Of a stretch of DNA of 64,000 bases, positions 1 through 64,000 are shown piece after piece (the first letter of the stretch is position 1; the number at the start of each line of letters is the position of its first letter). A model generated the notes under the pieces. It had not been told where the DNA came from. It ran no database searches and saw nothing but the letters and a program-made list of their open reading frames with translations. The stretch lies in contig NZ_BMCH01000006.1 in assembly GCF_014635085.1 (NCBI RefSeq), forward strand, positions 62,001 to 126,000. The letters are read 5' to 3'. The translations under genes and the position numbers were made by a program. The stretch is from Asaia siamensis. GTDB lineage: Bacteria; Pseudomonadota; Alphaproteobacteria; Acetobacterales; Acetobacteraceae.

Positions 1-201
1 CATCGTATGGCGGATGTGCTGCCCATTCGCATTGATCGATGCATGGTGCGCGGCATGACGCCTCTCGAGACGGCGGTTCTGCCCAATCAGAGCTCCGACC
101 ATCATCCTATCCGCGTGACATTGCGCCTCGACGCACCGGACAGGCACCGGAGCTTCTTTCAGCGGCTCAAGGACAGGCAGCAGCTCAAAGATAAGGGCTG
201 A
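1..201 (+). CDS. Endonuclease/exonuclease/phosphatase-family protein, C-terminal end (partial)
   Basis: The frame is open from the first base to a stop at 199-201, so only the last 66 residues of a longer protein are visible. They contain the ending typical of the EEP (DNase I-like) fold: an I-D-R/H turn, then S-S-D-H-H-P-I about 30 residues later. In that family the SDH motif carries the catalytic Asp and His. Substrate cannot be told from this fragment; DNA, inositol phosphates and sphingomyelin are all possible in the family. Its last 17 bases overlap the 3' end of the cardiolipin synthase gene on the other strand. The ATG at position 7 is an internal Met and not the true start. Confidence 0.6.
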   Translation, partial: HRMADVLPIRIDRCMVRGMTPLETAVLPNQSSDHHPIRVTLRLDAPDRHRSFFQRLKDRQQLKDKG

Positions 202-1600
202 AAAGCCTGACCGAGGCGTTACGGACCTTGCGAACGCTGCTCATGCTGTCGAGCGCATGATGGGTCAGGCGTCTCGTGCGATGGCGCTCCATGAACGCAT
301 TGAGTTCCTGCGCAACTGACTCGCTGTAGATTTCAAGGTTGATCTCGAAATTGAGCCTCAGGCTTCGGGCATCGATATTACTGCTCCCCACAAACGACCA
401 GGCCCCATCAACCACCATCAGCTTGGCGTGATTGAAGGGCGGGCGGCTCATCCAGATACGGCACCCTGCTGTCAGGAACGGGGCCAGACTGGCATCGCGG
501 GCATAATCGATCAGCCGGTGATTGCTGCGCTTTGGCAGGATGATATCAATCTCGACCCCGCGCAGGGCAGCGAGACAAAGCTCTGAAACGAGACGCTCAT
601 TGGGCAGAAAATAGGGTGTCATGAGGCGCACGGAGCGTCGTGAGAGCGCGATGGCCTGAAGCATCGAGAATTCGATCTTTTCCAGATCGTTATCCGGCCC
701 CGACGTCACGACACGCATCGGTATGTCGCCCTGACGTTCCAGCTCGGGAAAATAGACTTCGCCATCGAGCTGCTCACCGCAGGTAAATGACCAGTCCCGC
801 GCAAAAGCCTCTGACAGCTGATGCACTACCGGCCCTTCGAGACGAAAATGCGTATCAGCAACAGGATGCTTCGTACGCAGGCGACGCAGATTCTCCTCGC
901 CAATGTTGAGGCCACCCATGAAGCCAATCCGTCCATCGATGATCAGCATCTTGCGATGGTTGCGCAGATTGATGAACGGCATCTTCCAGGGCAGGAGCGA
1001 ATGCATGAAGCGATGACAGGGAATGCCTCTGGCATGCAGCGCTCTGGCAATACCCGAAAAGAAATACCCGCCCCCGATACCATCCACCAGAACGTGCACC
1101 GCAACGCCCCGGGCATGGGCGAGCGCCAGCGCCTCGACAAACTGGTCGCCAATACGGTCGGCTCTGAAAATATAGGAGCAGAGGAGAATCGACACGCGGG
1201 CAGACGCAATATCCTCGAGCATGCGCGGATAGATATTGTCGCCGTCATGCAGGCAGGTAATCGCGTTACCGCCGAGAAGGGGGCGCTCGGTCAGCTTGCC
1301 CACCATACGTGCCAGTGGCTCGAAATCACCCTTCAGACGATAACGGGCATGATAGGCCAGCCCCCGGTCGCGCCAGTGATGATCGCTTACCAGCCGCCGG
1401 GCAAGACGCCTGACGCGATTGATGCCGAACATGAGATAAAGCAGGGCCCCGCAGACCGGCATGAGCCAGCTGACGCCTATCCAGCCGGCACAGGCCGCCG
1501 TGTTCTGTTTCGTTCTCAGAACATGCAGCGTGACCGCCACGGCAAGACAGACCCGCAGGACGATCATGAAATAGTCAAAAAGCGTGATAGGCCAGCTCAT
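185..1600 (-). CDS. cls: Cardiolipin synthase (phospholipase D superfamily)
   Basis: Inner-membrane enzyme that joins two phosphatidylglycerol molecules into cardiolipin and glycerol, or a close PLD-type variant of that reaction. The 471-residue protein starts with two hydrophobic segments (about residues 5-25 and 38-60). Two PLD catalytic motifs follow: one reading N-H-R-K-M-L-I-I-D-G in the middle, and one reading N-H-A-K-L-M-V-V-D-G near the C-terminus, followed by the usual G-S-x-N-x-D stretch. Length and order match bacterial ClsA-like enzymes (about 480 aa). I chose the ATG at 1600; a GTG one codon upstream is equally possible. It stands alone on the minus strand, divergent from bpt. 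Confidence 0.9.
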   Translation of the reverse strand: MSWPITLFDYFMIVLRVCLAVAVTLHVLRTKQNTAACAGWIGVSWLMPVCGALLYLMFGINRVRRLARRLVSDHHWRDRGLAYHARYRLKGDFEPLARMVGKLTERPLLGGNAITCLHDGDNIYPRMLEDIASARVSILLCSYIFRADRIGDQFVEALALAHARGVAVHVLVDGIGGGYFFSGIARALHARGIPCHRFMHSLLPWKMPFINLRNHRKMLIIDGRIGFMGGLNIGEENLRRLRTKHPVADTHFRLEGPVVHQLSEAFARDWSFTCGEQLDGEVYFPELERQGDIPMRVVTSGPDNDLEKIEFSMLQAIALSRRSVRLMTPYFLPNERLVSELCLAALRGVEIDIILPKRSNHRLIDYARDASLAPFLTAGCRIWMSRPPFNHAKLMVVDGAWSFVGSSNIDARSLRLNFEINLEIYSESVAQELNAFMERHRTRRLTHHALDSMSSVRKVRNASVRLFSPYL

Positions 1601-1738
1601 CACTCATTACGTTAGCGTATTCGGCCGAAATTCAAAGGCTACCATCTTGCAACGATAAAATTCATCGTAAAATATGCGAGGATGGAGGAGCATCACTCAA
1701 AGACACCGGATAACGCAGGGGAGGAAGAAAGGGTGGTT

Positions 1739-2461
1739 ATGTCGGCACATCGTCCACAGCTTTTCTACACGACCCAACCCTCCCCCTGCCCTTATCTGCC
1801 AGGGCGCATCGAGCGAAAGGTCATGACCGAGCTCACCGGGATCGATGCCGATCTGCTGCATGACCGGCTGTCGCGCGCCGGTTTCAGACGCAGCCATGGC
1901 ATTGTCTACGCGCCGGTCTGCCATAACTGCCAGTCCTGCATCCCCATACGGCTGCCCGTATTCGAGTTCGAGCCTGACCGCACCATGCGGCGGATCAGAC
2001 GGGGTCTCGCCGATCTGACCGTAGTGGAACGGCCCATCGTCGCCACCATTGAGCAGTATGACCTGTTTCGCGCCTATCAGGAGCAGCGCCACATCGATGG
2101 TGACATGGCGCTCATGGGGCTCGATGATTATCAGGCCATGATCGAGACCAGCCCGATCGAGACGAGTATCTTCGAATTCCGCACAAGAGAAGGCAGACTT
2201 GTCTGCGTTTCTCTCGTCGACATGCTCTCCGACGGTCTGTCGGCGGTCTATACCTTCTATTGCGTCGATGACCCTCAACGCTCTTACGGCACGGCCTCGA
2301 TCCTCTGGCTGATCGAAGAAACCGCCCGACGCGGCAAGTCCTATCTCTATCTCGGCTACTGGGTGCCTGGCAGCGCCAAGATGGGGTATAAATCGCGCTT
2401 TCGCCCGGCAGAAATCCTCAAATCCGGGCAGTGGCAGCGTCTTGCCATTCAGGAAGACTGA
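1739..2461 (+). CDS. bpt: Aspartate/glutamate leucyltransferase (N-degron pathway)
   Basis: Transfers leucine from Leu-tRNA to N-terminal Asp or Glu, making destabilising N-ends for ClpS/ClpAP degradation. The 240-residue protein has the N-terminal region of the ATE family with the conserved Cys pair motif C-H-N-C-Q-S-C (about residues 62-68) and a P-C-P-Y-L-P-G motif near residue 16. The C-terminal GNAT-like half contains L-Y-L-G-Y-W-V and the K-M-x-Y-K-x-R-F-R-P block. The ATG at 1739 has a purine-rich GAAAGGG upstream; an ATG at 1682 would add 19 unconserved residues. Arginyltransferases share the fold, but bacterial members of this subgroup are leucyltransferases. It converges on parC, with only 15 bp between the stops. 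Confidence 0.88.
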   Translation: MSAHRPQLFYTTQPSPCPYLPGRIERKVMTELTGIDADLLHDRLSRAGFRRSHGIVYAPVCHNCQSCIPIRLPVFEFEPDRTMRRIRRGLADLTVVERPIVATIEQYDLFRAYQEQRHIDGDMALMGLDDYQAMIETSPIETSIFEFRTREGRLVCVSLVDMLSDGLSAVYTFYCVDDPQRSYGTASILWLIEETARRGKSYLYLGYWVPGSAKMGYKSRFRPAEILKSGQWQRLAIQED

Positions 2462-2476
2462 ACGGCGAGGCTCGTG

Positions 2477-4699
2477 TCAGCCACGCGATGCGGGTTTGCG
2501 TGTCATCCACTGAGGGGCAGCCTTGCCCTGATCGGCGCGCTTGCCTGTAATCGAGGCGAGATCTGCTTCACTGCGCGGCTTTTGCCCCTCATGCCAGACC
2601 AGCCCCTCAGTGCTCGAGAACACACGCAGATCAACCAGACGCTGACCCGGCGGAAGTTTCTGAATGGTGACGCCCATGCCCTTGGTCATCTCCGGCAAGG
2701 CAGAGACCGCAAATGACAGGGCCTTGCGATTGCTACCCATGGTCACAATCTGTTCGCCTGTCACAGCCACGCAGAACGAGGCGCGGTCACCGTCACGCAG
2801 GGTCAGTACCTGCTTGCCCGTACGCTTTTCTGCCGCCATGTCGACATCGCGCACCACCATCCCTCGCCCGCTCTCGCTCGCAAGAATATGGCGGCCGTTC
2901 TCGTCGAGAACAAAGAAGGTGACGATCTCTTCTTCCTGCGGCAGGTCGGCCAGAACACGGATCGGCTGGCCAAAGCCACGTCCACGCGGCAGATCGGCTG
3001 CCTTGAGCGTGAAGACACGCCCCCCGCTCACCAGAAGACATAGTCGCTCGGTGCTCTGGCATTCGAGCGAGAGGCCGAAGGCGTCGCCTTCCTTGAATTT
3101 ATGGCTTTCTGGGTCGATACCGTGCCCCTTGATCGCCCGCACCCAGCCTTCACGCGACAACAGAACGGTCAGCGGTTCGCGATCGAGCTGGATGGCTGCG
3201 CTCAGATCGATCGGCGCAGGGGGCGCTGCAATCTGCGTACGGCGAGCGCCAAGCGCGCCATCGCCAAAGCGCGCTGCGGTCGCCTCAAGCTCCTTGCCGA
3301 TACGGTTCCAGCGCTTGCGCTCACTGCCAAGCAGCCCTTCAAGGCCTGCCTTCTCCTTGAGCAGAGCATCGCGCTCCTTGCGGATCTCGATTTCCTCGAG
3401 CCTGCGCAGCGAACGCAGACGCATGTTCAGCACATATTCGGCCTGCAGCTCTGTCAGGCTGAAGGCCAGCATCAGCTCGGGCTTGGGCTCATCGCCTTCG
3501 CGAATGATGCGGATGACCTCATCCAGATTGAGATAGACCGCCAGAAATCCTTCGAGAATTTCAAGGCGACGTTCCACCGCGCTGAGACGGTGATTCGAAC
3601 GACGAACGAGCACGATTTCACGGTGATCGAGCCATGACTGGATGACCTCCCGCAGCCCCATGACACGTGGCACACGGTTGGCATCCAGCACGTTCATGTT
3701 CAGGCTGAAGCGGCTCTCAAGCGCCGTGACGCGAAAAAGCGTCTCCATCAGCACTTCAGGCTCGATACCCTTGGTCTTCGGCTCAAGAACAAGGCGAATA
3801 TCGGTCGTGCTCTCATCCCGGATATCGGCGAGCAGCGGCAGCTTCTTCTGCTCCATCAGCTCGGCAATCTGCTCGATCAGGCGCGATTTCTGCACCTGAT
3901 AGGGGATTTCGGTCACGATAACGGTCCAGGTACCGAAACGCCCCTGTTCGACGTCCCAACGCGCCCGCGTCCGGAAGCTGCCACGCCCGGTCTCATAGGC
4001 GGCGCGCATGCTCTGCGCTTCCTCGATCAGCACGCCACCTGTTGGGAAGTCCGGCCCAGGCATATACTGCATCAGCGTTTCGACGGGCGCCTGCGGGTCG
4101 TCAATCAGATGACGCGCGGCACGGCAGATTTCGGCAGCATTATGGGGCGGTATGCTGGTCGCCATGCCAACCGCAATACCGGCAGCCCCATTGGCCAGCA
4201 GATTGGGGAAAGCGCCCGGAAGCACAACCGGCTCGGCGTCTTCATTGTCATAGGTCGGGCGGAAATCGACGGCGTCGTCCTCGATGCCCTCCAGCAGCGC
4301 CTTGGCGACTTCGGTCAGACGGGATTCGGTGTAACGCATGGCTGCCGCGTTATCGCCGTCGATCGAGCCAAAATTGCCCTGGCCCTCGACAAGCGGATAG
4401 CGCACGGCAAAATCCTGCGCCAGACGCACCAGCGCCTCATAGACGGCGGCATCGCCATGGGGGTGGAACTTACCGATGACGTCACCCACCACGCGGGCGC
4501 ATTTCTTGAAGCCGGAGCTCGGGTCCAGCTTCAGCTGCTGCATGGCGTAAAGGATGCGGCGATGGACCGGCTTCATCCCGTCACGCACGTCCGGCAGGGA
4601 GCGTGCCATGATGGTCGACATCGCATAGGCGATATACCGCTCGCTCAGCGCATCGGCGAGCTTCGTATCCTCGATATGTCCTGCCAGATCCTGACTCAT
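2477..4699 (-). CDS. parC: DNA topoisomerase IV subunit A
   Basis: Breakage-reunion subunit of topoisomerase IV, which decatenates daughter chromosomes with ParE (not in this window). The 740 residues begin with the winged-helix/tower domains. The active-site tyrosine lies in R-Y-T-E-S-R-L (about residue 121), and the quinolone-determining stretch reads [10 protein letters not shown]. The C-terminal beta-pinwheel lacks the GyrA box (QRRGGRG); it has only R-G-R-G-F-G-Q, which argues for ParC over GyrA, as does the length. At the position of E. coli ParC Ser80 this protein has Ala, while the Glu84 equivalent is kept. Start ATG 4699 gives the usual M-S-Q-D-L opening. Confidence 0.93.
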
Positions 4700-4942
4700 G
4701 CCACGCCCTTTCGTTTCAAGGCAGATAAGGCGGCGCGAGGGGCGCTGTCCAGAGCAAATACCCCGTTTTTGTTCCCATCTTCATTGCACCGGGCCAGGGT
4801 CATGATTTGCCCGTCCTGCCCCTCGATCGCGCAGCTTTTCGCGCAACGGCCAGAGAAAAGTATCATGTCAAGTTAAGAGATTTACAACTTTATGTGTCAG
4901 ACGCCGTTCATCGCTCTCCTCTTCCTGTGAAAGACAGCGATT

Positions 4943-5653
4943 ATGACCCTGACGGTTCTCTGGCTAACTGCCCTGATCATGTTTGCCGGTGGGACGGCCC
5001 TGCTTGTGCTCGGCAAGCGCCGCGCGGAAACCGAAGGGGTAATGAGCCTTGCCCATGGTATCGTGCCCATCATCGCTGGATGCCTCTACGTCGCCATGGC
5101 GACCGGACAGGGCGCCATGCTTCTCCCGACGGATGCCACTCTGGCGGGCGCCGCCAGCACGACCCGCATCTTCTGGTTCGGTCGCTATATCGACTGGGTC
5201 TTCACCACGCCGCTTCTTCTGGTTGGCTTGGGGTTTCTGGGCATGTTCCGCGGCCGCAAGCGGGGCGATCTGCTGCTGGGGGCGGTCTCGGCAGATGTGA
5301 TCATGGTGATCACGGCCTTCGCGTTCAGCGCATCGGAAAACATCGCCAGCCGCTGGATCTGGTTCCTGCTGTCCTGCATCGCCTTTCTGGGCGTGTATTA
5401 CGTTATCTGGGTCTCTCAGCTCGAGGCGAACCGTCTCGAACACCCTGAAGTCCAGAGCGCCTATATCCGAAGCGCTACGATCCTGTCGGTATTGTGGATG
5501 GTCTACCCGATCATTCTGGCTCTCTCGCCCGACGGGCTGGGCATTGTCTCGGACTCCGCCAGTGTCCTGGTGATTGCGGTTACCGATGTCCTTGCGAAGG
5601 TCGGGTTCGGCTTCATCAGCCTGTCGGATGACCGGAAGCTGGCGAGCGTCTGA
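4943..5653 (+). CDS. Light-driven proton-pumping rhodopsin, DTG type
   Basis: Seven-helix retinal protein (236 aa) with helices at about 2-24, 34-54, 74-101, 109-131, 137-158, 174-194 and 204-227. Helix C carries R81, D84, W85, T88, T89 and P90, matching bacteriorhodopsin R82/D85/W86/T89/T90/P91, so the primary acceptor is present. Helix G has D215 and the Schiff-base lysine K219 (T-D-V-L-A-K-V-G-F-G). The cytoplasmic donor (BR D96) is replaced by G95. A histidine, H38, sits in helix B where BR has T46. The D-T-G motif plus helix-B His is the signature of a described proteobacterial group of outward proton pumps. The retinal-forming blh gene follows 31 bp downstream. The ribosome-binding site is weak (GAAAGACAG). 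Confidence 0.95.
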   Translation: MTLTVLWLTALIMFAGGTALLVLGKRRAETEGVMSLAHGIVPIIAGCLYVAMATGQGAMLLPTDATLAGAASTTRIFWFGRYIDWVFTTPLLLVGLGFLGMFRGRKRGDLLLGAVSADVIMVITAFAFSASENIASRWIWFLLSCIAFLGVYYVIWVSQLEANRLEHPEVQSAYIRSATILSVLWMVYPIILALSPDGLGIVSDSASVLVIAVTDVLAKVGFGFISLSDDRKLASV

Positions 5654-5684
5654 CCGTGTCTCGCCCGGGGCGCGCCCTGTGATC

Positions 5685-6584
5685 ATGACAGGACGCCACG
5701 ACCCTTTTCTACGCCTCTACTGGGGCTGCGCCGTGATACTCGCCGCAGCCTCGATCCTGACCAGCAGCACATTACTGGCCCTCGCGGCGATCATTCTTTT
5801 CGGGCTGCCCCATGGCGCCCTCGATGGTGAAATGGCGCGTCAGATCCTACGCCCCCGGTGCGGAGCGGCATGGTTCATTCTCTTTGCGCTCCCTTATCTC
5901 GCCCTGCTCGCCCTCGTGCTCGTTCTGTGGCGCCTCTATCCGCTTGCAACGCTGACCGGCTTCCTTGCCCTCTCCCTCTGGCATTTCGGAAGTGAGACAA
6001 GCGAGAGCAGCGCATCGATACTCAGCGCGCTGATATATGGCGGCGCGCCACTCATCCTGCCGTGCGTTTTTCACCCGGCGGCAACAGCCTCCCTGCTAAG
6101 CGCGATGGCGCCACCAACGCATCTTACCTCCCCGCCCTTCTGGCTGGTCTGGCTTTTCCCGTTCTGGGTCATGGCAGCGAGTGCCTGGCTTGGCGTAACC
6201 CCTCGCGAGAAACGTTTGGAGAAACTGGGATTGCTCTGCGGGCTGACTGCGGTGTTCGCCGTGCTGCCGCCTTTGCAGGCATTCATGATCTATTTCATTT
6301 TCCAGCACGCGCCGGCCCATGTCGCGACGCTTGTCGAAGACAGGCGATGGAAACGCCTGGTCTCGGCGCAAGCGGCGTTACGCTACAGCCTGAGTCTGAC
6401 GGCAGCGACGCTGATTATCGGCGCCTTGCTGATCCCGTTTTATACTGGCCCCATGGTCGAGCGGCTGCTTTCCCTTACCTTCCAGCTTCTGGCGGCGTTG
6501 ACGCTGCCTCATATGGTATTCGACTTCCTGACAGGCCAAATAAAAGAAGAAACGCAGCTCTGGTCAGCCACCCGCCCCGTCTGA
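5685..6584 (+). CDS. blh: Beta-carotene 15,15'-dioxygenase, Brp/Blh family
   Basis: Integral-membrane non-haem iron enzyme that cleaves beta-carotene into two retinals, the chromophore of the rhodopsin encoded just upstream. The 299-residue product is strongly hydrophobic with about eight membrane helices. It keeps the family histidines that bind iron: H43 in G-L-P-H-G-A-L-D, H100 in L-W-H-F-G, H208 and H212 in F-Q-H-A-P-A-H, and H276 in L-P-H-M-V-F-D. I chose ATG 5685; a GTG at 5679 is also possible. The gene probably shares a transcript with the rhodopsin gene. Its last 21 bases overlap the 3' end of recO on the other strand. No carotenoid synthesis gene is present in the window. Confidence 0.93.
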   Translation: MTGRHDPFLRLYWGCAVILAAASILTSSTLLALAAIILFGLPHGALDGEMARQILRPRCGAAWFILFALPYLALLALVLVLWRLYPLATLTGFLALSLWHFGSETSESSASILSALIYGGAPLILPCVFHPAATASLLSAMAPPTHLTSPPFWLVWLFPFWVMAASAWLGVTPREKRLEKLGLLCGLTAVFAVLPPLQAFMIYFIFQHAPAHVATLVEDRRWKRLVSAQAALRYSLSLTAATLIIGALLIPFYTGPMVERLLSLTFQLLAALTLPHMVFDFLTGQIKEETQLWSATRPV

Positions 6585-7373
6585 CGGCGATAGCGAACGA
6601 TCCTCCTGCTCGCCCTCTTCGTCAGCTTTCGGCATAGCCAGCGCTCTGACGCGCATTTCCAGTCGCTCCCTTGCGCCAGGAACAGGCCGATGGCGTGCGC
6701 CAAACAAATGGCGAGCGAGAAAATGCCCTGTCAGAGCAAGGCCCTGTGCCCAAAGTATCGGGTCATCAGCGCCCTCATCGCCACCATCCGGACGGAGATA
6801 GGCAGGAAGTGGCAGAAGGCGGTCGGTCCAGATTCCTGCCCCTTCCGCACTCACAGCGCGACCGGTTTTCGGGGAGACATAGCGCAGCCCATCCTGCACG
6901 CCAGTCACTGCGCAGGAAACGAGCGTCAGACCATAACCGAGCGTGGCAAGAAGCGCCGTCTCCCAACGGACGTAATCGATTACCGGCGCCGGGTCGGCCA
7001 GCACGCAGAAGGCGGTCAGGTCGCGTATCGTCCGCAGAAAGAAATCAGGATGGGGTTCGCGATCCGGCAAGGCGGAATCGGTCAGTTCGGCAGCGGCCTG
7101 AACGAGGGCAAGCTGCAAGGGGCGGTCAAGAAGCCTGACGGCTGTTTCCTGCACCATTTCGCCAGTCAACTGACCAAGCTGGTCAGACAGGCGTGAGGCA
7201 TAACGGGCCAGAATGAGATTGCCCGGTTGCCAGAGCGCGGCCTGACGCCGTGACGAACCGCCACGCACCAGACCGGCAATGCGGCCATACTCTTCGGTGA
7301 AGAGATGGACCACCGCCCCGCCCTCGCCGTAGCGGCGGGCAGAGAGGACGATCGCGGCGCATTCGAAATTCAT
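6564..7373 (-). CDS. recO: DNA repair protein RecO
   Basis: Recombination mediator that, with RecR, loads RecA on SSB-coated DNA. The 269-residue protein has the N-terminal OB-fold opening (E-x-x-A-I-V-L-S-A-R-R-Y-G-E-G-G, then V-x-L-F-T-E-E-Y-G-R-I-A-G-L-V-R-G) typical of the family. The central helical region and C-terminal part are less conserved, and the length is normal (about 240-270 aa). It lies 33 bp downstream of tsf on the same strand and could be cotranscribed with rpsB-tsf. The 3' end overlaps blh by 21 bp. Confidence 0.9.
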   Translation of the reverse strand: MNFECAAIVLSARRYGEGGAVVHLFTEEYGRIAGLVRGGSSRRQAALWQPGNLILARYASRLSDQLGQLTGEMVQETAVRLLDRPLQLALVQAAAELTDSALPDREPHPDFFLRTIRDLTAFCVLADPAPVIDYVRWETALLATLGYGLTLVSCAVTGVQDGLRYVSPKTGRAVSAEGAGIWTDRLLPLPAYLRPDGGDEGADDPILWAQGLALTGHFLARHLFGARHRPVPGARERLEMRVRALAMPKADEEGEQEDRSLSPSDGAGG

Positions 7374-7406
7374 GCGCCGCGCCCGATTTGAGGCCTGATC
7401 AGACGA

Positions 7407-8312
7407 TCAGACGCCAGCAGCAGCGGCCACTTCAGCGGCGAAGTCGCTGGTTTCCTTCTCGATGCCTTCACCGAGCTGGAAGCGCTCGAAAGCAACGAGC
7501 TTGGCACCGGCCTTCTCGACAACCTTGGCAACGCGCGTCTCGCCGTCATGCACCCAGACCTGCTCCAGAAGAACGACTTCTTCATAGAACTTGCGAATGC
7601 GGCCTTCGATCATCTTCTCGATGATGGCTTCCGGCTTGCCGGATTCACGAGCCTGCTCGATCAGAACCTGGCGCTCACGCTCCAGAGCTTCCGGATCGAC
7701 GCTGGCCACTTCGAGAGCTGCCGGACGGGTTGCCGCGACATGCATGCCGATCTGACGACCCAGCGTCAGCAGGGCTTCGGATTCCGACGGTGCTTCGACA
7801 GCTGCCAGAACGCCGATCTTGCCAACGCCCGGACGCAGCGCGCTGTGGACGTAGGAAGCGACGATGCCCGAAGGAACGGTCAGCACCTTGGCGCGACGCA
7901 GCGACATGTTCTCACCGATCGTGGCGATCAGGTGGGTCAGCTCTTCTGCGACCGTGCGGCCAGTGGCCAGCTTTGCCTGCGAAAGGGTGTCGAGATCGTC
8001 ACCGGCTTCGAGCGCAGCATGAGCCACGGCCTCGACAAATGCCTGGAACGCTTCGTTGCGGCCCACGAAATCGGTCTCGGCATTGACTTCGACCATAGCG
8101 GCCTTGTTCTTGCCGGAAGCGACGGCCACGAGGCCTTCTGCCGTCGTGCGGCCAGACTTCTTTGCAGCCTGCGACAGCCCCTTGGCGCGCAGCCAGTCGA
8201 TGGCGGCATCCATGTCGCCAGCAGCTTCGGTGAGGGCCTTCTTGCAGTCCATCATGCCGGCGCCGGTCTTTTCGCGCAGGTCACGAACGAGGGCAGCAGT
8301 GATTTCCGCCAT
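7407..8312 (-). CDS. tsf: Translation elongation factor Ts
   Basis: Guanine-nucleotide exchange factor that regenerates EF-Tu-GTP in the cytoplasm. The protein (301 aa from ATG 8312) opens with the N-terminal UBA-like domain, including [16 protein letters not shown], a hallmark of the family. T-D-F-V-G-R-N-E-x-F (about residues 80-90) contacts EF-Tu. A longer open frame to 8348 exists, but the conserved start is M-A-E-I-T, preceded on the coding strand by GGAGTATGG. It forms the universal rpsB-tsf pair with the gene 104 bp upstream. Confidence 0.97.
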
Positions 8313-8416
8313 GTTCCATACTCCTTCAGGAATGAAACGGCGCGCCACAGCCTTTCAGCCGGGCACGCCCAAAATAGTCAGATGCCGGGAGAGCCCGAAA
8401 GCTCTCCACAGGCAGA

Positions 8417-9199
8417 TCAGGCTTCAGCCGGAGCTTCTGCCGTCGTTTCCTCAACAACCGTCTCGACCGGCAGTTCTTCAGAAGCGCCGAAATCAACGCC
8501 CGAAGCAGCCATTTCAGCCGAGATGCCGTCCAGAACCGACTGCGCCACGAGGTCGCAATAGGTGGTGATGGCGCGGATAGCGTCGTCATTGCCCGGGATC
8601 GGGTAGGTCACGCCAGCCGGGTTGGAGTTGCTGTCGAGAACAGCAATGACCGGAATGCCGAGCTTGTTGGCTTCTTCAACAGCCAGCTTTTCCTTGTTCG
8701 TGTCGATCACGAACAGGATGTCGGGCAGGCCGCCCATTTCCTTGATGCCGCCGAGCGAACGCTCGAGCTTCTCGCGGTCACGGGTGATGTCGAGAATTTC
8801 CTTCTTCGTCAGACCATGCGTGTCGCCGGAGAGCATCTCGTCGATCTGGCGCAGACGCTTGATCGAACCGGTGATGGTCTTCCAGTTGGTCAGCATGCCG
8901 CCGAGCCAGCGATGGTTGACGTAGTACTGGCCGCAACGGGTTGCTGCTTCAGCAACGTGCTCGGCTGCAGCGCGCTTCGTGCCGACGAACAGCACGCGAC
9001 CGCCACCGGCAACCGTGTTGCGAACGGCCTGGAGGGCGCGGTCGAGCAGGGGAACGGTCTGCTGCAGGTCGATGATGTGAACCTGGTTGCGGACACCGAA
9101 GAGATAGGGTGCCATCGCCGGGTTCCAGCGACGCGTGTGGTGACCAAAGTGAACGCCGGCTTCGAGCAGCTGACGCATGGTGAATTCGGGCATCGCCAT
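8417..9199 (-). CDS. rpsB: 30S ribosomal protein S2
   Basis: Small-subunit ribosomal protein (260 aa). The N-terminus has the classic [13 protein letters not shown] and R-R-W-N-P-x-M-x-P-Y-L-F blocks. The signatures [10 protein letters not shown] and [12 protein letters not shown] and the C-terminal [12 protein letters not shown] stretch are all present. The ATG at 9199 is preceded by AGGAA on the coding strand; the next in-frame Met (residue 3) is close and could also serve. The Ala/Glu-rich tail after about residue 235 is typical of alphaproteobacterial S2. It is first in the rpsB-tsf(-recO) transcript. Confidence 0.97.
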
Positions 9200-9718
9200 G
9201 ATGCAAATTCCTGTTCTTCTGGTTGTGCCTCCGTATGACTTCGCCAGCCTTGCAGGCCGACACCAGATAGTCTGTCGTCATACGTGCGAATTGCCCTTCT
9301 CCCCGACAGCGGAGCCGCCAGAGAAGTTAGACGGGCGCGGTATCGCCTTTTTTGCCCCAAAAGGCAAGGACGAAGCACCCAATCGCAGAGGAAACATGCA
9401 TCCCGCCCTGGAACGATGTCAGGGAGCGACGCTATTTGCGCGCCGCAGCGCATCGCCGGATGCTTTGACTGGCGCCCTCCCTTGCCTGGACCGTGAGCCC
9501 CAAGCGCGCGCATCAGGCCGCAGCCTTTTGCAAAAGTGAACCGGACCCGCTGATTCGATGCAATTTCGAAAGAAAAATCCTGTGCGTGCACACCGGACGT
9601 GTCATGTTCACGCAATGTTGCCCTGCTAAGCGCTCCGCCGCGCACAGGGTCCCTCACACCCGCGCCATACCTTTTGACCTGGGTGGCCCCGGCGGCACCC
9701 ATTTTCGGAATTACGTCG
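9200..9718. other. 519-bp intergenic region between rpsB and the two-component system
   Basis: No convincing gene. Small open frames occur on both strands, but none has a recognisable product or a good ribosome-binding site. The interval must hold the divergent promoters for rpsB (minus) and the response regulator (plus). An imperfect hairpin lies at 9345-9365 (arms GCCTTTT and AAAAGGC, loop of 7), inside what would be the rpsB leader. Near 9596-9616 the arms CGTG and CACG form a weak dyad upstream of the response regulator. I assign no function to either. Confidence 0.5.
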
Positions 9719-10390
9719 ATGCGGATCCTGTTGATTGAAGACGAACTGGATATGGCGGTGCTGATTACCAGAAGCGTCCAGGACGCAGGATTCGCGATCG
9801 ATTCCGCGCGCGCGCTCGCCGATGCACGGGAAATGGCGGCCCTCGCCTCCTATGCGCTCATCATCCTTGACCGCCGGCTCCCCGATGGGGACGGCCTCAG
9901 CCTTATCCGGAGTTTACGCACTGCGCAGCCCGGTGCGCCCATCATCGTCCTCTCCGCACTGGACGCCGTGCCGGACAGGGTTCAGGGCTTGAATGAAGGA
10001 GCGGATGACTATCTCGCCAAACCATTTGACATGGCGGAGCTTCTTGCGCGGGCAAGGGCCGCGCTGCGTCGCCCCGGCGCTGAAGACACGCCGCCCATGA
10101 TCTGCGGCCGTCTTGGTTTCCACCCCTCGACGCGAGAAGTCACGATCGATGGAACCCCGGTGCTGTTCAAACGGCGCGAGCTTGCTGTCCTCGAGACACT
10201 GATACGGCGCGCCGGCAGGGTCGTCAGGCGCGAGACTCTGATCGAGGAAGTCTATGGATTCGACGATGAGATCCAGTCCAACACGCTGGATGCGCATATC
10301 TCACGTCTGCGCGTCCGACTTACCGCTTTCAAGGCGGGTATTGTAATTCATCCGATCCGCGGGGTCGGCTATCTTCTGGACCAGTGCTGA
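9719..10390 (+). CDS. OmpR-family response regulator
   Basis: Cytoplasmic two-component transcription factor (223 aa). The N-terminal receiver domain (about residues 1-115) has the acidic pocket E7-D8, the phosphoacceptor D51 in I-I-L-D-R-R-L-P-D-G-D-G, and the conserved Lys in D-D-Y-L-A-K-P-F. The C-terminal winged helix (about 130-223) has the OmpR-type R-R-E-L-A-V-L-E-T-L and V-R-R-E-T-L-I-E-E-V-Y stretches, and H-I-S-R-L-R-V-R-L as recognition helix. I placed the start at ATG 9719 (M-R-I-L-L-I-E-D), the normal start for the family; the frame is open upstream to 9599 without homology. The kinase gene starts on the base after its stop. The signal sensed is unknown. Confidence 0.92.
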   Translation: MRILLIEDELDMAVLITRSVQDAGFAIDSARALADAREMAALASYALIILDRRLPDGDGLSLIRSLRTAQPGAPIIVLSALDAVPDRVQGLNEGADDYLAKPFDMAELLARARAALRRPGAEDTPPMICGRLGFHPSTREVTIDGTPVLFKRRELAVLETLIRRAGRVVRRETLIEEVYGFDDEIQSNTLDAHISRLRVRLTAFKAGIVIHPIRGVGYLLDQC

Positions 10391-11764
10391 ATGTGGATTC
10401 CCCGTTTCACCTCTTTGCGGATACGCATGACGGCCCTGCTGCTCGGCATTCAGCTCGTCTGTGTGCTCTTCGTGGTCTTTCTGCACCCGTTTCTTATACC
10501 AGATACGAGCTATACCGACATCGCGGATATCACGACCCAAGACCTTATCGAGGACTCGCTCACCGCTGACGCCTCGGGTGCGCTGGTCATCGCCCCCACA
10601 CCGGCCCTGCGCCGATATGCCGCCACCCGGCCTGAACTGATCTACGCAATTGCAGGCGCTGACGGGCAGATCGCCCGTGGCTCGAACAAATATCTCAGCG
10701 ACCTGCTGAAGCAAATTGCCCCCGTGCGACTGGAAGACTCCGAAGGCTTTGATACGAGGCGGCCCGGCAAGGGGCCGATCTATTTCGACACGCTCGAAAC
10801 CCGTTTCGGCAAGCTCTTTATTGCAGTGACAGGAGAGGCGTTCGGGATCGCGGACATCCCAAGCTTTTTCGAGTTATTCAAGCCTCTCGTTCTTGTTTAC
10901 AGCCCGCTGATGATCGGGGTCTTCATCTCACTTCCCCTTCTGATCATCTGGGCTCTGCGCCCGCTCAGCCTTGTCAAACGCGCTGCGGCCTCGATCGATC
11001 TTCATAATATCGATCATCCGCTTCCGACAGACGGATTGCCCAATGAGCTTCGTCCCGCCGTCGAGGCAATCAATGCTGCTCTCGCGCGTATTGCTGTCGG
11101 CTGGCAGCAGCAGCATTTCTTCATGGCCAATGCCGCTCATGAACTGCGTACTCCCGTTGCCATACTCCAGGCACGCATCGACCAGATCAGGCTCGATAGC
11201 GAGAGCCGGATGAGTCTGGGGCGCGATGTGCATCGGCTGCGCCGTCTGGTCGATCAGCTCCTGATCATCGCCCGTCTGGACCGGCAACAGACGACCTCTT
11301 TCACGCCCCTCGACATCGTGGACCTCTTACAGGGCGTGCTGGCGGATTGCGCACCTTATGTTCTGCGCAGCCGCCGATCGATCGACCTGCAGTGCAGTGT
11401 TCCGAAATGTGAGATCACTGGTGATCGGCAGGCGCTTGGTAGCCTTCTGACGAATCTGATCGACAACGCGACGAAGGCCGAACCCGAGGGAGGGACGATC
11501 TTTGTGAAGCTGGACGCTGCACCTACGCATATCACCATCGCGGTTTCCGATCATGGGGCGGGGATTGCCGAGGAAGATCGTCAGCATGTGTTCGAGCCGT
11601 TCTGGCGAAAGGACCATCACGAGCCAGGGACTGGTCTGGGCCTCGCTGCTGCGAGGGACATCGTGACGCTTCATGGCGGTAGCATACAGATCGACCAGAC
11701 ACCGGGGGGTGGCGCAAGTTTCAAAGTGGTCCTTCCCGTAGACCCGTCCATTTCGCCCAGATGA
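10391..11764 (+). CDS. Two-component sensor histidine kinase (TctE/QseC-like)
   Basis: Membrane sensor kinase of 457 residues that should phosphorylate the regulator encoded immediately upstream; stop and start codons abut. Two membrane helices (about residues 12-36 and 168-190) flank a periplasmic region of about 130 residues with no recognised domain. A short HAMP-like linker follows. The phosphoacceptor is H250 in N-A-A-H-E-L-R-T-P. The ATPase domain has the N box L-I-D-N-A-T-K, the G1 box D-H-G-A-G-I and the G2 box G-T-G-L-G-L-A. The architecture is like QseC/TctE kinases, but the ligand cannot be inferred because no transporter or target gene lies beside it. Confidence 0.92.
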   Translation: MWIPRFTSLRIRMTALLLGIQLVCVLFVVFLHPFLIPDTSYTDIADITTQDLIEDSLTADASGALVIAPTPALRRYAATRPELIYAIAGADGQIARGSNKYLSDLLKQIAPVRLEDSEGFDTRRPGKGPIYFDTLETRFGKLFIAVTGEAFGIADIPSFFELFKPLVLVYSPLMIGVFISLPLLIIWALRPLSLVKRAAASIDLHNIDHPLPTDGLPNELRPAVEAINAALARIAVGWQQQHFFMANAAHELRTPVAILQARIDQIRLDSESRMSLGRDVHRLRRLVDQLLIIARLDRQQTTSFTPLDIVDLLQGVLADCAPYVLRSRRSIDLQCSVPKCEITGDRQALGSLLTNLIDNATKAEPEGGTIFVKLDAAPTHITIAVSDHGAGIAEEDRQHVFEPFWRKDHHEPGTGLGLAAARDIVTLHGGSIQIDQTPGGGASFKVVLPVDPSISPR

Positions 11765-12704
11765 TGATATGACATGGGAGGAAGAAAATCCCTTCTATAA
11801 GGTCTCGCCGTCAGACTCCTGCAATGTCCAGAAACTAGGTTCCTCAGAGCCGGTCATCCTGACGACGCAATTGTCGTCAGCCCCGGCCACGAGGCAAGAC
11901 TGCGATGATGCAAGTAAGCATAATTCCGCCGCACCGCATGGTTCTGAAAACGACAGGCACTTGCCACCTCTCCTCCCAGCAGCGTCTGGCGCTCTCTGTT
12001 CCCTCGCCTTCTGAAGCCATGTTCCATGAGCGAAAACGGATACCTCTTCTCTCGGCTTCTCCAAACGCCATCATGGTAACGTCTGGAGCCGAGTACGGGC
12101 TGGTAGCCACATGGTGCGCCACCGCAAACGAGACATTCGGACGCGCTGTGCTCAGGGCCGTCGCCCTCCTGCGCAATGTTCGAGAAAACTGAGCAGATCT
12201 GCTGCTCACCCAAGGGATTCCACTCCGCATGATACCGACACGATCACGCCCGACCTTCCCATCATCGCCTCGCTCCCGGCAACCCATAACTCGATGGCTT
12301 GACGTCAAACCGCTCTACCCAGAATTCCGTATAGGGATGCGCGAGAATCGGCCCGCTGCGCGCGATGGTCTCAGCAGCCCGGTCCTCTCCTACGATGCAC
12401 GAAAAAACGAGTTGGCCGATACGCGACCCGACGCCATGAAGCGTGCCTTCTGGCATACGCTGATATCGAGACGCGTCACGGGGCGCGCCGTGCAGATACT
12501 TAAGCTTGCCTCGGTGATGATCACAGAGGCAGCACTGTTACGTCCCATCTCGGCGGCGCTGATATTCGGGCTTCAGATTCGTCTTCTGAAACTTGCGCGT
12601 AAACGGGGCCTCGCGGCGAAACGCGGGGGATGAGCTAGTGCCTGAATGCAAAGAGCTCGGCGTAATGGTCCGAAACGCCGACACAGCGAGGCGGTGCGAC
12701 GAGG
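11765..12704. other. About 940 bp with no confident gene; possible decayed coding sequence
   Basis: Short open frames overlap on both strands (plus 11905-12192 and 12229-12633; minus 11854-12213 and 12262-12456), and none is recognisable. The minus frame around 12262-12600 reads as protein-like, with a Cys/His cluster (Q-C-C-L-C-D-H-H) near 12525. It is interrupted by an in-frame TAA just before that cluster, as a pseudogene remnant would be. Two clean dyads are present: 11859-11880 (8-bp arms CTGACGAC/GTCGTCAG) and 12191-12207 (6-bp arms GAGCAG/CTGCTC). No tRNA or known riboswitch pattern was seen. A decayed gene and a structured RNA both remain possible. Confidence 0.35.
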
Positions 12705-15700
12705 TCAGAGATGATCGATGCGTGACACCCCCTGAATCGTCCGCAATTGCTCGCCAAGACGCGGCGTTACCGGGAAATGACCGCTGAGCGTCACTTCGAC
12801 GGCCTTGGTGTCGTCGACGGCCGGTACCAGAATAATCTTGCCGCGTCCCCTGCCCTTGCTGCCCAGGAGATCGCGCACTTTCGTCACGGCTGAGGTCTCG
12901 CTTATCCAGACGCGCATTTCAGAGCTTTCCTGAGCCGCCGCCTTTTCCAGATCTGTCACGTCGGTCGCCGTGATGCGCAGCGCGTCACCTTCCAGTTTGA
13001 GATCAGCGGTTACCATTACGGCCTGACCCGCCACGAGCAGATCGCGGCAGCGCGACAGCACTTCAGAGAAGAGCGTGACCTCGCAGCCGCCCGTCGCATC
13101 AGAAAGGCGCACCCAGGCCATCTTGCTGCCGCTCTTGGTCGGACGTTCCTTCTTGTCGACGACGCATCCCGCAATACGCACGCGATAAGACCCGTTCTCG
13201 GCAGCCGTCATGAGGTTCTGCGACGTCAGCACATTGGCGCGCTTGAGAACCGAACGATAGGCGTCGAGCGGATGAGCCGACATGTGAAAGCCGATCGCTT
13301 CTGCCTCAGCCGCCAGACGCTCGAATTCGGGCCAGTAGGGCGCATCGGCAAGGCGAAGCTCTTCCGGTTCGGCTGCTGCGCCAAACAGACCGATCTGGCC
13401 CGAAGCGGCCTCCTGCGCTTCCGATTGCGCGCGGCGCATGATGATTTCCGAGCTGGCAAAAACGATATGACGCGGCTTGTCGAGTGAGTCGAATGCCCCC
13501 GCCTTGGCCAGATTTTCGATCTGTATCTTGTTGAGCTGTTTCGCGTCGCAACGCGAGGCCAGATCGGCGAGGCTGATGAACGGCTTGTCGCCACGTGCCT
13601 CGACGATCGCCTGCATGGCCGAGAAGCCAACGCGCTTGACCGCTGCCAGTGCATAGCGAATGGCCCAGCTGCCATCCTCCTGCTTTTCGAGCGAGAAATC
13701 GGCTTTCGAGCGGTTGATATCGACAGGCAGCACCTTGATTTTCATCCGGCGCGCTTCCTGACAAAGCGAAGCCAGCTTGTCAGTCTTTTCTCGCGCCAGC
13801 GACATACACCCGGCGAGGAAAGCCACCGGATGGTTCGCCTTCATCCAGGCCGTCTGATACGACACGAGAGCATAGGCGGCTGCGTGGGATTTGTTGAACC
13901 CGTAATCGGCGAAGCGGGCCATGAGGTCGAACACTTCAGCCGCTTTTTCCGGCGTGATCCCGCGTCCGGTTGCGCCCTTGACGAAAATCTCGCGCTGCGT
14001 GTCCATCTCGGCGCGGATCTTCTTGCCCATGGCACGACGCAGCAGATCGGCGCCGCCGAGGCTATACCCGGCCATCTTCTGCGCGATCTGCATGACCTGC
14101 TCCTGATAGACCATGATGCCATAGGTCTCAGACAGGATATCGCGGATCTCTTCGTGAGGCGGCTCCCACTCCGCGCCATGCTTGCGGGCGCAGTAATCGG
14201 GAATATTGGCCATCGGCCCCGGACGATAGAGCGCCACCGCCGCAATCAGATCCTCAAGCCGCGTCGGGCGCATCTGCTTGAGCACGTCGCGCATACCTGC
14301 GCCTTCGAACTGGAACACGCCGCCAGCATCGCCACGGGCCAGCATGTCATAGGTGGGCGCGTCGTCCAGCGGCAGGGTGGCCAGATCGACCTCAATGCCC
14401 TGCTGCGCGATGAAATTGATGCCGCGCTTGAGAATGGTGAGCGTGGTGAGGCCAAGGAAGTCGAACTTCACCAGCCCGGCCTGCTCGACAAATTTCATGT
14501 TGTACTGCGTGACCAGCATATCGCTCTTGGGGTCGCGATAGAGCGGCACAAGCTCGACCAGTTCACGATCGCCGATCACCACACCTGCCGCGTGAGTTGA
14601 CGCGTGGCGATAGAGCCCTTCGAGCTGCAACGCGATTTCCATCAGGCGGCGCAGCGCCTCGTCGTTCTCGCGCATTTCCTGCAGGCGCGGCTCGCCATCG
14701 ATCGCCTGTTTGAGCGTGACAGGCTTGGCCGGGTTATTCGGGATCAGTTCCGCCACGCGGTTGACCATGCCGAAAGGCAGGCCGAGCACACGCCCGACAT
14801 CGCGCACCGCCGCACGCGCCTGAAGCTTACCGAAGGTGATAATTTGCGCCACGCGCTCGCCACCATATTCGGTGCGCACGTATCGGATCACCTCATCGCG
14901 CCGGTCCTGACAGAAATCGATATCGAAGTCAGGCATCGAGACGCGTTCCGGGTTCAGGAAGCGCTCGAACAGCAGATTGAAGGGCAGCGGGTCGATATCG
15001 GTAATGGTCAATGCCCAGGCCACAAGCGAGCCTGCACCCGATCCACGCCCCGGCCCTACCGGGATATCATGCTCCTTGGCCCACTGGATGAAATCCGCAA
15101 CGATCAGGAAGTAACCGGGGAAGCCCATACGGGCGATGATGCCGAGCTCCATTTCGAGACGCGCCTCATAGCGCGCGCGTGTCGCCTCATCGGCGTCCAT
15201 ACGTTCGAGGCGCAGTCTCAACCCGTCCTGAGACATGCTCCGAAGCGTCTCTTCTTCCGTCGAGCCTTCATTGACCTTGGGGCAGACGGGCAGAAGCGGC
15301 GGGCGTGTCGAGACCTTCACCGCACATCGTTGTGCGATCATGAGCGTATTGTCGCAGGCCTCTGGCAGATCGGCGAAAAGAGCCTGCATAGCGTCGGGCG
15401 ATTTGAACCAGTGCTCGGGCGTAACACGCCAGCGTTCCTGCTCGGCCATGGTGCGGCCTTGTGCAATACAGAGCAGGGCATCATGGGCTTCATGCATGGA
15501 AGGCTTGGCGAAAAAGCACTCATTGGTGGCAACAAGTGGCAGGCCCAGACGATCTGCGGCCGCGATCATCCCGGGCTCGACGGCTTTTTCTTCTGGCAGA
15601 CCATGCCGGTGCAGCTCGACGGCCATGTGCTCGCCAAAGCCTTCCTGCAAACGACGCAGCAACGCCATTGCCTGATCTTCCTGCCCTTCGGCCAGCAGCC

Positions 15701-16124
15701 GGAACAGCGGGCCGCGCGTGCCACCTGTCAAAAGGAACAAGCCGTCAGAATGGGCGCAAAGCGTCTCGAGCAGAATGGCCGGGTCCGACGGATCGCCTTT
15801 GAGAAACCCTTCAGAGGACAGGAACTGCAGGTTGGCAAGACCGACCTCGTTGCGCGCCAGCGCCACCATGGGCTCTGACGGCGCGCCTGGCTTGTCGCTG
15901 CGTGATGGGAGGGCGAGCTGACAGCCGACGATTGGCTGCACCCCTTTGGCCGTGCAGTACTGGGAAAATTCCAGCGCACCGAACAGATTGCCCGTATCGG
16001 TCAGTCCCACCGCAGGCATGGCCGATTCGGCTGCCAGCGCCACCAGATCGGGGATGCGTATCGCCCCCTGGCTCAGCGAATAGGCGGAGTGATTACGAAG
16101 ATGAACAAAGCGGGCATGGGACAT
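12705..16124 (-). CDS. dnaE: DNA polymerase III alpha subunit
   Basis: Replicative polymerase catalytic subunit, 1139 residues. It begins with a PHP domain (H-L-R-N-H-S-A-Y-S-L-S-Q-G, then V-G-L-T-D-T-G-N). The palm holds the catalytic aspartates in P-D-F-D-I-D-F-C-Q-D-R-R and the nucleotide-binding G-P-G-R-G-S-G-A-G-S-L. Further conserved blocks are G-I-M-V-Y-Q-E-Q-V-M and F-N-K-S-H-A-A-A-Y-A. Near the C-terminus are the OB fold and a beta-clamp region. Length and the absence of an embedded exonuclease domain fit DnaE1. Start ATG 16124 gives the usual short leader before the PHP motif. It is downstream of lolD on the same strand. Confidence 0.97.
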   Translation of the reverse strand: MSHARFVHLRNHSAYSLSQGAIRIPDLVALAAESAMPAVGLTDTGNLFGALEFSQYCTAKGVQPIVGCQLALPSRSDKPGAPSEPMVALARNEVGLANLQFLSSEGFLKGDPSDPAILLETLCAHSDGLFLLTGGTRGPLFRLLAEGQEDQAMALLRRLQEGFGEHMAVELHRHGLPEEKAVEPGMIAAADRLGLPLVATNECFFAKPSMHEAHDALLCIAQGRTMAEQERWRVTPEHWFKSPDAMQALFADLPEACDNTLMIAQRCAVKVSTRPPLLPVCPKVNEGSTEEETLRSMSQDGLRLRLERMDADEATRARYEARLEMELGIIARMGFPGYFLIVADFIQWAKEHDIPVGPGRGSGAGSLVAWALTITDIDPLPFNLLFERFLNPERVSMPDFDIDFCQDRRDEVIRYVRTEYGGERVAQIITFGKLQARAAVRDVGRVLGLPFGMVNRVAELIPNNPAKPVTLKQAIDGEPRLQEMRENDEALRRLMEIALQLEGLYRHASTHAAGVVIGDRELVELVPLYRDPKSDMLVTQYNMKFVEQAGLVKFDFLGLTTLTILKRGINFIAQQGIEVDLATLPLDDAPTYDMLARGDAGGVFQFEGAGMRDVLKQMRPTRLEDLIAAVALYRPGPMANIPDYCARKHGAEWEPPHEEIRDILSETYGIMVYQEQVMQIAQKMAGYSLGGADLLRRAMGKKIRAEMDTQREIFVKGATGRGITPEKAAEVFDLMARFADYGFNKSHAAAYALVSYQTAWMKANHPVAFLAGCMSLAREKTDKLASLCQEARRMKIKVLPVDINRSKADFSLEKQEDGSWAIRYALAAVKRVGFSAMQAIVEARGDKPFISLADLASRCDAKQLNKIQIENLAKAGAFDSLDKPRHIVFASSEIIMRRAQSEAQEAASGQIGLFGAAAEPEELRLADAPYWPEFERLAAEAEAIGFHMSAHPLDAYRSVLKRANVLTSQNLMTAAENGSYRVRIAGCVVDKKERPTKSGSKMAWVRLSDATGGCEVTLFSEVLSRCRDLLVAGQAVMVTADLKLEGDALRITATDVTDLEKAAAQESSEMRVWISETSAVTKVRDLLGSKGRGRGKIILVPAVDDTKAVEVTLSGHFPVTPRLGEQLRTIQGVSRIDHL

Positions 16125-16168
16125 GAGGCAGGATGTATCAGACCCGCCTCATGGCTTCATCCCTTTCT

Positions 16169-16852
16169 TTATTTCGCGACGATCTGGCCGTCCCGCAGGG
16201 TGACGACACGGTCCATGCGCGAAGCGAGCTCCTCGTTATGGGTCGCGATCAGGGCGCCCACATTCTCGCTACGCACGGCATGAAGCAACTCGTCAAACAC
16301 GGCGTCAGACGTATGCACGTCAAGATTGCCGGTCGGCTCATCTGCCAGAAGCAGTCTGGGGCGATTGGCCAGAGCGCGGGCGATCGCCACGCGCTGCTTT
16401 TCACCACCCGAGAGCTTGCCGGGCAGATTTTGCAGACGATGGGCCAGACCAAAACGGGTCAGCAAATCGGTCGCCCGTGCCTTTGCCTCACGAGGGGCCA
16501 CGCCTGCGACATGCTGGGGCAGCACCACATTTTCCAGCGATGAAAACTCGGCCAGAAGATGATGGAATTGATAGACGAAGCCGATCTCGTCCCGGCGTAT
16601 CTGCGTCCGCAGAGTATCGCTGAGCGTGCGTGTCTCACGCCCAGCGACACGGACTGCGCCCTCCTGAGGGGATTCGAGCAGGCCCGCAATGTGGAGAAGC
16701 GTCGATTTGCCTGTGCCACTCGGCGCGACCAGCGCCACGATCTCACCGGGATAGAGATCGAAGCTCGCTCCCTTGAGAATCTCGAGTGTTTCGTCGCCCG
16801 ACCGAAAGCGCCTCGTAACGCCCTCAAGGCTGAGGACCGGTGTTTCACTCAT
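16169..16852 (-). CDS. lolD: Lipoprotein-releasing system ATP-binding protein
   Basis: ATPase of the LolCDE-type complex, which extracts outer-membrane lipoproteins from the inner membrane and passes them to LolA. The 227-residue protein has Walker [10 protein letters not shown], a Q-loop near Y-Q-F-H-H-L-L, the Lol motif region [10 protein letters not shown], signature L-S-G-G-E-K-Q-R, Walker [13 protein letters not shown] and the switch His in A-T-H-N. The start chosen is ATG 16852 (M-S-E-T-P-V-L), overlapping the end of the permease gene by 8 bp, as is usual in lol operons. The longer open frame to 16912 adds no conserved sequence. Confidence 0.93.
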
Positions 16853-18092
16853 GGCGCAGCGCCTCGATAGGGTCGGTTTTGGCCGCGCGCCATGACGGAT
16901 ACAGCGTGGCAAGGAAGGAGAGCGCCAGCGCCATGACCATCACCTCGATAACCTGAGACCAGATCAGCTTCGCAGGCAGATGCTCGAGATAGTAGAACTC
17001 GGGATTGAACAGGCTTGTATGGGTGAGATGCTCCACACCATGCTGGATACGCTCGATATTGAGGCAGAACACCACACCGATGCCAAAGCCGATCAGCGTG
17101 CCTGATACGCCCACGGAGGCACCGCACATCAGAAAGATGCGCATGATCGCCCCACGGCTCGCCCCCAGCGTTCGCAGCACGGCGATATCGCGTGTCTTGT
17201 CCTTGACCATCATGATCATGGACGAAATCACGTTGAACGCTGCCACAAGAATAATGAGCGTAAGAATGAGGAACATCACGTTCTGCTGCACGGTCAGTGC
17301 GCCCAGAAAGGCATTGTTGCTCTGTGTCCAGTCCATGACCCGCAGTCTCGGGTCATCCAGTCGCTCGGCAATGGCACGCGTGACCGGTGTCACCTCCAGC
17401 GCGTCTTTTGTCGCCACCTGAATGAGCGACACGGCACCGGGCATCATGAGAAAACGCTGTGCTGAATCGAGCGGCATGAGAATGACGCTCGTATCGTAAT
17501 CATTGACGCCAGCGTCGAATACCATCGCCACATGATAGGCGCGTATGCGCGGCATGGTGCCAAAAGGCGTCGCCCGCCCATTGGGCGAAAGCAGCGTGAC
17601 CTTGCTGCCAACGCTCAGCCCGGCCCGCGCTGCCAGTGTCGCGCCAACGGCAATGGCATCGTCACCCTGGAAATCGGCCAGCTTGCCCTCAACCACGGTA
17701 TCGCTCAGCGCATGAAGATCACGCAGATCATCCGGCGCAATGCCGCGCACGACACCCCCTGTCGAGTAGTTGCCAGCATCGATCAGCACCGTGCCTTCCG
17801 CCATCGGGGTCACACGGGTGACGTTCTTCACGCCTTTGATGGCGACGACATCATCCTGATAATTGCTGATACTGTGACCGGCGCTGAAGATGTTCAGATC
17901 GCCATTAAGCCCGAGCACGCGCCCCATCAGATCAGCGCGAAAACCATTCATCACCGCCATGACAATAATCAGGGTTGCGACACCGAGCGCGATACCGATA
18001 AGCGAAAAAATGGCGATGATGGAAACGAAACGTTCCCCGCGACGGGCGCGCAGATAGCGCCCCGCCACCACGCGCTCGAAGCGATTGAACAT
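16845..18092 (-). CDS. lolC: Lipoprotein-releasing ABC transporter permease (LolC/LolE family)
   Basis: Inner-membrane permease of the lipoprotein-release machine. The 415 residues show the MacB/LolC topology: one N-terminal helix (about 20-45, in F-V-S-I-I-A-I-F-S-L-I-G), a large periplasmic domain, and three C-terminal helices (about 270-295, 315-345 and 378-400). The hallmark A-V-M-N-G-F-R follows helix 1. Only one permease gene is present here. Many alphaproteobacteria have a single protein (a hybrid sometimes called LolF) instead of separate LolC and LolE, so the symbol is approximate. It lies between proS (2 bp away) and lolD (8-bp overlap), so cotranscription is very likely. Confidence 0.9.
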   Translation of the reverse strand: MFNRFERVVAGRYLRARRGERFVSIIAIFSLIGIALGVATLIIVMAVMNGFRADLMGRVLGLNGDLNIFSAGHSISNYQDDVVAIKGVKNVTRVTPMAEGTVLIDAGNYSTGGVVRGIAPDDLRDLHALSDTVVEGKLADFQGDDAIAVGATLAARAGLSVGSKVTLLSPNGRATPFGTMPRIRAYHVAMVFDAGVNDYDTSVILMPLDSAQRFLMMPGAVSLIQVATKDALEVTPVTRAIAERLDDPRLRVMDWTQSNNAFLGALTVQQNVMFLILTLIILVAAFNVISSMIMMVKDKTRDIAVLRTLGASRGAIMRIFLMCGASVGVSGTLIGFGIGVVFCLNIERIQHGVEHLTHTSLFNPEFYYLEHLPAKLIWSQVIEVMVMALALSFLATLYPSWRAAKTDPIEALRHE

Positions 18093-18094
18093 GA

Positions 18095-19435
18095 TCAGGC
18101 AGCGCCCTTGCCGGAAGCGTCAGTGCCCAGCACCTTGGCCAGCGCCTCGTCGACAGAAAGCTCGAAACGCTCGCCCGTGGCGCGGCGCTTGAGTTCGACC
18201 TTGCCTTCTTTCGCGCCGCGCGGGCCAACGATCATCTGCCAGGGGTGGCCCATCAGATCGGCATCGTTGAATTTCACACCGGCACGCTCGCCACGGTCAT
18301 CATAAAGGAACGCATCGGGAGCCGCCGCATACAGCTTCTCGCACAGCGCATCCACCGCTTCGTCACCCGGCTTGAGGCTGAGAATGGCCGCAAGGAAAGG
18401 CGCCACCGAGTCAGGCCAGATGATACCGGCCTCATCATGGCTGGCTTCGATAATCGCGCCAACGAGGCGGGACACGCCAATGCCGTAAGAACCCATTTCC
18501 GGGAAGAACTGGTTGCCGTCGGCGCCGCTCACAGAAATCCCCATGGATTCCGTATATTTCGTGCCGAAATAGAAGATATGTCCGACCTCGATACCACGCC
18601 CCTCGCGACGACGATCAGCCGGCACGTCTTCCCAGGCCTTTTCGTCATGCATTTCGTCGGTTGCGGCATAGAATTTCGTCACGCCGCTGAAGAAGGCCTC
18701 GAGGCTCTTGTGATCGGCGATATCCACCGCCTCGTGCAGCCAGTCCTGCTCCTCGAGCGCTGCATCGAAGAACACGCCGCTCTCGCCCGTGGGGGCCAGC
18801 ACCAGGAATTCGTGGCTCAGATCGCCACCGATCGGGCCCGTGTCGGCCTTCATCGGCACAGCGCGAACGCCGAGACGCTGGAAGGTGCGCAGATAGGCCA
18901 GCATCATGCGACGATAGGCCGCAACGGCATCGTCATAAGACGCATCGAAGGAATAGGCGTCCTTCATGAAGAATTCGCGACCACGCATCACGCCAAAGCG
19001 CGGGCGCAGTTCGTCGCGGAATTTCCACTGCACATGGTAGAGCGCCTGGGGCAACTCACGATAGGATTTAATCACCTGGCCGAAAAGATCGGTGATCATT
19101 TCCTCATTGGTCGGCCCATAAAGCAGTTCACGATCCTGACGATCGCGAATGCGCAGCATCTCCGGCCCATAGGCATCATAACGGCCTGAACGCTTCCACA
19201 ACTCGGAAGACTGCACGGTCGGCATCAGCAGTTCCTGCGCACCGATCGCGTTCTGCTCTTCGCGCACGATCTGCTCGATATTACGCAGAACCCGCAGCCC
19301 GGCTGGCAGCCAGGCATAGATGCCGGCCGATGTCTGGCGCACAAGGCCAGCGCGCAGCATCAGGCGATGCGAGGCAATCTGGGCCTCGGAAGGCACTTCT
19401 TTGAGGGTAGGCAGAAAACCGCTGGAGAGACGCAT
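18095..19435 (-). CDS. proS: Prolyl-tRNA synthetase, short alphaproteobacterial form
   Basis: Class II synthetase charging tRNA-Pro. At 446 residues it lacks the roughly 180-residue editing insertion of the E. coli enzyme (572 aa), which is the normal state in alphaproteobacteria and mitochondria. Motif 1 lies in [15 protein letters not shown], motif 2 in [17 protein letters not shown], and motif 3 in [10 protein letters not shown]. The C-terminal anticodon-binding domain includes G-H-P-W-Q-M-I-V-G. Without the insert, Ala-tRNA-Pro editing would rest on a trans factor not seen here. It is followed 2 bp later by the Lol permease gene. Confidence 0.96.
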
Positions 19436-19455
19436 CAGGCTGGACCATTCCGGAG

Positions 19456-19481
19456 AAAAACCGCGCGCCTTTTACGGCGCG
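19456..19481 (-). terminator. Rho-independent terminator after the RNase J gene
   Basis: On the minus strand a 6-bp GC stem (CGCGCC / GGCGCG) with an A-rich loop is followed by GCGG and five T residues. It lies 23 bp past the rnj stop and just before proS, so it separates the rnj and proS transcripts. Confidence 0.75.
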
Positions 19482-19503
19482 TTCAGGAGTATTGGCTGCG
19501 GGA

Positions 19504-21150
19504 TCAGACCCGCAGCAGATGAACATCGACCAGCGGCCGCTTCTGCAGCTTGCGTCCGAGCGCACGACGCAACGCCGTCTTGGCGGCATCGCGGAAAGCA
19601 GCATCGTCACGACGCAGATCATCGGGAATCTCGTCGATCGCATCTGCGAATTCTTCCGAGATGCGCGTGCTCTCGGGGTCTTCTGCCTCAAGCAGGCCCG
19701 GCGCGCTGATCTTGGGCATGCCGATTACATAGCCCTCATCGTCCACCGCGAAACTGGCCAGTACCATGCCGTTGAACAGCATCTTGCGACGCGCTGCTAG
19801 AACACCGCCCGTCATGGGCAGCAGACGCCCGCCATCAAGCGCGAGACGGCCTGTAGGAGCCGTATCGACCACTTCAGCGTGGTCGGGGCCGAGACGCAGC
19901 AGATCGCCGTCTTCGAGAAGGATCGCTTCCGCGCCTGTCTCGCGAGCCAGAGCAGCATGGGCCGTCAGATGACGCCATTCACCATGTGTCGGCACGCTCA
20001 GCTTCGGGCGGACAAGGCTGTAGAGATGACGCAGATCATCCGAGGTCGCATGACCCGACACATGCACCAGATGATCCTTGTCGGTCAGCACAGTGGCACC
20101 ACGACGGGTCAGATTGTCCTGAACCGCCATGACAGCCTGTTCGTTACCCGGGATCATGCGCGACGAATAGATCACCGTATCGCCCTCACCGAGGGAGATA
20201 TTGGGATGAACGTCGGAGGCAATGCGCGAGAGCGCCGAACGCGGCTCGCCCTGGCTGCCGGTGATGATCATCAGCAAGCGGTTATCAGGAACCGAATTGG
20301 CTTCGCGCTCGTCGAGGAACGGCGGGATATCCTGCAGATAGCCGCATTCACGCGCAGCCACTTCGAGGTTGCGCAATGAGCGCCCGACAACCATCACCTG
20401 ACGGCCTGCCGCCTTGGCTGCACGGGCAATGCTTTCGACACGCGCAACGTTCGAGGCAAAGCAGGTGATCGCCACGCGACCATGAAGGGTCTTGATCAGA
20501 CCCGCCATGGAATCGCGCACCTGGCCTTCCGTCCCCGAAATACCCTCGCGGAACACGTTGGTACTGTCGCACACCATGGCCAGAACGCCTTCGTCACCGA
20601 CGGCCTTGAAGGCATCGAGATCGGTCAGCGGGCCGACAACAGGCTCACGATCGAGCTTGAGGTCCCCTGTATGCACGATTGTGCCGTAAGGCGTGCGCAG
20701 CACCAGAGACTGCGCCTCGGGCACGGAATGGGTCACGTTGATGAACTGCAGGTCGAACGGGCCGACCTCGAAGCGCGAGCCCATCGGTATGGTGTGGATG
20801 GTCACCTGCGGCAGAAGATGCGCCTCGCCCAGCTTGCGTCGCAACACGGCGGCGGCAAAAGGCGTCGCATAGATCGGGCAGCGCAGCTGGGGCCAGAGAT
20901 GGGCAACAGCGCCCAGATGGTCTTCATGCGCATGGGTGATCACAAGGCCGCACAGGCTCTTGTGGCGCTCTGCGATGAAGAGCGGGTCGGGCATAAGGAT
21001 TTCGGCTTCGGGGGTATCATTGCCCGAAAAACCAATACCGCAATCAATGGCCAGCCACTTGCCGTCAAGGCAGTAGAGATTGAAATTCATACCGATCTCG
21101 CCGGTCCCGCCCAATGGCAGGAATGCGAGACCCTTTTCAGTCACTGACAT
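19504..21150 (-). CDS. rnj: Ribonuclease J
   Basis: Metallo-beta-lactamase/beta-CASP ribonuclease with 5'-3' exonuclease and endonuclease activity in mRNA decay and rRNA maturation. The 548-residue protein opens with F-L-P-L-G-G-T-G-E-I-G-M-N. Motif 2 is T-H-A-H-E-D-H-L-G-A, which binds the zinc ions, followed by D-C-G-I-G-F. The beta-CASP part has V-C-D-S-T-N-V and I-T-G-S-Q-G-E-P-R-S-A-L, and then V-H-V-S-G-H-A. The C-terminal domain is complete. RNase J coexists with RNase E in many alphaproteobacteria. The gene lies 36 bp downstream of coaX, probably as part of a birA-coaX-rnj unit. Confidence 0.95.
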   Translation of the reverse strand: MSVTEKGLAFLPLGGTGEIGMNFNLYCLDGKWLAIDCGIGFSGNDTPEAEILMPDPLFIAERHKSLCGLVITHAHEDHLGAVAHLWPQLRCPIYATPFAAAVLRRKLGEAHLLPQVTIHTIPMGSRFEVGPFDLQFINVTHSVPEAQSLVLRTPYGTIVHTGDLKLDREPVVGPLTDLDAFKAVGDEGVLAMVCDSTNVFREGISGTEGQVRDSMAGLIKTLHGRVAITCFASNVARVESIARAAKAAGRQVMVVGRSLRNLEVAARECGYLQDIPPFLDEREANSVPDNRLLMIITGSQGEPRSALSRIASDVHPNISLGEGDTVIYSSRMIPGNEQAVMAVQDNLTRRGATVLTDKDHLVHVSGHATSDDLRHLYSLVRPKLSVPTHGEWRHLTAHAALARETGAEAILLEDGDLLRLGPDHAEVVDTAPTGRLALDGGRLLPMTGGVLAARRKMLFNGMVLASFAVDDEGYVIGMPKISAPGLLEAEDPESTRISEEFADAIDEIPDDLRRDDAAFRDAAKTALRRALGRKLQKRPLVDVHLLRV

Positions 21151-21186
21151 TCAAAATTCCTAGAAACAAATAGAAGAAACACACCT

Positions 21187-21978
21187 TCATCCTGGTGCCG
21201 GAATAAATTCACCCGTCGAATTGCGCGCAGCCAGAAGGCGCAATCCGTCGAGTGTGAGTGTTGGAGCAACATGCTGGAACAGGTTCGTTCCCTCAGAAAA
21301 AAGCGGGGCCAGACCGCCCGTGGCGATCACCTTGATCGGGGTGGCCATCTCAAGCGCGATGCGCGAGACGATCCCTTCGACCAGACCGACATAACCCCAG
21401 AAAAGTCCGGACCTCATGGCCACACTCGTGCTGCGACCGATGGCAGATGATGGCCGACCGACACTGATGCGAGGCAGACGTGCCGCAGCCTGGTGCAGCG
21501 CCTCGAGCGACAGGTTGACACCCGGCGCGATCGCCCCACCACAGAATGCCCCTTCCTCATCCACAACGTCGAATGTCGTGGCCGTGCCAAAATCGACGAC
21601 GACCAGCGGGCCACCATAGAAATGCTGCGCTGCAAGCCCGTTGAGGCGACGATCAACCCCGACCTCCGAAGGTGTATCGACCTTCAGCGGATAGCCCCAG
21701 TCGAGGGCTGTATTGGCAATAAGGGGTTCGAGATCCAGCCATTCGCGACACAGGCGGCGCAGATGATAGAGCGCGGCTGGCACAACCGTGCCGATGATGG
21801 CCCGTGAGATAGCCTGGGGATTCAGGCCGGAACGTTCGATCAGACTCAGAAGCCAGACGGCATATTCATCAGAAGTGCGCTGGTCATTGGTTGAGATGCG
21901 CCAGGTGCCGCGCCATTCCCTGCCATCATGCACGGCAAAAACGATATTGGTATTACCGGCGTCGACAACGAGGAGCAC
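21187..21978 (-). CDS. coaX: Type III pantothenate kinase
   Basis: Phosphorylates pantothenate in the first step of CoA synthesis; this type is not feedback-inhibited by CoA and needs a monovalent cation. The protein (about 263 aa) has the ASKHA-fold phosphate-1 loop [11 protein letters not shown], then D-R-R-L-N-G-L-A-A, the phosphate-2 motif [11 protein letters not shown], and G-G-A-I-A-P-G. I place the start at GTG 21978 (M-L-L-V-V-D-A-G), the usual family start with AGGA upstream. A TTG at 21996 would add six residues and overlap birA. It follows birA closely, so the two are almost certainly cotranscribed. Confidence 0.92.
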
Positions 21979-21988
21979 AGACCGTCCT

Positions 21989-22717
21989 TCACCCAAGCAG
22001 TAGAATATCCCCCGCCGCGAACGTCTGAATCTCGCCCTGAACGGTTTGAAGTAGCAGTCGACCGCCCACGTCGAGACCTGCGAAGAAACCCTCTATATAA
22101 TCAGCCCCCCTCTGAACCGCAAGCCGCGAGCCTGGCTCGTGTGCCCGATCGAGCCAGGCGATGCGGATCGGCTCGAAGCCCCCACGCTCCCAGCGGTCGA
22201 GCCAGAGACCGAACTGCTCGAGAATACGCCTTGCAAGATCCTCCACCCCAATCTGCGCGCCCAGCGCCGCAGCCGAGACGGTCTTTCGTCCCTCGATCAG
22301 GGGGGCGGTACGCAGGTTGACCCCTATACCGGTGACGATCCAGGGAGCGTGAGGCGTGCCGCCGCGCTCGATCAGTACGCCGCAGAGCTTGGCGCCCCCG
22401 CAAACAACGTCATTGGGCCATTTGAGCCGCAGCCCCGAATCAGGGAGCCAAAAGGAGAGCGCCTCATGCACCGCTACAGCCACAAGAAACGGCATGGCCA
22501 GAATCAGGGCCTCTACGCGCTCATGCCGTAGCAGGAAGGAGAAAGACAGATTGCCCTGGGGCGCTGTCCAGACACGACCACGCGTACCCCGCCCGGCTGT
22601 CTGGAGATGCGCGAGAACGGCCATACCGTTCGGGGCGCCTTGGTCGGCTTGCTGCTTACAGAAATCGGAGGTCGACCCGAGCGTTTCGTAACACGTCAGG
22701 GACCAGGGGAAGCTCAT
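21989..22717 (-). CDS. birA: Biotin--[acetyl-CoA-carboxylase] ligase
   Basis: Attaches biotin to the carboxyl-carrier protein of acetyl-CoA carboxylase via biotinyl-AMP. The 242-residue protein has T-L-G-S-T-x-D near the N-terminus, the biotin loop G-R-G-T-R-G-R-V-W (the GRGRRG-type motif), W-P-N-D-V-V (KWPND motif) and G-V-L-I-E. It has no N-terminal helix-turn-helix, so it is the monofunctional class without repressor activity. The start codon ATG 22717 is followed by a standard opening. birA leads a tight birA-coaX-rnj cluster; tRNA-Val lies just upstream of its promoter. Confidence 0.92.
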
Positions 22718-22739
22718 GACTCTTCCAGATGCTGAGGAA

Positions 22740-22814
22740 TGGTGGGCGATGACGGGATTGAACCGCCGACCCTCTCGGTGTAAACGAGACGCTCTACCGC
22801 TGAGCTAATCGCCC
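22740..22814 (-). tRNA. tRNA-Val (anticodon UAC)
   Basis: The minus strand folds as a full cloverleaf: 7-bp acceptor stem GGGCGAT/ATCGCCC, D arm GCTC...GAGC, anticodon stem TCTCG/CGAGA with loop TTTACAC giving anticodon TAC, and T arm with TTCAATC loop. The discriminator A is followed by an encoded CCA. Confidence 0.97.
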
Positions 22815-22863
22815 TCAGGACAGGAAGCGTCGAATCGCTGCCTGTCGTGAAACTGGGGATACG

Positions 22864-23148
22864 TTAACTTACGGCATCCTTCAAGCCCTTGCCGGGACGG
22901 AAACGGACAGAAACCGATGCCGGTATGTCGATTTCCTCTCCCGTGCGCGGATTGCGCCCCTTGGCGGCCTTGCGCGTGGCGGTAGCGAAAGAGCCAAACC
23001 CGACCAGACGCACCTCCTGCTTGCGCGCCAGAGCTTCTTCGATACTGGCGAAAAGCGCCTCTACCACATCACCTGCCTTGGCTTTAGGCAGATCGGTCTT
23101 CTCGGCGACCGCTGCGATGAGCTCCTGTTTGTTCAGCGGCTTTTCCAT
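22864..23148 (-). CDS. hupB: DNA-binding protein HU
   Basis: Small nucleoid protein (94 aa) that bends DNA without sequence preference. It has the N-terminal helical dimerisation part (N-K-Q-E-L-I-A-A-V-A-E) and the family signature G-F-G-S-F. The beta-arm region reads R-K-A-A-K-G-R-N-P-R-T-G-E-E-I-D-I-P, with the intercalating Pro, and it ends in V-R-F-R-P-G-K-G-L-K. The tig-clpP-clpX-lon-hupB order is the common bacterial arrangement. A 326-bp gap and a likely terminator separate it from lon, so it probably has its own promoter. Confidence 0.95.
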   Translation of the reverse strand: MEKPLNKQELIAAVAEKTDLPKAKAGDVVEALFASIEEALARKQEVRLVGFGSFATATRKAAKGRNPRTGEEIDIPASVSVRFRPGKGLKDAVS

Positions 23149-23474
23149 CTCGTTCCCTTATAGAATTCCTGAAAATCCGACCCTTTATGGGTCGCTCGGC
23201 ATGTCTTGCAGGGCACTATGAAGGCGTTTTCTGTTACGTCAACCGCGCAGAGCGCCACGGGACGACGCTGTTTAACGCTTTAGTCAAAGCTGCGTCTTTC
23301 CTGCCATGCAAAGCAAAATGGCCGCCCCTTTCGAGGCGACCATCATGCATTGCAGAAAACAGGTAGTCATATCCCTCAGCGAGCAAGGTCCACATTTGGA
23401 CCCTGAAGGCAGAGGGTAACAGGCTTAACCCGCCTGATGCCCCTCGCCTCCCCGTGGACAGCACCCTGGCAGCG
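23149..23474 (-). other. lon-hupB intergenic region with a likely lon terminator
   Basis: No gene is seen in these 326 bp. On the minus strand at 23341-23320 there is a 7-bp stem (GGTCGCC/GGCGGCC, one G-T pair) followed by ATTTTGCTTT, a plausible though imperfect intrinsic terminator for lon about 130 bp after its stop. The part nearer 23149-23260 should hold the hupB promoter; I could not single out boxes with confidence. Confidence 0.5.
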
Positions 23475-25934
23475 TCAGTGCGGCAACTGGCTCGACAGCA
23501 CCTCGGCAGCGCGCCCTGCCGGTACGTCTTCTTCCTCGTCCCATTCAATCGCCTCGGGCGGACGCACAAGCGCTGCCTCAAGAACCTGATCGACATGGGA
23601 AACGGGAATGATCGTCAGCGCCTCTTTGACGTTGTTCGGAATCTCGGCGAGATCCTTCTCATTGTCTTTCGGGATGAAGACCGTTGCGATACCGGCACGG
23701 GTTGCCGCAAGCAGCTTCTCTTTAAGACCACCAATCTCGAGCACACGACCACGAAGCGTGATTTCACCGGTCATGGCCACATCGCGGCGAATGGGAATAC
23801 CGGTCATCACGCTCACGATCGAGGTCGCCATGGCAACACCGGCAGACGGCCCGTCCTTTGGCGTTGCACCCTCGGGCACATGCACGTGGATGTCACGCTT
23901 TTCGAAAATCGAGGGCTTGATGCCGAAAGACTGCGCACGCGAGCGAACATAGGAAACCGCGGCAGAGACGCTTTCCTGCATCACCTCACCCAGCTTGCCG
24001 GTCGCCTTCACATGGCCCTTGCCTGGCAGCATCACGCTTTCGATGGTCAGAATCTCGCCACCGACTTCCGTCCATGCCAGACCGGAGACCATGCCAACGA
24101 GATCTTCGGTTTCCGTCTCGCCATGCTTGAAGCGACGCACACCGGAGAACTCATCGAGATTTTCCGGCGTGATGGCAATCGTCTCGACCGAAGAGGTCAC
24201 GAGACGCTTGACGACACGACGGGCAATCTTGGCGATCTCACGCTCGAGGCTACGTACACCGGCTTCACGCGTGTAATGCTGGATCAGGCTGCGCAGGGCT
24301 GCATCGCTGATCGACCATTCATGCGGTTTGAGGTTATGTGCCTCGGCCTGCTTGCCCACCAGATGGCGACGGGCAATCTCGACCTTCTCATCCTCGGTGT
24401 AACCCGACAGACGGATGATCTCCATACGGTCCAGCAAAGGCTGGGGCATGTTCAGGCTGTTCGCCGTGGTCACGAACATCACGTCCGAAAGATCATAATC
24501 GACTTCGAGATAATGATCGTTGAACGTGCTGTTCTGCTCCGGATCCAGCACCTCAAGAAGCGCCGAAGACGGATCACCGCGCCAGTCAGAACCGAGCTTG
24601 TCGATCTCATCGAGCAGGAAGAGCGGGTTGGACGTCTTGGCCTTCTTCATGCCCTGAACGATCTTGCCCGGCATCGAGCCGATATAGGTGCGACGATGCC
24701 CGCGAATTTCGGACTCATCATGCACACCACCCAGCGACATGCGCACGTACTGGCGCCCTGTCGCCTTGGCGATCGAACGCGCCAGTGAGGTCTTGCCGAC
24801 ACCCGGCGGGCCAACGAGGCACAGGATCGGCCCCTTCAGCTTCTGGGAACGCGTCTGCACGGCCAGATATTCAAGGATGCGTTCCTTGACCTTCTCAAGA
24901 CCGTAATGCTCGGATTCAAGCACTTCTTCCGCTGCCGTGAAATCACGCGACACTTTCGAGCGCTTCTTCCAGGGAATGCTCAGGATCCAGTCGAGATAAT
25001 TCCGTACAACGGTAGATTCAGCCGACATCGGGCTCATGCCGCGCAGCTTGCGCAGCTCGCCCATGGCCTTCTCGCGCGCTTCCTTGCTCAGCTTGGTCTT
25101 GACGATCCGCTCTTCGATTTCAGCTGTCTCGTCACGGCCGTCCTCACCTTCACCGAGCTCCTTCTGGATCGCCTTGAGCTGCTCGTTAAGGTAATATTCG
25201 CGCTGGGTCTTTTCCATCTGCCGCTTGACGCGGTTACGGATCTTCTTCTCGACCTGAAGAACGCCGATCTCCTGCTCCATATGGGCAAAGACCTGCTCCA
25301 GACGATGGCTGACAGAACCGCCTTCAAGGATATCCTGCTTTTCAGCGATCTTGAGGTTCAGATGGCTCGCAATGGTGTCTGCCAGTTTCGAGAGATCCTC
25401 GATCTGGTTGAGAGACACCATGACTTCAGGCGCAATCTTCTTGTTGAGCTTGATATACTGCTCGAACTGAGAAATCGCCGTGCGGCCGAGGGCCTCGACC
25501 TCGCTCCCGGTTTCCGGTGCGTCAGCCACTTCCTCGATCTCGGCCTCGAAATGGCCGTCGATATCGTGGAATTCCTTGATGCGCGCGCGACGAATGCCCT
25601 CGACCAGCACCTTGACGGTGCCGTCAGGCAGCTTGAGCAGCTGCAGGATCGTGGAGATCGTGCCGAAACGGTAGATATCCTCTGCCGGCGGATCATCCTG
25701 CGAAGCGTTCTTCTGGGCAACAAGCAGGATCTGCTTGTTGTCACGCGTGACAGCTTCCAAGGCACGAACGGATTTTTCGCGACCGACAAAGAGCGGCACG
25801 ATCATATGCGGGAAGACGACGATATCGCGCAGCGGCAGGACAGCAATTGTCTCGACCGGCTTTGCCTTGGCTGCTTCTGCCTTGGCTGCGGTGTTGAGCT
25901 TGCTCGCCGCAGTCTTCCTCTTTTTTTCACTCAT
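23475..25934 (-). CDS. lon: ATP-dependent protease Lon
   Basis: Cytosolic AAA+ serine protease that degrades misfolded and regulatory proteins. The 819 residues comprise the N-terminal substrate-binding domain (about 30-310), the AAA+ module with Walker [10 protein letters not shown] (about residue 370) and Walker [11 protein letters not shown]. The protease domain has the catalytic Ser in D-G-P-S-A-G-V and the Lys in the [10 protein letters not shown] region. A Lys/Ala-rich stretch precedes residue 28. The ATG at 25934 has AAGGAGATC upstream. It is downstream of clpX on the same strand. Confidence 0.97.
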
Positions 25935-26043
25935 GAAACTCTGATCTCCTTGAGGACGATCTCGGCAATGTCACCCGAAATTTGGCGTGAACGACGCCGC
26001 GTCTTGACTGCCGAAAAGGCAAGTTCTTTTCATATGATAACGA

Positions 26044-26068
26044 AGGACCGGGGCAGCAAGCCGGTCCT
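26044..26068 (-). other. Hairpin in the clpX-lon gap
   Basis: Perfect 8-bp arms (AGGACCGG / CCGGTCCT on the plus strand) around a 9-nt loop, just past the clpX stop. No T-run follows on the minus strand, so it may be an mRNA 3'-end stabiliser or a weak attenuator more than a full terminator. Confidence 0.5.
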
Positions 26069-26086
26069 CCGAATTTAGGGTGTCCC

Positions 26087-27355
26087 TCAGGCAGATTGCT
26101 CGGCGGGTTCTTCGGCCTTGCCTTTGCCGTAGACATAGACAGGCGCCGCGCGGTTCTCGGCGACATCCTTGTTGATCACGACCTCTTCGACCCCGTCGAG
26201 ACCGGGCAGATCGAACATCGTGCCAAGCAGAATGGCCTCCATGATCGAGCGCAGACCACGAGCGCCTGTCTTGCGGGCGATGGCACGCTGGGCGATCTGG
26301 GTGAGCGCGTCATCGGTAAACGTCAGTGCAACGCCTTCCATCTGGAACAGACGCTGATACTGCTTCACGAGGGCGTTCTTGGGCTTGGAGAGAATGGCGA
26401 CCAGCGTCTCCTCATCCAGATCCTCAAGCGTGGCAACGACCGGCAGACGACCGATGAACTCGGGGATGAGCCCGAATTTCAGCAGATCTTCCGGCTCGAC
26501 ATCGTGCAGGACGGCGCCGAGACGACGGTCATCAGGGTTCTGCACATCGGCGCCAAAGCCAATGCCCGAGCCCTTGCCGCGTGCCGAGATGATCTTGTCG
26601 AGACCGGCAAAGGCGCCACCGCAAATGAACAGCATGTTCGTCGTGTCGACCTGCAGGAACTCCTGCTGCGGATGTTTGCGCCCGCCCTGGGGCGGAACAG
26701 ATGCAACCGTGCCTTCCATCAGCTTCAGCAATGCCTGCTGTACGCCCTCACCGCTGACATCGCGCGTGATCGACGGATTGTCGGATTTGCGCGAAATCTT
26801 GTCGATCTCATCGATATAGACAATGCCGCGCTGGGCGCGCTCGACATTGTAATCAGCAGCCTGAAGCAGCTTGAGAATGATGTTCTCGACGTCTTCACCC
26901 ACATAACCGGCTTCGGTCAGGGTTGTGGCATCGGCCATCGTGAAGGGCACATCGAGGATACGCGCCAGCGTCTGGGCAAGCAGCGTCTTGCCTGTGCCCG
27001 TCGGCCCGATGAGCATGATATTGGACTTTGCAATCTCGATATCGTTGCTCTTCTGGGAATGTGCCAGACGCTTGTAGTGGTTGTGCACGGCCACCGAGAG
27101 GGCGCGCTTGGCGATGAACTGGCCAATCACGTAATCATCGAGAACCTTGCAGATTTCCTTGGGAGTCGGCACCCCGTCACGCGACTTCACAAGATGCGTC
27201 TTGTGCTCTTCGCGGATGATATCCATGCACAGCTCGACGCATTCATCGCAGATGAAGACGGTTGGACCGGCAATGAGCTTGCGCACCTCGTGCTGCGACT
27301 TGCCGCAGAACGAGCAATACAGGGTGTTTTTCGAATCGCCGGTCTTATTATTCAT
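26087..27355 (-). CDS. clpX: ATP-dependent Clp protease ATP-binding subunit ClpX
   Basis: AAA+ unfoldase that feeds substrates to ClpP. The 422-residue protein begins at ATG 27355 (M-N-N-K-T-G-D-S-K). The N-terminal zinc-binding domain has C-S-F-C-G-K and I-C-D-E-C-V-E-L-C. The AAA+ domain has Walker [11 protein letters not shown], Walker [11 protein letters not shown], and the pore-loop region. The L-I-G-F motif that docks on ClpP is seen as G-I-G-F-G-A. The frame is open to 27481, but the upstream part is unconserved. It is preceded 204 bp upstream by clpP, with a hairpin between them. Confidence 0.97.
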
Positions 27356-27519
27356 CGCTGCTCCTCCTCCCCGATCGGCCCGGCCATGAGACTGGAACGC
27401 GACAGGGGGAACTCCAAACTTAGGCCAGGCGATGAGAGCCCGGCAAGCCCCTCCGGTCTGAGGCTGTAACGGGGCGACCAAGCCCCGGGCACGAGGCCGC
27501 CTGTCGCAGCCCCGCTGAA

Positions 27520-27543
27520 GGTCCGGCGAGAGGGCCGGACCTC
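27520..27543 (-). other. Hairpin in the clpP-clpX gap
   Basis: Perfect 8-bp inverted repeat (AGGTCCGG / CCGGACCT) with an 8-nt loop, 17 bp past the clpP stop. As with the hairpin after clpX, no T-tract follows on the minus strand. It probably modulates, but does not fully end, clpP transcription before clpX. Confidence 0.5.
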
Positions 27544-27559
27544 ACAACCGGGAGCAGGC

Positions 27560-28204
27560 TCAGCCCTGCTCGGAAATGCTCTTGGGACGTGCCTGGACGA
27601 CTTCGTCGATCAGGCCGAACTCCTTGGCTTCGTCAGCCGAGAGATAGCTGTCGCGCTCGAGCTTCTGCTCGATTTCCTCAAGCGTACGCCCCGTGTGATT
27701 GCGGTAGATCTCGTTCAGGCGCTTGCGGATTTCGAGAATCTCGCGTGCCTGGATTTCGATATCCGAAGCCTGCCCCTGAGCGCCGCCCGAAGGCTGATGC
27801 ACCATCACGCGTGCATTCGGCAGACAGAAGCGACGCCCCTTTTCGCCAGCAGCGAGAAGCAGCGACCCCATGGAGGCTGCCTGACCGATGCAGACGGTGC
27901 TGACCGGGCAGCGGATATACTGCATGGTATCGTACATCGCGAGACCAGCCGAAACGACGCCGCCGGGGCTATTGATGTAGAAAGAGATTTCCTTGCTCGG
28001 GTTGACGCTCTCCAGATAGAGAAGCTGCGCCGAGATGACCGCGGCCACCTGGTCATAGACCGGGCCTGTCAGGAAAATGATCCGCTCCTGAAGGAGACGG
28101 GAATAGATATCGAAAGCGCGTTCACCGCGTGACGTCTGCTCGACGACCATCGGTACGAGCGCGTTGTTGAAGATCTCGACAGGATCGCGATCCCTCATGG
28201 CCAT
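27560..28204 (-). CDS. clpP: ATP-dependent Clp protease proteolytic subunit
   Basis: Barrel-forming serine protease partner of ClpX. The protein is 214 residues from ATG 28204 ([10 protein letters not shown]), preceded by AGGAACGG; an upstream extension to 28258 is not conserved. The catalytic Ser is in [10 protein letters not shown], the His in V-M-V-H-Q-P-S-G-G, and the Asp follows in the E-R-D-x-Y-L-S region. The opening I-I-F-L-T-G-P-V and [10 protein letters not shown] are standard. It sits between tig and clpX, forming the usual proteostasis cluster. Confidence 0.97.
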
Positions 28205-28340
28205 TTCCGTTCCTAACTGCCACCGGCCCTCAACGGGCCGGTGTGTGACTTCTTCCATCTTGGTATGGCCACCATGAACGCCTAGAGCCCGTCCGTCAAA
28301 AAACGAACGGACTCCATGAGTCGCGGTGCGAATCAGACGA

Positions 28341-29672
28341 TCAGAGGTCGGCCGGCGGGATCTCTGCGAGCTCTTCCGGCGTCACTTCCTTGTCGGTGAC
28401 CTTGGCCAGCTCGATCAGATAATCGACGACCTTGTTCTCTAGAATCGGGCCACGAAGACCATCGGCTGCCTGCGGGTTCTTGCTGAAGAACTCGAACACG
28501 GCCTGTTCCTGACCCGGATAGCGCATGGCTTCCTGACGGACGGCCTGCATCAGCTCCTCACGGGAAACCGTAATTTCCTTCGTACGGCCGATTTCGGCCA
28601 GCAGAAGGCCAAGCTTCACGCGACGTTCGGCGATCTTGCGATAATCGGCGCGCAGGGTGTCTTCGTCCTTGCCCGCGTCTTCCTCGTCCATCTCACCCGA
28701 AGCGCGGTCCTGTTCGACGCGCTGCCAGATCTGGCCGAATTCGCTCTCGACCATGCTCTCGGGAGCTTCGAAATCCGTCTTGTCAGACAGGGCGTCGAGC
28801 AGCTCGCGCTTGATGCGCAGGCGCGACAGCTGGCTGTATTCGCCTTCTGCCTGCTTGACGATGATGTCACGAACCTGAGCGATGTTCTCGAAGCCGATCT
28901 TCTTGGCCAGCTCATCGTCAAGCGTCGGGTCGACCGGGGTCTTGAGCGCATTCGCCTTGATGTCGAACGTCGCTTCCTTGCCGGCCAGTTCCTTGGCCTG
29001 ATACTCGGCGGGGAACGTGACGGTAATCACCTTCTCTTCGCCAGCCTTCATGCCTTCGAGCTGCTCTGCGAAACCGGGGATGAAACCGTCGCCACCGATC
29101 TCGACATTGACGTCCTGCGCCGTGCCACCATCGAAAGGCGTGCCATCGAGCTTGCCGACGAAATCGCAGTTGACGACGTCACCCGAACGGGCAGCGCGGT
29201 CTTCTTCGATCGTCTCGAAGCTGCGCTGGCGCTTGGCCAGCTCGGCCAGAGCCTTGTCGATGGTCTCATCGGCGGGCTTTGCCGTCAGACGGGTCAGCTC
29301 AAGACCGGAAAGGTCAGGAACAGCGATCTCGGGAAGAACTTCGAGTTCGATCTTGAACTCGAGATCGCCTTCACCTTCACCGCCGGAAACCAGCTCGACC
29401 TTCGGCTGAACGGCCGGGCGCAGCTTGTTGTCTTCCAGCACCTTGGTGGTGGTCTCGTTGACGACCTGCTCGAGGATCTCGCCATTCAGGGCGGCGCCAT
29501 AGCGCTGCTTGACGAGCGATGCGGGCACCTTGCCGGGACGGAAGCCAGGCAGATTGATCGTGCGGCCGAGCTCGGCGAGACGAGCGGCGCGTCGCGCCTC
29601 CAGATCGCCAGCCGGCACAGTGACGGTAAAGCCGCGCTTCAGACCTTCGGATTGCGTTTGGGTAACCTGCAT
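28341..29672 (-). CDS. tig: Trigger factor
   Basis: Ribosome-associated chaperone and peptidyl-prolyl isomerase (443 aa). The N-terminal ribosome-binding domain has the signature G-F-R-P-G-K-V-P (about residues 43-50). The FKBP-like domain lies at about 155-245 ([14 protein letters not shown]), followed by the helical chaperone domain. The acidic, Glu/Ala-rich tail and total length are usual. It is first in the tig-clpP-clpX-lon series, with tRNA-Leu encoded just upstream on the same strand. Confidence 0.96.
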
Positions 29673-29775
29673 CTGTCAGGCGATCCTCTATTGACCGGGT
29701 TGCCATCGGGGCCCTGCACCCGGCTTCATCGCAGCACAGGCAAGGCAGGAAGCCCCGACTAAGGAGAAAATATTT

Positions 29776-29860
<85 letters not shown>

Positions 29861-29915
29861 ACACGCAGCCCAGCCGAAGACCGGGCCGTCAAGCGCGCCG
29901 CTTTACAGCACAATT

Positions 29916-31352
29916 TCAGATTTCACAAGCCAGTGCGATCGCCTTGGCGCGCGCATCGCCCAGATGGGCATCAAGTGCCTCGACAATCGGCCAGTTTCCA
30001 GCGCGCATCCCAGCCTCACCATGCAGCCACACACCGGCGCAGGCGGCTTCCCAAGGGATCATACCGGCAGCAAGCATCGTCGAAATCACGCCCGCCAGCG
30101 TATCGCCCGAACCGGCTGTTGCCAGAGCCGGGCTCGCATGGTCATTGAGGGCAACCCGCCCGTCGGGTGATGCAATCACGCTGACGGCACCCTTGAGCAC
30201 GACTACCGCCCCGATACGCCGCGCCGCCTTTTGCGCCGCACCAACGAGATCGTCCCCCGGCGCACCAAAAAGTCTGGTAAATTCTCCGATATGGGGCGTA
30301 ATGACAGAAACGCCATGGAGCTTTTCCGGCTCACTTCCCGCCCAGCCCAGAGCGCCAGCATCGGCCAGAACAATGCGTTCCGATGCAAGAAGAAGCGGCA
30401 GACTCGCAGCGACTTCTGGCTCGGTCAGGCCTGGCCCGCAGAGCCAGACCCTGCGACGCTCGTCTTCAAGCAGTGTTTTCAGCGGCCCGTCATCAATTAC
30501 CAGACCGGGCGCACCAAGCCGGTAGGCCGCTGCGCCCTCTCCGGCACTGATACGCACCAATCCGGCTCCGCTTGCCCGCGCACCGGCCGCGGCCAGCCTG
30601 GTTGCCCCCGGCATGAACTGGCCTGCACAGATACTGACGACACCCCGACGGTATTTGTGGTCTTCCAGGCTCATCGCCGGCACGTGCCAGAGCCCCGGTT
30701 CATTGAGCCAGATCGTGGGACCCGCAGCCTCAAGGCAGATTTCAGGCATACCGATATTCGCGCAGACGAGCTCGCCACAGATTTCGCGCCCCGGGTACAG
30801 TATGTGCCCGGGCTTGGGACGGACGAATGTAACGCTCATGCGATAATCCGGCCCCTCAACCAAAGAGGCACCGGTCGTGCCATTGACCGTGCTGGGCAGA
30901 TCGATCGCCACAAGCATCCTGGCTGCAGAAAGCACCGCCACCACCTCAGGCGCCGGGGGGCGGTCGAGGCCCGCACCGAAAACAGCATCGATCACCAGAT
31001 CGGCGCGGCGGGCATTCTCTGGTGTGAAATCCGCTATTCGCCCGCGATACTGCGCCGCAGCCCTAGAGGCCGCACTTCCCTCACGGGGCGGTGTCAGAGG
31101 GGCGACCTGAACCGGCCAACCCGCACGCTCGAGATAGCGGGCAGCGACATAACCATCGCCACCATTATTGCCCGGCCCGCACAGCACCAGCACACGGCAA
31201 GGCGCAAAACGCGCCCTGATTGCCTGAGCCACAGACCAGCCAGCCCGATCCATCAGCGCGCTGATCCCGATCGTTTCGCTCGCCTTTCGATCCATCTCGC
31301 CACATTGCGCCGGCGTGGGCAGGGAAAAACGCAGGTCAGACTTCATGGGCAT
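29916..31352 (-). CDS. nnr: Bifunctional NAD(P)HX epimerase / ADP-dependent dehydratase
   Basis: Repairs hydrated NAD(P)H. The N-terminal YjeF_N domain (about residues 1-215) epimerises NAD(P)HX; it has D-R-A-G-W-S-V-A and the Rossmann loop V-L-C-G-P-G-N-N-G-G-D-G-Y-V-A-A-R. The C-terminal ribokinase-like domain (about 225-478) dehydrates the S-form using ADP; it has A-T-A-G-S-G-D-T-L-A-G-V-I and G-V-W-L-H-G near the end. The 478-residue length suits the fused bacterial protein. The ATG at 31352 has GGAG five bases upstream; M3 is an alternative. It stands alone, divergent from the membrane protein at 31476. Confidence 0.93.
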   Translation of the reverse strand: MPMKSDLRFSLPTPAQCGEMDRKASETIGISALMDRAGWSVAQAIRARFAPCRVLVLCGPGNNGGDGYVAARYLERAGWPVQVAPLTPPREGSAASRAAAQYRGRIADFTPENARRADLVIDAVFGAGLDRPPAPEVVAVLSAARMLVAIDLPSTVNGTTGASLVEGPDYRMSVTFVRPKPGHILYPGREICGELVCANIGMPEICLEAAGPTIWLNEPGLWHVPAMSLEDHKYRRGVVSICAGQFMPGATRLAAAGARASGAGLVRISAGEGAAAYRLGAPGLVIDDGPLKTLLEDERRRVWLCGPGLTEPEVAASLPLLLASERIVLADAGALGWAGSEPEKLHGVSVITPHIGEFTRLFGAPGDDLVGAAQKAARRIGAVVVLKGAVSVIASPDGRVALNDHASPALATAGSGDTLAGVISTMLAAGMIPWEAACAGVWLHGEAGMRAGNWPIVEALDAHLGDARAKAIALACEI

Positions 31353-31475
31353 GTCACTCCGCAGTTGATGATTTCGCGCATACTGCTAGGGAACGTCGCA
31401 TAACCTTCCGGTATTCCTGATCCCGCGCTTTTGAGGGCGCGAAGTGTCCCGGACCTGATTTCTGGTGGAGAAGAC

Positions 31476-31928
31476 ATGTCGAACCCGTTTCTCTGGAGCG
31501 TCATCCTCGCGCTTCACCTGCTCTGCATGGCTTACTGGATTGGCGGCGGTCTCTATGCCGCCATTGTCAGCCGCAGCACTGTGGCCCTGCTTGAGCCAGC
31601 CCAGCGCCAGAATGTGCAGATCCAGCTGATCGCACGCTATTTCCGCGCCCTCCTGCATATCGTGCCGACCGCCCTGGTAACGGGCTGGCTTCTTGTTCTG
31701 CATATGGGCGGATTCGGCGCGATGAGCCTGCCGATCAATATCATGCAGGGCCTTGCGCTGATCATGGCGCTGATTTTCCTGAGCGCCTATTTCGGCCCTT
31801 TCCAGAGCCTGCGCCGCGCCATCCGCCCCCAGCCCGCCCTTTTCGCCAAGGTGCGCCTGCGCGTCATTCTGATGGTCGCTGTGGGCGTGCTCACCGTTTT
31901 CTGCGCTGCCATGGGCGGCGATTTCTGA
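31476..31928 (+). CDS. Small four-helix integral membrane protein, CopD-like
   Basis: A 150-residue hydrophobic protein with four predicted helices (about residues 4-27, 54-74, 82-101 and 123-143). A His near the start of helix 1 (L-H-L-L-C-M-A-Y-W-I-G-G) and others in helix 2 (L-L-H-I-V-P) could bind haem or metal, as in CopD and related membrane proteins. I do not recognise a specific family, and CopD-like is a guess from topology and the H-x(5)-W-I-G pattern. The start ATG 31476 has GGAG at good spacing; the open frame to 31431 is unlikely to be used. It is monocistronic with a terminator downstream. Confidence 0.7.
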   Translation: MSNPFLWSVILALHLLCMAYWIGGGLYAAIVSRSTVALLEPAQRQNVQIQLIARYFRALLHIVPTALVTGWLLVLHMGGFGAMSLPINIMQGLALIMALIFLSAYFGPFQSLRRAIRPQPALFAKVRLRVILMVAVGVLTVFCAAMGGDF

Positions 31929-31961
31929 TCTTTCACACTCCGATACTGGCTTGAGGTGCGA

Positions 31962-31985
31962 AAAACGCGTCATTCATTGCGTTTT
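31962..31985 (+). terminator. Intrinsic terminator after the small membrane protein
   Basis: Inverted repeat with arms AAAACGC and GCGTTTT around a 10-nt loop, giving a T-run on either strand. It lies 33 bp after the stop of the membrane-protein gene and upstream of the helicase gene. Confidence 0.6.
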
Positions 31986-32136
31986 CGTGCCCAAGCAACG
32001 GAAAATCTTGCCTTTTGCAGGATTTCAAGATAACGCACGGGCGATTGGCTCAGGCTCTGCGCTTGCCCGGCTTCAGCGTGGCATTGCCCGAGCGCCAGAT
32101 TATTTTTCTAGACCTCCATAGTTATCAGAGAGCAGT

Positions 32137-34488
32137 TTGACCGCAAAATCGACCGCAGGTTCGGCAAAAACCTCCCCCGCACGCAAGAAACGTTCCTCTT
32201 CCAAGACGGAAAATGGTGTGGTGGAATCCGTGGCAGAAGCCCTGCCACGCGACATTCCGTCCGAAGCCCCGGCGGCTGAACCCCCGGTCAAGGCGAAGCG
32301 CGGGCGCAAGCCTCAGGCACCTGAAGCTGTCGAGACACCTGTCGCTGCTGCAAAGCCTGCGCGCAAGAAGACGGTCAAGGCCGCACCCGTCGAAAAGACA
32401 ACGCAGGCTCCCGAGACTGTTGCGGCCATAGAATCAGCCGAGCCGGTCAAGCGCGGTCGCGGTCGCCCCCGTAAGACCCCTGTCGCAGCCTCTGTGAGCG
32501 AACCCGCCGCTGTTGCGGCGCCAGTTGAAGAGCCGAAGCCCAAACGCGGCAGAAAGCCCGCTGCCGCCATGGAAACTGTTGCTGCCAAATCGGCAGCGCC
32601 CAAGCCACGCGCCAAGGCAGCAAGGACTGCTCCTGTCGTAGCAGAGGCAGAAGCACCTTCCATCGAAGTCGCCACAGAGAACACCCCTGCCGCCCGCAAG
32701 CGCACACCACGCAGCACGACCAAGGCTGAAACCCGCAAGGCCGCTGTGAAGGACGCCGCAGAGAAAGTCGCCGCACAGGATAATGCTCCTGCGATCGACG
32801 CCCCTGCGGCCGAATTGGTTGAAGTGACGCCAGAAGCGGTCAGCGAGTCCTCTGCCAAGCGTGGCCGCCGCAGACGCGGCGCATCCGCGAAGGCAACTGC
32901 CGTCGTTCCTGCACCTGAAGCAGCGCCTGCAGCGACGCCGGAACTCGACCCGGCCCTGAAGGCGATCGTCGAGGCTCCCAAGCCGCTGTTTTCAGAGCTT
33001 GGCCTCTCCGCCCCGATCATGCGCGCCATTGAAGAGATGGGCTACGAGCATCCTACCCCGATCCAGGCGCGAGCCATCCCGGTGGTCCTCAGTGGTCAGG
33101 ACGTGCTCGGCGTTGCCCAGACAGGTACGGGCAAGACGGCCTCGTTTACCCTGCCGATGCTTGAGCGTCTGGCCGGATCGCGTGCTCGCGCCCGCATGCC
33201 GCGCTCGCTGATTCTGGAACCCACACGCGAATTGGCGTTGCAGGTTGCTGAAAACCTGACCCTCTACGGCAAGCATCTTCGCCTCAACCATGCCCTGCTC
33301 ATCGGTGGCGAGAGCATGGCCGATCAGCGCGCCGTGCTGAATCAGGGTGTCGATATCCTGATCGCAACGCCCGGCCGTCTGATGGATCTCTTTGATCGCG
33401 GCGGGCTGCTTCTGACCCAGACTGGCATCCTCGTGATCGATGAAGCCGACCGTATGCTGGATATGGGCTTCATTCCCGATATCACCCGTATCGTGTCGAT
33501 GCTCCCCGCTCATCGCCAGACCTTGCTCTTTTCGGCAACAATGGCGCCGGAAATTCGCACGCTTGCCGACCAGTTCCTGCACCTGCCGGAAGAAATCACG
33601 GTATCGCGCCCCTCATCTGTGGCAACGACCATCGAAGAGGCCCTTCTGGTTGTTGACGAGCATGAAAAGCGCCGGGTTCTGCGCAAGCTGCTGAAGCGTG
33701 AAAACGTCCAGAACGCCATTGTGTTCTGCAACCGCAAGCGCGATGTCGATGTGCTCTACAAATCCCTGCACAAGCACGGATTCTCCGTCGGCCATCTGCA
33801 TGGCGATCTGGCGCAGTCGCTGCGTTTCAAGACGCTCGAACGCTTCAAGAGCGGTGAGCTGCAGATTCTCGTCTGCTCTGACGTCGCTGCGCGTGGCATC
33901 GATATCGGCGGGCTCTCGCACGTCTTCAATTTCGATCTGCCTTTCAACGCGGAAGACTATATCCACCGCATCGGTCGCACGGGCCGTGCAGGCAAGACGG
34001 GTCATGCGTTCAGCCTGGCATCACCACGCCAGAAGCTGCTGGCCGAGGCAATTGAAAAGCTGAAACACGCACCGATTCCGCTGCTCGAAATCGAGGGTGT
34101 GGAAAGCCTGCCCTGGGCCGACCCGGAGCAGGACGGCGCACAGCCTGAGCGTCGCGAACGCTCTGGCAAGGAACGTGGTGGACGTCATAACCGTCGCGGT
34201 GAGAACCGTGACCGTGGTGACCGTGGTGACCGTGGTGACCGTGGTGACCGTGGTGACCGTGGTGACCGTGGTGACCGCCCTGTGGCGAACGAAGCCGCGC
34301 GTCAACAGCCGCGTGACAGGGCTGAGTCAGCCAATGGTTCCGTTGCGCCGACCACCCCCTTCGATCACGATGCCCCGCGCACGGGGTTCGGTCACGACAC
34401 ACCCGCCTTCATGCTTCTGCCCCGCCGCAATCGGAAAGCCGAAAATGACGACCAGATCGGGCCGATCCAGCATCGCGGCACTGTCTGA
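32137..34488 (+). CDS. DEAD-box RNA helicase with long AT-hook-like N-terminal extension
   Basis: ATP-dependent RNA helicase of the RhlE/DeaD type, 783 residues from a TTG start (GAGAG upstream). The helicase core is at about 284-650: Q motif P-T-P-I-Q, motif I A-Q-T-G-T-G-K-T, DEAD box V-I-D-E-A-D, S-A-T in motif III, and H-R-I-G-R-T-G-R-A-G in motif VI. Before it lie about 280 residues rich in Ala, Pro, Lys and Glu. These contain AT-hook-like basic motifs: K-R-G-R-K-P at 54 and 136, K-R-G-R-G-R-P-R-K at 105, and K-R-G-R-R-R-R at 241. The C-terminal tail is Arg/Gly/Asp-rich with a G-D-R tandem repeat. Role in ribosome assembly or RNA decay is inferred from the family. The methyltransferase gene follows 6 bp later. 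Confidence 0.92.
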   Translation: MTAKSTAGSAKTSPARKKRSSSKTENGVVESVAEALPRDIPSEAPAAEPPVKAKRGRKPQAPEAVETPVAAAKPARKKTVKAAPVEKTTQAPETVAAIESAEPVKRGRGRPRKTPVAASVSEPAAVAAPVEEPKPKRGRKPAAAMETVAAKSAAPKPRAKAARTAPVVAEAEAPSIEVATENTPAARKRTPRSTTKAETRKAAVKDAAEKVAAQDNAPAIDAPAAELVEVTPEAVSESSAKRGRRRRGASAKATAVVPAPEAAPAATPELDPALKAIVEAPKPLFSELGLSAPIMRAIEEMGYEHPTPIQARAIPVVLSGQDVLGVAQTGTGKTASFTLPMLERLAGSRARARMPRSLILEPTRELALQVAENLTLYGKHLRLNHALLIGGESMADQRAVLNQGVDILIATPGRLMDLFDRGGLLLTQTGILVIDEADRMLDMGFIPDITRIVSMLPAHRQTLLFSATMAPEIRTLADQFLHLPEEITVSRPSSVATTIEEALLVVDEHEKRRVLRKLLKRENVQNAIVFCNRKRDVDVLYKSLHKHGFSVGHLHGDLAQSLRFKTLERFKSGELQILVCSDVAARGIDIGGLSHVFNFDLPFNAEDYIHRIGRTGRAGKTGHAFSLASPRQKLLAEAIEKLKHAPIPLLEIEGVESLPWADPEQDGAQPERRERSGKERGGRHNRRGENRDRGDRGDRGDRGDRGDRGDRGDRPVANEAARQQPRDRAESANGSVAPTTPFDHDAPRTGFGHDTPAFMLLPRRNRKAENDDQIGPIQHRGTV
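34208..34277 (+). repeat. 9-bp tandem repeat inside the helicase gene
   Basis: Seven perfect copies of GTGACCGTG in a row plus a partial eighth. The unit is a multiple of three, so copy-number change alters the number of G-D-R tripeptides without shifting the frame. Confidence 0.95.
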
Positions 34489-34494
34489 GTTCTG

Positions 34495-35781
34495 ATGGCT
34501 TCCCTTATCGAAACGAAGGTTCTTTCTTTCGGCGCAAATGGTGACGGGCTTGTTCTCATTGAAGACAAGCCCGCCTACGTACCGGAAACGGTGCCGGGTG
34601 ATACGCTCAAGCTGCGTTATGACGGATCACGTCATGTCGAGGTGATCGACCTGCTGTCTCCATCGCCCGACAGGGTCGCGCCTGTCTGCTCCCTGTTCGG
34701 AACCTGCGGGGGCTGTGCCATGCAGACGACGGCTCGACCGGCACTGCTGGACTGGAAGATCGGGCTTGTCCGTCATGCCCTGAATCGTGCGGGGTTCGAG
34801 ACCCTCCCCCGATTCGAGTCGATGCAGGTCCCCGCAGAGAGCCGCCGTCGAATCGATCTCGCTTTCCAGCGCCAACCGGGAAAAATCATACTGGGGCTGC
34901 ATCGCCGCCACGGCAATGTGGTCGATATGACAGAATGCCATGTCATCGATCCGACCCTCTTGGCCCTGCTGGACCCGCTACGCGAGGTTCTGGGCGGGTT
35001 AGGTGCGGTGACCGGTGGCGGCGATCTCCAGATCAATCTCTACAGTTCGGGGCCCGATCTGCTGATCGCAACCGATTCCGCGCTTGTGCCGACGGATCGG
35101 GTCAAGCTCGCCGCCTTCGGTCGCGAGCACAAAATTCCCCGTATCTCGTGGCGGTCCAGACGTCGCCCCAATGAGGGTTATGAAATTGTGGCCCAGCAGG
35201 GCCCGGTCTTTCATGCCTTTGGTGCGGTCAAGCTCACTCCGCCGCCCGGTGGCTTCCTGCAGGCGACCAACCAGAGCGAAACAGCCATTGCCGATGCTGT
35301 TCTTGCCGCCCTGCCTGCGCTCAATCGACGCGATCCGATTGTCGAGCTGTTTGCTGGTTTCGGCACGCTGACAGTCCCGCTGGCACAGAAGGGCCGGGTT
35401 CTGGCTTATGAAGGCCATTTCGAGGCAATCGCGGCCCTGAAATCCGGTGCGATCGGCCAGCGTATAGAAACCACGCATCGCGATCTGACACGTCAGCCGC
35501 TCATCGCGAAGGAATTCGCCAAGGCACGCGTGATCGTTCTCGACCCGCCCCATGCCGGGGCCCTGTCGCAGATGGACCATATCGCGCGTTCGGATGTGGA
35601 AGACATCATCTATGTCAGCTGCAACCCGCAGGCCCTGCAGAAAGACGCAGCCCTGTTGGCCAAGGCTGGCTATGAGGTCCTGTCGGTGTCGGTTATCGAC
35701 CAGTTTCTCTGGTCTACCGAAGTCGAAGCCGTCATCAGCTTCACGAAAAGCAAGAAGAGACTTTCACGTCGTCAGACGTGA
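34495..35781 (+). CDS. 23S rRNA/tRNA uracil-5 methyltransferase (RlmD/TrmA family)
   Basis: SAM-dependent RNA m5U methyltransferase, 428 residues. An N-terminal TRAM domain (about 1-55) is followed by the 4Fe-4S cysteines C-S-L-F-G-T-C-G-G-C (about residues 63-72). The fourth ligand should be C146-like in T-E-C-H-V-I-D. The Rossmann domain has E-L-F-A-G-F-G-T-L-T, D-P-P-H-A-G, and the catalytic Cys in Y-V-S-C-N-P-Q-A-L. The subfamily (RlmC, RlmD or other) cannot be fixed by eye. It is translationally close to the helicase (6-bp gap), which suggests a shared role on rRNA. The 3' end overlaps sufA by 10 bp on the opposite strand. Confidence 0.9.
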   Translation: MASLIETKVLSFGANGDGLVLIEDKPAYVPETVPGDTLKLRYDGSRHVEVIDLLSPSPDRVAPVCSLFGTCGGCAMQTTARPALLDWKIGLVRHALNRAGFETLPRFESMQVPAESRRRIDLAFQRQPGKIILGLHRRHGNVVDMTECHVIDPTLLALLDPLREVLGGLGAVTGGGDLQINLYSSGPDLLIATDSALVPTDRVKLAAFGREHKIPRISWRSRRRPNEGYEIVAQQGPVFHAFGAVKLTPPPGGFLQATNQSETAIADAVLAALPALNRRDPIVELFAGFGTLTVPLAQKGRVLAYEGHFEAIAALKSGAIGQRIETTHRDLTRQPLIAKEFAKARVIVLDPPHAGALSQMDHIARSDVEDIIYVSCNPQALQKDAALLAKAGYEVLSVSVIDQFLWSTEVEAVISFTKSKKRLSRRQT

Positions 35782-36143
35782 AAGCTTTCTCCACAGCCGC
35801 AACGGCCTTTTTCATTGGGATTGGTGAAGGTGAACCCTGATTCGAGGTCCTTGACCTCGTAATCCATCACCGTGCCGATCAGAAACAATGTGGCCTTGCG
35901 GTCGACAAGCAGCTTGAGCCCGTGATCGGTCACGGATTCATCGCCCGGTGAAGCGCTTTCCACAAAGCTCATGTCATAGGACATGCCCGAGCAGCCACGC
36001 GTATTGACGCCAATACGCAGGATCTGACCCTTATTGGCCCCTTCATAGAGCTGTTTCAGGCGCTTTGCCGCACGCTCGGTCATCTGCATCAGAGGGGGCA
36101 GTTCCCGCTTGACGGGTGAAGGCGCAGTCTGTGTATCGCTCAT
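35772..36143 (-). CDS. sufA: Iron-sulfur cluster carrier SufA/ErpA-type
   Basis: A-type carrier that delivers Fe-S clusters to client proteins (123 aa). The three ligand cysteines are present in the usual arrangement: N-T-R-G-C-S-G-M-S-Y, then G-R-C-G-C-G-E-S-F at the C-terminus. About 25 residues of unconserved N-terminus precede the core at M-T-E-R-A-A-K-R-L. It is the last gene of the suf operon, 15 bp after sufT. Confidence 0.93.
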   Translation of the reverse strand: MSDTQTAPSPVKRELPPLMQMTERAAKRLKQLYEGANKGQILRIGVNTRGCSGMSYDMSFVESASPGDESVTDHGLKLLVDRKATLFLIGTVMDYEVKDLESGFTFTNPNEKGRCGCGESFHV

Positions 36144-36158
36144 GGCTTTTCTCCCCGT

Positions 36159-36542
36159 TCAGAACATGTTCAGCGCAAGACGCGCATCGTCGCTCATGCG
36201 GCTCATATCCCATGGTGGATCCCAGACGATCACCACACTCGCCTTGCTGACACCGGGCAGTGCAGCCACGGCCTCACGCACCTGCTCAGGCAATTCCTGC
36301 GCGCTTGGGCAATTGGGGGCGGTGAGCGTCATCTCGATATCCACTCGACCGTCATCATGCAGATCGATCGCGTAGATCAGACCGAGCTCGTAGATATTGA
36401 CCGGAATTTCGGGGTCATAAACGGTCGCAATGGCCGAAATGACGCTGTCCTCGTCGGGCACACCCGGGGCTGCACCTTCGACAGCGGCTTCTTCTGCCGG
36501 GGCACCGAGCGGTCTGGTCAGGATATGGTTTTCATCGGTCAT
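36159..36542 (-). CDS. sufT: SUF system Fe-S assembly protein SufT (DUF59/MIP18)
   Basis: Auxiliary factor in Fe-S maturation (127 aa). The MIP18/DUF59 domain begins at about residue 30, with A-T-V-Y-D-P-E-I-P-V-N-I-Y-E-L-G-L-I-Y, and has the conserved Cys in L-T-A-P-N-C-P. It ends with the W-D-P-P-W-D-M-S-R-M motif. The gene lies between sufS and sufA, with gaps of 17 and 15 bp, so it is surely part of the operon. Confidence 0.93.
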   Translation of the reverse strand: MTDENHILTRPLGAPAEEAAVEGAAPGVPDEDSVISAIATVYDPEIPVNIYELGLIYAIDLHDDGRVDIEMTLTAPNCPSAQELPEQVREAVAALPGVSKASVVIVWDPPWDMSRMSDDARLALNMF

Positions 36543-36559
36543 GAGAGATCCTTCCTGTG

Positions 36560-37798
36560 TCAGACCAGCATCTGCCGGGCACGGGCTACGCCCTTGACCA
36601 GGGCATCGATGTCGTCGCGTGTCGTATAGACGCCAAAACTGGCCCGGGCTGTCGCAGTGAGGCCAAGACGGCGGATCAGTGGCTCAGCGCAATGCTGACC
36701 TGCGCGGATGGCAATACCCAGCCGGTCCAGCAGCACAGCCAGATCATGTGGGTGCGCTCCTTCAACGACGAAGGACACCACACCACCCTGCTCCTTCGGG
36801 GCACCCACGAGACGCACACCCTCACAGGCACCCAGTGTCTCGCGCGTATAGGCGACGAGCGCCTCTTCATGCGCAGTAATCGCCTCGGCGCCCAACTCTC
36901 CCATGAAGGAAAGCGCGGCTCCCAGACCGATCACCTCAATAATCGGCGGTGTACCCGCCTCAAATTTATGCGGTATTCTGGCCCAGGTGGATTTCTCGAA
37001 GCTCACGCTCTCGATCATCTCGCCACCACCCAGAAAAGGCGGCATCGCCTCGAGCAGTTCCGTCTTGCCCCAGAGCAGACCGATCCCTGTCGGACCGTAA
37101 AGCTTGTGCCCGGTGCAGACGAAGAAATCCGCGTCGAGATCCTGCACATCAATCGCGCGATGAACGGCCGATTGAGACCCGTCGAAAAGAATGCGGGCGC
37201 CATACCGATGGGCAAGACGCGCCAGTTCCTTCGCCGGGGTCAGCGTGCCGAGCACGTTGGACATATGCGTAATGGCAACCAGACCGACACGACCATCCTC
37301 AAGCAGGGCCTCATAGGCCGCCAGATCGAGATCGCCCTGTTCGGTAATGGGCGCGACGCGCAATTCGATACCCTGCCGGTCACGCAGCATCTGCCACGGC
37401 ACAAGGTTGGAGTGATGCTCCAGCTCGGAAATCAGGACAGCCTGACCTGGCTTGAGCAAGGCTCCGTAGGAATGCGCGACGAGATTGATCGCCTCGGTGC
37501 TGTTTCGTGTGAAAATGATCTCGTGACGGTCAGGCGCTTTCAGAAAGCGCGCCGCCTGTGTACGCACCGATTCATACGCTTCCGTCGTGCGCTCGCTCAT
37601 CCAATGCAGCCCGCGATGGATATTCGCATACTGGTGCTGCATGGCCTGCGCCATCGCATCGATCACGCAATCCGGCTTCTGCGCCGAAGCGGCGCTGTCC
37701 AGAAAAACGAGCGGGCGCCCATGGACGGTTTCCGAAAGGATCGGAAACCGGCTGCGCAGGGTCGCGAAACGATCGAGAACGTCGTTTGAGGTCATCAT
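36560..37798 (-). CDS. sufS: Cysteine desulfurase SufS
   Basis: PLP enzyme that takes sulfur from cysteine as a persulfide for Fe-S assembly (412 aa). The PLP lysine is in C-T-G-H-K-L-Y-G-P-T-G and the persulfide Cys in R-A-G-Q-H-C-A-E-P. The N-terminal L-D-S-A-A-S-A-Q-K-P and N-I-H-R-G-L-H motifs are typical of group II desulfurases. The start, ATGATG at 37798/37795, overlaps the sufD stop, indicating translational coupling. No sufE or sufU gene is present in this operon, so the sulfur-transfer partner is encoded elsewhere. Confidence 0.95.
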   Translation of the reverse strand: MMTSNDVLDRFATLRSRFPILSETVHGRPLVFLDSAASAQKPDCVIDAMAQAMQHQYANIHRGLHWMSERTTEAYESVRTQAARFLKAPDRHEIIFTRNSTEAINLVAHSYGALLKPGQAVLISELEHHSNLVPWQMLRDRQGIELRVAPITEQGDLDLAAYEALLEDGRVGLVAITHMSNVLGTLTPAKELARLAHRYGARILFDGSQSAVHRAIDVQDLDADFFVCTGHKLYGPTGIGLLWGKTELLEAMPPFLGGGEMIESVSFEKSTWARIPHKFEAGTPPIIEVIGLGAALSFMGELGAEAITAHEEALVAYTRETLGACEGVRLVGAPKEQGGVVSFVVEGAHPHDLAVLLDRLGIAIRAGQHCAEPLIRRLGLTATARASFGVYTTRDDIDALVKGVARARQMLV

Positions 37799-39012
37799 GC
37801 CTCTCTTTTCTGCCACCAGGCATCGACACGCCGGTCGAGCAACGCGTAGGCGGCCTCATCCGTCACCAGCGCCAGAGCGTCGAGAAGGAAGGCGCGCACC
37901 AGAATGGCGCGGGCTTCGGCGTGTGGAATGCCACGGGCACGAAGATAGAAAAGCTGCTCGTCATCAAGCGCGCCGACAGTGGCACCATGGCTGCATTTGA
38001 CGTCGTCAGCGTAGATTTCAAGCTCTGGCTTGCTGTCGATCTGAGCTTTCTCCGAAAGGAGAAGCGCCTGATTCATCTGATAGCCATCGGTCTTCTGGGC
38101 GATGCGATCGACATAGATCTTGCCCTGGAATACGCCATGACCCGCATCCATCAGCACATTCTTCACCGTCTGGCGGGAATTGCAGTCAGGGGCGGCGTGC
38201 GTAATCACCGAGGTCAGATCAGCGTGCTGCGAACCAGCCAGAAGCTGGGCCGCGTTGACATGCACGATGGCATGCTTGCCACCCAGATGAGCCAGAACCT
38301 CGTGACGCGAGAGCTTTGCCCCCAGCGTGAGGGTGAAGCTGTCATAGGTGCCATGCTCGGCAATCCGGGCATTGACCAAAGCGAGATTGGTTGCTTCCAG
38401 ACTGTCCTGCTGCACGCGCAGATGGGTCAGATGGGCCTTTTCCGCCACCGAAACCGTCAGGCTCGGATTGGCGAGATACGCCCCCTCACCCGACTGGATA
38501 TCGAGCAGTGTCAGTTTCGCGCCGGTATCCAGCGTGATCTGATGCGCAAGATGCGTGGAGACTTGGTCACCATTAGTGACGAGGGATACGAGCGCGATCT
38601 GGCCAGCATCGACATCGGCAGCCACACGCAGGGCAATGCCCTGCTGCTGTATAGCATTATTGAGCACGCTGAGCGGACGATCAGCCAGAAGCGGAACGGA
38701 CAGATCCGTAACTTCAACCGTATCCGGCAGGCTGGTCAGAGCAGCGATCGCAACACCGTTGACGAAAACAATGCGATGCCCCTCGAGCGCTTCGGGCGCG
38801 AGACGGGCAAGAAGCGCCCTGGCTTCATCGACCGACACGGCATCCGGTGCGGCAAACCCGGTCTTGTCCAGATCGCGCAGCGGCGTGTAGCGCCAGGCTT
38901 CAAGGCGACGCTGCGGCAGCCCCTGAAGCTCGAGGAGGATGCGTGCTTCGCCCTGATGTGCCCGCGAAAGAAAGGACTCGATCGCGGGAGAAATGGCGGT
39001 TGCGCCGCTCAT
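37795..39012 (-). CDS. sufD: Fe-S cluster assembly scaffold subunit SufD
   Basis: Partner of SufB in the SufBC2D scaffold (405 aa). The right-handed beta-helix core has the characteristic S-V-I-T-H-A-A-P-D-C-N-S and the segment N-V-L-M-D-A-G-H-G-V-F-Q-G-K-I. C-terminal V-K-C-S-H-G-A-T-V-G contains the conserved Cys-His pair used at the SufB-SufD interface. It overlaps sufC by 4 bp (ATGA type) and sufS likewise. Confidence 0.94.
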   Translation of the reverse strand: MSGATAISPAIESFLSRAHQGEARILLELQGLPQRRLEAWRYTPLRDLDKTGFAAPDAVSVDEARALLARLAPEALEGHRIVFVNGVAIAALTSLPDTVEVTDLSVPLLADRPLSVLNNAIQQQGIALRVAADVDAGQIALVSLVTNGDQVSTHLAHQITLDTGAKLTLLDIQSGEGAYLANPSLTVSVAEKAHLTHLRVQQDSLEATNLALVNARIAEHGTYDSFTLTLGAKLSRHEVLAHLGGKHAIVHVNAAQLLAGSQHADLTSVITHAAPDCNSRQTVKNVLMDAGHGVFQGKIYVDRIAQKTDGYQMNQALLLSEKAQIDSKPELEIYADDVKCSHGATVGALDDEQLFYLRARGIPHAEARAILVRAFLLDALALVTDEAAYALLDRRVDAWWQKREA

Positions 39013-39779
39013 GCCACCGCCTCGAGATATTGCTGATAGCCCTGCGCCTCAAGCGCCAACGCCACTTCGCCACCACCGCTATGGATGATCTTGCCCTTGG
39101 CCATGACATGCACGCGGTCAGGCTTGATGTAGTCAAGCAGGCGCTGGTGATGGGTGATGATCAGCGCAGAGAAGTCGGGACCGCGCAGGCTGTTCACGCC
39201 TTCTGCGACGATACGCAGGGCATCGATATCGAGACCGCTATCCGTCTCGTCGAGAATAGCGAATTTCGGACGCAGCATGCGCATCTGCAGCACTTCATTG
39301 CGCTTCTTCTCACCGCCCGAGAAGCCGACATTGACGTTACGCTTGAGCATCTCGTCAGACATGTGCAGGTGCTTCGTCTCGGCACGAACGGCCTTGAGGA
39401 AGCCCACCGCATCAAGCTCGTCTTCCTTGCGGGCGCGACGCACCGCATTGACGGCTGTACGCAGGAAGTTGGCGTTATTCACCCCCGGTAGCTCGATCGG
39501 CGCCTGGAAAGCGAGAAACACGCCAAGAGCTGCGCGCTCTTCCGGCTCGAGCGCCAGAAGGTCTTCGCCAAGAAACTCGGCGCTGCCGCCTGTCACTTCA
39601 TAGTCTTCACGACCGGCCAGCACATAGGAGAGCGTTGACTTGCCCGAACCGTTAGGACCCATGATGGCATGGATCTGGCCCTTGGGCACTTCGAGGTCGA
39701 GACCGCGCAGAATCTCCTTCGGGGTTCCGTTATCGTCAATCTGCGCACAGAGACCGGAAATTTTCAGAAAATCATTCAT
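39009..39779 (-). CDS. sufC: Fe-S cluster assembly ATPase SufC
   Basis: ABC-type ATPase (256 aa) that drives conformational change of the SufBD scaffold; it is soluble and not a transporter subunit. Walker A is G-P-N-G-S-G-K-S-T-L-S, the signature is F-S-G-G-E-K-K-R-N-E, Walker B is F-A-I-L-D-E-T-D-S-G-L-D and the switch His is in I-I-T-H-H-Q. The S-G-G-E-K-K-R-N and D-E-T-D-S-G-L-D forms are specific to SufC. It starts at ATG 39779, 11 bp after sufB. Confidence 0.97.
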   Translation of the reverse strand: MNDFLKISGLCAQIDDNGTPKEILRGLDLEVPKGQIHAIMGPNGSGKSTLSYVLAGREDYEVTGGSAEFLGEDLLALEPEERAALGVFLAFQAPIELPGVNNANFLRTAVNAVRRARKEDELDAVGFLKAVRAETKHLHMSDEMLKRNVNVGFSGGEKKRNEVLQMRMLRPKFAILDETDSGLDIDALRIVAEGVNSLRGPDFSALIITHHQRLLDYIKPDRVHVMAKGKIIHSGGGEVALALEAQGYQQYLEAVA

Positions 39780-39790
39780 GATGCGGCTCT

Positions 39791-41281
39791 TTACCCGACG
39801 CTACCTTCAAGACTGAGTTGCAGGAGCTTCTGAGCTTCCACTGCAAACTCCATGGGGAGTTCCTTCAGGACATCCTTGCAGAACCCGTTGACGATGAGAC
39901 CCACGGCATCTTCTTCCGACAGGCCACGTGACCGGCAATAGAAAAGCTGGTCTTCAGAAATCTTCGAGGTGGTCGCTTCATGCTCGACGCGCGCGGTCAT
40001 GTTGCGGTTCTCGATATAGGGCACGGTATGCGCACCGCACTGATCGCCGATCAGCAGGCTGTCGCATTGCGTGAAGTTACGTGCGCCACGAGCCTTGGGC
40101 ATCATGCGCACCAGACCGCGATATGTGCTGTCTGAATGACCCGCAGAAATGGTCTTGGCGATGATGGTCGAGCGCGTGTTGGGTGCCAGATGGATCATCT
40201 TCGTACCCGTATCGGCCTGCTGACGGTTATTGGTCACGGCGACAGAATAGAATTCACCGACCGATCCCTCTCCTGCGAGAATGCAGGACGGATATTTCCA
40301 TGTAATGGCAGACCCGGTCTCGACCTGGGTCCAGGAGATCTTGGCATTGCGACCACGGCAGGCGCCGCGCTTGGTCACGAAGTTATAGATGCCGCCTTTG
40401 CCATTCTCGTCACCCGGATACCAGTTCTGGACCGTGGAATACTTGATCTTGGCGTCGTTCATGGCCACCAGCTCGACGACCGCAGCATGAAGCTGGTTCT
40501 CGTCGCGCATCGGCGCAGTACAGCCTTCGAGATAGGATACCGTCGCGCGATCTTCGCAGATGATCAGCGTGCGCTCGAACTGCCCGGTATTACGCGCATT
40601 GATGCGGAAATAGGTCGACAGCTCCATCGGGCATTTCACACCTTCTGGCACATAGACGAACGAGCCATCGGTAAAGACTGCCGAATTGAGCGCTGCAAAG
40701 AAATTATCGCTTACCGGCACCACGGAGCCGAGATAGCGCTTCACCAGCTCGGGATGCTCGCGAATGGCGTCGGAAATCGGGCAGAAGATAACGCCCGCCT
40801 CTTCCAGCGTCTTGCGGAAGGTGGTCACAACCGACACGGAGTCAAACACGGCATCAACGGCTACCGGCAGGCGCGCTTCCTGCTCGCCTGCACCTTCGAC
40901 ACCGGCCAGAATGGCCTGTTCATGCAGCGGAATACCGAGCTTTTCGTAGGTGCGCAGCAGCTCCGGATCGACTTCTTCAAGCGATTTCGGGCCGGGCTTG
41001 CTTTTCGGCTCGGCGAAATAGAAGGCGTCCTGATAGTCGATGGCCGGATATTCAGGCTTCTGCCAGCTCGGCTCTTCCATCGACTGCCAGGCACGGAAAG
41101 CCTGCAGACGCCAGTCGAGCATCCACTCGGGCTCCTGCTTGCGCGCGGAAATGAACCGTATGGTCTCTTCGCTCAACCCTTTAGGCGCGAACTCCATCTC
41201 GATATCGGTCTCGAAACCCCATTTATAGGTCGATTGACCGAGCGTTTCGACGGCTTCACGGGTTTCCGTTACAGCTGGCAT
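39791..41281 (-). CDS. sufB: Fe-S cluster assembly scaffold subunit SufB
   Basis: Core scaffold on which clusters are built (496 aa from ATG 41281). It has Y-K-W-G-F at the N-terminus, then [16 protein letters not shown]. The sulfur-path Cys lies in S-Y-L-E-G-C-T-A-P and the catalytic Cys in [10 protein letters not shown]. The C-terminal [12 protein letters not shown] block is complete. The ATG at 41281 follows GGGAGGGATGAG right after the regulator's stop; the frame is open to 41311, inside the regulator gene. It is the first structural gene of the operon. Confidence 0.97.
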
Positions 41282-41282
41282 C

Positions 41283-41750
41283 TCATCCCTCCCTGGCAGG
41301 ATGGTGATCATGAGCGACGCAGCGCGACGCAGGCGCGAAACCGCCTGTCAGATGCGCACGGCTCATATCGTCAAGATTGATGGATTCGAGTGTCGAGCGA
41401 ATGGCCTTGTTCACCATATCCCACTGACCCGATGACAGGGCGCAAAGCGATTTCGCCTCACATACACGCCCCTCGACACAGGCAGTCAGCGCGATCGGTC
41501 CATCGACCGAGGTAATGACAGCAGCAATCGAAATCTCGGAGAGGGCACGAGCGAGACGATAGCCGCCCCTCGCGCCACGATGCGAGGCCACGAGGCCATC
41601 GGCAGCCAGACCCTTGAGCAGTTTCGCAACGGTCGGCTCCGGCACGCCAGTCGCCCCCGCAAGCGCGGTGGCTGTCATGAGCGTGTCCTGTTGGCCAAGC
41701 TGCACGAGCAGAACCGTTGCGTAATCAGCGAGTTTCGATAACCTGAGCAT
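41283..41750 (-). CDS. Rrf2-family Fe-S-sensing regulator (IscR-like) of the suf operon
   Basis: Winged-helix repressor/activator of 155 residues that heads the suf operon. The N-terminal helix-turn-helix (about 1-70) has [11 protein letters not shown] and [12 protein letters not shown]. Three cysteines, C91, C97 and C103, have exactly the spacing of the IscR cluster ligands. The fourth IscR ligand, a His three residues after the last Cys, is Ser here. The cluster, if bound, would therefore be ligated differently. Genes in this position control suf in response to Fe-S status. It likely regulates itself, as a dyad lies in its upstream region. Confidence 0.92.
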
Positions 41751-41800
41751 TGTGCTCCCTCGATCAGTCCCGCATGGACAGAAATTAAAGACCTAAATGG

Positions 41801-41817
41801 TGCTATTTTTAGTAGCA
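41801..41817 (-). promoter_or_regulatory. Possible Rrf2/IscR-type operator upstream of the suf operon
   Basis: Perfect 5-bp dyad TGCTA / TAGCA around an A/T-rich centre, about 50 bp upstream of the regulator start. On the minus strand it reads like the T-x-CTAAAAATAG core of E. coli IscR type 1 sites. The surrounding 41785-41820 stretch is AT-rich and suits a promoter. This is inference from pattern and position only. Confidence 0.4.
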
Positions 41818-41881
41818 GATGCGCGCTGAGGGTCTCTGCGTCAACCCTTTTCGGCCCTTGTTACAAAGAGAAAAACTTTGC

Positions 41882-43213
41882 CTAGCCGAGATGGCCGAAG
41901 CAGAGCCGCATCAGCATGTCCAGAACCGCGCCCACCACAAAACCGACCAGCGTGCCATTGATGCGAATGTATTGCAGATCACGCCCGACGCGCTGCTCCA
42001 GCCTTGCCGAGAGCTCTGACGGGTCCCACCGCTCCATCACCGAAGCGATATAACTGGCAAGCTTGTCACGCAGAGAAGGCAGGATGCGCGAAAGTGTCGT
42101 CTTGAGCGTCTGCTCCAGACGGGCGCGCATGGCGGGATCGTGGTCGAGCTGATCGGCCAGGCTGAGCAGGGCAGCCTCGATCACGCTGCGGCTCCAGCCG
42201 TCATCACTGGCCAGATCGGCCTCTGCGAGCCCTCTGAAACGCTGCCAGATTTCCGACCACCAGAGCTTGAGGCTGTCATGCCCGAGATAGCCTGACATCG
42301 CATCGCCAAAGCGTGCGCGGCGCTCGGGGTCCTGCTCGAGCCGGTCAATCTCCTGCCGGATCCAGCCGGTAAAGCCCTCACGCAGCTCCGAATCCTGCGG
42401 ATCGACACGGTCCAGTTCGAGATAGAGCGCCGTGATCACGCGATTGGCTACTGACGGCCCTATGGCCCAGCCGATCATGCGCCCGCCCTGCTCGCGCACA
42501 CGCTCTTCAATGAAGCTGCGCAAGGTCGCTTCGCGCTTCTGCACCCCCCCCTTGAAGCGTTCGAGCAGGGCCGAAAGCACTTCCTGATGCAGCTCGTTGT
42601 CAACCAATGCCCTGAGGGCTCGTGTCACGACCTTGATGGAGGCTTCGCCACGAGCCAGCACCGGCAGGGCCTTGCCTATGGCGGCCGAGGCGCGCCCGTC
42701 TTCAAGCCTGTCGAGCATGTCCGGCACACTGCGCCGAAGGGCTGACGCCGTTGCATTGGCTGTGCGCGGCTGGCGCAGGAGATTGGCGAGAATGCGCGCC
42801 ACATCCGCCGAAGCGAGGGCGCGGCTGGCGTCTTCCTCTGTAAAGAACTGGGTCGAAACGAAACGTCCGAGGGCCCGCGCCAGACGCGGCTGCTGACGGG
42901 GCAGAACGGCCGTGTGCGGAATCGGCAGACCGAGCGGATGCCGGAACAAAGCTGTCACGGCAAACCAGTCCGCAATGCCGCCAACAACCCCTGCCCGCGC
43001 GCCCGAGCGCAGCACTTCAAGCAGGAAATGATCCTTCACCAGCCCCATTGCAGGCAGGCCGGCAGAAAGCACCATGACGCCGCCCATCGAGACGAGCAGC
43101 CCACCAGCAAGACGACGTGAGGCTTTCAGCCCGGCAAGCGCTTCCGCCTCCGTGGTGCCGCTCTCTGCCTGACGCTCAGTGCCGGGGGAATTATCGGAAT
43201 TCGGATGCTGCAT
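41882..43213 (-). CDS. DUF445 family membrane-anchored protein
   Basis: A 443-residue protein of the DUF445 family. After about 30 polar residues there is a hydrophobic segment (about 33-60), then the family block G-x-V-G-G-I-A-D-W-F-A-V-T-A-L-F-R-H-P-L-G-L-P-I-P-H-T. A long helical, charged region follows and a second hydrophobic segment closes the protein (about 420-440). Function is unknown in the family. I chose ATG 43213 because upstream residues in the longer open frame to 43513 are unconserved. It is divergent from the PEP-carboxylase-like gene, with about 120 bp between the starts. Confidence 0.85.
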   Translation of the reverse strand: MQHPNSDNSPGTERQAESGTTEAEALAGLKASRRLAGGLLVSMGGVMVLSAGLPAMGLVKDHFLLEVLRSGARAGVVGGIADWFAVTALFRHPLGLPIPHTAVLPRQQPRLARALGRFVSTQFFTEEDASRALASADVARILANLLRQPRTANATASALRRSVPDMLDRLEDGRASAAIGKALPVLARGEASIKVVTRALRALVDNELHQEVLSALLERFKGGVQKREATLRSFIEERVREQGGRMIGWAIGPSVANRVITALYLELDRVDPQDSELREGFTGWIRQEIDRLEQDPERRARFGDAMSGYLGHDSLKLWWSEIWQRFRGLAEADLASDDGWSRSVIEAALLSLADQLDHDPAMRARLEQTLKTTLSRILPSLRDKLASYIASVMERWDPSELSARLEQRVGRDLQYIRINGTLVGFVVGAVLDMLMRLCFGHLG

Positions 43214-43335
43214 TTTCAACCGATTATCATCACTCGGATAAAAAGTCCTGCACCTCCCGCGATCCTCCATTGCCATCATGTCTTTGGCATGGAAAACCAA
43301 ACGCAGTCCGTGACCTGAATTCAAGCGAGAGTGCC

Positions 43336-46206
43336 TTGTCCAATACCGCGCCGCATCACGCCCCTGACGGAACGCCCGCCCAGAAGGCGGACCAGAAACC
43401 TGCCGCCATCGCCAGTGAGGGCGCCGTTTTTGCCGAACGTCTGACAGGCGAGATGCAGGCGCTTCAGGATCGCGCCGCGCATGAGCGCCACGCACCGGAC
43501 CCGATCGAAACATTATCGAGCCAGATCGGTGACGAACTGATCGACGGCAATCTCTCGGTTGCGACCCTTGAGAACACCGTGCGCGTGCTGCGCGACGGCA
43601 ATCTCAAGCAACGTGCTGCGCGGCTGCGCAGCTATGTCGGCCTGAAAGGTGAGGCACCACCCGAGGAGCGCCTCGACGAGGCCGCACGCAAGACGGTCGA
43701 AAGCTGCGACACGGTCGAAGGGCTGATTGCCAAGCTTTCCCGCCCCGGCTTTGCAGCCGTCTTTACCGCGCACCCGACCTTCGCTCTGGCCGATAATGTC
43801 TATCGCCACATCGTCGAGATGGCGACTGACCCCAGCCACAAGCTGCCCGAACTGAAGTCGCACCGTCGCGAGGGCGCCCCTACCCTCGCCCATGAGCAGA
43901 ATCTGGCGCTTACCGCCATCCTGCGCGGGCGCGATGCGCTCGATATCTTCAATGCGTCCATCCTGAAACACGCTGCCGCGCGCTGGCCCGAGCAGGAGGC
44001 CGCTCTCGCTTCATTCGATATCAGAACGCTCATTCTGGCGACCTGGGTCGGGTTCGACACAGATGGCCGCAGCGACATCCACTGGTGGGACACGCTGCGC
44101 ATTCGCCTTGCGCTCAAGCGCACACAGCTCGAACGCCTGCGCACGCAGCTCGAATCCCTGCTGCCGCAATGCTCGCAACTCGTCGCCCGTATCGATGTCG
44201 CGCTGGGTGCGGTGAAGGAGCAGGAAGCCGCCTGCCCCGACCAGCAGCATCATGACGCCGTCGCTATCGCCGATTTTGCCCGGACTCTGGTGAGCCGACG
44301 CGAAGCCGCGCTCAGTTCAGCCGAGATACTGGCACCGCTTTTCGACGAGGCGCTCGCGCTGGTCGAAGGCCCGAAGCGCGCAGCCCTGCTGACAGCCCGC
44401 TCGGGCTTCATGGCACACGGCCTGGGTGCAGCCCATATCCATACCCGCCTGAACGCGACCCAGATTTACAACGTGGTGCGTCATCGTCTCGGCATTGAAG
44501 ACGATCCCACCATTCCGTCGCGCCGCCGCCTCGTTCTGTCGCAGATCAACGAGGCCCTAGAATCGCTCAAGGCGCCCATTCCCGTCGATTTCGGCGCACT
44601 GATGATTGAGCAGTCTTCGGCTGGTCGTCTGATGATGACCATGGCGCAGATCCTCAAGCATATCGATTGTGGCACACCGATCCGCTTCCTGATTGCCGAG
44701 ACCGAGAGTGGCTATACGCTGCTCGCGACACTCTGGCTGGCGCGTCTGCTGGGTATTCGTGACGACCAGATCCAGATTTCGCCGCTTTTCGAAACGCAGA
44801 GCGCTCTCGAACACGGCGAGATCATTCTCGAGGAAGCGTTCCGCTCGCCGCACTGGCGCGACTACATCCGCAATAATGGCCGTCTCTGCCTGCAATTCGG
44901 CTATTCGGATTCGGGACGCTATATCGGCCAGCTTGCCGCGACCAATCTGGTCGAGCGCCTGCGCCTGCGTACGCTGTCGCTCATGCAGAAACACGGCATG
45001 AAGGATATCGAACTCGTTCTGTTCGACACCCATGGCGAGAGCATCGGCCGCGGCGCCCATCCCTTCAGCCTGTCGGACCGTCTCAGCTATTTCTCGCCGG
45101 ACCATACCCGCGGTCTTTTCGCCAAGGCTGGCATCAGCCTACGTGAGGAAGCGGCCTTTCAGGGCGGCGATGGCTACACGCTGTTCGGTACCGCACCGCT
45201 TGCCGCCTCGACAATTGCGACCCTCGCAGAGCATCTGACCCGTCCGCTTTCAACCGCGCGCGACCCGATCTATGACGAGCCGGATTTCTCATCCGACTTC
45301 TTCTCGACCATCGCACTCGACATGAGCAGCCTGGTTGAAGATCCCGGCTATGCAGGGCTGCTCGGGGCGTTCGGTCCGGCACTCATCGATAAATCAGGCT
45401 CGCGTCCCTCGGCCCGTCAGGGCGATGGCATCAGCGTGACGCGGATCACCCATCCGAGCCAGCTGCGTGCCATCCCGAACAACGCCATTCTCGAACAACT
45501 CGGCTGGTGGACGAATGTGCTTCAGGGCTTCGGCACGGCAGCCTCGCGCCACCCCGAAACCTTCGAGAAACTGGCCCGCAGCAGCCGACGCTTCGGCCTT
45601 GCGCTGGATTTTGCCCGACAGGCAGCGGCGCATTCCGATATCGGTGCCCTGCGCGGTATCGTGCGCCTTCTCGACCCCGGCACCTGGCTCGACCGTGCGG
45701 CTTCTGCCCGCAACGAAGAGCAGCGCAGCCAGCATCTCGTTCTGGCGAGCGGACTGGAAGAGCTGGAATTCTGGCGCAGCCTGCCTGCGATGTTCCGACG
45801 CATCCAGGCCGATCACATCGCGCTCGAATCAGTCTGGAGCCACACCCTCAAGATGAGTGCGCAGGAGCGTACGCTTCACGCGATCCGTCATGCCGTCATC
45901 GGCCAGATCTGGATTCTGGCCACGCGCATCCCCTATTTCAGCCCGCGCAATGACATCAACCGCGAGACGCTGCTCAAGCTCGTGCTGCAACTCGAGATTC
46001 CGGCTGTGCTCAAGCGTCTGTCGGAAATCTTCCCGCAATCGGCCGGGATGGTTACCGATCTCGACTTCCATGAGCCCAGCGGGCCGCGTGACGATCATGG
46101 CTTCACGCGCGAGCACGAAGAAATCTTCGCGCCGATGGCGCGTCTTTTTGCCGTTCTGCGTGAAATCAGCGTAGCGGTCATGCATGCCAATGGCTCGTTC
46201 GGCTGA
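43336..46206 (+). CDS. Divergent phosphoenolpyruvate carboxylase homologue
   Basis: About 956 residues from TTG 43336 (the next in-frame ATG is 43453). The order of blocks is that of PEPC: T-A-H-P-T with H146, then G-F-D-T-D-G, S-P-L-F-E-T, G-Y-S-D-S (522-526), G-E-S-I-G-R-G (567-573) and S-Q-L-R-A-I-P. The signatures are altered. TAHPTE is TAHPTF; the Lys and Asp of GYSDSxKD are R528 and Y529; HGRGGSIGRGG is shortened to HGESIGRGA; GGDRDGNP is GFDTDGRS; and the C-terminal M-R-N-T-G is replaced. The fold is surely PEPC, but activity as an anaplerotic PEP-to-oxaloacetate enzyme is doubtful. No operon partner suggests another role; the next gene encodes an unknown secreted protein. Confidence 0.85.
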   Translation: MSNTAPHHAPDGTPAQKADQKPAAIASEGAVFAERLTGEMQALQDRAAHERHAPDPIETLSSQIGDELIDGNLSVATLENTVRVLRDGNLKQRAARLRSYVGLKGEAPPEERLDEAARKTVESCDTVEGLIAKLSRPGFAAVFTAHPTFALADNVYRHIVEMATDPSHKLPELKSHRREGAPTLAHEQNLALTAILRGRDALDIFNASILKHAAARWPEQEAALASFDIRTLILATWVGFDTDGRSDIHWWDTLRIRLALKRTQLERLRTQLESLLPQCSQLVARIDVALGAVKEQEAACPDQQHHDAVAIADFARTLVSRREAALSSAEILAPLFDEALALVEGPKRAALLTARSGFMAHGLGAAHIHTRLNATQIYNVVRHRLGIEDDPTIPSRRRLVLSQINEALESLKAPIPVDFGALMIEQSSAGRLMMTMAQILKHIDCGTPIRFLIAETESGYTLLATLWLARLLGIRDDQIQISPLFETQSALEHGEIILEEAFRSPHWRDYIRNNGRLCLQFGYSDSGRYIGQLAATNLVERLRLRTLSLMQKHGMKDIELVLFDTHGESIGRGAHPFSLSDRLSYFSPDHTRGLFAKAGISLREEAAFQGGDGYTLFGTAPLAASTIATLAEHLTRPLSTARDPIYDEPDFSSDFFSTIALDMSSLVEDPGYAGLLGAFGPALIDKSGSRPSARQGDGISVTRITHPSQLRAIPNNAILEQLGWWTNVLQGFGTAASRHPETFEKLARSSRRFGLALDFARQAAAHSDIGALRGIVRLLDPGTWLDRAASARNEEQRSQHLVLASGLEELEFWRSLPAMFRRIQADHIALESVWSHTLKMSAQERTLHAIRHAVIGQIWILATRIPYFSPRNDINRETLLKLVLQLEIPAVLKRLSEIFPQSAGMVTDLDFHEPSGPRDDHGFTREHEEIFAPMARLFAVLREISVAVMHANGSFG

Positions 46207-46225
46207 AACAAGGAGCACGGGACAG

Positions 46226-46852
46226 ATGAAAATAGTCAGAACGGCCTCTTCCCTGTTCCTGTGCAGTCTCCTTGCCATGATGGTGCAGCCCGCCCCTGCG
46301 CGGGCTGCAACAGTGCCTGCGCTACAGCCCTTTTCTCTAGTTGATGGTGAGACACGGCTTGCGCTCAGCGGTGCGTTTGACCCGCAACGTTTATGGGCGG
46401 TGGCACCAGGCACGTCGTTTTCGGTAATCAAGACATGGCGCGAGAACAACAATGCCTGGAGCTACCACTTCGCCATCGTGCTCCTGCAAGCTCCGGACGG
46501 CAAAACGAGACTGATCGGTTTCGATCCGCTCCCCGTAGGCAAGGACAAGGCGCTGCGCGATCATCTCGTCGATACGCCTCACACCGGCGAGGATGCGTTG
46601 CTCTCCTTTGCTTTCGCCCAGTCGACTGATCCTCATGATCCGGGGCTGTTTCTGGTCGAGGCTCTGAGACATCAGGACGGCCCTGTGCCCGACCCTGCCC
46701 CGGCAAGTCTCTATTATTTCCGGCTCGTGGCTTCTGATGGCGAGCCTGGCTGGACACCGCTCTATTTTCGCTATGAAAAGACGGTCGATCTCCCGGGACA
46801 GTTTCTCTCTTCGGATGACGCGCTCGAAAAAGCGTTCCCCCACAAGCCGTAA
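46226..46852 (+). CDS. Exported protein of unknown function
   Basis: A 208-residue protein with a clear Sec signal peptide: K-I-V-R, a hydrophobic stretch to about residue 20, then P-A-R-A-A-T as a likely cleavage site near residue 27. The mature part contains no cysteine pairs or family motif I recognise. It has beta-strand-like segments such as S-Y-H-F-A-I-V-L-L and L-Y-Y-F-R-L-V and probably folds in the periplasm. ATG 46226 has AAGGAG upstream. It follows the PEPC-like gene by 19 bp and may share its transcript. Confidence 0.8.
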   Translation: MKIVRTASSLFLCSLLAMMVQPAPARAATVPALQPFSLVDGETRLALSGAFDPQRLWAVAPGTSFSVIKTWRENNNAWSYHFAIVLLQAPDGKTRLIGFDPLPVGKDKALRDHLVDTPHTGEDALLSFAFAQSTDPHDPGLFLVEALRHQDGPVPDPAPASLYYFRLVASDGEPGWTPLYFRYEKTVDLPGQFLSSDDALEKAFPHKP

Positions 46853-46963
46853 GAGGCCCTCAAGAGGCGATTCTCGCGGGAACTCTCGCAGACGTGGACC
46901 GGTCTTCCCCCTCATGCTAGTCACAGGAATGTGACTACCTGCCTTCAGGCATGAGGAGATGAC

Positions 46964-47224
46964 ATGCATCTGATCTGGACATTGATCGTCGGTTTTTTCG
47001 TTGGGTTGATCGCCAAGTTTCTGATGCCCGGACGCGATCCGGGTGGCTTCATCATCACGATCTTTCTGGGCATTGCGGGCGCCCTGCTCGCGGGCTGGAT
47101 CGGGCAGAAGCTTCATTTCTATCATGAAGGTCAGCCTGCCGGCTTCGTCGCCTCGGTTTTTGGCGCCATGATCCTGCTTCTGGTCTATCGGCTTTTCGCC
47201 AGCAACAATAACAGCCAGAACTGA
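46964..47224 (+). CDS. GlsB/YeaQ/YmgE family membrane protein
   Basis: A small inner-membrane protein (86 aa) of the transglycosylase-associated protein family. It has three hydrophobic helices (about 3-20, 28-47 and 59-78) and the family's opening pattern, with W-x(3)-G-x(3)-G-L-I-A-K. The second block reads G-G-F-I-I-T-I-x-L-G-I-x-G-A. Members often respond to envelope or acid stress, but the biochemical role is unknown. The start has GAGGAG upstream. Confidence 0.85.
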   Translation: MHLIWTLIVGFFVGLIAKFLMPGRDPGGFIITIFLGIAGALLAGWIGQKLHFYHEGQPAGFVASVFGAMILLLVYRLFASNNNSQN

Positions 47225-47253
47225 AAAAACTCCCCGGCCTTTGGGCCGGGGAG
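47224..47253 (-). terminator. Intrinsic terminator of the sugar ABC operon
   Basis: Perfect 10-bp GC-rich stem (CTCCCCGGCC / GGCCGGGGAG, 4-nt loop) followed on the minus strand by six T residues. It lies just past the substrate-binding-protein gene. Confidence 0.9.
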
Positions 47254-47263
47254 AAAGCGGGTC

Positions 47264-48205
47264 TTATTCGCCAGTCCAGCCCTTGTAGCTGCCGACATTG
47301 TCACGCGTGATGAGGGTCGGCGCCATCAGACGTACCGTGCCCTTTGCCACTTTGCCATCCTTGATGGCCTGCCCCATTGCAATGCCATCCTTCCCCATCT
47401 GGTAAGGGTCCTGACTGGCAGAGGCGACGATTGACGATTTCGGATCCTTGAGAGACGAAACGATATCGGGGGCACCGTCGACAGAAGTAACCGTAATGCC
47501 CTGCCGACGCGCCTGACGAATGGCCAGGTCGCCTCCGATCGCCTCGGGGTCGTTGATCGCGAACACGCCTTTCAAATTCGGAAAGCGCACAAGAAAGCCC
47601 TGCATGACCTTGAAACCAAGGTCACGCTCTGCGCCCCCGTTCTGATCGTCGCTGACGATCTTGATGCCGGGATAGCCCGACAGGACCTCCTTGCACCCCT
47701 TCACGCGGTCGATGATCGACGACACCTGCGGGCCGTTTTCGATAGCCACCTCACCCTTGCCGTCCAGCTTTTTGGCAAGATACTCGCAGGAGATGCGTCC
47801 TGCCGCCACGTTGTCGGTCTGGACGGTTCCGTCCACTCCGGCTGACCCCACGTCAACGGCGATGACGGTCGCTCCCGATTTCTGCACACGCTTGATGGCC
47901 GGCATGACGGCCTGCGGGTCCACACCGTTGAGCAGGATCAGATTGACGCCTGACGCGACAAAACTGTCCATCTGGGAGAATTGCTTGTTGAGGTCATAAT
48001 CGGCCGACAGGGCATTGATGCTTGCACTGGGCGCCGTCGTCTTGAGCTGCGTCGTCGCTCCTTTGACGAGGGCCACGAAATACGGGTTACCGAGCGAACC
48101 GACCGATACACCGACGGCGCTGATCCCTTCGGCGCGCGCAGCAGGCGCAGCCAGAGTGGTCGAGAGAGCGAGCATACCGAGGAGGATTTTGGAACGAGTG
48201 ATCAT
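47264..48205 (-). CDS. Ribose-type sugar ABC transporter, periplasmic binding protein
   Basis: Periplasmic sugar-binding protein of the RbsB/type-1 family (313 aa). A signal peptide (residues 1-25, ending A-A-R-A-E-G) precedes the mature N-terminus G-V-S-V-G-S-L-G-N-P-Y-F, the usual first strand and sugar loop. Later blocks include I-L-L-N-G-V-D-P-Q-A, V-I-A-V-D-V-G, F-A-I-N-D-P-E-A-I-G-G and V-D-G-A-P-D. A D-D-Q-N-G stretch lies where many homologues contact the sugar. The exact sugar is unknown; ribose, other pentoses and sugar alcohols are all possible. ATG 48205 is preferred over a TTG at 48235. Confidence 0.9.
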   Translation of the reverse strand: MITRSKILLGMLALSTTLAAPAARAEGISAVGVSVGSLGNPYFVALVKGATTQLKTTAPSASINALSADYDLNKQFSQMDSFVASGVNLILLNGVDPQAVMPAIKRVQKSGATVIAVDVGSAGVDGTVQTDNVAAGRISCEYLAKKLDGKGEVAIENGPQVSSIIDRVKGCKEVLSGYPGIKIVSDDQNGGAERDLGFKVMQGFLVRFPNLKGVFAINDPEAIGGDLAIRQARRQGITVTSVDGAPDIVSSLKDPKSSIVASASQDPYQMGKDGIAMGQAIKDGKVAKGTVRLMAPTLITRDNVGSYKGWTGE

Positions 48206-48265
48206 CTTGAAACATCCGGAACGGAAGAAAAACAAACTCGAAGGATAAAGGGCTGCAACGCGAAA

Positions 48266-49285
48266 TCAGGTGCGCGCCGCAGGAGCGCGGAACCGGTCGA
48301 GAGCGACCGCCACGATGATGACGAGTCCCTTGACGATGAACTGCCAGATATCGGACACGCCAATCAGGATGAGGCCATTCGTGAGAACAGCGATCAAAAG
48401 GGCACCGACTAGAGTCCCCCAGATCGTACCGACACCACCGACAAAGGACGTTCCGCCGAGAATGACGGCAGCGATGGCATCCAGCTCGTATGACTGGCCA
48501 AGCTGCAGCCCGTTCGCTGCATAGAGCCGTGCCGATGACATGACGGCACCAAGACCCGCCAGCAGGCCCGCTGCGGCGTATACGAACATCAACACAAGAC
48601 CGACGCGAATACCGGCCAGACGGGCAGCAGAGGGATTGCCGCCAATGGCGTAGATGTGCACGCCCAAAACGGTGCGACGTAGAATGAACCAGCTCACCAC
48701 CACGACAGCGAGGGCGATGACTGCCAGCCAAGGAATGGTGAAGCTCGACGTCACCGCAATGCCGTCATTGCCGATCCAGGCAAAGGACAGGTCAGGATTG
48801 AAGATGGTCCGGTCATTACCCATCAGACGGGCCAGACCGCGCACAGCGGTGAGCGTTCCAAGCGTCACGATGAAGGGCGGAATTTTCACTCCGGCAATCA
48901 GGGCGCCGTTGAATGCGCCGATCAGCAATCCTGCGCCGAGGCAGGCCGGCACGGCGAGCCACGCCAGATGAGGAGAGAGCGAGGTAATCAGCCCACACAT
49001 GGCCGCGAAAGCCAGGGTTGAGCCTACAGACAGATCGATACCGCCAGTGAGAATCACAAAGGTCATGCCGGAAGCAAGGACCGTATTGATCGATGCCTGC
49101 TGGGCGATGATCGAAAGATTTTGCCCCGAGAGAAAACGATGCCCGCCCAGAAAATGAAAGCCGAGGGCGAGCAGAATCAGAACAGGCAACATGCCAGCTG
49201 TCTGAAGAATGCTGCGGGTTGTTGCGCGCGCGTTGAGCTGGGCGGCGGGAGTAGCCGCAACCGCCGGATTGAGAGTGGTGCTCAT
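48266..49285 (-). CDS. Ribose-type sugar ABC transporter permease
   Basis: Integral-membrane permease of the BPD_transp_2 (RbsC) family, 339 residues with about eight to ten helices. Recognisable blocks are V-I-L-T-G-G-I-D-L-S-V-G-S near residue 80, P-P-F-I-V-T-L-G-T-L, I-Y-A-I-G-G-N-P-S-A-A-R-L-A-G-I, and A-V-I-L-G-G-T-S-F-V-G-G-V-G-T near the C-terminus. It lies between the ATPase (11 bp) and binding-protein genes, in the operon order ATPase, permease, binding protein. Confidence 0.94.
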   Translation of the reverse strand: MSTTLNPAVAATPAAQLNARATTRSILQTAGMLPVLILLALGFHFLGGHRFLSGQNLSIIAQQASINTVLASGMTFVILTGGIDLSVGSTLAFAAMCGLITSLSPHLAWLAVPACLGAGLLIGAFNGALIAGVKIPPFIVTLGTLTAVRGLARLMGNDRTIFNPDLSFAWIGNDGIAVTSSFTIPWLAVIALAVVVVSWFILRRTVLGVHIYAIGGNPSAARLAGIRVGLVLMFVYAAAGLLAGLGAVMSSARLYAANGLQLGQSYELDAIAAVILGGTSFVGGVGTIWGTLVGALLIAVLTNGLILIGVSDIWQFIVKGLVIIVAVALDRFRAPAART

Positions 49286-49296
49286 TGAGAGATTTC

Positions 49297-50856
49297 CTAG
49301 GCGGCGAGTGAGGAAACGGGGGCAAGACCAACAGCAAGAGACATGATGGCCTCCTGGGTGATGGCGTCGCCCGTGAGTTCGCCCGTGAGATGACCTTCGC
49401 GCATGACCAGCACGCGATCGCTCACGCCGATGATCTCGGCCATTTCGCTCGATATGACGATGATCCCCAGCCCCTGAGCTGCCAGATCGTTGATAATACG
49501 ATAGATTTCTGTCTTCGCGCCGATATCGACACCGCGCGTCGGCTCATCGAGGATCAGCACCCTCGGCCCGGTTTCGAGCAGGCGCCCGAGAAGGACCTTC
49601 TGCTGATTGCCACCAGAGAGGCCGCCGACATTGGTCAGCATGTTCTGCGCCTTGATGCGCAATGCGGCGAAGGACCCGGTCGCACGCGTCCGGCCCTTGC
49701 CCTGGTCGAGCACGCCAAGCCGCGAATCACGCTCCACAACACCGAGATTGATGTTGCCGCTGCAGGACATGTCCAGGAACAGCCCGAGCGATTTGCGATC
49801 TTCGGTCAGATAGGCAATGCCCGCAGCCAGCGCATCACGCGGCGAGCGGATGTCGACCTTGCGTGAGTCGAGCGTGATTGTTCCTGCAACCTTGGGATCG
49901 GCACCGAAGATCAACCGCGCCAGTTCAGTGCGGCCTGCGCCCACCAGTCCGGCTATACCCAGCACTTCGCCAGGGCGCAGGTCGAAGCTGATGGGTTGCA
50001 CGCGCCGGCCGTCGCTCAGCCCCTCGACCTGCAGGATCGGCGCGGCGTCATGACGGATATGATTGCCATCCTTTTCGTAAAAGCTCGACAGGTCGCGACC
50101 GACCATCAGGCTGACGATCCGGCCGGAAGAAAGCTCATGCTTTTCCAGCGTGCCGACATGGGCTCCGTCGCGCAGGACGGAGACACGATCGGCGAGTTCG
50201 TCGATCTCGTCCATGCGGTGGCTGATATAGATCAGAGCGAGCCCTTTGGCGCGTAACTGCCTGATGAGCGCAAACAGACGGTCCGTTTCGCGCGCAGACA
50301 GCGCGGTCGTCGGTTCGTCGAGCACCAGAATGCGCGCATCGCGATGCAGCGCACGGGCGATCTCGACCAGTTGCTGCTCGGCGACCGACATGGAAGAGAG
50401 CCTGTCTTCCGGGCCGAAGGGAGCCCCGAGCTCCTTGAGCAGCCCGCGACATGCCTCATTCATGGCGGCGCGATCGATCATGCCACCTTTGCGAATCTCC
50501 GAACCCAGATGGATATTCTCGGCGACGGTAAGATTGGGGGCGAGCGCCAGTTCCTGATAGATGATCCCGATGCCCAGAGCGCGCGCCGAGGCCGGGTTGG
50601 TGATCTTTGCGACTTCACCGGCAATACGGATCTCGCCGCCCGGATCGGCGCTGTAGGCACCTGACAGAATTTTCATGAGGGTGGACTTGCCAGCCCCGTT
50701 CTCTCCCATCAGGGCCAGAATCTCACCGCCATAGGCGTTGAGCGAGACATCCTTGAGAACCTTGATCCCGGAAAATGTCTTAGAAATACCCGCCACATGC
50801 AGGAGCGGAGCCCCGCTTTCCTGCGTTTCCAATGTGGTCTGTTGGGCGAATGCCAT
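49297..50856 (-). CDS. Ribose-type sugar ABC transporter, tandem ATPase
   Basis: Cytoplasmic ATPase with two fused ABC domains (519 aa), as in RbsA/XylG. The first domain has Walker [10 protein letters not shown] and Walker [10 protein letters not shown]. The second has a degenerate P-loop [10 protein letters not shown], the signature L-S-G-G-N-Q-Q-K-V, and [10 protein letters not shown]. The degenerate second site is normal for the class. The start at ATG 50856 precedes about 20 variable residues. It is the first gene of the operon, 188 bp downstream of the TetR regulator. Confidence 0.94.
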
Positions 50857-50992
50857 GGGACCAGCCTCCCGATTTGAGCCTGAAGCAGCGGGGGTTTTAC
50901 CCAGTGGGGTCCCTCTGCCGAAAAGGAGAGAAGCAGAGTTCTGATTAATTTTATATAATGTTTTTGCAATATTTTGGTTAGTAACCGGAATG

Positions 50993-51012
50993 TGAACGTT
51001 AAACGTCGTTCA
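50993..51012 (-). promoter_or_regulatory. Dyad and AT-rich promoter region upstream of the sugar ABC operon
   Basis: Perfect 6-bp arms TGAACG / CGTTCA separated by 8 bp, partly extended on both sides. It lies about 140 bp upstream of the ATPase start. Between dyad and gene (about 50945-50985) the sequence is markedly AT-rich, with TTGCAA and TATAAA-like boxes on the minus strand. A repressor site for the operon is likely; which regulator binds is unknown. Confidence 0.45.
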
Positions 51013-51044
51013 TGTTTCTCTCGAAAACGTCACCCTGCTCTCAG

Positions 51045-51677
51045 TCACCCGGCTGCCTCGAGCGCGGCCTGCAGAAATCCCGTCAGGGACGCAGATTCCG
51101 CGCCCTTCAGAAGCGGTCCAAGCATGCCATCAATCGCAAGAACGGCGAGACCATGGACACGTCCCCAAAGCCCCGCCATGCGCGCTGCCTGAGCGCCTCC
51201 CGGCACTTCATGGCCAGACAGGAGTCGCAAAGCCTCAAAAGCTCGTCCGGCAGCTGCCGCAAGGTCTGCCCGGTCATGATCGAGCAAGGCGTTGCGAAAC
51301 ATGAGTTGGAAAAGGTCAGGGTTCGCAAGCGCAAAGGCGATATAGGCATTTCCTACCGCCTGAGCCGCCGTAGGGTACTGCCTCCCCCCTGAGGATTCTC
51401 TTTGAGCGCTAAGTTCGGCTGGGGGGAAATTTTCCCTTGCGCGGGTCAGGGCATCGGCAAGTTCGTCATATCCCCGCGCCGCCAGAGCCGATCTCAGGCC
51501 CGACAGCGTACCAAAATGAGGCACAGCCGCCGTCGCCGAGACACCCGCCCGTCGCGTCACGCCGCGCAGGGAGAGCGCCTCCAATCCCCCCTCCTCAAGC
51601 AGGTCACGCGCCGCCTGCAAGAGCGCATTGGCCAGGTCGCCGTGATGATAAGGCGTCGCATCAGTTCTCACATCCAT
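51045..51677 (-). CDS. TetR-family transcriptional regulator with WHG domain
   Basis: Repressor of about 210 residues. The N-terminal TetR helix-turn-helix (about 15-60) has Y-H-H-G-D-L-A-N-A-L-L-Q-A-A, then L-S-L-R-G-V-T-R-R-A-G-V-S and a P-H-F-G recognition segment. The C-terminal ligand domain contains the L-W-G-R-V-H-G-L-A motif of the WHG subgroup. The start is uncertain: ATG 51689, ATG 51677 and GTG 51671 are in frame; GTG 51671 has the best-spaced AGGGGAG. Its promoter region is shared with the divergent membrane protein and carries two palindromic operators. The sugar ABC operon lies downstream on the same strand. Confidence 0.88.
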   Translation of the reverse strand: MDVRTDATPYHHGDLANALLQAARDLLEEGGLEALSLRGVTRRAGVSATAAVPHFGTLSGLRSALAARGYDELADALTRARENFPPAELSAQRESSGGRQYPTAAQAVGNAYIAFALANPDLFQLMFRNALLDHDRADLAAAAGRAFEALRLLSGHEVPGGAQAARMAGLWGRVHGLAVLAIDGMLGPLLKGAESASLTGFLQAALEAAG

Positions 51678-51693
51678 CTCCCCTCTCATCAAA

Positions 51694-51708
51694 CTTTACA
51701 ATGAAAAG
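51694..51708. promoter_or_regulatory. Probable TetR operator, copy 1
   Basis: CTTTACAATGAAAAG, a 15-bp dyad with one mismatch, lying immediately before the TetR start codons. The same sequence recurs at 51738-51752. Confidence 0.6.
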
Positions 51709-51714
51709 TTTCGC

Positions 51715-51752
51715 TTGACGAGGCGGGAATAGGCGTTCTTTACATCGTAAAG
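51715..51752 (+). promoter_or_regulatory. Promoter overlapped by TetR operator copy 2
   Basis: A TTGACG -35 box at 51715-51720 is followed 17 bp later by the perfect palindrome CTTTACATCGTAAAG (51738-51752) at the -10 position. The two operator centres are 44 bp apart, about four helical turns. A repressor bound there would block transcription of the membrane-protein gene at 51772. Confidence 0.6.
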
Positions 51753-51771
51753 ATTCATGAGGATTCCCGGT

Positions 51772-52380
51772 ATGTGTGCTACTCGCCCCCTATTTGACAG
51801 ACTGCAAAACCTGCGCGTTCTCGCCGGAGAGCTGGGAGGGCTGGTCCTTGTCTGGCTAGGCGAGGCCACCGGGCTGCAAAGCTACGCCCTCCCCGCGACA
51901 CTTGCCCTGATCAGCCTCGATGCTGTCAGCCGATGGCGGATGCATGTCGGATTTCCGACAATCTGGTTCGTCCTCAATGCCATGGCGCTCAGCTTCGGCG
52001 CCCTGAGTCTCATTGTCACGGGACGGCTTTCACCTGAAGAATTCGGCGCTCTCTGTGCCTTCCTTCTTGCGCTTGTTTTCCTGATCGGCAGTCTGACCCG
52101 TGTGTCGCTCATTCAGGCGCTTGCCGAGCAGAGAGAGGGCTCAGGCTTCGGAAGTGAGACACCTTTTCTGGATCATTTCTTTCGCCTCTATACGCGCATA
52201 TGGGCGGGGTTCTTTCTGATCAGGGGGATTTATCTGCTCTATCTGGACACGCATCCGCATGACGCCCTCACGGCCGGGATCGTGCTTAAAACAAGCCTGA
52301 TCGGGATGATCCTGCTCAGCTTCAGGGGCAAAACGCTTTACCGTCGCTACGCTGCCTTACGGAGAGCGCGCACCGTTTGA
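51772..52380 (+). CDS. Integral membrane protein of unknown function, TetR-linked
   Basis: A 202-residue hydrophobic protein with about five to six helices (roughly residues 15-50, 62-82, 88-108, 130-153 and 160-180) and a basic C-terminal end. Its layout is reminiscent of YciB/IspZ-like septation proteins, but I see no firm signature. It is transcribed away from the TetR gene, from a promoter overlapped by a perfect palindrome. It is therefore the best candidate target of that repressor. The start was set at ATG 51772, which has GAGGA at good spacing; ATG 51757 is also in frame. Confidence 0.7.
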   Translation: MCATRPLFDRLQNLRVLAGELGGLVLVWLGEATGLQSYALPATLALISLDAVSRWRMHVGFPTIWFVLNAMALSFGALSLIVTGRLSPEEFGALCAFLLALVFLIGSLTRVSLIQALAEQREGSGFGSETPFLDHFFRLYTRIWAGFFLIRGIYLLYLDTHPHDALTAGIVLKTSLIGMILLSFRGKTLYRRYAALRRARTV

Positions 52381-52403
52381 ATATGACGCCCGCTGAAACG
52401 AAA

Positions 52404-52427
52404 AAAGCCGCCCCGAAGGGCGGCTTT
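52404..52427. terminator. Bidirectional intrinsic terminator
   Basis: Perfect 10-bp stem (AAAGCCGCCC / GGGCGGCTTT) with a CGAA loop, flanked by an A-run on the left and a T-run on the right. It can end both the membrane-protein gene (plus) and fusA (minus). Confidence 0.9.
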
Positions 52428-52456
52428 CTCGTAACCAGAGGCTGAAATCCGAAGGA

Positions 52457-54562
<2,106 letters not shown>

Positions 54563-54799
54563 GGGATACCTCCAGAATGCGATTAAAGGTGCTTCAGGCC
54601 GCCCCGAAACACCTTTTGCCGTGGCCGTCACAGATCGACGCAATTTTCGGAATAGTCCGGTAAAGACGTCGAAGCCGGATCGACCAAGTCGGACCTTGTG
54701 ATCGAGTGGCTGAATGAAACAACCCGATCACGTTTTCAAGGCCAATTTTGTTGTTGCCTGCCTTTTAGGGCCATAAGCCGGAGGCAGGCGCCATCAGAC

Positions 54800-55102
54800 T
54801 CAGGCGGTCTGAACAGCCTTGCTTTCCTGAGCGCGCAGAATGCGACGCTTGATAACCTGAGCTTCGACCGGGAGCTTACGGTTCGGCGTGCTGATCAGGA
54901 ACGAGTCCAGACCACCGTTGTGCTCAACCGTGCGGATGCCCTGGGTGGACAGACGCAGACGAACGCCCGTGCCGAGAATGTCGGAGAGCAGGGTGATTTC
55001 CTGCAGGTTCGGCAGGAAGCGACGACGGGTCTTGTTGTTGGCGTGGCTGACGTTGTTGCCCGTCAGCACACCCTTGCCCGTGATTTGGCAGCGGCGTGAC
55101 AT
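54800..55102 (-). CDS. rpmB: 50S ribosomal protein L28
   Basis: Large-subunit protein of 100 residues starting at ATG 55102 with [12 protein letters not shown]. The typical [14 protein letters not shown]-x-P-N-L-Q block follows, then [20 protein letters not shown]. The frame is open to 55225 but unconserved there. The alphaproteobacterial length (about 97-102 aa) fits. Confidence 0.96.
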
Positions 55103-55221
55103 GGACTTGATCCTCGGTAGTAATATGTTCGCCGAGACCAGTCCCGGCATACGACGATGCGTTAAGGCGCGGCTTATGACGGAGCCCCCCGCTCCCGTCA
55201 AGCCGAAAGCGTCGCAAACTG

Positions 55222-55566
55222 TCATTCGCCGTCGGAAAACGCATCCGCGCAGATCAGTTCACCCGATCTCACGCTGTCTATGGCCGTCTGGAGCATGCGC
55301 ACCATGGTCTCGGCATCGGTTGTCCGTGCCAGCACACCCAGTGAGCCGCCCAGCAGTGCAGAGGCGATGAGTTCAGAGGGCAGATTCTGTTCGACCAGAT
55401 AGCTGATTGCCTTGTCGATCACCACGCCGCATTTGAGCAGCTCTTCCGGGATTTCGACGGCATCGGGTTCGTTCGAGAGCTCATGCGCGGCCTGTTCACG
55501 AATTTCCGCTTCGACGGCCTGGTCGGGATGAAAATCGCGAGCGATTTCTTCAGCCTGTTTCGTCAT
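55222..55566 (-). CDS. Small conserved-looking protein of unknown function
   Basis: A 114-residue acidic, helical protein. No known domain is recognised. The pattern [20 protein letters not shown] and an Ala/Leu-rich segment ([12 protein letters not shown]) suggest a compact helical fold. ATG 55566 is preceded by GGAGAGAGACC. It sits just downstream of the ABC exporter (stop to start about 26 bp) on the same strand and may be cotranscribed with it. Confidence 0.7.
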
Positions 55567-55592
55567 GGTCTCTCTCCTGTCGTGACGGAATG

Positions 55593-57416
55593 TCATGGCC
55601 CAACACGTAGGACGCCCTCATCAGGAAAACCAGATACCGGGTCGGATTGATTGGTCACCATTGCGAAATACATGCCCCTCGCGGCCATGAGGGTCTCATG
55701 TTTTCCCTGCTCGACGATACGCCCTGCCTCAATCACCAGAATCAGATCGGCATGACGGATGGTAGACAGACGATGCGCTATGGCTATCGTGGTCTGGCGG
55801 GCGGTGACCTGACGCAAGGCCTCCATCAGACGTTGCTCCGTCCCGGTATCAAGCGCACTCGTCGCTTCATCAAGCAGCAATAGGCGAGGCTTGCGCAGGA
55901 TGATGCGCGCCAGGGCGATACGCTGGCGCTCCCCCCCGGACAGCTTCAACCCGCGTTCTCCCACCAGCGTGTCGTAGCCCTTCTTCAGCCCCTCAATGAA
56001 ACCGTCGATCTGTGCGAGACGCGCTGCCTCTTCGATCTCGTCCTGTGTCGCGTCGAGACGGCCGTAAGCGATGTTATAGCCAATCGTGTCGTTGAAGAGC
56101 TGCGTATCCTGCGGCACGACACCGATCAGCCTGTGCAGCTCTGCAGGTGAAATGGTGGAAAGGTCTCTTCCATCCAGCAGAATACGCCCCGAGGCCGGCG
56201 CATAGGCGCCAAGAGTCAGTCTCGCGATGGTCGATTTACCCGCCCCGGTCGGACCGACAAGCGCGATCGTCTCACCGGGAGCCACGCTGAAAGACAGATG
56301 ATGTAGGATCTCACGCCCGTCATAGTCGAAGCTCACCCCGTCGAAATCGAGCGCGGCTGGCGTTGAGATCTCCGGCACCCCGGTTGGCGTCTGCGGCTTG
56401 AGATGACCCGCGCGCGGTGGCTCATCCATCAGTTCGGTCAGATTTTCCAGATCGACACAAGCGTTGCGCCAGCCAGCATAGACGATATTGAGCGAAATGA
56501 TCGCCTGATAGAGCGTGCGCAGATAGGTGCCGATCATGACGAATGCGGCGACGTCAAGCTTTCCGGCCGCCAGATCGTGCGCAGCCATAAAGAAGATGAT
56601 GAGCGTTGCCACAGCGATCATGGCGTTCTGACTGACGGAAGAGAGTCCCGCCACGAATGTCATGCGCAGACTGGCCTTCTCCTGCGCGAGACGAGCCGTT
56701 TCGTAACGCGAGAATTCATGCTGTTCGTTGGCGAAATGTCGAACCGCCTCAAAATTCAGCAGGGAGTCGAGCAGGAAATGCTGGGCCTTGCCATTGGCGT
56801 CATTGCGTTGTCGGCGTGCCCGGACCCGCTGGCGGACGAACCATTGCGCCAGAGCGATATAAGAAAGCAGCGCAATCACAATGACGCAGGCATAGCGCCC
56901 ACCGAGAAAGGAGAAGACGACCGCAATTGTCAGCCCCGTATCGAGAATCGCTGGCAGGATATTGAAAAGAGCAAGACGCAGCAGCGTATCGGCCGCCTCT
57001 GATCCGCGCTCAATGGCACGGGTCAGCGATCCTGTCTGACGGTCGCGATGAAAACGGTAGGGCAGGTCAAGCAGGTGACGAAAAGCCTCCTGCGCCGTCA
57101 GCGCCTGGAGCCTCTGGCCTACGGGCTGATAAACCAGCTCCTGCAAGGCGGAGAATGCGCTGCGAAAGAAGATCAGCCCCGCATAGGAGAGAATGAGCGC
57201 AACCGGCACGACAATTCTGAGGTCGGGCGATGAGAAATGCGCGACAAGCCGACTGAAAAGATAGGGTGTCCCAAGAAGACAAAGACGCTCTGCAAGAAGG
57301 AGCACGAGCGTTGCCCCGATGCCGAGCCGGAAATAACGGATGTCATGAGACAGAACCAGTCGCCAGGCACGCGCAAGGCTGGTTACGGCAAAAGGCAGAG
57401 TGCGGGGGAAGATCAT
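55593..57416 (-). CDS. ATM1/HMT-type ABC exporter
   Basis: Half-size ABC exporter of 607 residues, a permease fused to an ATPase, that works as a homodimer in the inner membrane. Six helices occupy about residues 25-320. The ATPase has Walker A G-P-T-G-A-G-K-S-T, signature L-S-G-G-E-R-Q-R, Walker B L-L-L-L-D-E-A-T-S-A-L-D and the switch His in I-A-H-R-L-S-T. N-terminal motifs such as Y-R-F-H-R-D-R-Q-T-G-S-L and F-E-A-V-R-H-F are those of the ATM1 group, which exports glutathione-linked sulfur or metal species. The natural substrate here is not shown by context. A divergent Nudix gene lies next to it. Confidence 0.9.
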   Translation of the reverse strand: MIFPRTLPFAVTSLARAWRLVLSHDIRYFRLGIGATLVLLLAERLCLLGTPYLFSRLVAHFSSPDLRIVVPVALILSYAGLIFFRSAFSALQELVYQPVGQRLQALTAQEAFRHLLDLPYRFHRDRQTGSLTRAIERGSEAADTLLRLALFNILPAILDTGLTIAVVFSFLGGRYACVIVIALLSYIALAQWFVRQRVRARRQRNDANGKAQHFLLDSLLNFEAVRHFANEQHEFSRYETARLAQEKASLRMTFVAGLSSVSQNAMIAVATLIIFFMAAHDLAAGKLDVAAFVMIGTYLRTLYQAIISLNIVYAGWRNACVDLENLTELMDEPPRAGHLKPQTPTGVPEISTPAALDFDGVSFDYDGREILHHLSFSVAPGETIALVGPTGAGKSTIARLTLGAYAPASGRILLDGRDLSTISPAELHRLIGVVPQDTQLFNDTIGYNIAYGRLDATQDEIEEAARLAQIDGFIEGLKKGYDTLVGERGLKLSGGERQRIALARIILRKPRLLLLDEATSALDTGTEQRLMEALRQVTARQTTIAIAHRLSTIRHADLILVIEAGRIVEQGKHETLMAARGMYFAMVTNQSDPVSGFPDEGVLRVGP

Positions 57417-57505
57417 GACCTCAACCTGAGGCGGCAGAGGGCGTTTTGCAATCGCGACGCGATGCGCGATATCGTCGTGTCCCTGACAGGAGAGTAACGC
57501 TTTTC

Positions 57506-58330
57506 ATGCATGACGACAGCCTCGCCCCGTTTCTCGCCCATATACGGAACTGCAAGACCGCCATCCTGCCCGGCCCTCGCCGTGAAGTTCTGGCTGGCGA
57601 TGACTCTTTCGGTCTCGCTGACCCACGTCTTTTCGAGGCACTGACGGCGCTCGGCTATGCTGATGGCCCCGTGTTCCGCCTGCCGGACGGAGCCGCTCTG
57701 CAACCGCTTGGTGAGGCTCTGGCTGCACAGAGGCTCTATCGCCCCCATAACGAATTATTCGATGTTTTCGACAAGAGCGGCATCGTCATAGGCCAGATCG
57801 ATCGCGGCGCCCTGCCACTCCTGGGCTGCACTGCGGCAGGTGTGCATCTCAACGGGCTGGTCGAGAGGCCTGAAGGGGTCTTCCTGTGGATGGGTCACCG
57901 GGCGAACAACAAGAGACTCGACCCTGGCAAGCTCGACCATCTGGCTGCCGGGGGTATCTGCACCGGGCTTTCACCGCTGCAGGCCCTCATCAAGGAAGCC
58001 GGCGAGGAAGCCGCCATTCCTCCTGACCTCGCGGCACAGGCCCAGCCGGTCGCCACACTGCGCTATGCCATGACACGGCCGGAGGGCCTGCGTCAGGACA
58101 CGTTGTTCTGCTACGATCTGACCCTCCCTCCGGATTTCGAGCCTCAGCCTGTCGATGGCGAGGTCGCTTTTTTCGAGCTCATGCCGATCGAAAAAGTATT
58201 GGAAATTGTGCGCGACACGAACGACGTCAAATTCAACGTAAATCTGGTGTTGATCGATCTGTTCCTGCGTCGTGGCCTTTTTTCGGCTGCAGACAGCGCG
58301 CGCCTGCGTCAGGCGCTCGACGGGGCATGA
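57506..58330 (+). CDS. Nudix hydrolase with DUF4743 N-terminal domain
   Basis: A 274-residue protein that joins a DUF4743-type domain (about residues 1-115) to a Nudix domain (about 120-250). The motif region reads A-A-G-G-I-C-T-G-L-S-P and then L-I-K-E-A-G-E-E-A-A-I. The R-E of the classic Nudix box is K-E and the final Gly is Ala, as in the eukaryotic thiamine-phosphate-linked group. Such proteins hydrolyse oxidised thiamine diphosphates, so that is a reasonable guess. Start ATG 57506 has AGGAGAG upstream. The lipoprotein gene overlaps its stop (ATGA). Confidence 0.85.
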   Translation: MHDDSLAPFLAHIRNCKTAILPGPRREVLAGDDSFGLADPRLFEALTALGYADGPVFRLPDGAALQPLGEALAAQRLYRPHNELFDVFDKSGIVIGQIDRGALPLLGCTAAGVHLNGLVERPEGVFLWMGHRANNKRLDPGKLDHLAAGGICTGLSPLQALIKEAGEEAAIPPDLAAQAQPVATLRYAMTRPEGLRQDTLFCYDLTLPPDFEPQPVDGEVAFFELMPIEKVLEIVRDTNDVKFNVNLVLIDLFLRRGLFSAADSARLRQALDGA

Positions 58331-58809
58331 GATCATCCAGAACTGCGGGCGCCCCCGCATTACGCTCTCTAGCCTTGCTCGCGCTTGGCGGTACGTTGCT
58401 TGCCGGAATGTCAGGCTGTGCCGAGGTTCCGCATCCCCCGGGGGTAATGATGACGGCGTCAGATTTCTGCACCGGCACTCGCGGGCATCCAGCCACGTTC
58501 ATCACGCTTGCCTTCGGCCTCTCTATACCGGGTGGAGGAGCTGTCTCTGCAGAGCAGTGGGCCGATTTCCTTGCTCGTGTCGTCACCCCGCGTTTTCCCG
58601 CCGGTTTCTCGGTTATCGAGGCGCAGGGCCAATGGCAGAACGGCACGGCTGCGCCTGTCATTCGGGAGAAGTCACGACTGGTCTGGATCGCTGCACCAGA
58701 ATCGCGCGAGCCTGACTCAAAACTCGATGCTATTCGCGACGCCTACAAGAAACAGTTCAACCAAGTTTCGGTCGCCGCGTTCACGCAGCAGGGCTGCGCC
58801 TCTTTCTGA
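58327..58809 (+). CDS. DUF3574 putative lipoprotein
   Basis: A 160-residue protein with a lipoprotein-like signal: a basic start, a hydrophobic stretch and a G-M-S-G-C lipobox with the Cys near residue 31. The mature part has the DUF3574 pattern F-G-L-S-I-P-G-G-G-A-V-S-A-E-Q-W-A-D-F, followed by V-T-P-R-F-P-x-G-F-S-V and a closing Y-K-K-Q-F-x-Q-x-S-V. The function of the family is unknown. It overlaps the Nudix gene by 4 bp and is translationally coupled. Confidence 0.82.
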   Translation: MRSSRTAGAPALRSLALLALGGTLLAGMSGCAEVPHPPGVMMTASDFCTGTRGHPATFITLAFGLSIPGGGAVSAEQWADFLARVVTPRFPAGFSVIEAQGQWQNGTAAPVIREKSRLVWIAAPESREPDSKLDAIRDAYKKQFNQVSVAAFTQQGCASF

Positions 58810-58966
58810 TCTATGGACTTTGCAGCCCGGACGTTGCGATAGTGTCGCATCGCCGTAACGTGTAAGAAATGAGTCAAACCGCCCTGAGAAGATCGGGGTT
58901 CACCAGCAATAGCGGCCATGTCGACGCCCCACGAGCTTCTGGCGCGTGACACAGTGCCCGAGGAAC

Positions 58967-60139
58967 ATGATGACGGACCAGACCCCCACCCCTCCCAAGG
59001 GCCTAGGCAAGATTTCCGGAAAGGGCCAGGAACGGGACGTGGAAGACGAATTCCCGGATGAAAGTACGCTACCCGGTTCTCCGGTCGGGCGTGCCCAGCG
59101 GCGATCGCGGGGGTTGCTTGGCTTTTTCTTCATCGCGCTCGCCCTCTTTACGCTCAAGAATTTCCTGCCCGCTCTGCTCTGGGGCTGCGTTTTCGCCATT
59201 GCATCCTGGCCGCTTTACCAGCGCACCGAAAAGAAATTCGGTCGTACAGAGTGGCTGCCCATGCTTTTCACGGCCGGTATCGCCCTCATCTTTCTCATTC
59301 CGCTCAGCCTTGTGGGCTTCAAGGCAGCAGAGGAAGCCCAGAGTGCGCTGCACTGGATTGACGAGGTGCGCCACACCGGCATCCCCATGCCCGACTGGCT
59401 GAACGACCTTCCTTTCGAACGCGCCCAGGTGGCCCGCTGGTGGCAGAATAATCTGGTCAACCCGGAACATCTCAACCGGCTGTTTCACTCCTTCGATGCA
59501 GGCCATGGCATGGCTGTGACGCGTCAGGTCACGACCCAGGTTGCCAAGCGCGCCACGCTGTTTCTTTTCTCCATCCTCACCCTCTTTTTCCTGCTGCGCG
59601 ACGGTGCTGACATCATCCATCGGGTGCTGGTCGTCTCCAACCGTACCTTCGGCAAGCGTGGCGAGAAGCTGGCCCGCCAGATGATTTCCTCGGTTCACGG
59701 CACAGTGGCAGGGCTTGTTCTGGTCGGTCTCGGCGAGGGTCTCGTCATGGGCGTGGCCTATGTGCTGACCGACACCCCCCAGCCGCTGCTCTTTGCCATG
59801 CTGACCGGCGTTGCGGCCATGATCCCTTTTCTGGGACTTCCTACGGTCGTTCTTGCGGCTCTGCTAATCCTGATCCAGGGCAAGATGATCTCAGCCATTG
59901 TCGTCGTCGTTCTGGGCGCGATTGTCATTTTCGTCGCCGATCACTTCATCCGCCCTGCCCTCATCGGCGGCAGTACGCAAATGCCCTTCCTCTGGGTGCT
60001 TCTGGGCATTCTGGCGGGCGTCGAGACATGGGGGCTTCTTGGCCTGTTCCTCGGCCCGGCAATCATGGCGGCAGTGCATCTGCTCTGGCGCATCTGGAGC
60101 GCTGACTCAGAGCAGGAACTGCTTGAAGAAGGCGGCTGA
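58967..60139 (+). CDS. AI-2E family permease
   Basis: Integral-membrane protein of about 390 residues from the AI-2E/PerM family. After a roughly 45-residue polar N-terminus come two helices (about 48-85), a large loop with M-P-D-W-L, and then at least five more helices. These include the conserved G-L-V-L-V-G-L-G-E-G-L-V-M-G and P-F-L-G-L-P-T-V-V, and a C-terminal F-L-G-P-A-I-M. Members export small molecules, sodium or autoinducers, and the substrate here is unknown. The ATGATG at 58967/58970 has GAGGAAC upstream. Confidence 0.9.
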   Translation: MMTDQTPTPPKGLGKISGKGQERDVEDEFPDESTLPGSPVGRAQRRSRGLLGFFFIALALFTLKNFLPALLWGCVFAIASWPLYQRTEKKFGRTEWLPMLFTAGIALIFLIPLSLVGFKAAEEAQSALHWIDEVRHTGIPMPDWLNDLPFERAQVARWWQNNLVNPEHLNRLFHSFDAGHGMAVTRQVTTQVAKRATLFLFSILTLFFLLRDGADIIHRVLVVSNRTFGKRGEKLARQMISSVHGTVAGLVLVGLGEGLVMGVAYVLTDTPQPLLFAMLTGVAAMIPFLGLPTVVLAALLILIQGKMISAIVVVVLGAIVIFVADHFIRPALIGGSTQMPFLWVLLGILAGVETWGLLGLFLGPAIMAAVHLLWRIWSADSEQELLEEGG

Positions 60140-60190
60140 AAAGACGCTGGCACCAGATATCGTGCCCCTTTAGCGGGACCAGGCTTATCC

Positions 60191-60213
60191 AGCCCCCTTC
60201 CCGGGGGCTTTTT
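60191..60213 (+). terminator. Intrinsic terminator after the AI-2E permease
   Basis: Stem GCCCCC / GGGGGC with a short loop followed by TTTTT on the plus strand. Confidence 0.85.
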
Positions 60214-60353
60214 CATATCTGCCGGGATATCTGAATAAGGCCAGGCGGCTCTTGAGACAGAAAAACCACACAAAAAACCCGCCACGGCTGGATGCCGAGG
60301 CGGGATCATTGCTTCTCGATCTCGAAAGAGAAAATTACCGCAGGACGAAGATA

Positions 60354-60427
60354 TCGGGCAGGCGGGATTCGAACCCACGACCCCCAGTCCCCCAGACTGA
60401 TGCGCTACCAGGCTGCGCTACTGCCCG
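60354..60427 (-). tRNA. tRNA-Pro (anticodon GGG)
   Basis: The minus strand gives a cloverleaf: acceptor CGGGCAG/CTGCCCG, D arm GCGC...GCGC, anticodon stem CAGTC/GACTG with anticodon GGG, and T arm GTGGG-TTCGAAT-CCCGC. CCA is not encoded after the discriminator A, unlike the Val and Leu tRNAs of this window. Confidence 0.95.
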
Positions 60428-60505
60428 TCAGTCCTGCGGTAGAGGCCATTTAGCAGTGGAAAGCAGATCCCGCAAGCGCCTCCGCGAAGGTTTTTTCAAT
60501 CACTC

Positions 60506-61321
60506 TCAATTCTGCTCCGGCACCAGCTGTCGCAGATTATCGAGCTCGCCAAGCACATCTTCCAGCGCCAGACGGAGTGCCCTCTTCTCCTGCTTCCACC
60601 GGTCCTGCCGGATGCGCAGATCGAGCAGCTCATCATACAGCACGGCCGCGATGACCGACTCGCTGCTTGCCATCGGGGCTTCCTCACCGGATACCCCGTC
60701 GTACGGTTCGGCAGGCGTTTCGTCTGACGGCTCGGTAACCGCTGGCGCGACCGTCTCTTCACCCGGATCGATCACAGGCTCGATATCACCGCCACCGGAA
60801 GACAGGACGACCTCGTCCTGCTCGGCCGAGGCGTTAAATTCGGGGATCTCGAAAGAAGAGCGGGTATCGGCAGCTGACGACTCATCGTTCTGACCCGCCG
60901 GGAGTGCCTCCACCACCGGCTCAGTCTCGTGGATCTCGGCACCATTCCCGGCCAGGACCGGATGAATGCTCTCGCGCTCGGGTGAGGCCGGGGGCGCCGT
61001 GACGCCGCTACCGGGCAGCGCCTCTTTCAGGACGCGCTGCACGCCCTTGATCGTGTAGCCCTGCACATAGAGCAGATCGGTGATGTGACGCAGCAGGTCG
61101 ACATCTTCCGGGCTGTAATAACGGCGCCCGCCCCCGCGCTTAAGAGGCTTTACCTCAGGGAAACGGGTCTCCCAGAAGCGAAGCACATGCTGAGGCACAT
61201 GCAATTCGTCGGCGACTTCACTGATGGTACGATAGGCATTGGGGCCTTTGACCAGACGCTCCAGATCCGCCCGTTCCTCCGTCACTCTGGAGAGTTCAGG
61301 AGAGGCGTGGGTCGTGGTCAT
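60506..61321 (-). CDS. MerR-family regulator with long acidic linker
   Basis: A 271-residue protein. The MerR winged helix-turn-helix lies at about residues 28-100 and includes R-T-I-S-E-V-A-D-E-L, V-L-R-F-W-E-T-R-F and R-Y-Y-S-P-E-D-V. Then comes a low-complexity acidic, Pro/Ser/Glu-rich stretch of about 115 residues, and a C-terminal coiled-coil-like helix (R-I-R-Q-D-R-W-K-Q-E-K-R-A-L). No cysteine metal site of classic MerR is present. Its start overlaps the ihfA stop by 4 bp, so it is cotranscribed with ihfA. Position next to ihfA and fabH/plsX is common in alphaproteobacteria; its effector is not known. Confidence 0.88.
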   Translation of the reverse strand: MTTTHASPELSRVTEERADLERLVKGPNAYRTISEVADELHVPQHVLRFWETRFPEVKPLKRGGGRRYYSPEDVDLLRHITDLLYVQGYTIKGVQRVLKEALPGSGVTAPPASPERESIHPVLAGNGAEIHETEPVVEALPAGQNDESSAADTRSSFEIPEFNASAEQDEVVLSSGGGDIEPVIDPGEETVAPAVTEPSDETPAEPYDGVSGEEAPMASSESVIAAVLYDELLDLRIRQDRWKQEKRALRLALEDVLGELDNLRQLVPEQN

Positions 61322-61641
61322 GAATCATCGCTTTCGCTGGCGAGGCCTTCGGTCGATTCGCCGTTTACTTCAGCTCTGAGAATTTGGCTCGGTCGGAAGA
61401 CCAGCACAGAACGCGGCAAAATCGGCACTTCAATGCCGGTTTTAGGGTTGCGGCCCACCCTGCGGCCCTTCTGGCGAACGGAGAACGTGCCGAAGCCACT
61501 CAGCTTGACTGTCTCTCCCTTTTCGAGCCGCGCAGCAATCAGCTCGAGAACCGTCTCGAGCAGATCGGCGGATTCGTGCCGGGACAGTCCAACCTGGCTG
61601 TAAATATGCTCTGAAATTTGCGCGCGGGTCAAGGTGGTCAT
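61318..61641 (-). CDS. ihfA: Integration host factor subunit alpha
   Basis: DNA-bending protein (107 aa), forming IHF with an IhfB not seen here. It has M-T-T-L-T-R-A-Q-I-S-E, the core signature G-F-G-T-F-S-V-R, and the arm R-V-G-R-N-P-K-T-G with the intercalating Pro. The end is unconserved and acidic. It is distinct from HU in the window (hupB at 22864). Start ATG 61641; it overlaps the MerR gene by 4 bp. Confidence 0.93.
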   Translation of the reverse strand: MTTLTRAQISEHIYSQVGLSRHESADLLETVLELIAARLEKGETVKLSGFGTFSVRQKGRRVGRNPKTGIEVPILPRSVLVFRPSQILRAEVNGESTEGLASESDDS

Positions 61642-61726
61642 GAAGCCACCGTATCATGACAGTAATGAAGGTCAATCAAATCAATGAAGCGGGGCGCTTC
61701 TGCAGAGGTTTTCCCTCTGAGCGCGC

Positions 61727-62680
61727 CTACAGACGAACGAGAGCCGAGCCCCAGGTCAGGCCACCACCCAGCGCCTCGAGCAGCACCAGATCACCCTTCT
61801 TGATACGACCATCACGCACGGCTTCATCAAGCGCCAGCGGAATGGACGCCGCCGAGGTATTGGCATGACGATCAACTGTCACCACAACGCGGTCCAGCGG
61901 CAAATCGAGCTTTTTCGCCATGCCTTCGATGATGCGAAGGTTGGCCTGATGCGGCACCAGCCAGGCAATATCTTCAGCCGCCAGTCCATTTGCCGTAAGG
62001 GCCTCATCCACGACTGCAGAAAGCTTGGCCACTGCATGACGGAACACATCCCGCCCCTGCATGTGCAGAACGGGCTTCTCGGTGGTCGGGCCATCGACAT
62101 AAAGAAGGTCGCCATGAGCGCCGTCACTATGCAGGTGGGTCGAGAGAATACCCGCGTCCGTATCGTCACTGGCCTCGACAAGCACCGCACCGGCGCCATC
62201 ACCGAACAGCACACAGGTCGTACGGTCTTCCCAGTTCACGATGCGTGAATAGATCTCGGTGCCGATCACCAGAACTTTTTTTGCCTGGTTGCTGCGAATG
62301 AAGGCTTCAGCCGTCGACAGCGCAAAAACGAAACCCGAACAGGCCGCAGTCATATCGAAAGCAAAGCCCCGGTTCATGCCGAGAGCGGCCTGAACGCGCA
62401 CAGCCGTGGCCGGAAAGCCCTGGTCGGGCGTCGCGGTTGCGACAATCACCGCATCGACCGATTCGGCTGACACACCGGCATAGGCCAGAGCGGCCTGTGC
62501 GGCGGCACTTGCCATGCTGACCGCCGTCTCGCCCTCACCTGCAATATGCCGTTGCGCAATGCCAGTGCGGGTTCTGATCCACTCATCGGAGGTGTCGATG
62601 CGCTCGGCGAGCTCGGCATTCGTGACGACACGCTTCGGCAGATAGCTGCCAAATCCGGTCAGACGCGCGCGCAGGGACAT
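61727..62680 (-). CDS. fabH: 3-oxoacyl-ACP synthase III
   Basis: Starts fatty-acid synthesis by condensing acetyl-CoA with malonyl-ACP (317 aa). The catalytic triad is visible: Cys in T-A-A-C-S-G-F, His in V-P-H-Q-A-N, and Asn in D-R-H-A-N-T-S. Start ATG 62680 gives [15 protein letters not shown]; the frame is open to 62731 without conservation. Immediately upstream is plsX (67 bp), as in most proteobacteria. Confidence 0.95.
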
Positions 62681-62747
62681 ATCTCTTCCTCTTGAACTGG
62701 TGCCAGCAGGGCCGAGGCCACAGCCAGCCACTCCCTCACCACGCCTG

Positions 62748-63842
62748 TCAGGCTGCCGTGACGGACGAAGCTAGCTCGCCTTCAGAATCGGAAGAAGCCA
62801 TCAGAGCCTCAACCTGGCGAAGACGCTCGCGAATTTTCTCGTTGATCGAATGGGTCACCGCATCCATTGCGACATCAATCGCCGCGGCAAAGCCTTCGGC
62901 ATCGGCGCCACCATGCGACTTGACCACGATACCGTTCAACCCGACGAAAACAGCGCCATTATAGCGGCGCGGGTCGATCCATTCCTTCATGCGTTCCAGT
63001 CCGGGGCGCACGAGAAGATAGCCGATACGGGTCAGAAGATTGGTCTTGAACACGCGCTGAAGCAGCATCGAAACGAGCTTGAGCGCGCCTTCACCGGTCT
63101 TGAGGGCGATATTGCCCGAAAAACCGTCAGTCACCACAACGTCGGTTGTGCCCGCCGTAATGTCGTGACCCTCAACAAAACCATGGAACTGGGACGAGAG
63201 AGGCGATTCGCGCAGGATCTCTGCTGCGGCGCGCAGACGCTCATCGCCCTTGAGTTCTTCGGCACCGACATTCAGAAGGCCGATGCTCGGAGCAGGAAGC
63301 CCCAGAACCGCCTTGGCAAAGGCCTCACCCATGACGGCAAACTCGACGAGATTGCGGGTGTCACAGGCGATATTCGCCCCGAGATCGAGCATGACCACAT
63401 CGCCACGAGCCGACGGATTGACCGCAGCCATGGCCGGGCGCGTGATGCCGGGCAGGGTTTTGAGAACGATCTTGGCCAGGGCGAGCATGGCGCCGCTATT
63501 ACCGGCAGACACCACGCCGCCAGCCTCACCTGACGCAACGGCGTCGATGGCCATACGCAGCGACGAGTCACGCAGACGCAGCGCCGCAGTCGGCTTCATT
63601 TCCATAGAGATGGATGATGGAGCGTGGCGGATCTCGCAGATGCGCTGCGCCTTGGGGAAGCGCGCAAGCTGCGGACGCAGAACGGCCTCGTCACCAACCA
63701 GCAGAATTTTTGCCGAGGGATGTCGATCGGCTGCGCGATCCAAACCGGCCAGAACGATTTCCGGGGCATGATCCCCGCCCATCGCATCGATAGCCAAACA
63801 ATAAGGCGCAGCCTGGCTGGCCGTCGCATTCAGGTCAGTCAT
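62748..63842 (-). CDS. plsX: Phosphate acyltransferase PlsX
   Basis: Makes acyl-phosphate from acyl-ACP for phospholipid synthesis (364 aa). The glycine-rich [11 protein letters not shown] is at about residues 18-28. Further blocks are [27 protein letters not shown] and [10 protein letters not shown]. It follows rpmF on the same strand, the usual rpmF-plsX-fabH order. Confidence 0.96.
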
Positions 63843-63907
63843 GCTCCGCCCCGCGTCTCATTTCAAACAAGAGGAGCCAGCCTGAAAGAGACCGGCTCCA
63901 TCGAGCC

Positions 63908-64000
63908 TCAAACGCGAACGGTCGTCTTGAGCGTCTTGCCGGAAGCAACGACTTCCCGACCGTCGTAATGACCGCAATGCGCGCAGACGTGGTGCGGACG
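63908..64000 (-). CDS. rpmF: 50S ribosomal protein L32, C-terminal end (partial)
   Basis: The minus strand encodes the last 30 residues of L32: [15 protein letters not shown], with a zinc-knuckle Cys pair, ending in T-V-R-V before the stop at 63908-63910. The start lies beyond the window. Its place upstream of plsX is the canonical arrangement. Confidence 0.93.

What the first reader, a model, noticed from the sequence alone, without database searches (positions are those of the whole stretch)
4943..6584. Rhodopsin of the DTG type paired with its own retinal-forming enzyme
The proton pump has Asp84 and Thr88 on helix C but Gly95 in place of the usual carboxylic donor, and His38 on helix B where bacteriorhodopsin has Thr46. 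This is the feature set of a described proteobacterial group thought to use the histidine in the donor complex. The blh gene directly downstream shows that the cell can make retinal from beta-carotene. If the host is an acetic acid bacterium, light would support a cell known for membrane oxidases.
Basis: partly seen in the sequence, partly recalled or inferred. Interest (0 to 1): 0.75.

Follow-up and report, generated by a model that had tools for sequence, protein, structure and literature searches.

The report
Light pump without its pigment supply

Summary
Window 4943-5653 (+) encodes a 236-aa microbial rhodopsin with D84, T88, G95 and H38 (at bacteriorhodopsin D85, T89, D96, T46). 31 bp on, 5685-6584 encodes a Brp/Blh beta-carotene dioxygenase with its histidines intact. 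The host is an Asaia species. The pair was already reported in A. bogorensis (Kawai 2015).

The interpretation needs two corrections. (1) The protein belongs to an Acetobacteraceae/Methylobacterium clade, sister to the SpaR/PspR 'mirror' clade; MpR, reported as a Na+/Li+ pump, is described from the Methylobacterium side. Asaia is mosaic: E31 and H38 inside, SpaR-type serines outside. In 9 of 9 Asaia genomes there is no phytoene synthase beyond the hopanoid pair and no lycopene cyclase; the window's genome carries a squalene-based C30 carotenoid cluster.

Best explanation: an outward proton pump reprotonated through E31/H38, loaded with retinal that Blh makes from beta-carotene taken from plants or insects. 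A lycopene cyclase was found in 0 of 20 genomes with only this rhodopsin clade, against 5 of 5 Acetobacteraceae with only another Blh-linked type (7 of 7 with two genomes from outside the family).

The parts
4943..5653 (+). rhodopsin gene (236 aa), motif D84-T88-G95, H38, E31, Schiff-base lysine K219
   Evidence: AlphaFold model pLDDT 79, best solved matches SpaR 8anq (Z 30.6) and PspR 7w74 (Z 29.9), tied with each other and 7w74 with many other rhodopsins
5685..6584 (+). blh, Brp/Blh-family beta-carotene 15,15'-dioxygenase (299 aa); His43, 100, 208, 212, 276 conserved
4881..4899 (+). conserved 19-nt element upstream of the rhodopsin start, possible control site (function unknown)
   Evidence: alignment of the intergenic region in 8 Asaia/Swaminathania loci; no second copy with 3 or fewer changes in the window or in L107, L108, L109, L150; one copy with 4 changes at 44465
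2477..4699 (-). parC, left flank, divergent; same flank in 7 of 7 other Asaia/Swaminathania loci
6564..7373 (-). recO, right flank, convergent; same flank in 7 of 7 other loci

Best explanation
A two-gene light-energy cassette whose pigment precursor must come from outside. The rhodopsin most likely pumps protons outward: D84 takes the Schiff-base proton, and with no carboxylate at position 95 the Schiff base is reprotonated from the cytoplasm through E31 and H38, which lie on one face of helix B. Blh splits beta-carotene into two retinals, but this cell is predicted to make only squalene-derived C30 pigments, so the beta-carotene is taken from flowers, fruit or an insect gut. Shown: the genes, the residues, their conservation, the C30 cluster, and the lack of a recognisable C40 condensation and ring closure. 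Inferred: ion, direction, donor role, source of beta-carotene. Rough odds: outward proton pump 0.75; outside beta-carotene as Blh substrate 0.6.
For: D84, T88, R81, D215, K219, H38 and E31 are invariant in 23 of 23 clade rows; residue 95 is G 10, S 6, T 6, A 1. Blh occurs in 25 of 30 rhodopsin-bearing genomes and 0 of 20 rhodopsin-free ones. Blh histidines 43, 100, 208 conserved in 39/39 rows, 212 in 37/39, 276 in 33/33. Purifying selection on both genes. Missing route: the window's genome has two SQS_PSY genes, HpnC and HpnD, beside HpnA, HpnB, HpnE and squalene-hopene cyclase; the same pair was scored as HpnC/HpnD with HpnE in the single-contig Asaia genome G149, and in 9 of 9 Asaia a CrtB model finds only such a pair, under its cut-off; two prenyl synthases in the window's genome; no lycopene cyclase by PF05834, PF18916 or TIGR01790 in 9 of 9 Asaia. 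C30 cluster: two CrtI-family genes, aldehyde dehydrogenase, glycosyltransferase, acyltransferase side by side, the gene set described for C30 carotenoids (PMC10448405, passages). Lycopene cyclase in 0 of 20 genomes with only this rhodopsin clade, 5 of 5 Acetobacteraceae with only another Blh-linked type (p 2e-5 by genome, 0.002 by genus with the mixed genus left out, 0.015 with it counted against; rows not independent). No carotenoid gene among 19 neighbour proteins scanned around rho-blh in 8 other genomes.
Against: Antolak et al. 2017 (PMC6151773; section 5 part 1 and passages read) report beta-carotene in A. bogorensis (not A. lannensis) and other C40 carotenoids in both, identified against standards. 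But the printed masses of the 8 compounds I computed differ from the named formulae by 76 to 687 ppm on an Orbitrap. The source cited for MpR says Na+/Li+ pump. No uptake route for beta-carotene is known here. Blh evolves faster than rhodopsin and recO and is split into two frames in G299 and G181. No CruA/CruP model was searched.
Confidence: 0.5

Rival explanations
1. The cell does make beta-carotene, by a phytoene synthase and a cyclase too diverged to be recognised, or by HpnD acting on C20 precursors.
For: Blh is conserved beside the rhodopsin and its histidines are intact; Antolak 2017 reports beta-carotene in A. bogorensis.
Against: C40 condensation and ring closure both lack candidates, and no third prenyl synthase is seen in the window's genome, while the same searches find a cyclase in 8 of 30 rhodopsin genomes, 5 of them diverged enough to fall under the TIGR01790 cut-off yet full-length in PF05834. 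Both CrtI-family genes sit in a complete-looking C30 cluster. The single-contig genome G149 shows the same lack. CruA/CruP-type cyclases were not searched with a model of their own.
Confidence: 0.2
2. The pump moves Na+ or Li+ rather than H+, as reported for MpR of Methylobacterium populi, a relative of its clade neighbours.
For: Clade placement with two Methylobacterium rows (93/96 support), 43-46% identity; E31 shared with them; claim of Cho et al. as told in PMC10154332.
Against: MpR's other carboxylates E33 and D35 are G32 and M34 in 9 of 9 Asaia/Swaminathania rows, whereas the extracellular serines typical of the proton-pumping SpaR clade are present in 9 of 9 (S129, S207).
Confidence: 0.15
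3. Blh no longer matters or acts on something else; the rhodopsin takes up ready-made retinal from the surroundings, as proposed for other bacteria.
For: Blh evolves much faster than rhodopsin (median dN 0.52 against 0.088) and is frame-split in G299 and G181. Rhodoluna lacicola needed added retinal, and Saccharibacteria rhodopsins bind added retinal (PMC7734400, PMC9296517, passages).
Against: Blh is found in 9 of 9 Asaia and in Swaminathania (two pieces in G299), with conserved histidines and dN/dS under 1; the two genes share clade history down to Methylobacterium.
Confidence: 0.2
4. The rhodopsin is a light sensor, not a pump.
For: A response regulator lies 4 kb away (9599-10390), followed by an ORF (10391-11764) that I read by eye as a kinase.
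Against: No third gene in the pair that could be a transducer, residues of pumps kept, same cassette in unrelated gene neighbourhoods.
Confidence: 0.05

Closest known systems
MpR-like DTG/DTS rhodopsins (Methylobacterium populi MpR; 60-member clade of PMC10154332)
   Same: Nearest relatives outside Acetobacteraceae seen here are two Methylobacterium plasmid rhodopsins (46% and 43%), each with blh next door; H38 and E31 shared.
   Different: G32 and M34 instead of MpR's E33 and D35; extracellular S129 and S207 present. Locus between parC and recO. MpR itself was not compared.
Mirror proteorhodopsins (SpaR, PspR/7w74, PaR)
   Same: Asp/Thr/Gly-Ser motif, His at the T46 position, extracellular serines; top structural matches (Z 30.6 and 29.9, nearly tied with many other rhodopsins).
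   Different: Sister clade (100/99 for the mirror clade), 31-33% identity; V33/M34 instead of the H32/H33 pair; E31 instead of Ser.
Asaia bogorensis rhodopsin - beta-carotene monooxygenase operon (Kawai et al. 2015, PMC4596401, one passage read)
   Same: The same two-gene operon, reported from the A. bogorensis genome with the same suggested roles.
   Different: That passage says nothing of motif, clade or lack of a beta-carotene route.
Rhodopsin bacteria without blh (Rhodoluna lacicola, Saccharibacteria; PMC7734400, PMC9296517, passages)
   Same: Rhodopsin whose pigment cannot be fully made by known genes of the host.
   Different: Those lack blh; Asaia keeps blh but lacks steps before it.

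Membership tests
Microbial (type 1) rhodopsins | Seven-helix Bac_rhodopsin domain with Schiff-base lysine on helix G | tested here: met
   PF01036 E 8.6e-42; K219; model with seven helices matches solved rhodopsins, TM (query) 0.82-0.88 in the 50 rows shown
DTG-type rhodopsins | Asp, Thr, Gly at the D85/T89/D96 positions and His at T46 | tested here: met
   D84, T88, G95, H38; 95 is Ser in Swaminathania
Mirror proteorhodopsin clade (SpaR/PspR) | Falls inside the SpaR/PspR clade in a tree | tested here: not met
   Sister clade; mirror rows 100/99, Asaia with Acetobacteraceae and Methylobacterium 93/96 (program flags long branches for the mirror rows)
Mirror proteorhodopsin clade (SpaR/PspR) | H32 and H33 at the cytoplasmic end of helix B | tested here: not met
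   V33 and M34 in 9 of 9 Asaia/Swaminathania rows
Mirror proteorhodopsin clade (SpaR/PspR) | S121 and S199 (SpaR numbering) | tested here: met
   S129 and S207 in 9 of 9 rows
Mirror proteorhodopsin clade (SpaR/PspR) | Outward proton pumping only at acidic pH | not testable with these tools
   needs an experiment
MpR-like clade | Groups with Methylobacterium DTG rhodopsins | tested here: met
   93/96, using two Methylobacterium plasmid rows; MpR itself was not in hand
MpR-like clade | Carboxylates E32, E33, D35 (MpR numbering; 'most' members) | tested here: inconclusive
   E31 yes, G32 and M34 no: one of three
Brp/Blh beta-carotene dioxygenases | TIGR03753/PF15461 match over cut-off and conserved histidines | tested here: met
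   180 bits against 95.25; five conserved histidines
Brp/Blh beta-carotene dioxygenases | Forms retinal from beta-carotene | not testable with these tools
   needs an enzyme assay
Self-sufficient rhodopsin phototrophy (crtEBIY + blh + rhodopsin) | Phytoene synthase and lycopene cyclase in the genome | tested here: not met
   CruA/CruP not modelled

The most novel reading that the evidence does not exclude
This rhodopsin clade plus its own Blh clade forms a mobile 'salvage phototrophy' cassette: bacteria that make only C30 or linear carotenoids turn beta-carotene eaten from plants or insects into retinal, so light use depends on a host's provitamin A. The E31-H38 pair would be a donor arrangement of its own.
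Probability: 0.4. Interest if true: 0.75.

Novelty: new variant of a known kind. Interest (0 to 1): 0.5.

Why it matters
A rhodopsin with blh is easily read as proof that a cell is a light user on its own. Here the gene pair is present and under selection, but the precursor route is not recognisable across a genus known from flowers, fruit and insects (habitat: recalled, and from abstracts in listings). If right, light use in Asaia depends on what plant or insect supplies, and 'blh present' should not be scored as 'retinal made'. It also casts doubt on the published C40 carotenoid list for Asaia and predicts a C30 pigment, which is easy to test.

Tried and rejected
Considered and rejected: (a) that one of the two phytoene-synthase-like genes is CrtB: in G000 and G149 both score as HpnC and HpnD over their cut-offs and lie with HpnE; in the other 7 Asaia genomes the pair was seen by position and score only (in G259 one gene is in two pieces, so three matches). 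(b) That PF05834 or TIGR01790 hits in Asaia are lycopene cyclases: the listed ones are FAD-motif matches (at most 158 of 380 and 144 of 387 positions) in other oxidoreductases. The eight genomes I count as having a cyclase match 294 or more of 387 positions of TIGR01790; only three of them (G026, G260, G312) pass its cut-off, the other five score 67-94 bits, but those five give full-length PF05834 matches of 155-193 bits against a cut-off of 23.4. (c) That an unknown cyclase travels with rho-blh: neighbours in 8 other genomes show no carotenoid family among the 19 proteins scanned; several long ORFs there had no Pfam match, some probably on the wrong strand. (d) Recent foreign DNA: GC of rho (0.613) and blh (0.607) is that of the neighbours; GC3 of rho (0.785) is a little above their 0.63-0.74. 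(e) The conserved 19-nt upstream element as a shared control site with the C30 cluster: no second copy there. (f) No solved structure resembles Blh by sequence at E 0.1. Not done: searching a Methylobacterium genome for lycopene cyclase (no handle); a model for CruA/CruP cyclases; reading Cho et al., Harris et al. or the supplements.

Of the 20 clade-only genomes, ten (9 Asaia and Swaminathania) were searched with all three cyclase models, the other ten with TIGR01790 alone. Of the seven genomes with only another Blh-linked type, five are Acetobacteraceae (G018, G026, G105, G260, G284); G312 and G516 were taken from 36 rhodopsin genomes of the class search, G312 knowing that it had a cyclase. 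G260 and G105 rhodopsins are fragments: G105 was counted by its DTE motif, G260 by its Blh and cyclase. G017 has both types and was left out of the 20 and the 7; G084 and G148 carry a third type without blh and without cyclase and were left out too. The genus of G017 (g18) holds three genomes without and one with a cyclase. G128, G163 and G206 (85, 73 and 67% complete) lack a Blh match. Three prenyl synthase matches in G300 (contamination 9%) and four pieces in G299 were not resolved. The trees were rooted at midpoint and flagged for long branches.

Full report
Check of the observation. The ORF at 4943-5653 is a rhodopsin and the ORF at 5685-6584 a Brp/Blh dioxygenase. Counting from the ATG gives H38, R81, D84, T88, G95, D215 and K219. 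SpaR's H37 lies at the place of bacteriorhodopsin T46 (PMC10154332 section 10), and H38 aligns with it.

Host. The nearest records are Asaia species and Swaminathania salitolerans (84-92% best-segment identity over nearly the whole protein). The window lies in G000, 3.32 Mb, 18 contigs, rated 100% complete. In 7 of 7 other Asaia/Swaminathania loci tested the pair sits between parC and recO. Kawai et al. 2015 already described a rhodopsin and beta-carotene monooxygenase operon in A. bogorensis (PMC4596401, one passage).

Which rhodopsin. A tree of 50 rows puts the Asaia proteins with other Acetobacteraceae and two Methylobacterium plasmid proteins (93/96). The mirror clade (SpaR, the P. putida DTG structure 7w74, Pantoea and Sphingomonas rows) is its sister (100/99; both together 100/99; the program flags the mirror rows' long branch). 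PMC10154332 describes two DTG/DTS clades, one proton-pumping (SpaR) and one holding MpR, which Cho et al. called a Na+/Li+ pump (section 6; Cho et al. not read). All 23 rows of the Asaia clade keep E31 and H38, and position 95 is G 10, S 6, T 6, A 1. Asaia is a mosaic by that paper's diagnostic residues: no H32/H33 pair, one of three MpR carboxylates, both SpaR extracellular serines. The DTG triplet itself is not stable: Swaminathania has DTS. The AlphaFold model (mean pLDDT 79) matches SpaR and PspR best, nearly tied with many other rhodopsins, so the fold does not decide the ion. E31 and H38 are seven residues apart, thus on one face of helix B; that they form the proton uptake path is my inference.

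Where does retinal come from. I looked for each step. Condensation: the genome has two SQS_PSY genes, which score as HpnC and HpnD and lie with HpnA, HpnB, HpnE and squalene-hopene cyclase; the single-contig Asaia genome G149 has the same HpnC, HpnD and HpnE; in all 9 Asaia genomes a CrtB model finds only one such pair, under its cut-off. C20 precursor: two polyprenyl synthases in 7 of 9 Asaia and in Swaminathania, three matches in G300 (contamination 9%) and four pieces in G299, against three or four in 4 of 5 searched genomes with a cyclase (G260 has two). Desaturation: two adjacent CrtI-family genes. Ring closure: no lycopene cyclase by PF05834, PF18916 or TIGR01790 in 9 of 9 Asaia or in Swaminathania. 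The two CrtI-family genes stand beside an aldehyde dehydrogenase, a glycosyltransferase and an acyltransferase. This is the kind of set described for glycosylated C30 carotenoid acids made from HpnCDE squalene in Methylobacterium extorquens (PMC10448405, passages). So the genome predicts C30 pigments and no beta-carotene. No paper naming this for Asaia came up in the listings, which cover only the open PMC library and show only part of the longer lists.

Conflicting report. Antolak et al. 2017 list beta-carotene (in A. bogorensis, not A. lannensis), zeaxanthin, astaxanthin and others from Asaia (PMC6151773, section 5 part 1). They state comparison with standards and an Orbitrap. The printed masses differ from the named formulae by 76 to 687 ppm, taking for each the nearer of [M+H]+ and M+. 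(8 of the 10 carotenoids computed; synechoxanthin and myxoxanthophyll not computed). I therefore give that report little weight, but it is direct evidence against my reading.

Is it general. Of 299 Acetobacteraceae genomes 26 have a rhodopsin. I examined 30 rhodopsin genomes: those 26, two further Asaia (G299, G300, rhodopsin seen) and two of the 36 found in the class (G312, G516). Twenty carry only the Asaia-type clade: none has a long lycopene cyclase match. Five Acetobacteraceae carry only another Blh-linked type: all five do, and so do the two class genomes, of which G312 was picked knowing this. One (G017) carries both types, and has it. Two (G084, G148) carry a third type with neither blh nor cyclase. 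Five of the eight cyclases fall under the TIGR01790 cut-off but are full-length PF05834 matches of 155-193 bits. The contrast is sharp but the genomes are related: p is 2e-5 by genome in the family, 0.002 by genus with the mixed genus g18 left out and 0.015 with g18 counted as having a cyclase. Blh sits in 25 of the 30 and in none of 20 rhodopsin-free genomes. Blh proteins of this clade, Methylobacterium included, group together (91/85), as their rhodopsins do, so the two genes have probably travelled together. Some of the 20 have further desaturases, synthases or prenyl synthases, of a kind that linear C40 carotenoids of purple phototrophs would need (reading from general knowledge), so 'no ring closure', not 'C30 only', is the common point.

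Selection. Median dN/dS is 0.062 for rhodopsin, 0.28 for blh (22 of 28 pairs usable), 0.124 for recO among eight Asaia/Swaminathania loci (simple counting method, high dS). Blh is kept but changes fast. It is split into two frames in G299 and G181, both draft genomes.

Verdict. The pair is real, known in this genus and ordinary in fold. What is new is that the enzyme next to the rhodopsin has no recognisable home-made substrate. The likeliest reading is salvage of beta-carotene from plant or insect; hidden C40 enzymes and use of ready-made retinal remain open.

Noticed in passing
window 4881-4899 (+): A 19-nt stretch 43 nt before the rhodopsin start is largely kept in 8 Asaia/Swaminathania loci while most of the DNA before it is not; function unknown.
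   Followed up: partly
L150:6755-13330 (G000 C8): Predicted C30 carotenoid cluster (glycosyltransferase, acyltransferase, two CrtI-family genes, aldehyde dehydrogenase), perhaps the source of Asaia's pigment.
   Followed up: partly
L175/L179 (G299), L174/L178 (G181): blh split into two reading frames while rhodopsin is open; assembly error or real loss.
   Followed up: no
G084 and G148 (L086, L087): Rhodopsins of a third, distant type with no blh match and no long lycopene cyclase match in the genome.
   Followed up: no
L009-L015: Actinobacterial (Solirubrobacterales and relatives) DTG rhodopsins, 7 of 7 with Ser instead of His at the T46 position but with a His pair at the SpaR H32/H33 positions.
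   Followed up: no
PMC6151773: Published Asaia carotenoid masses deviate by 76-687 ppm from the named formulae in 8 of 8 computed.
   Followed up: yes
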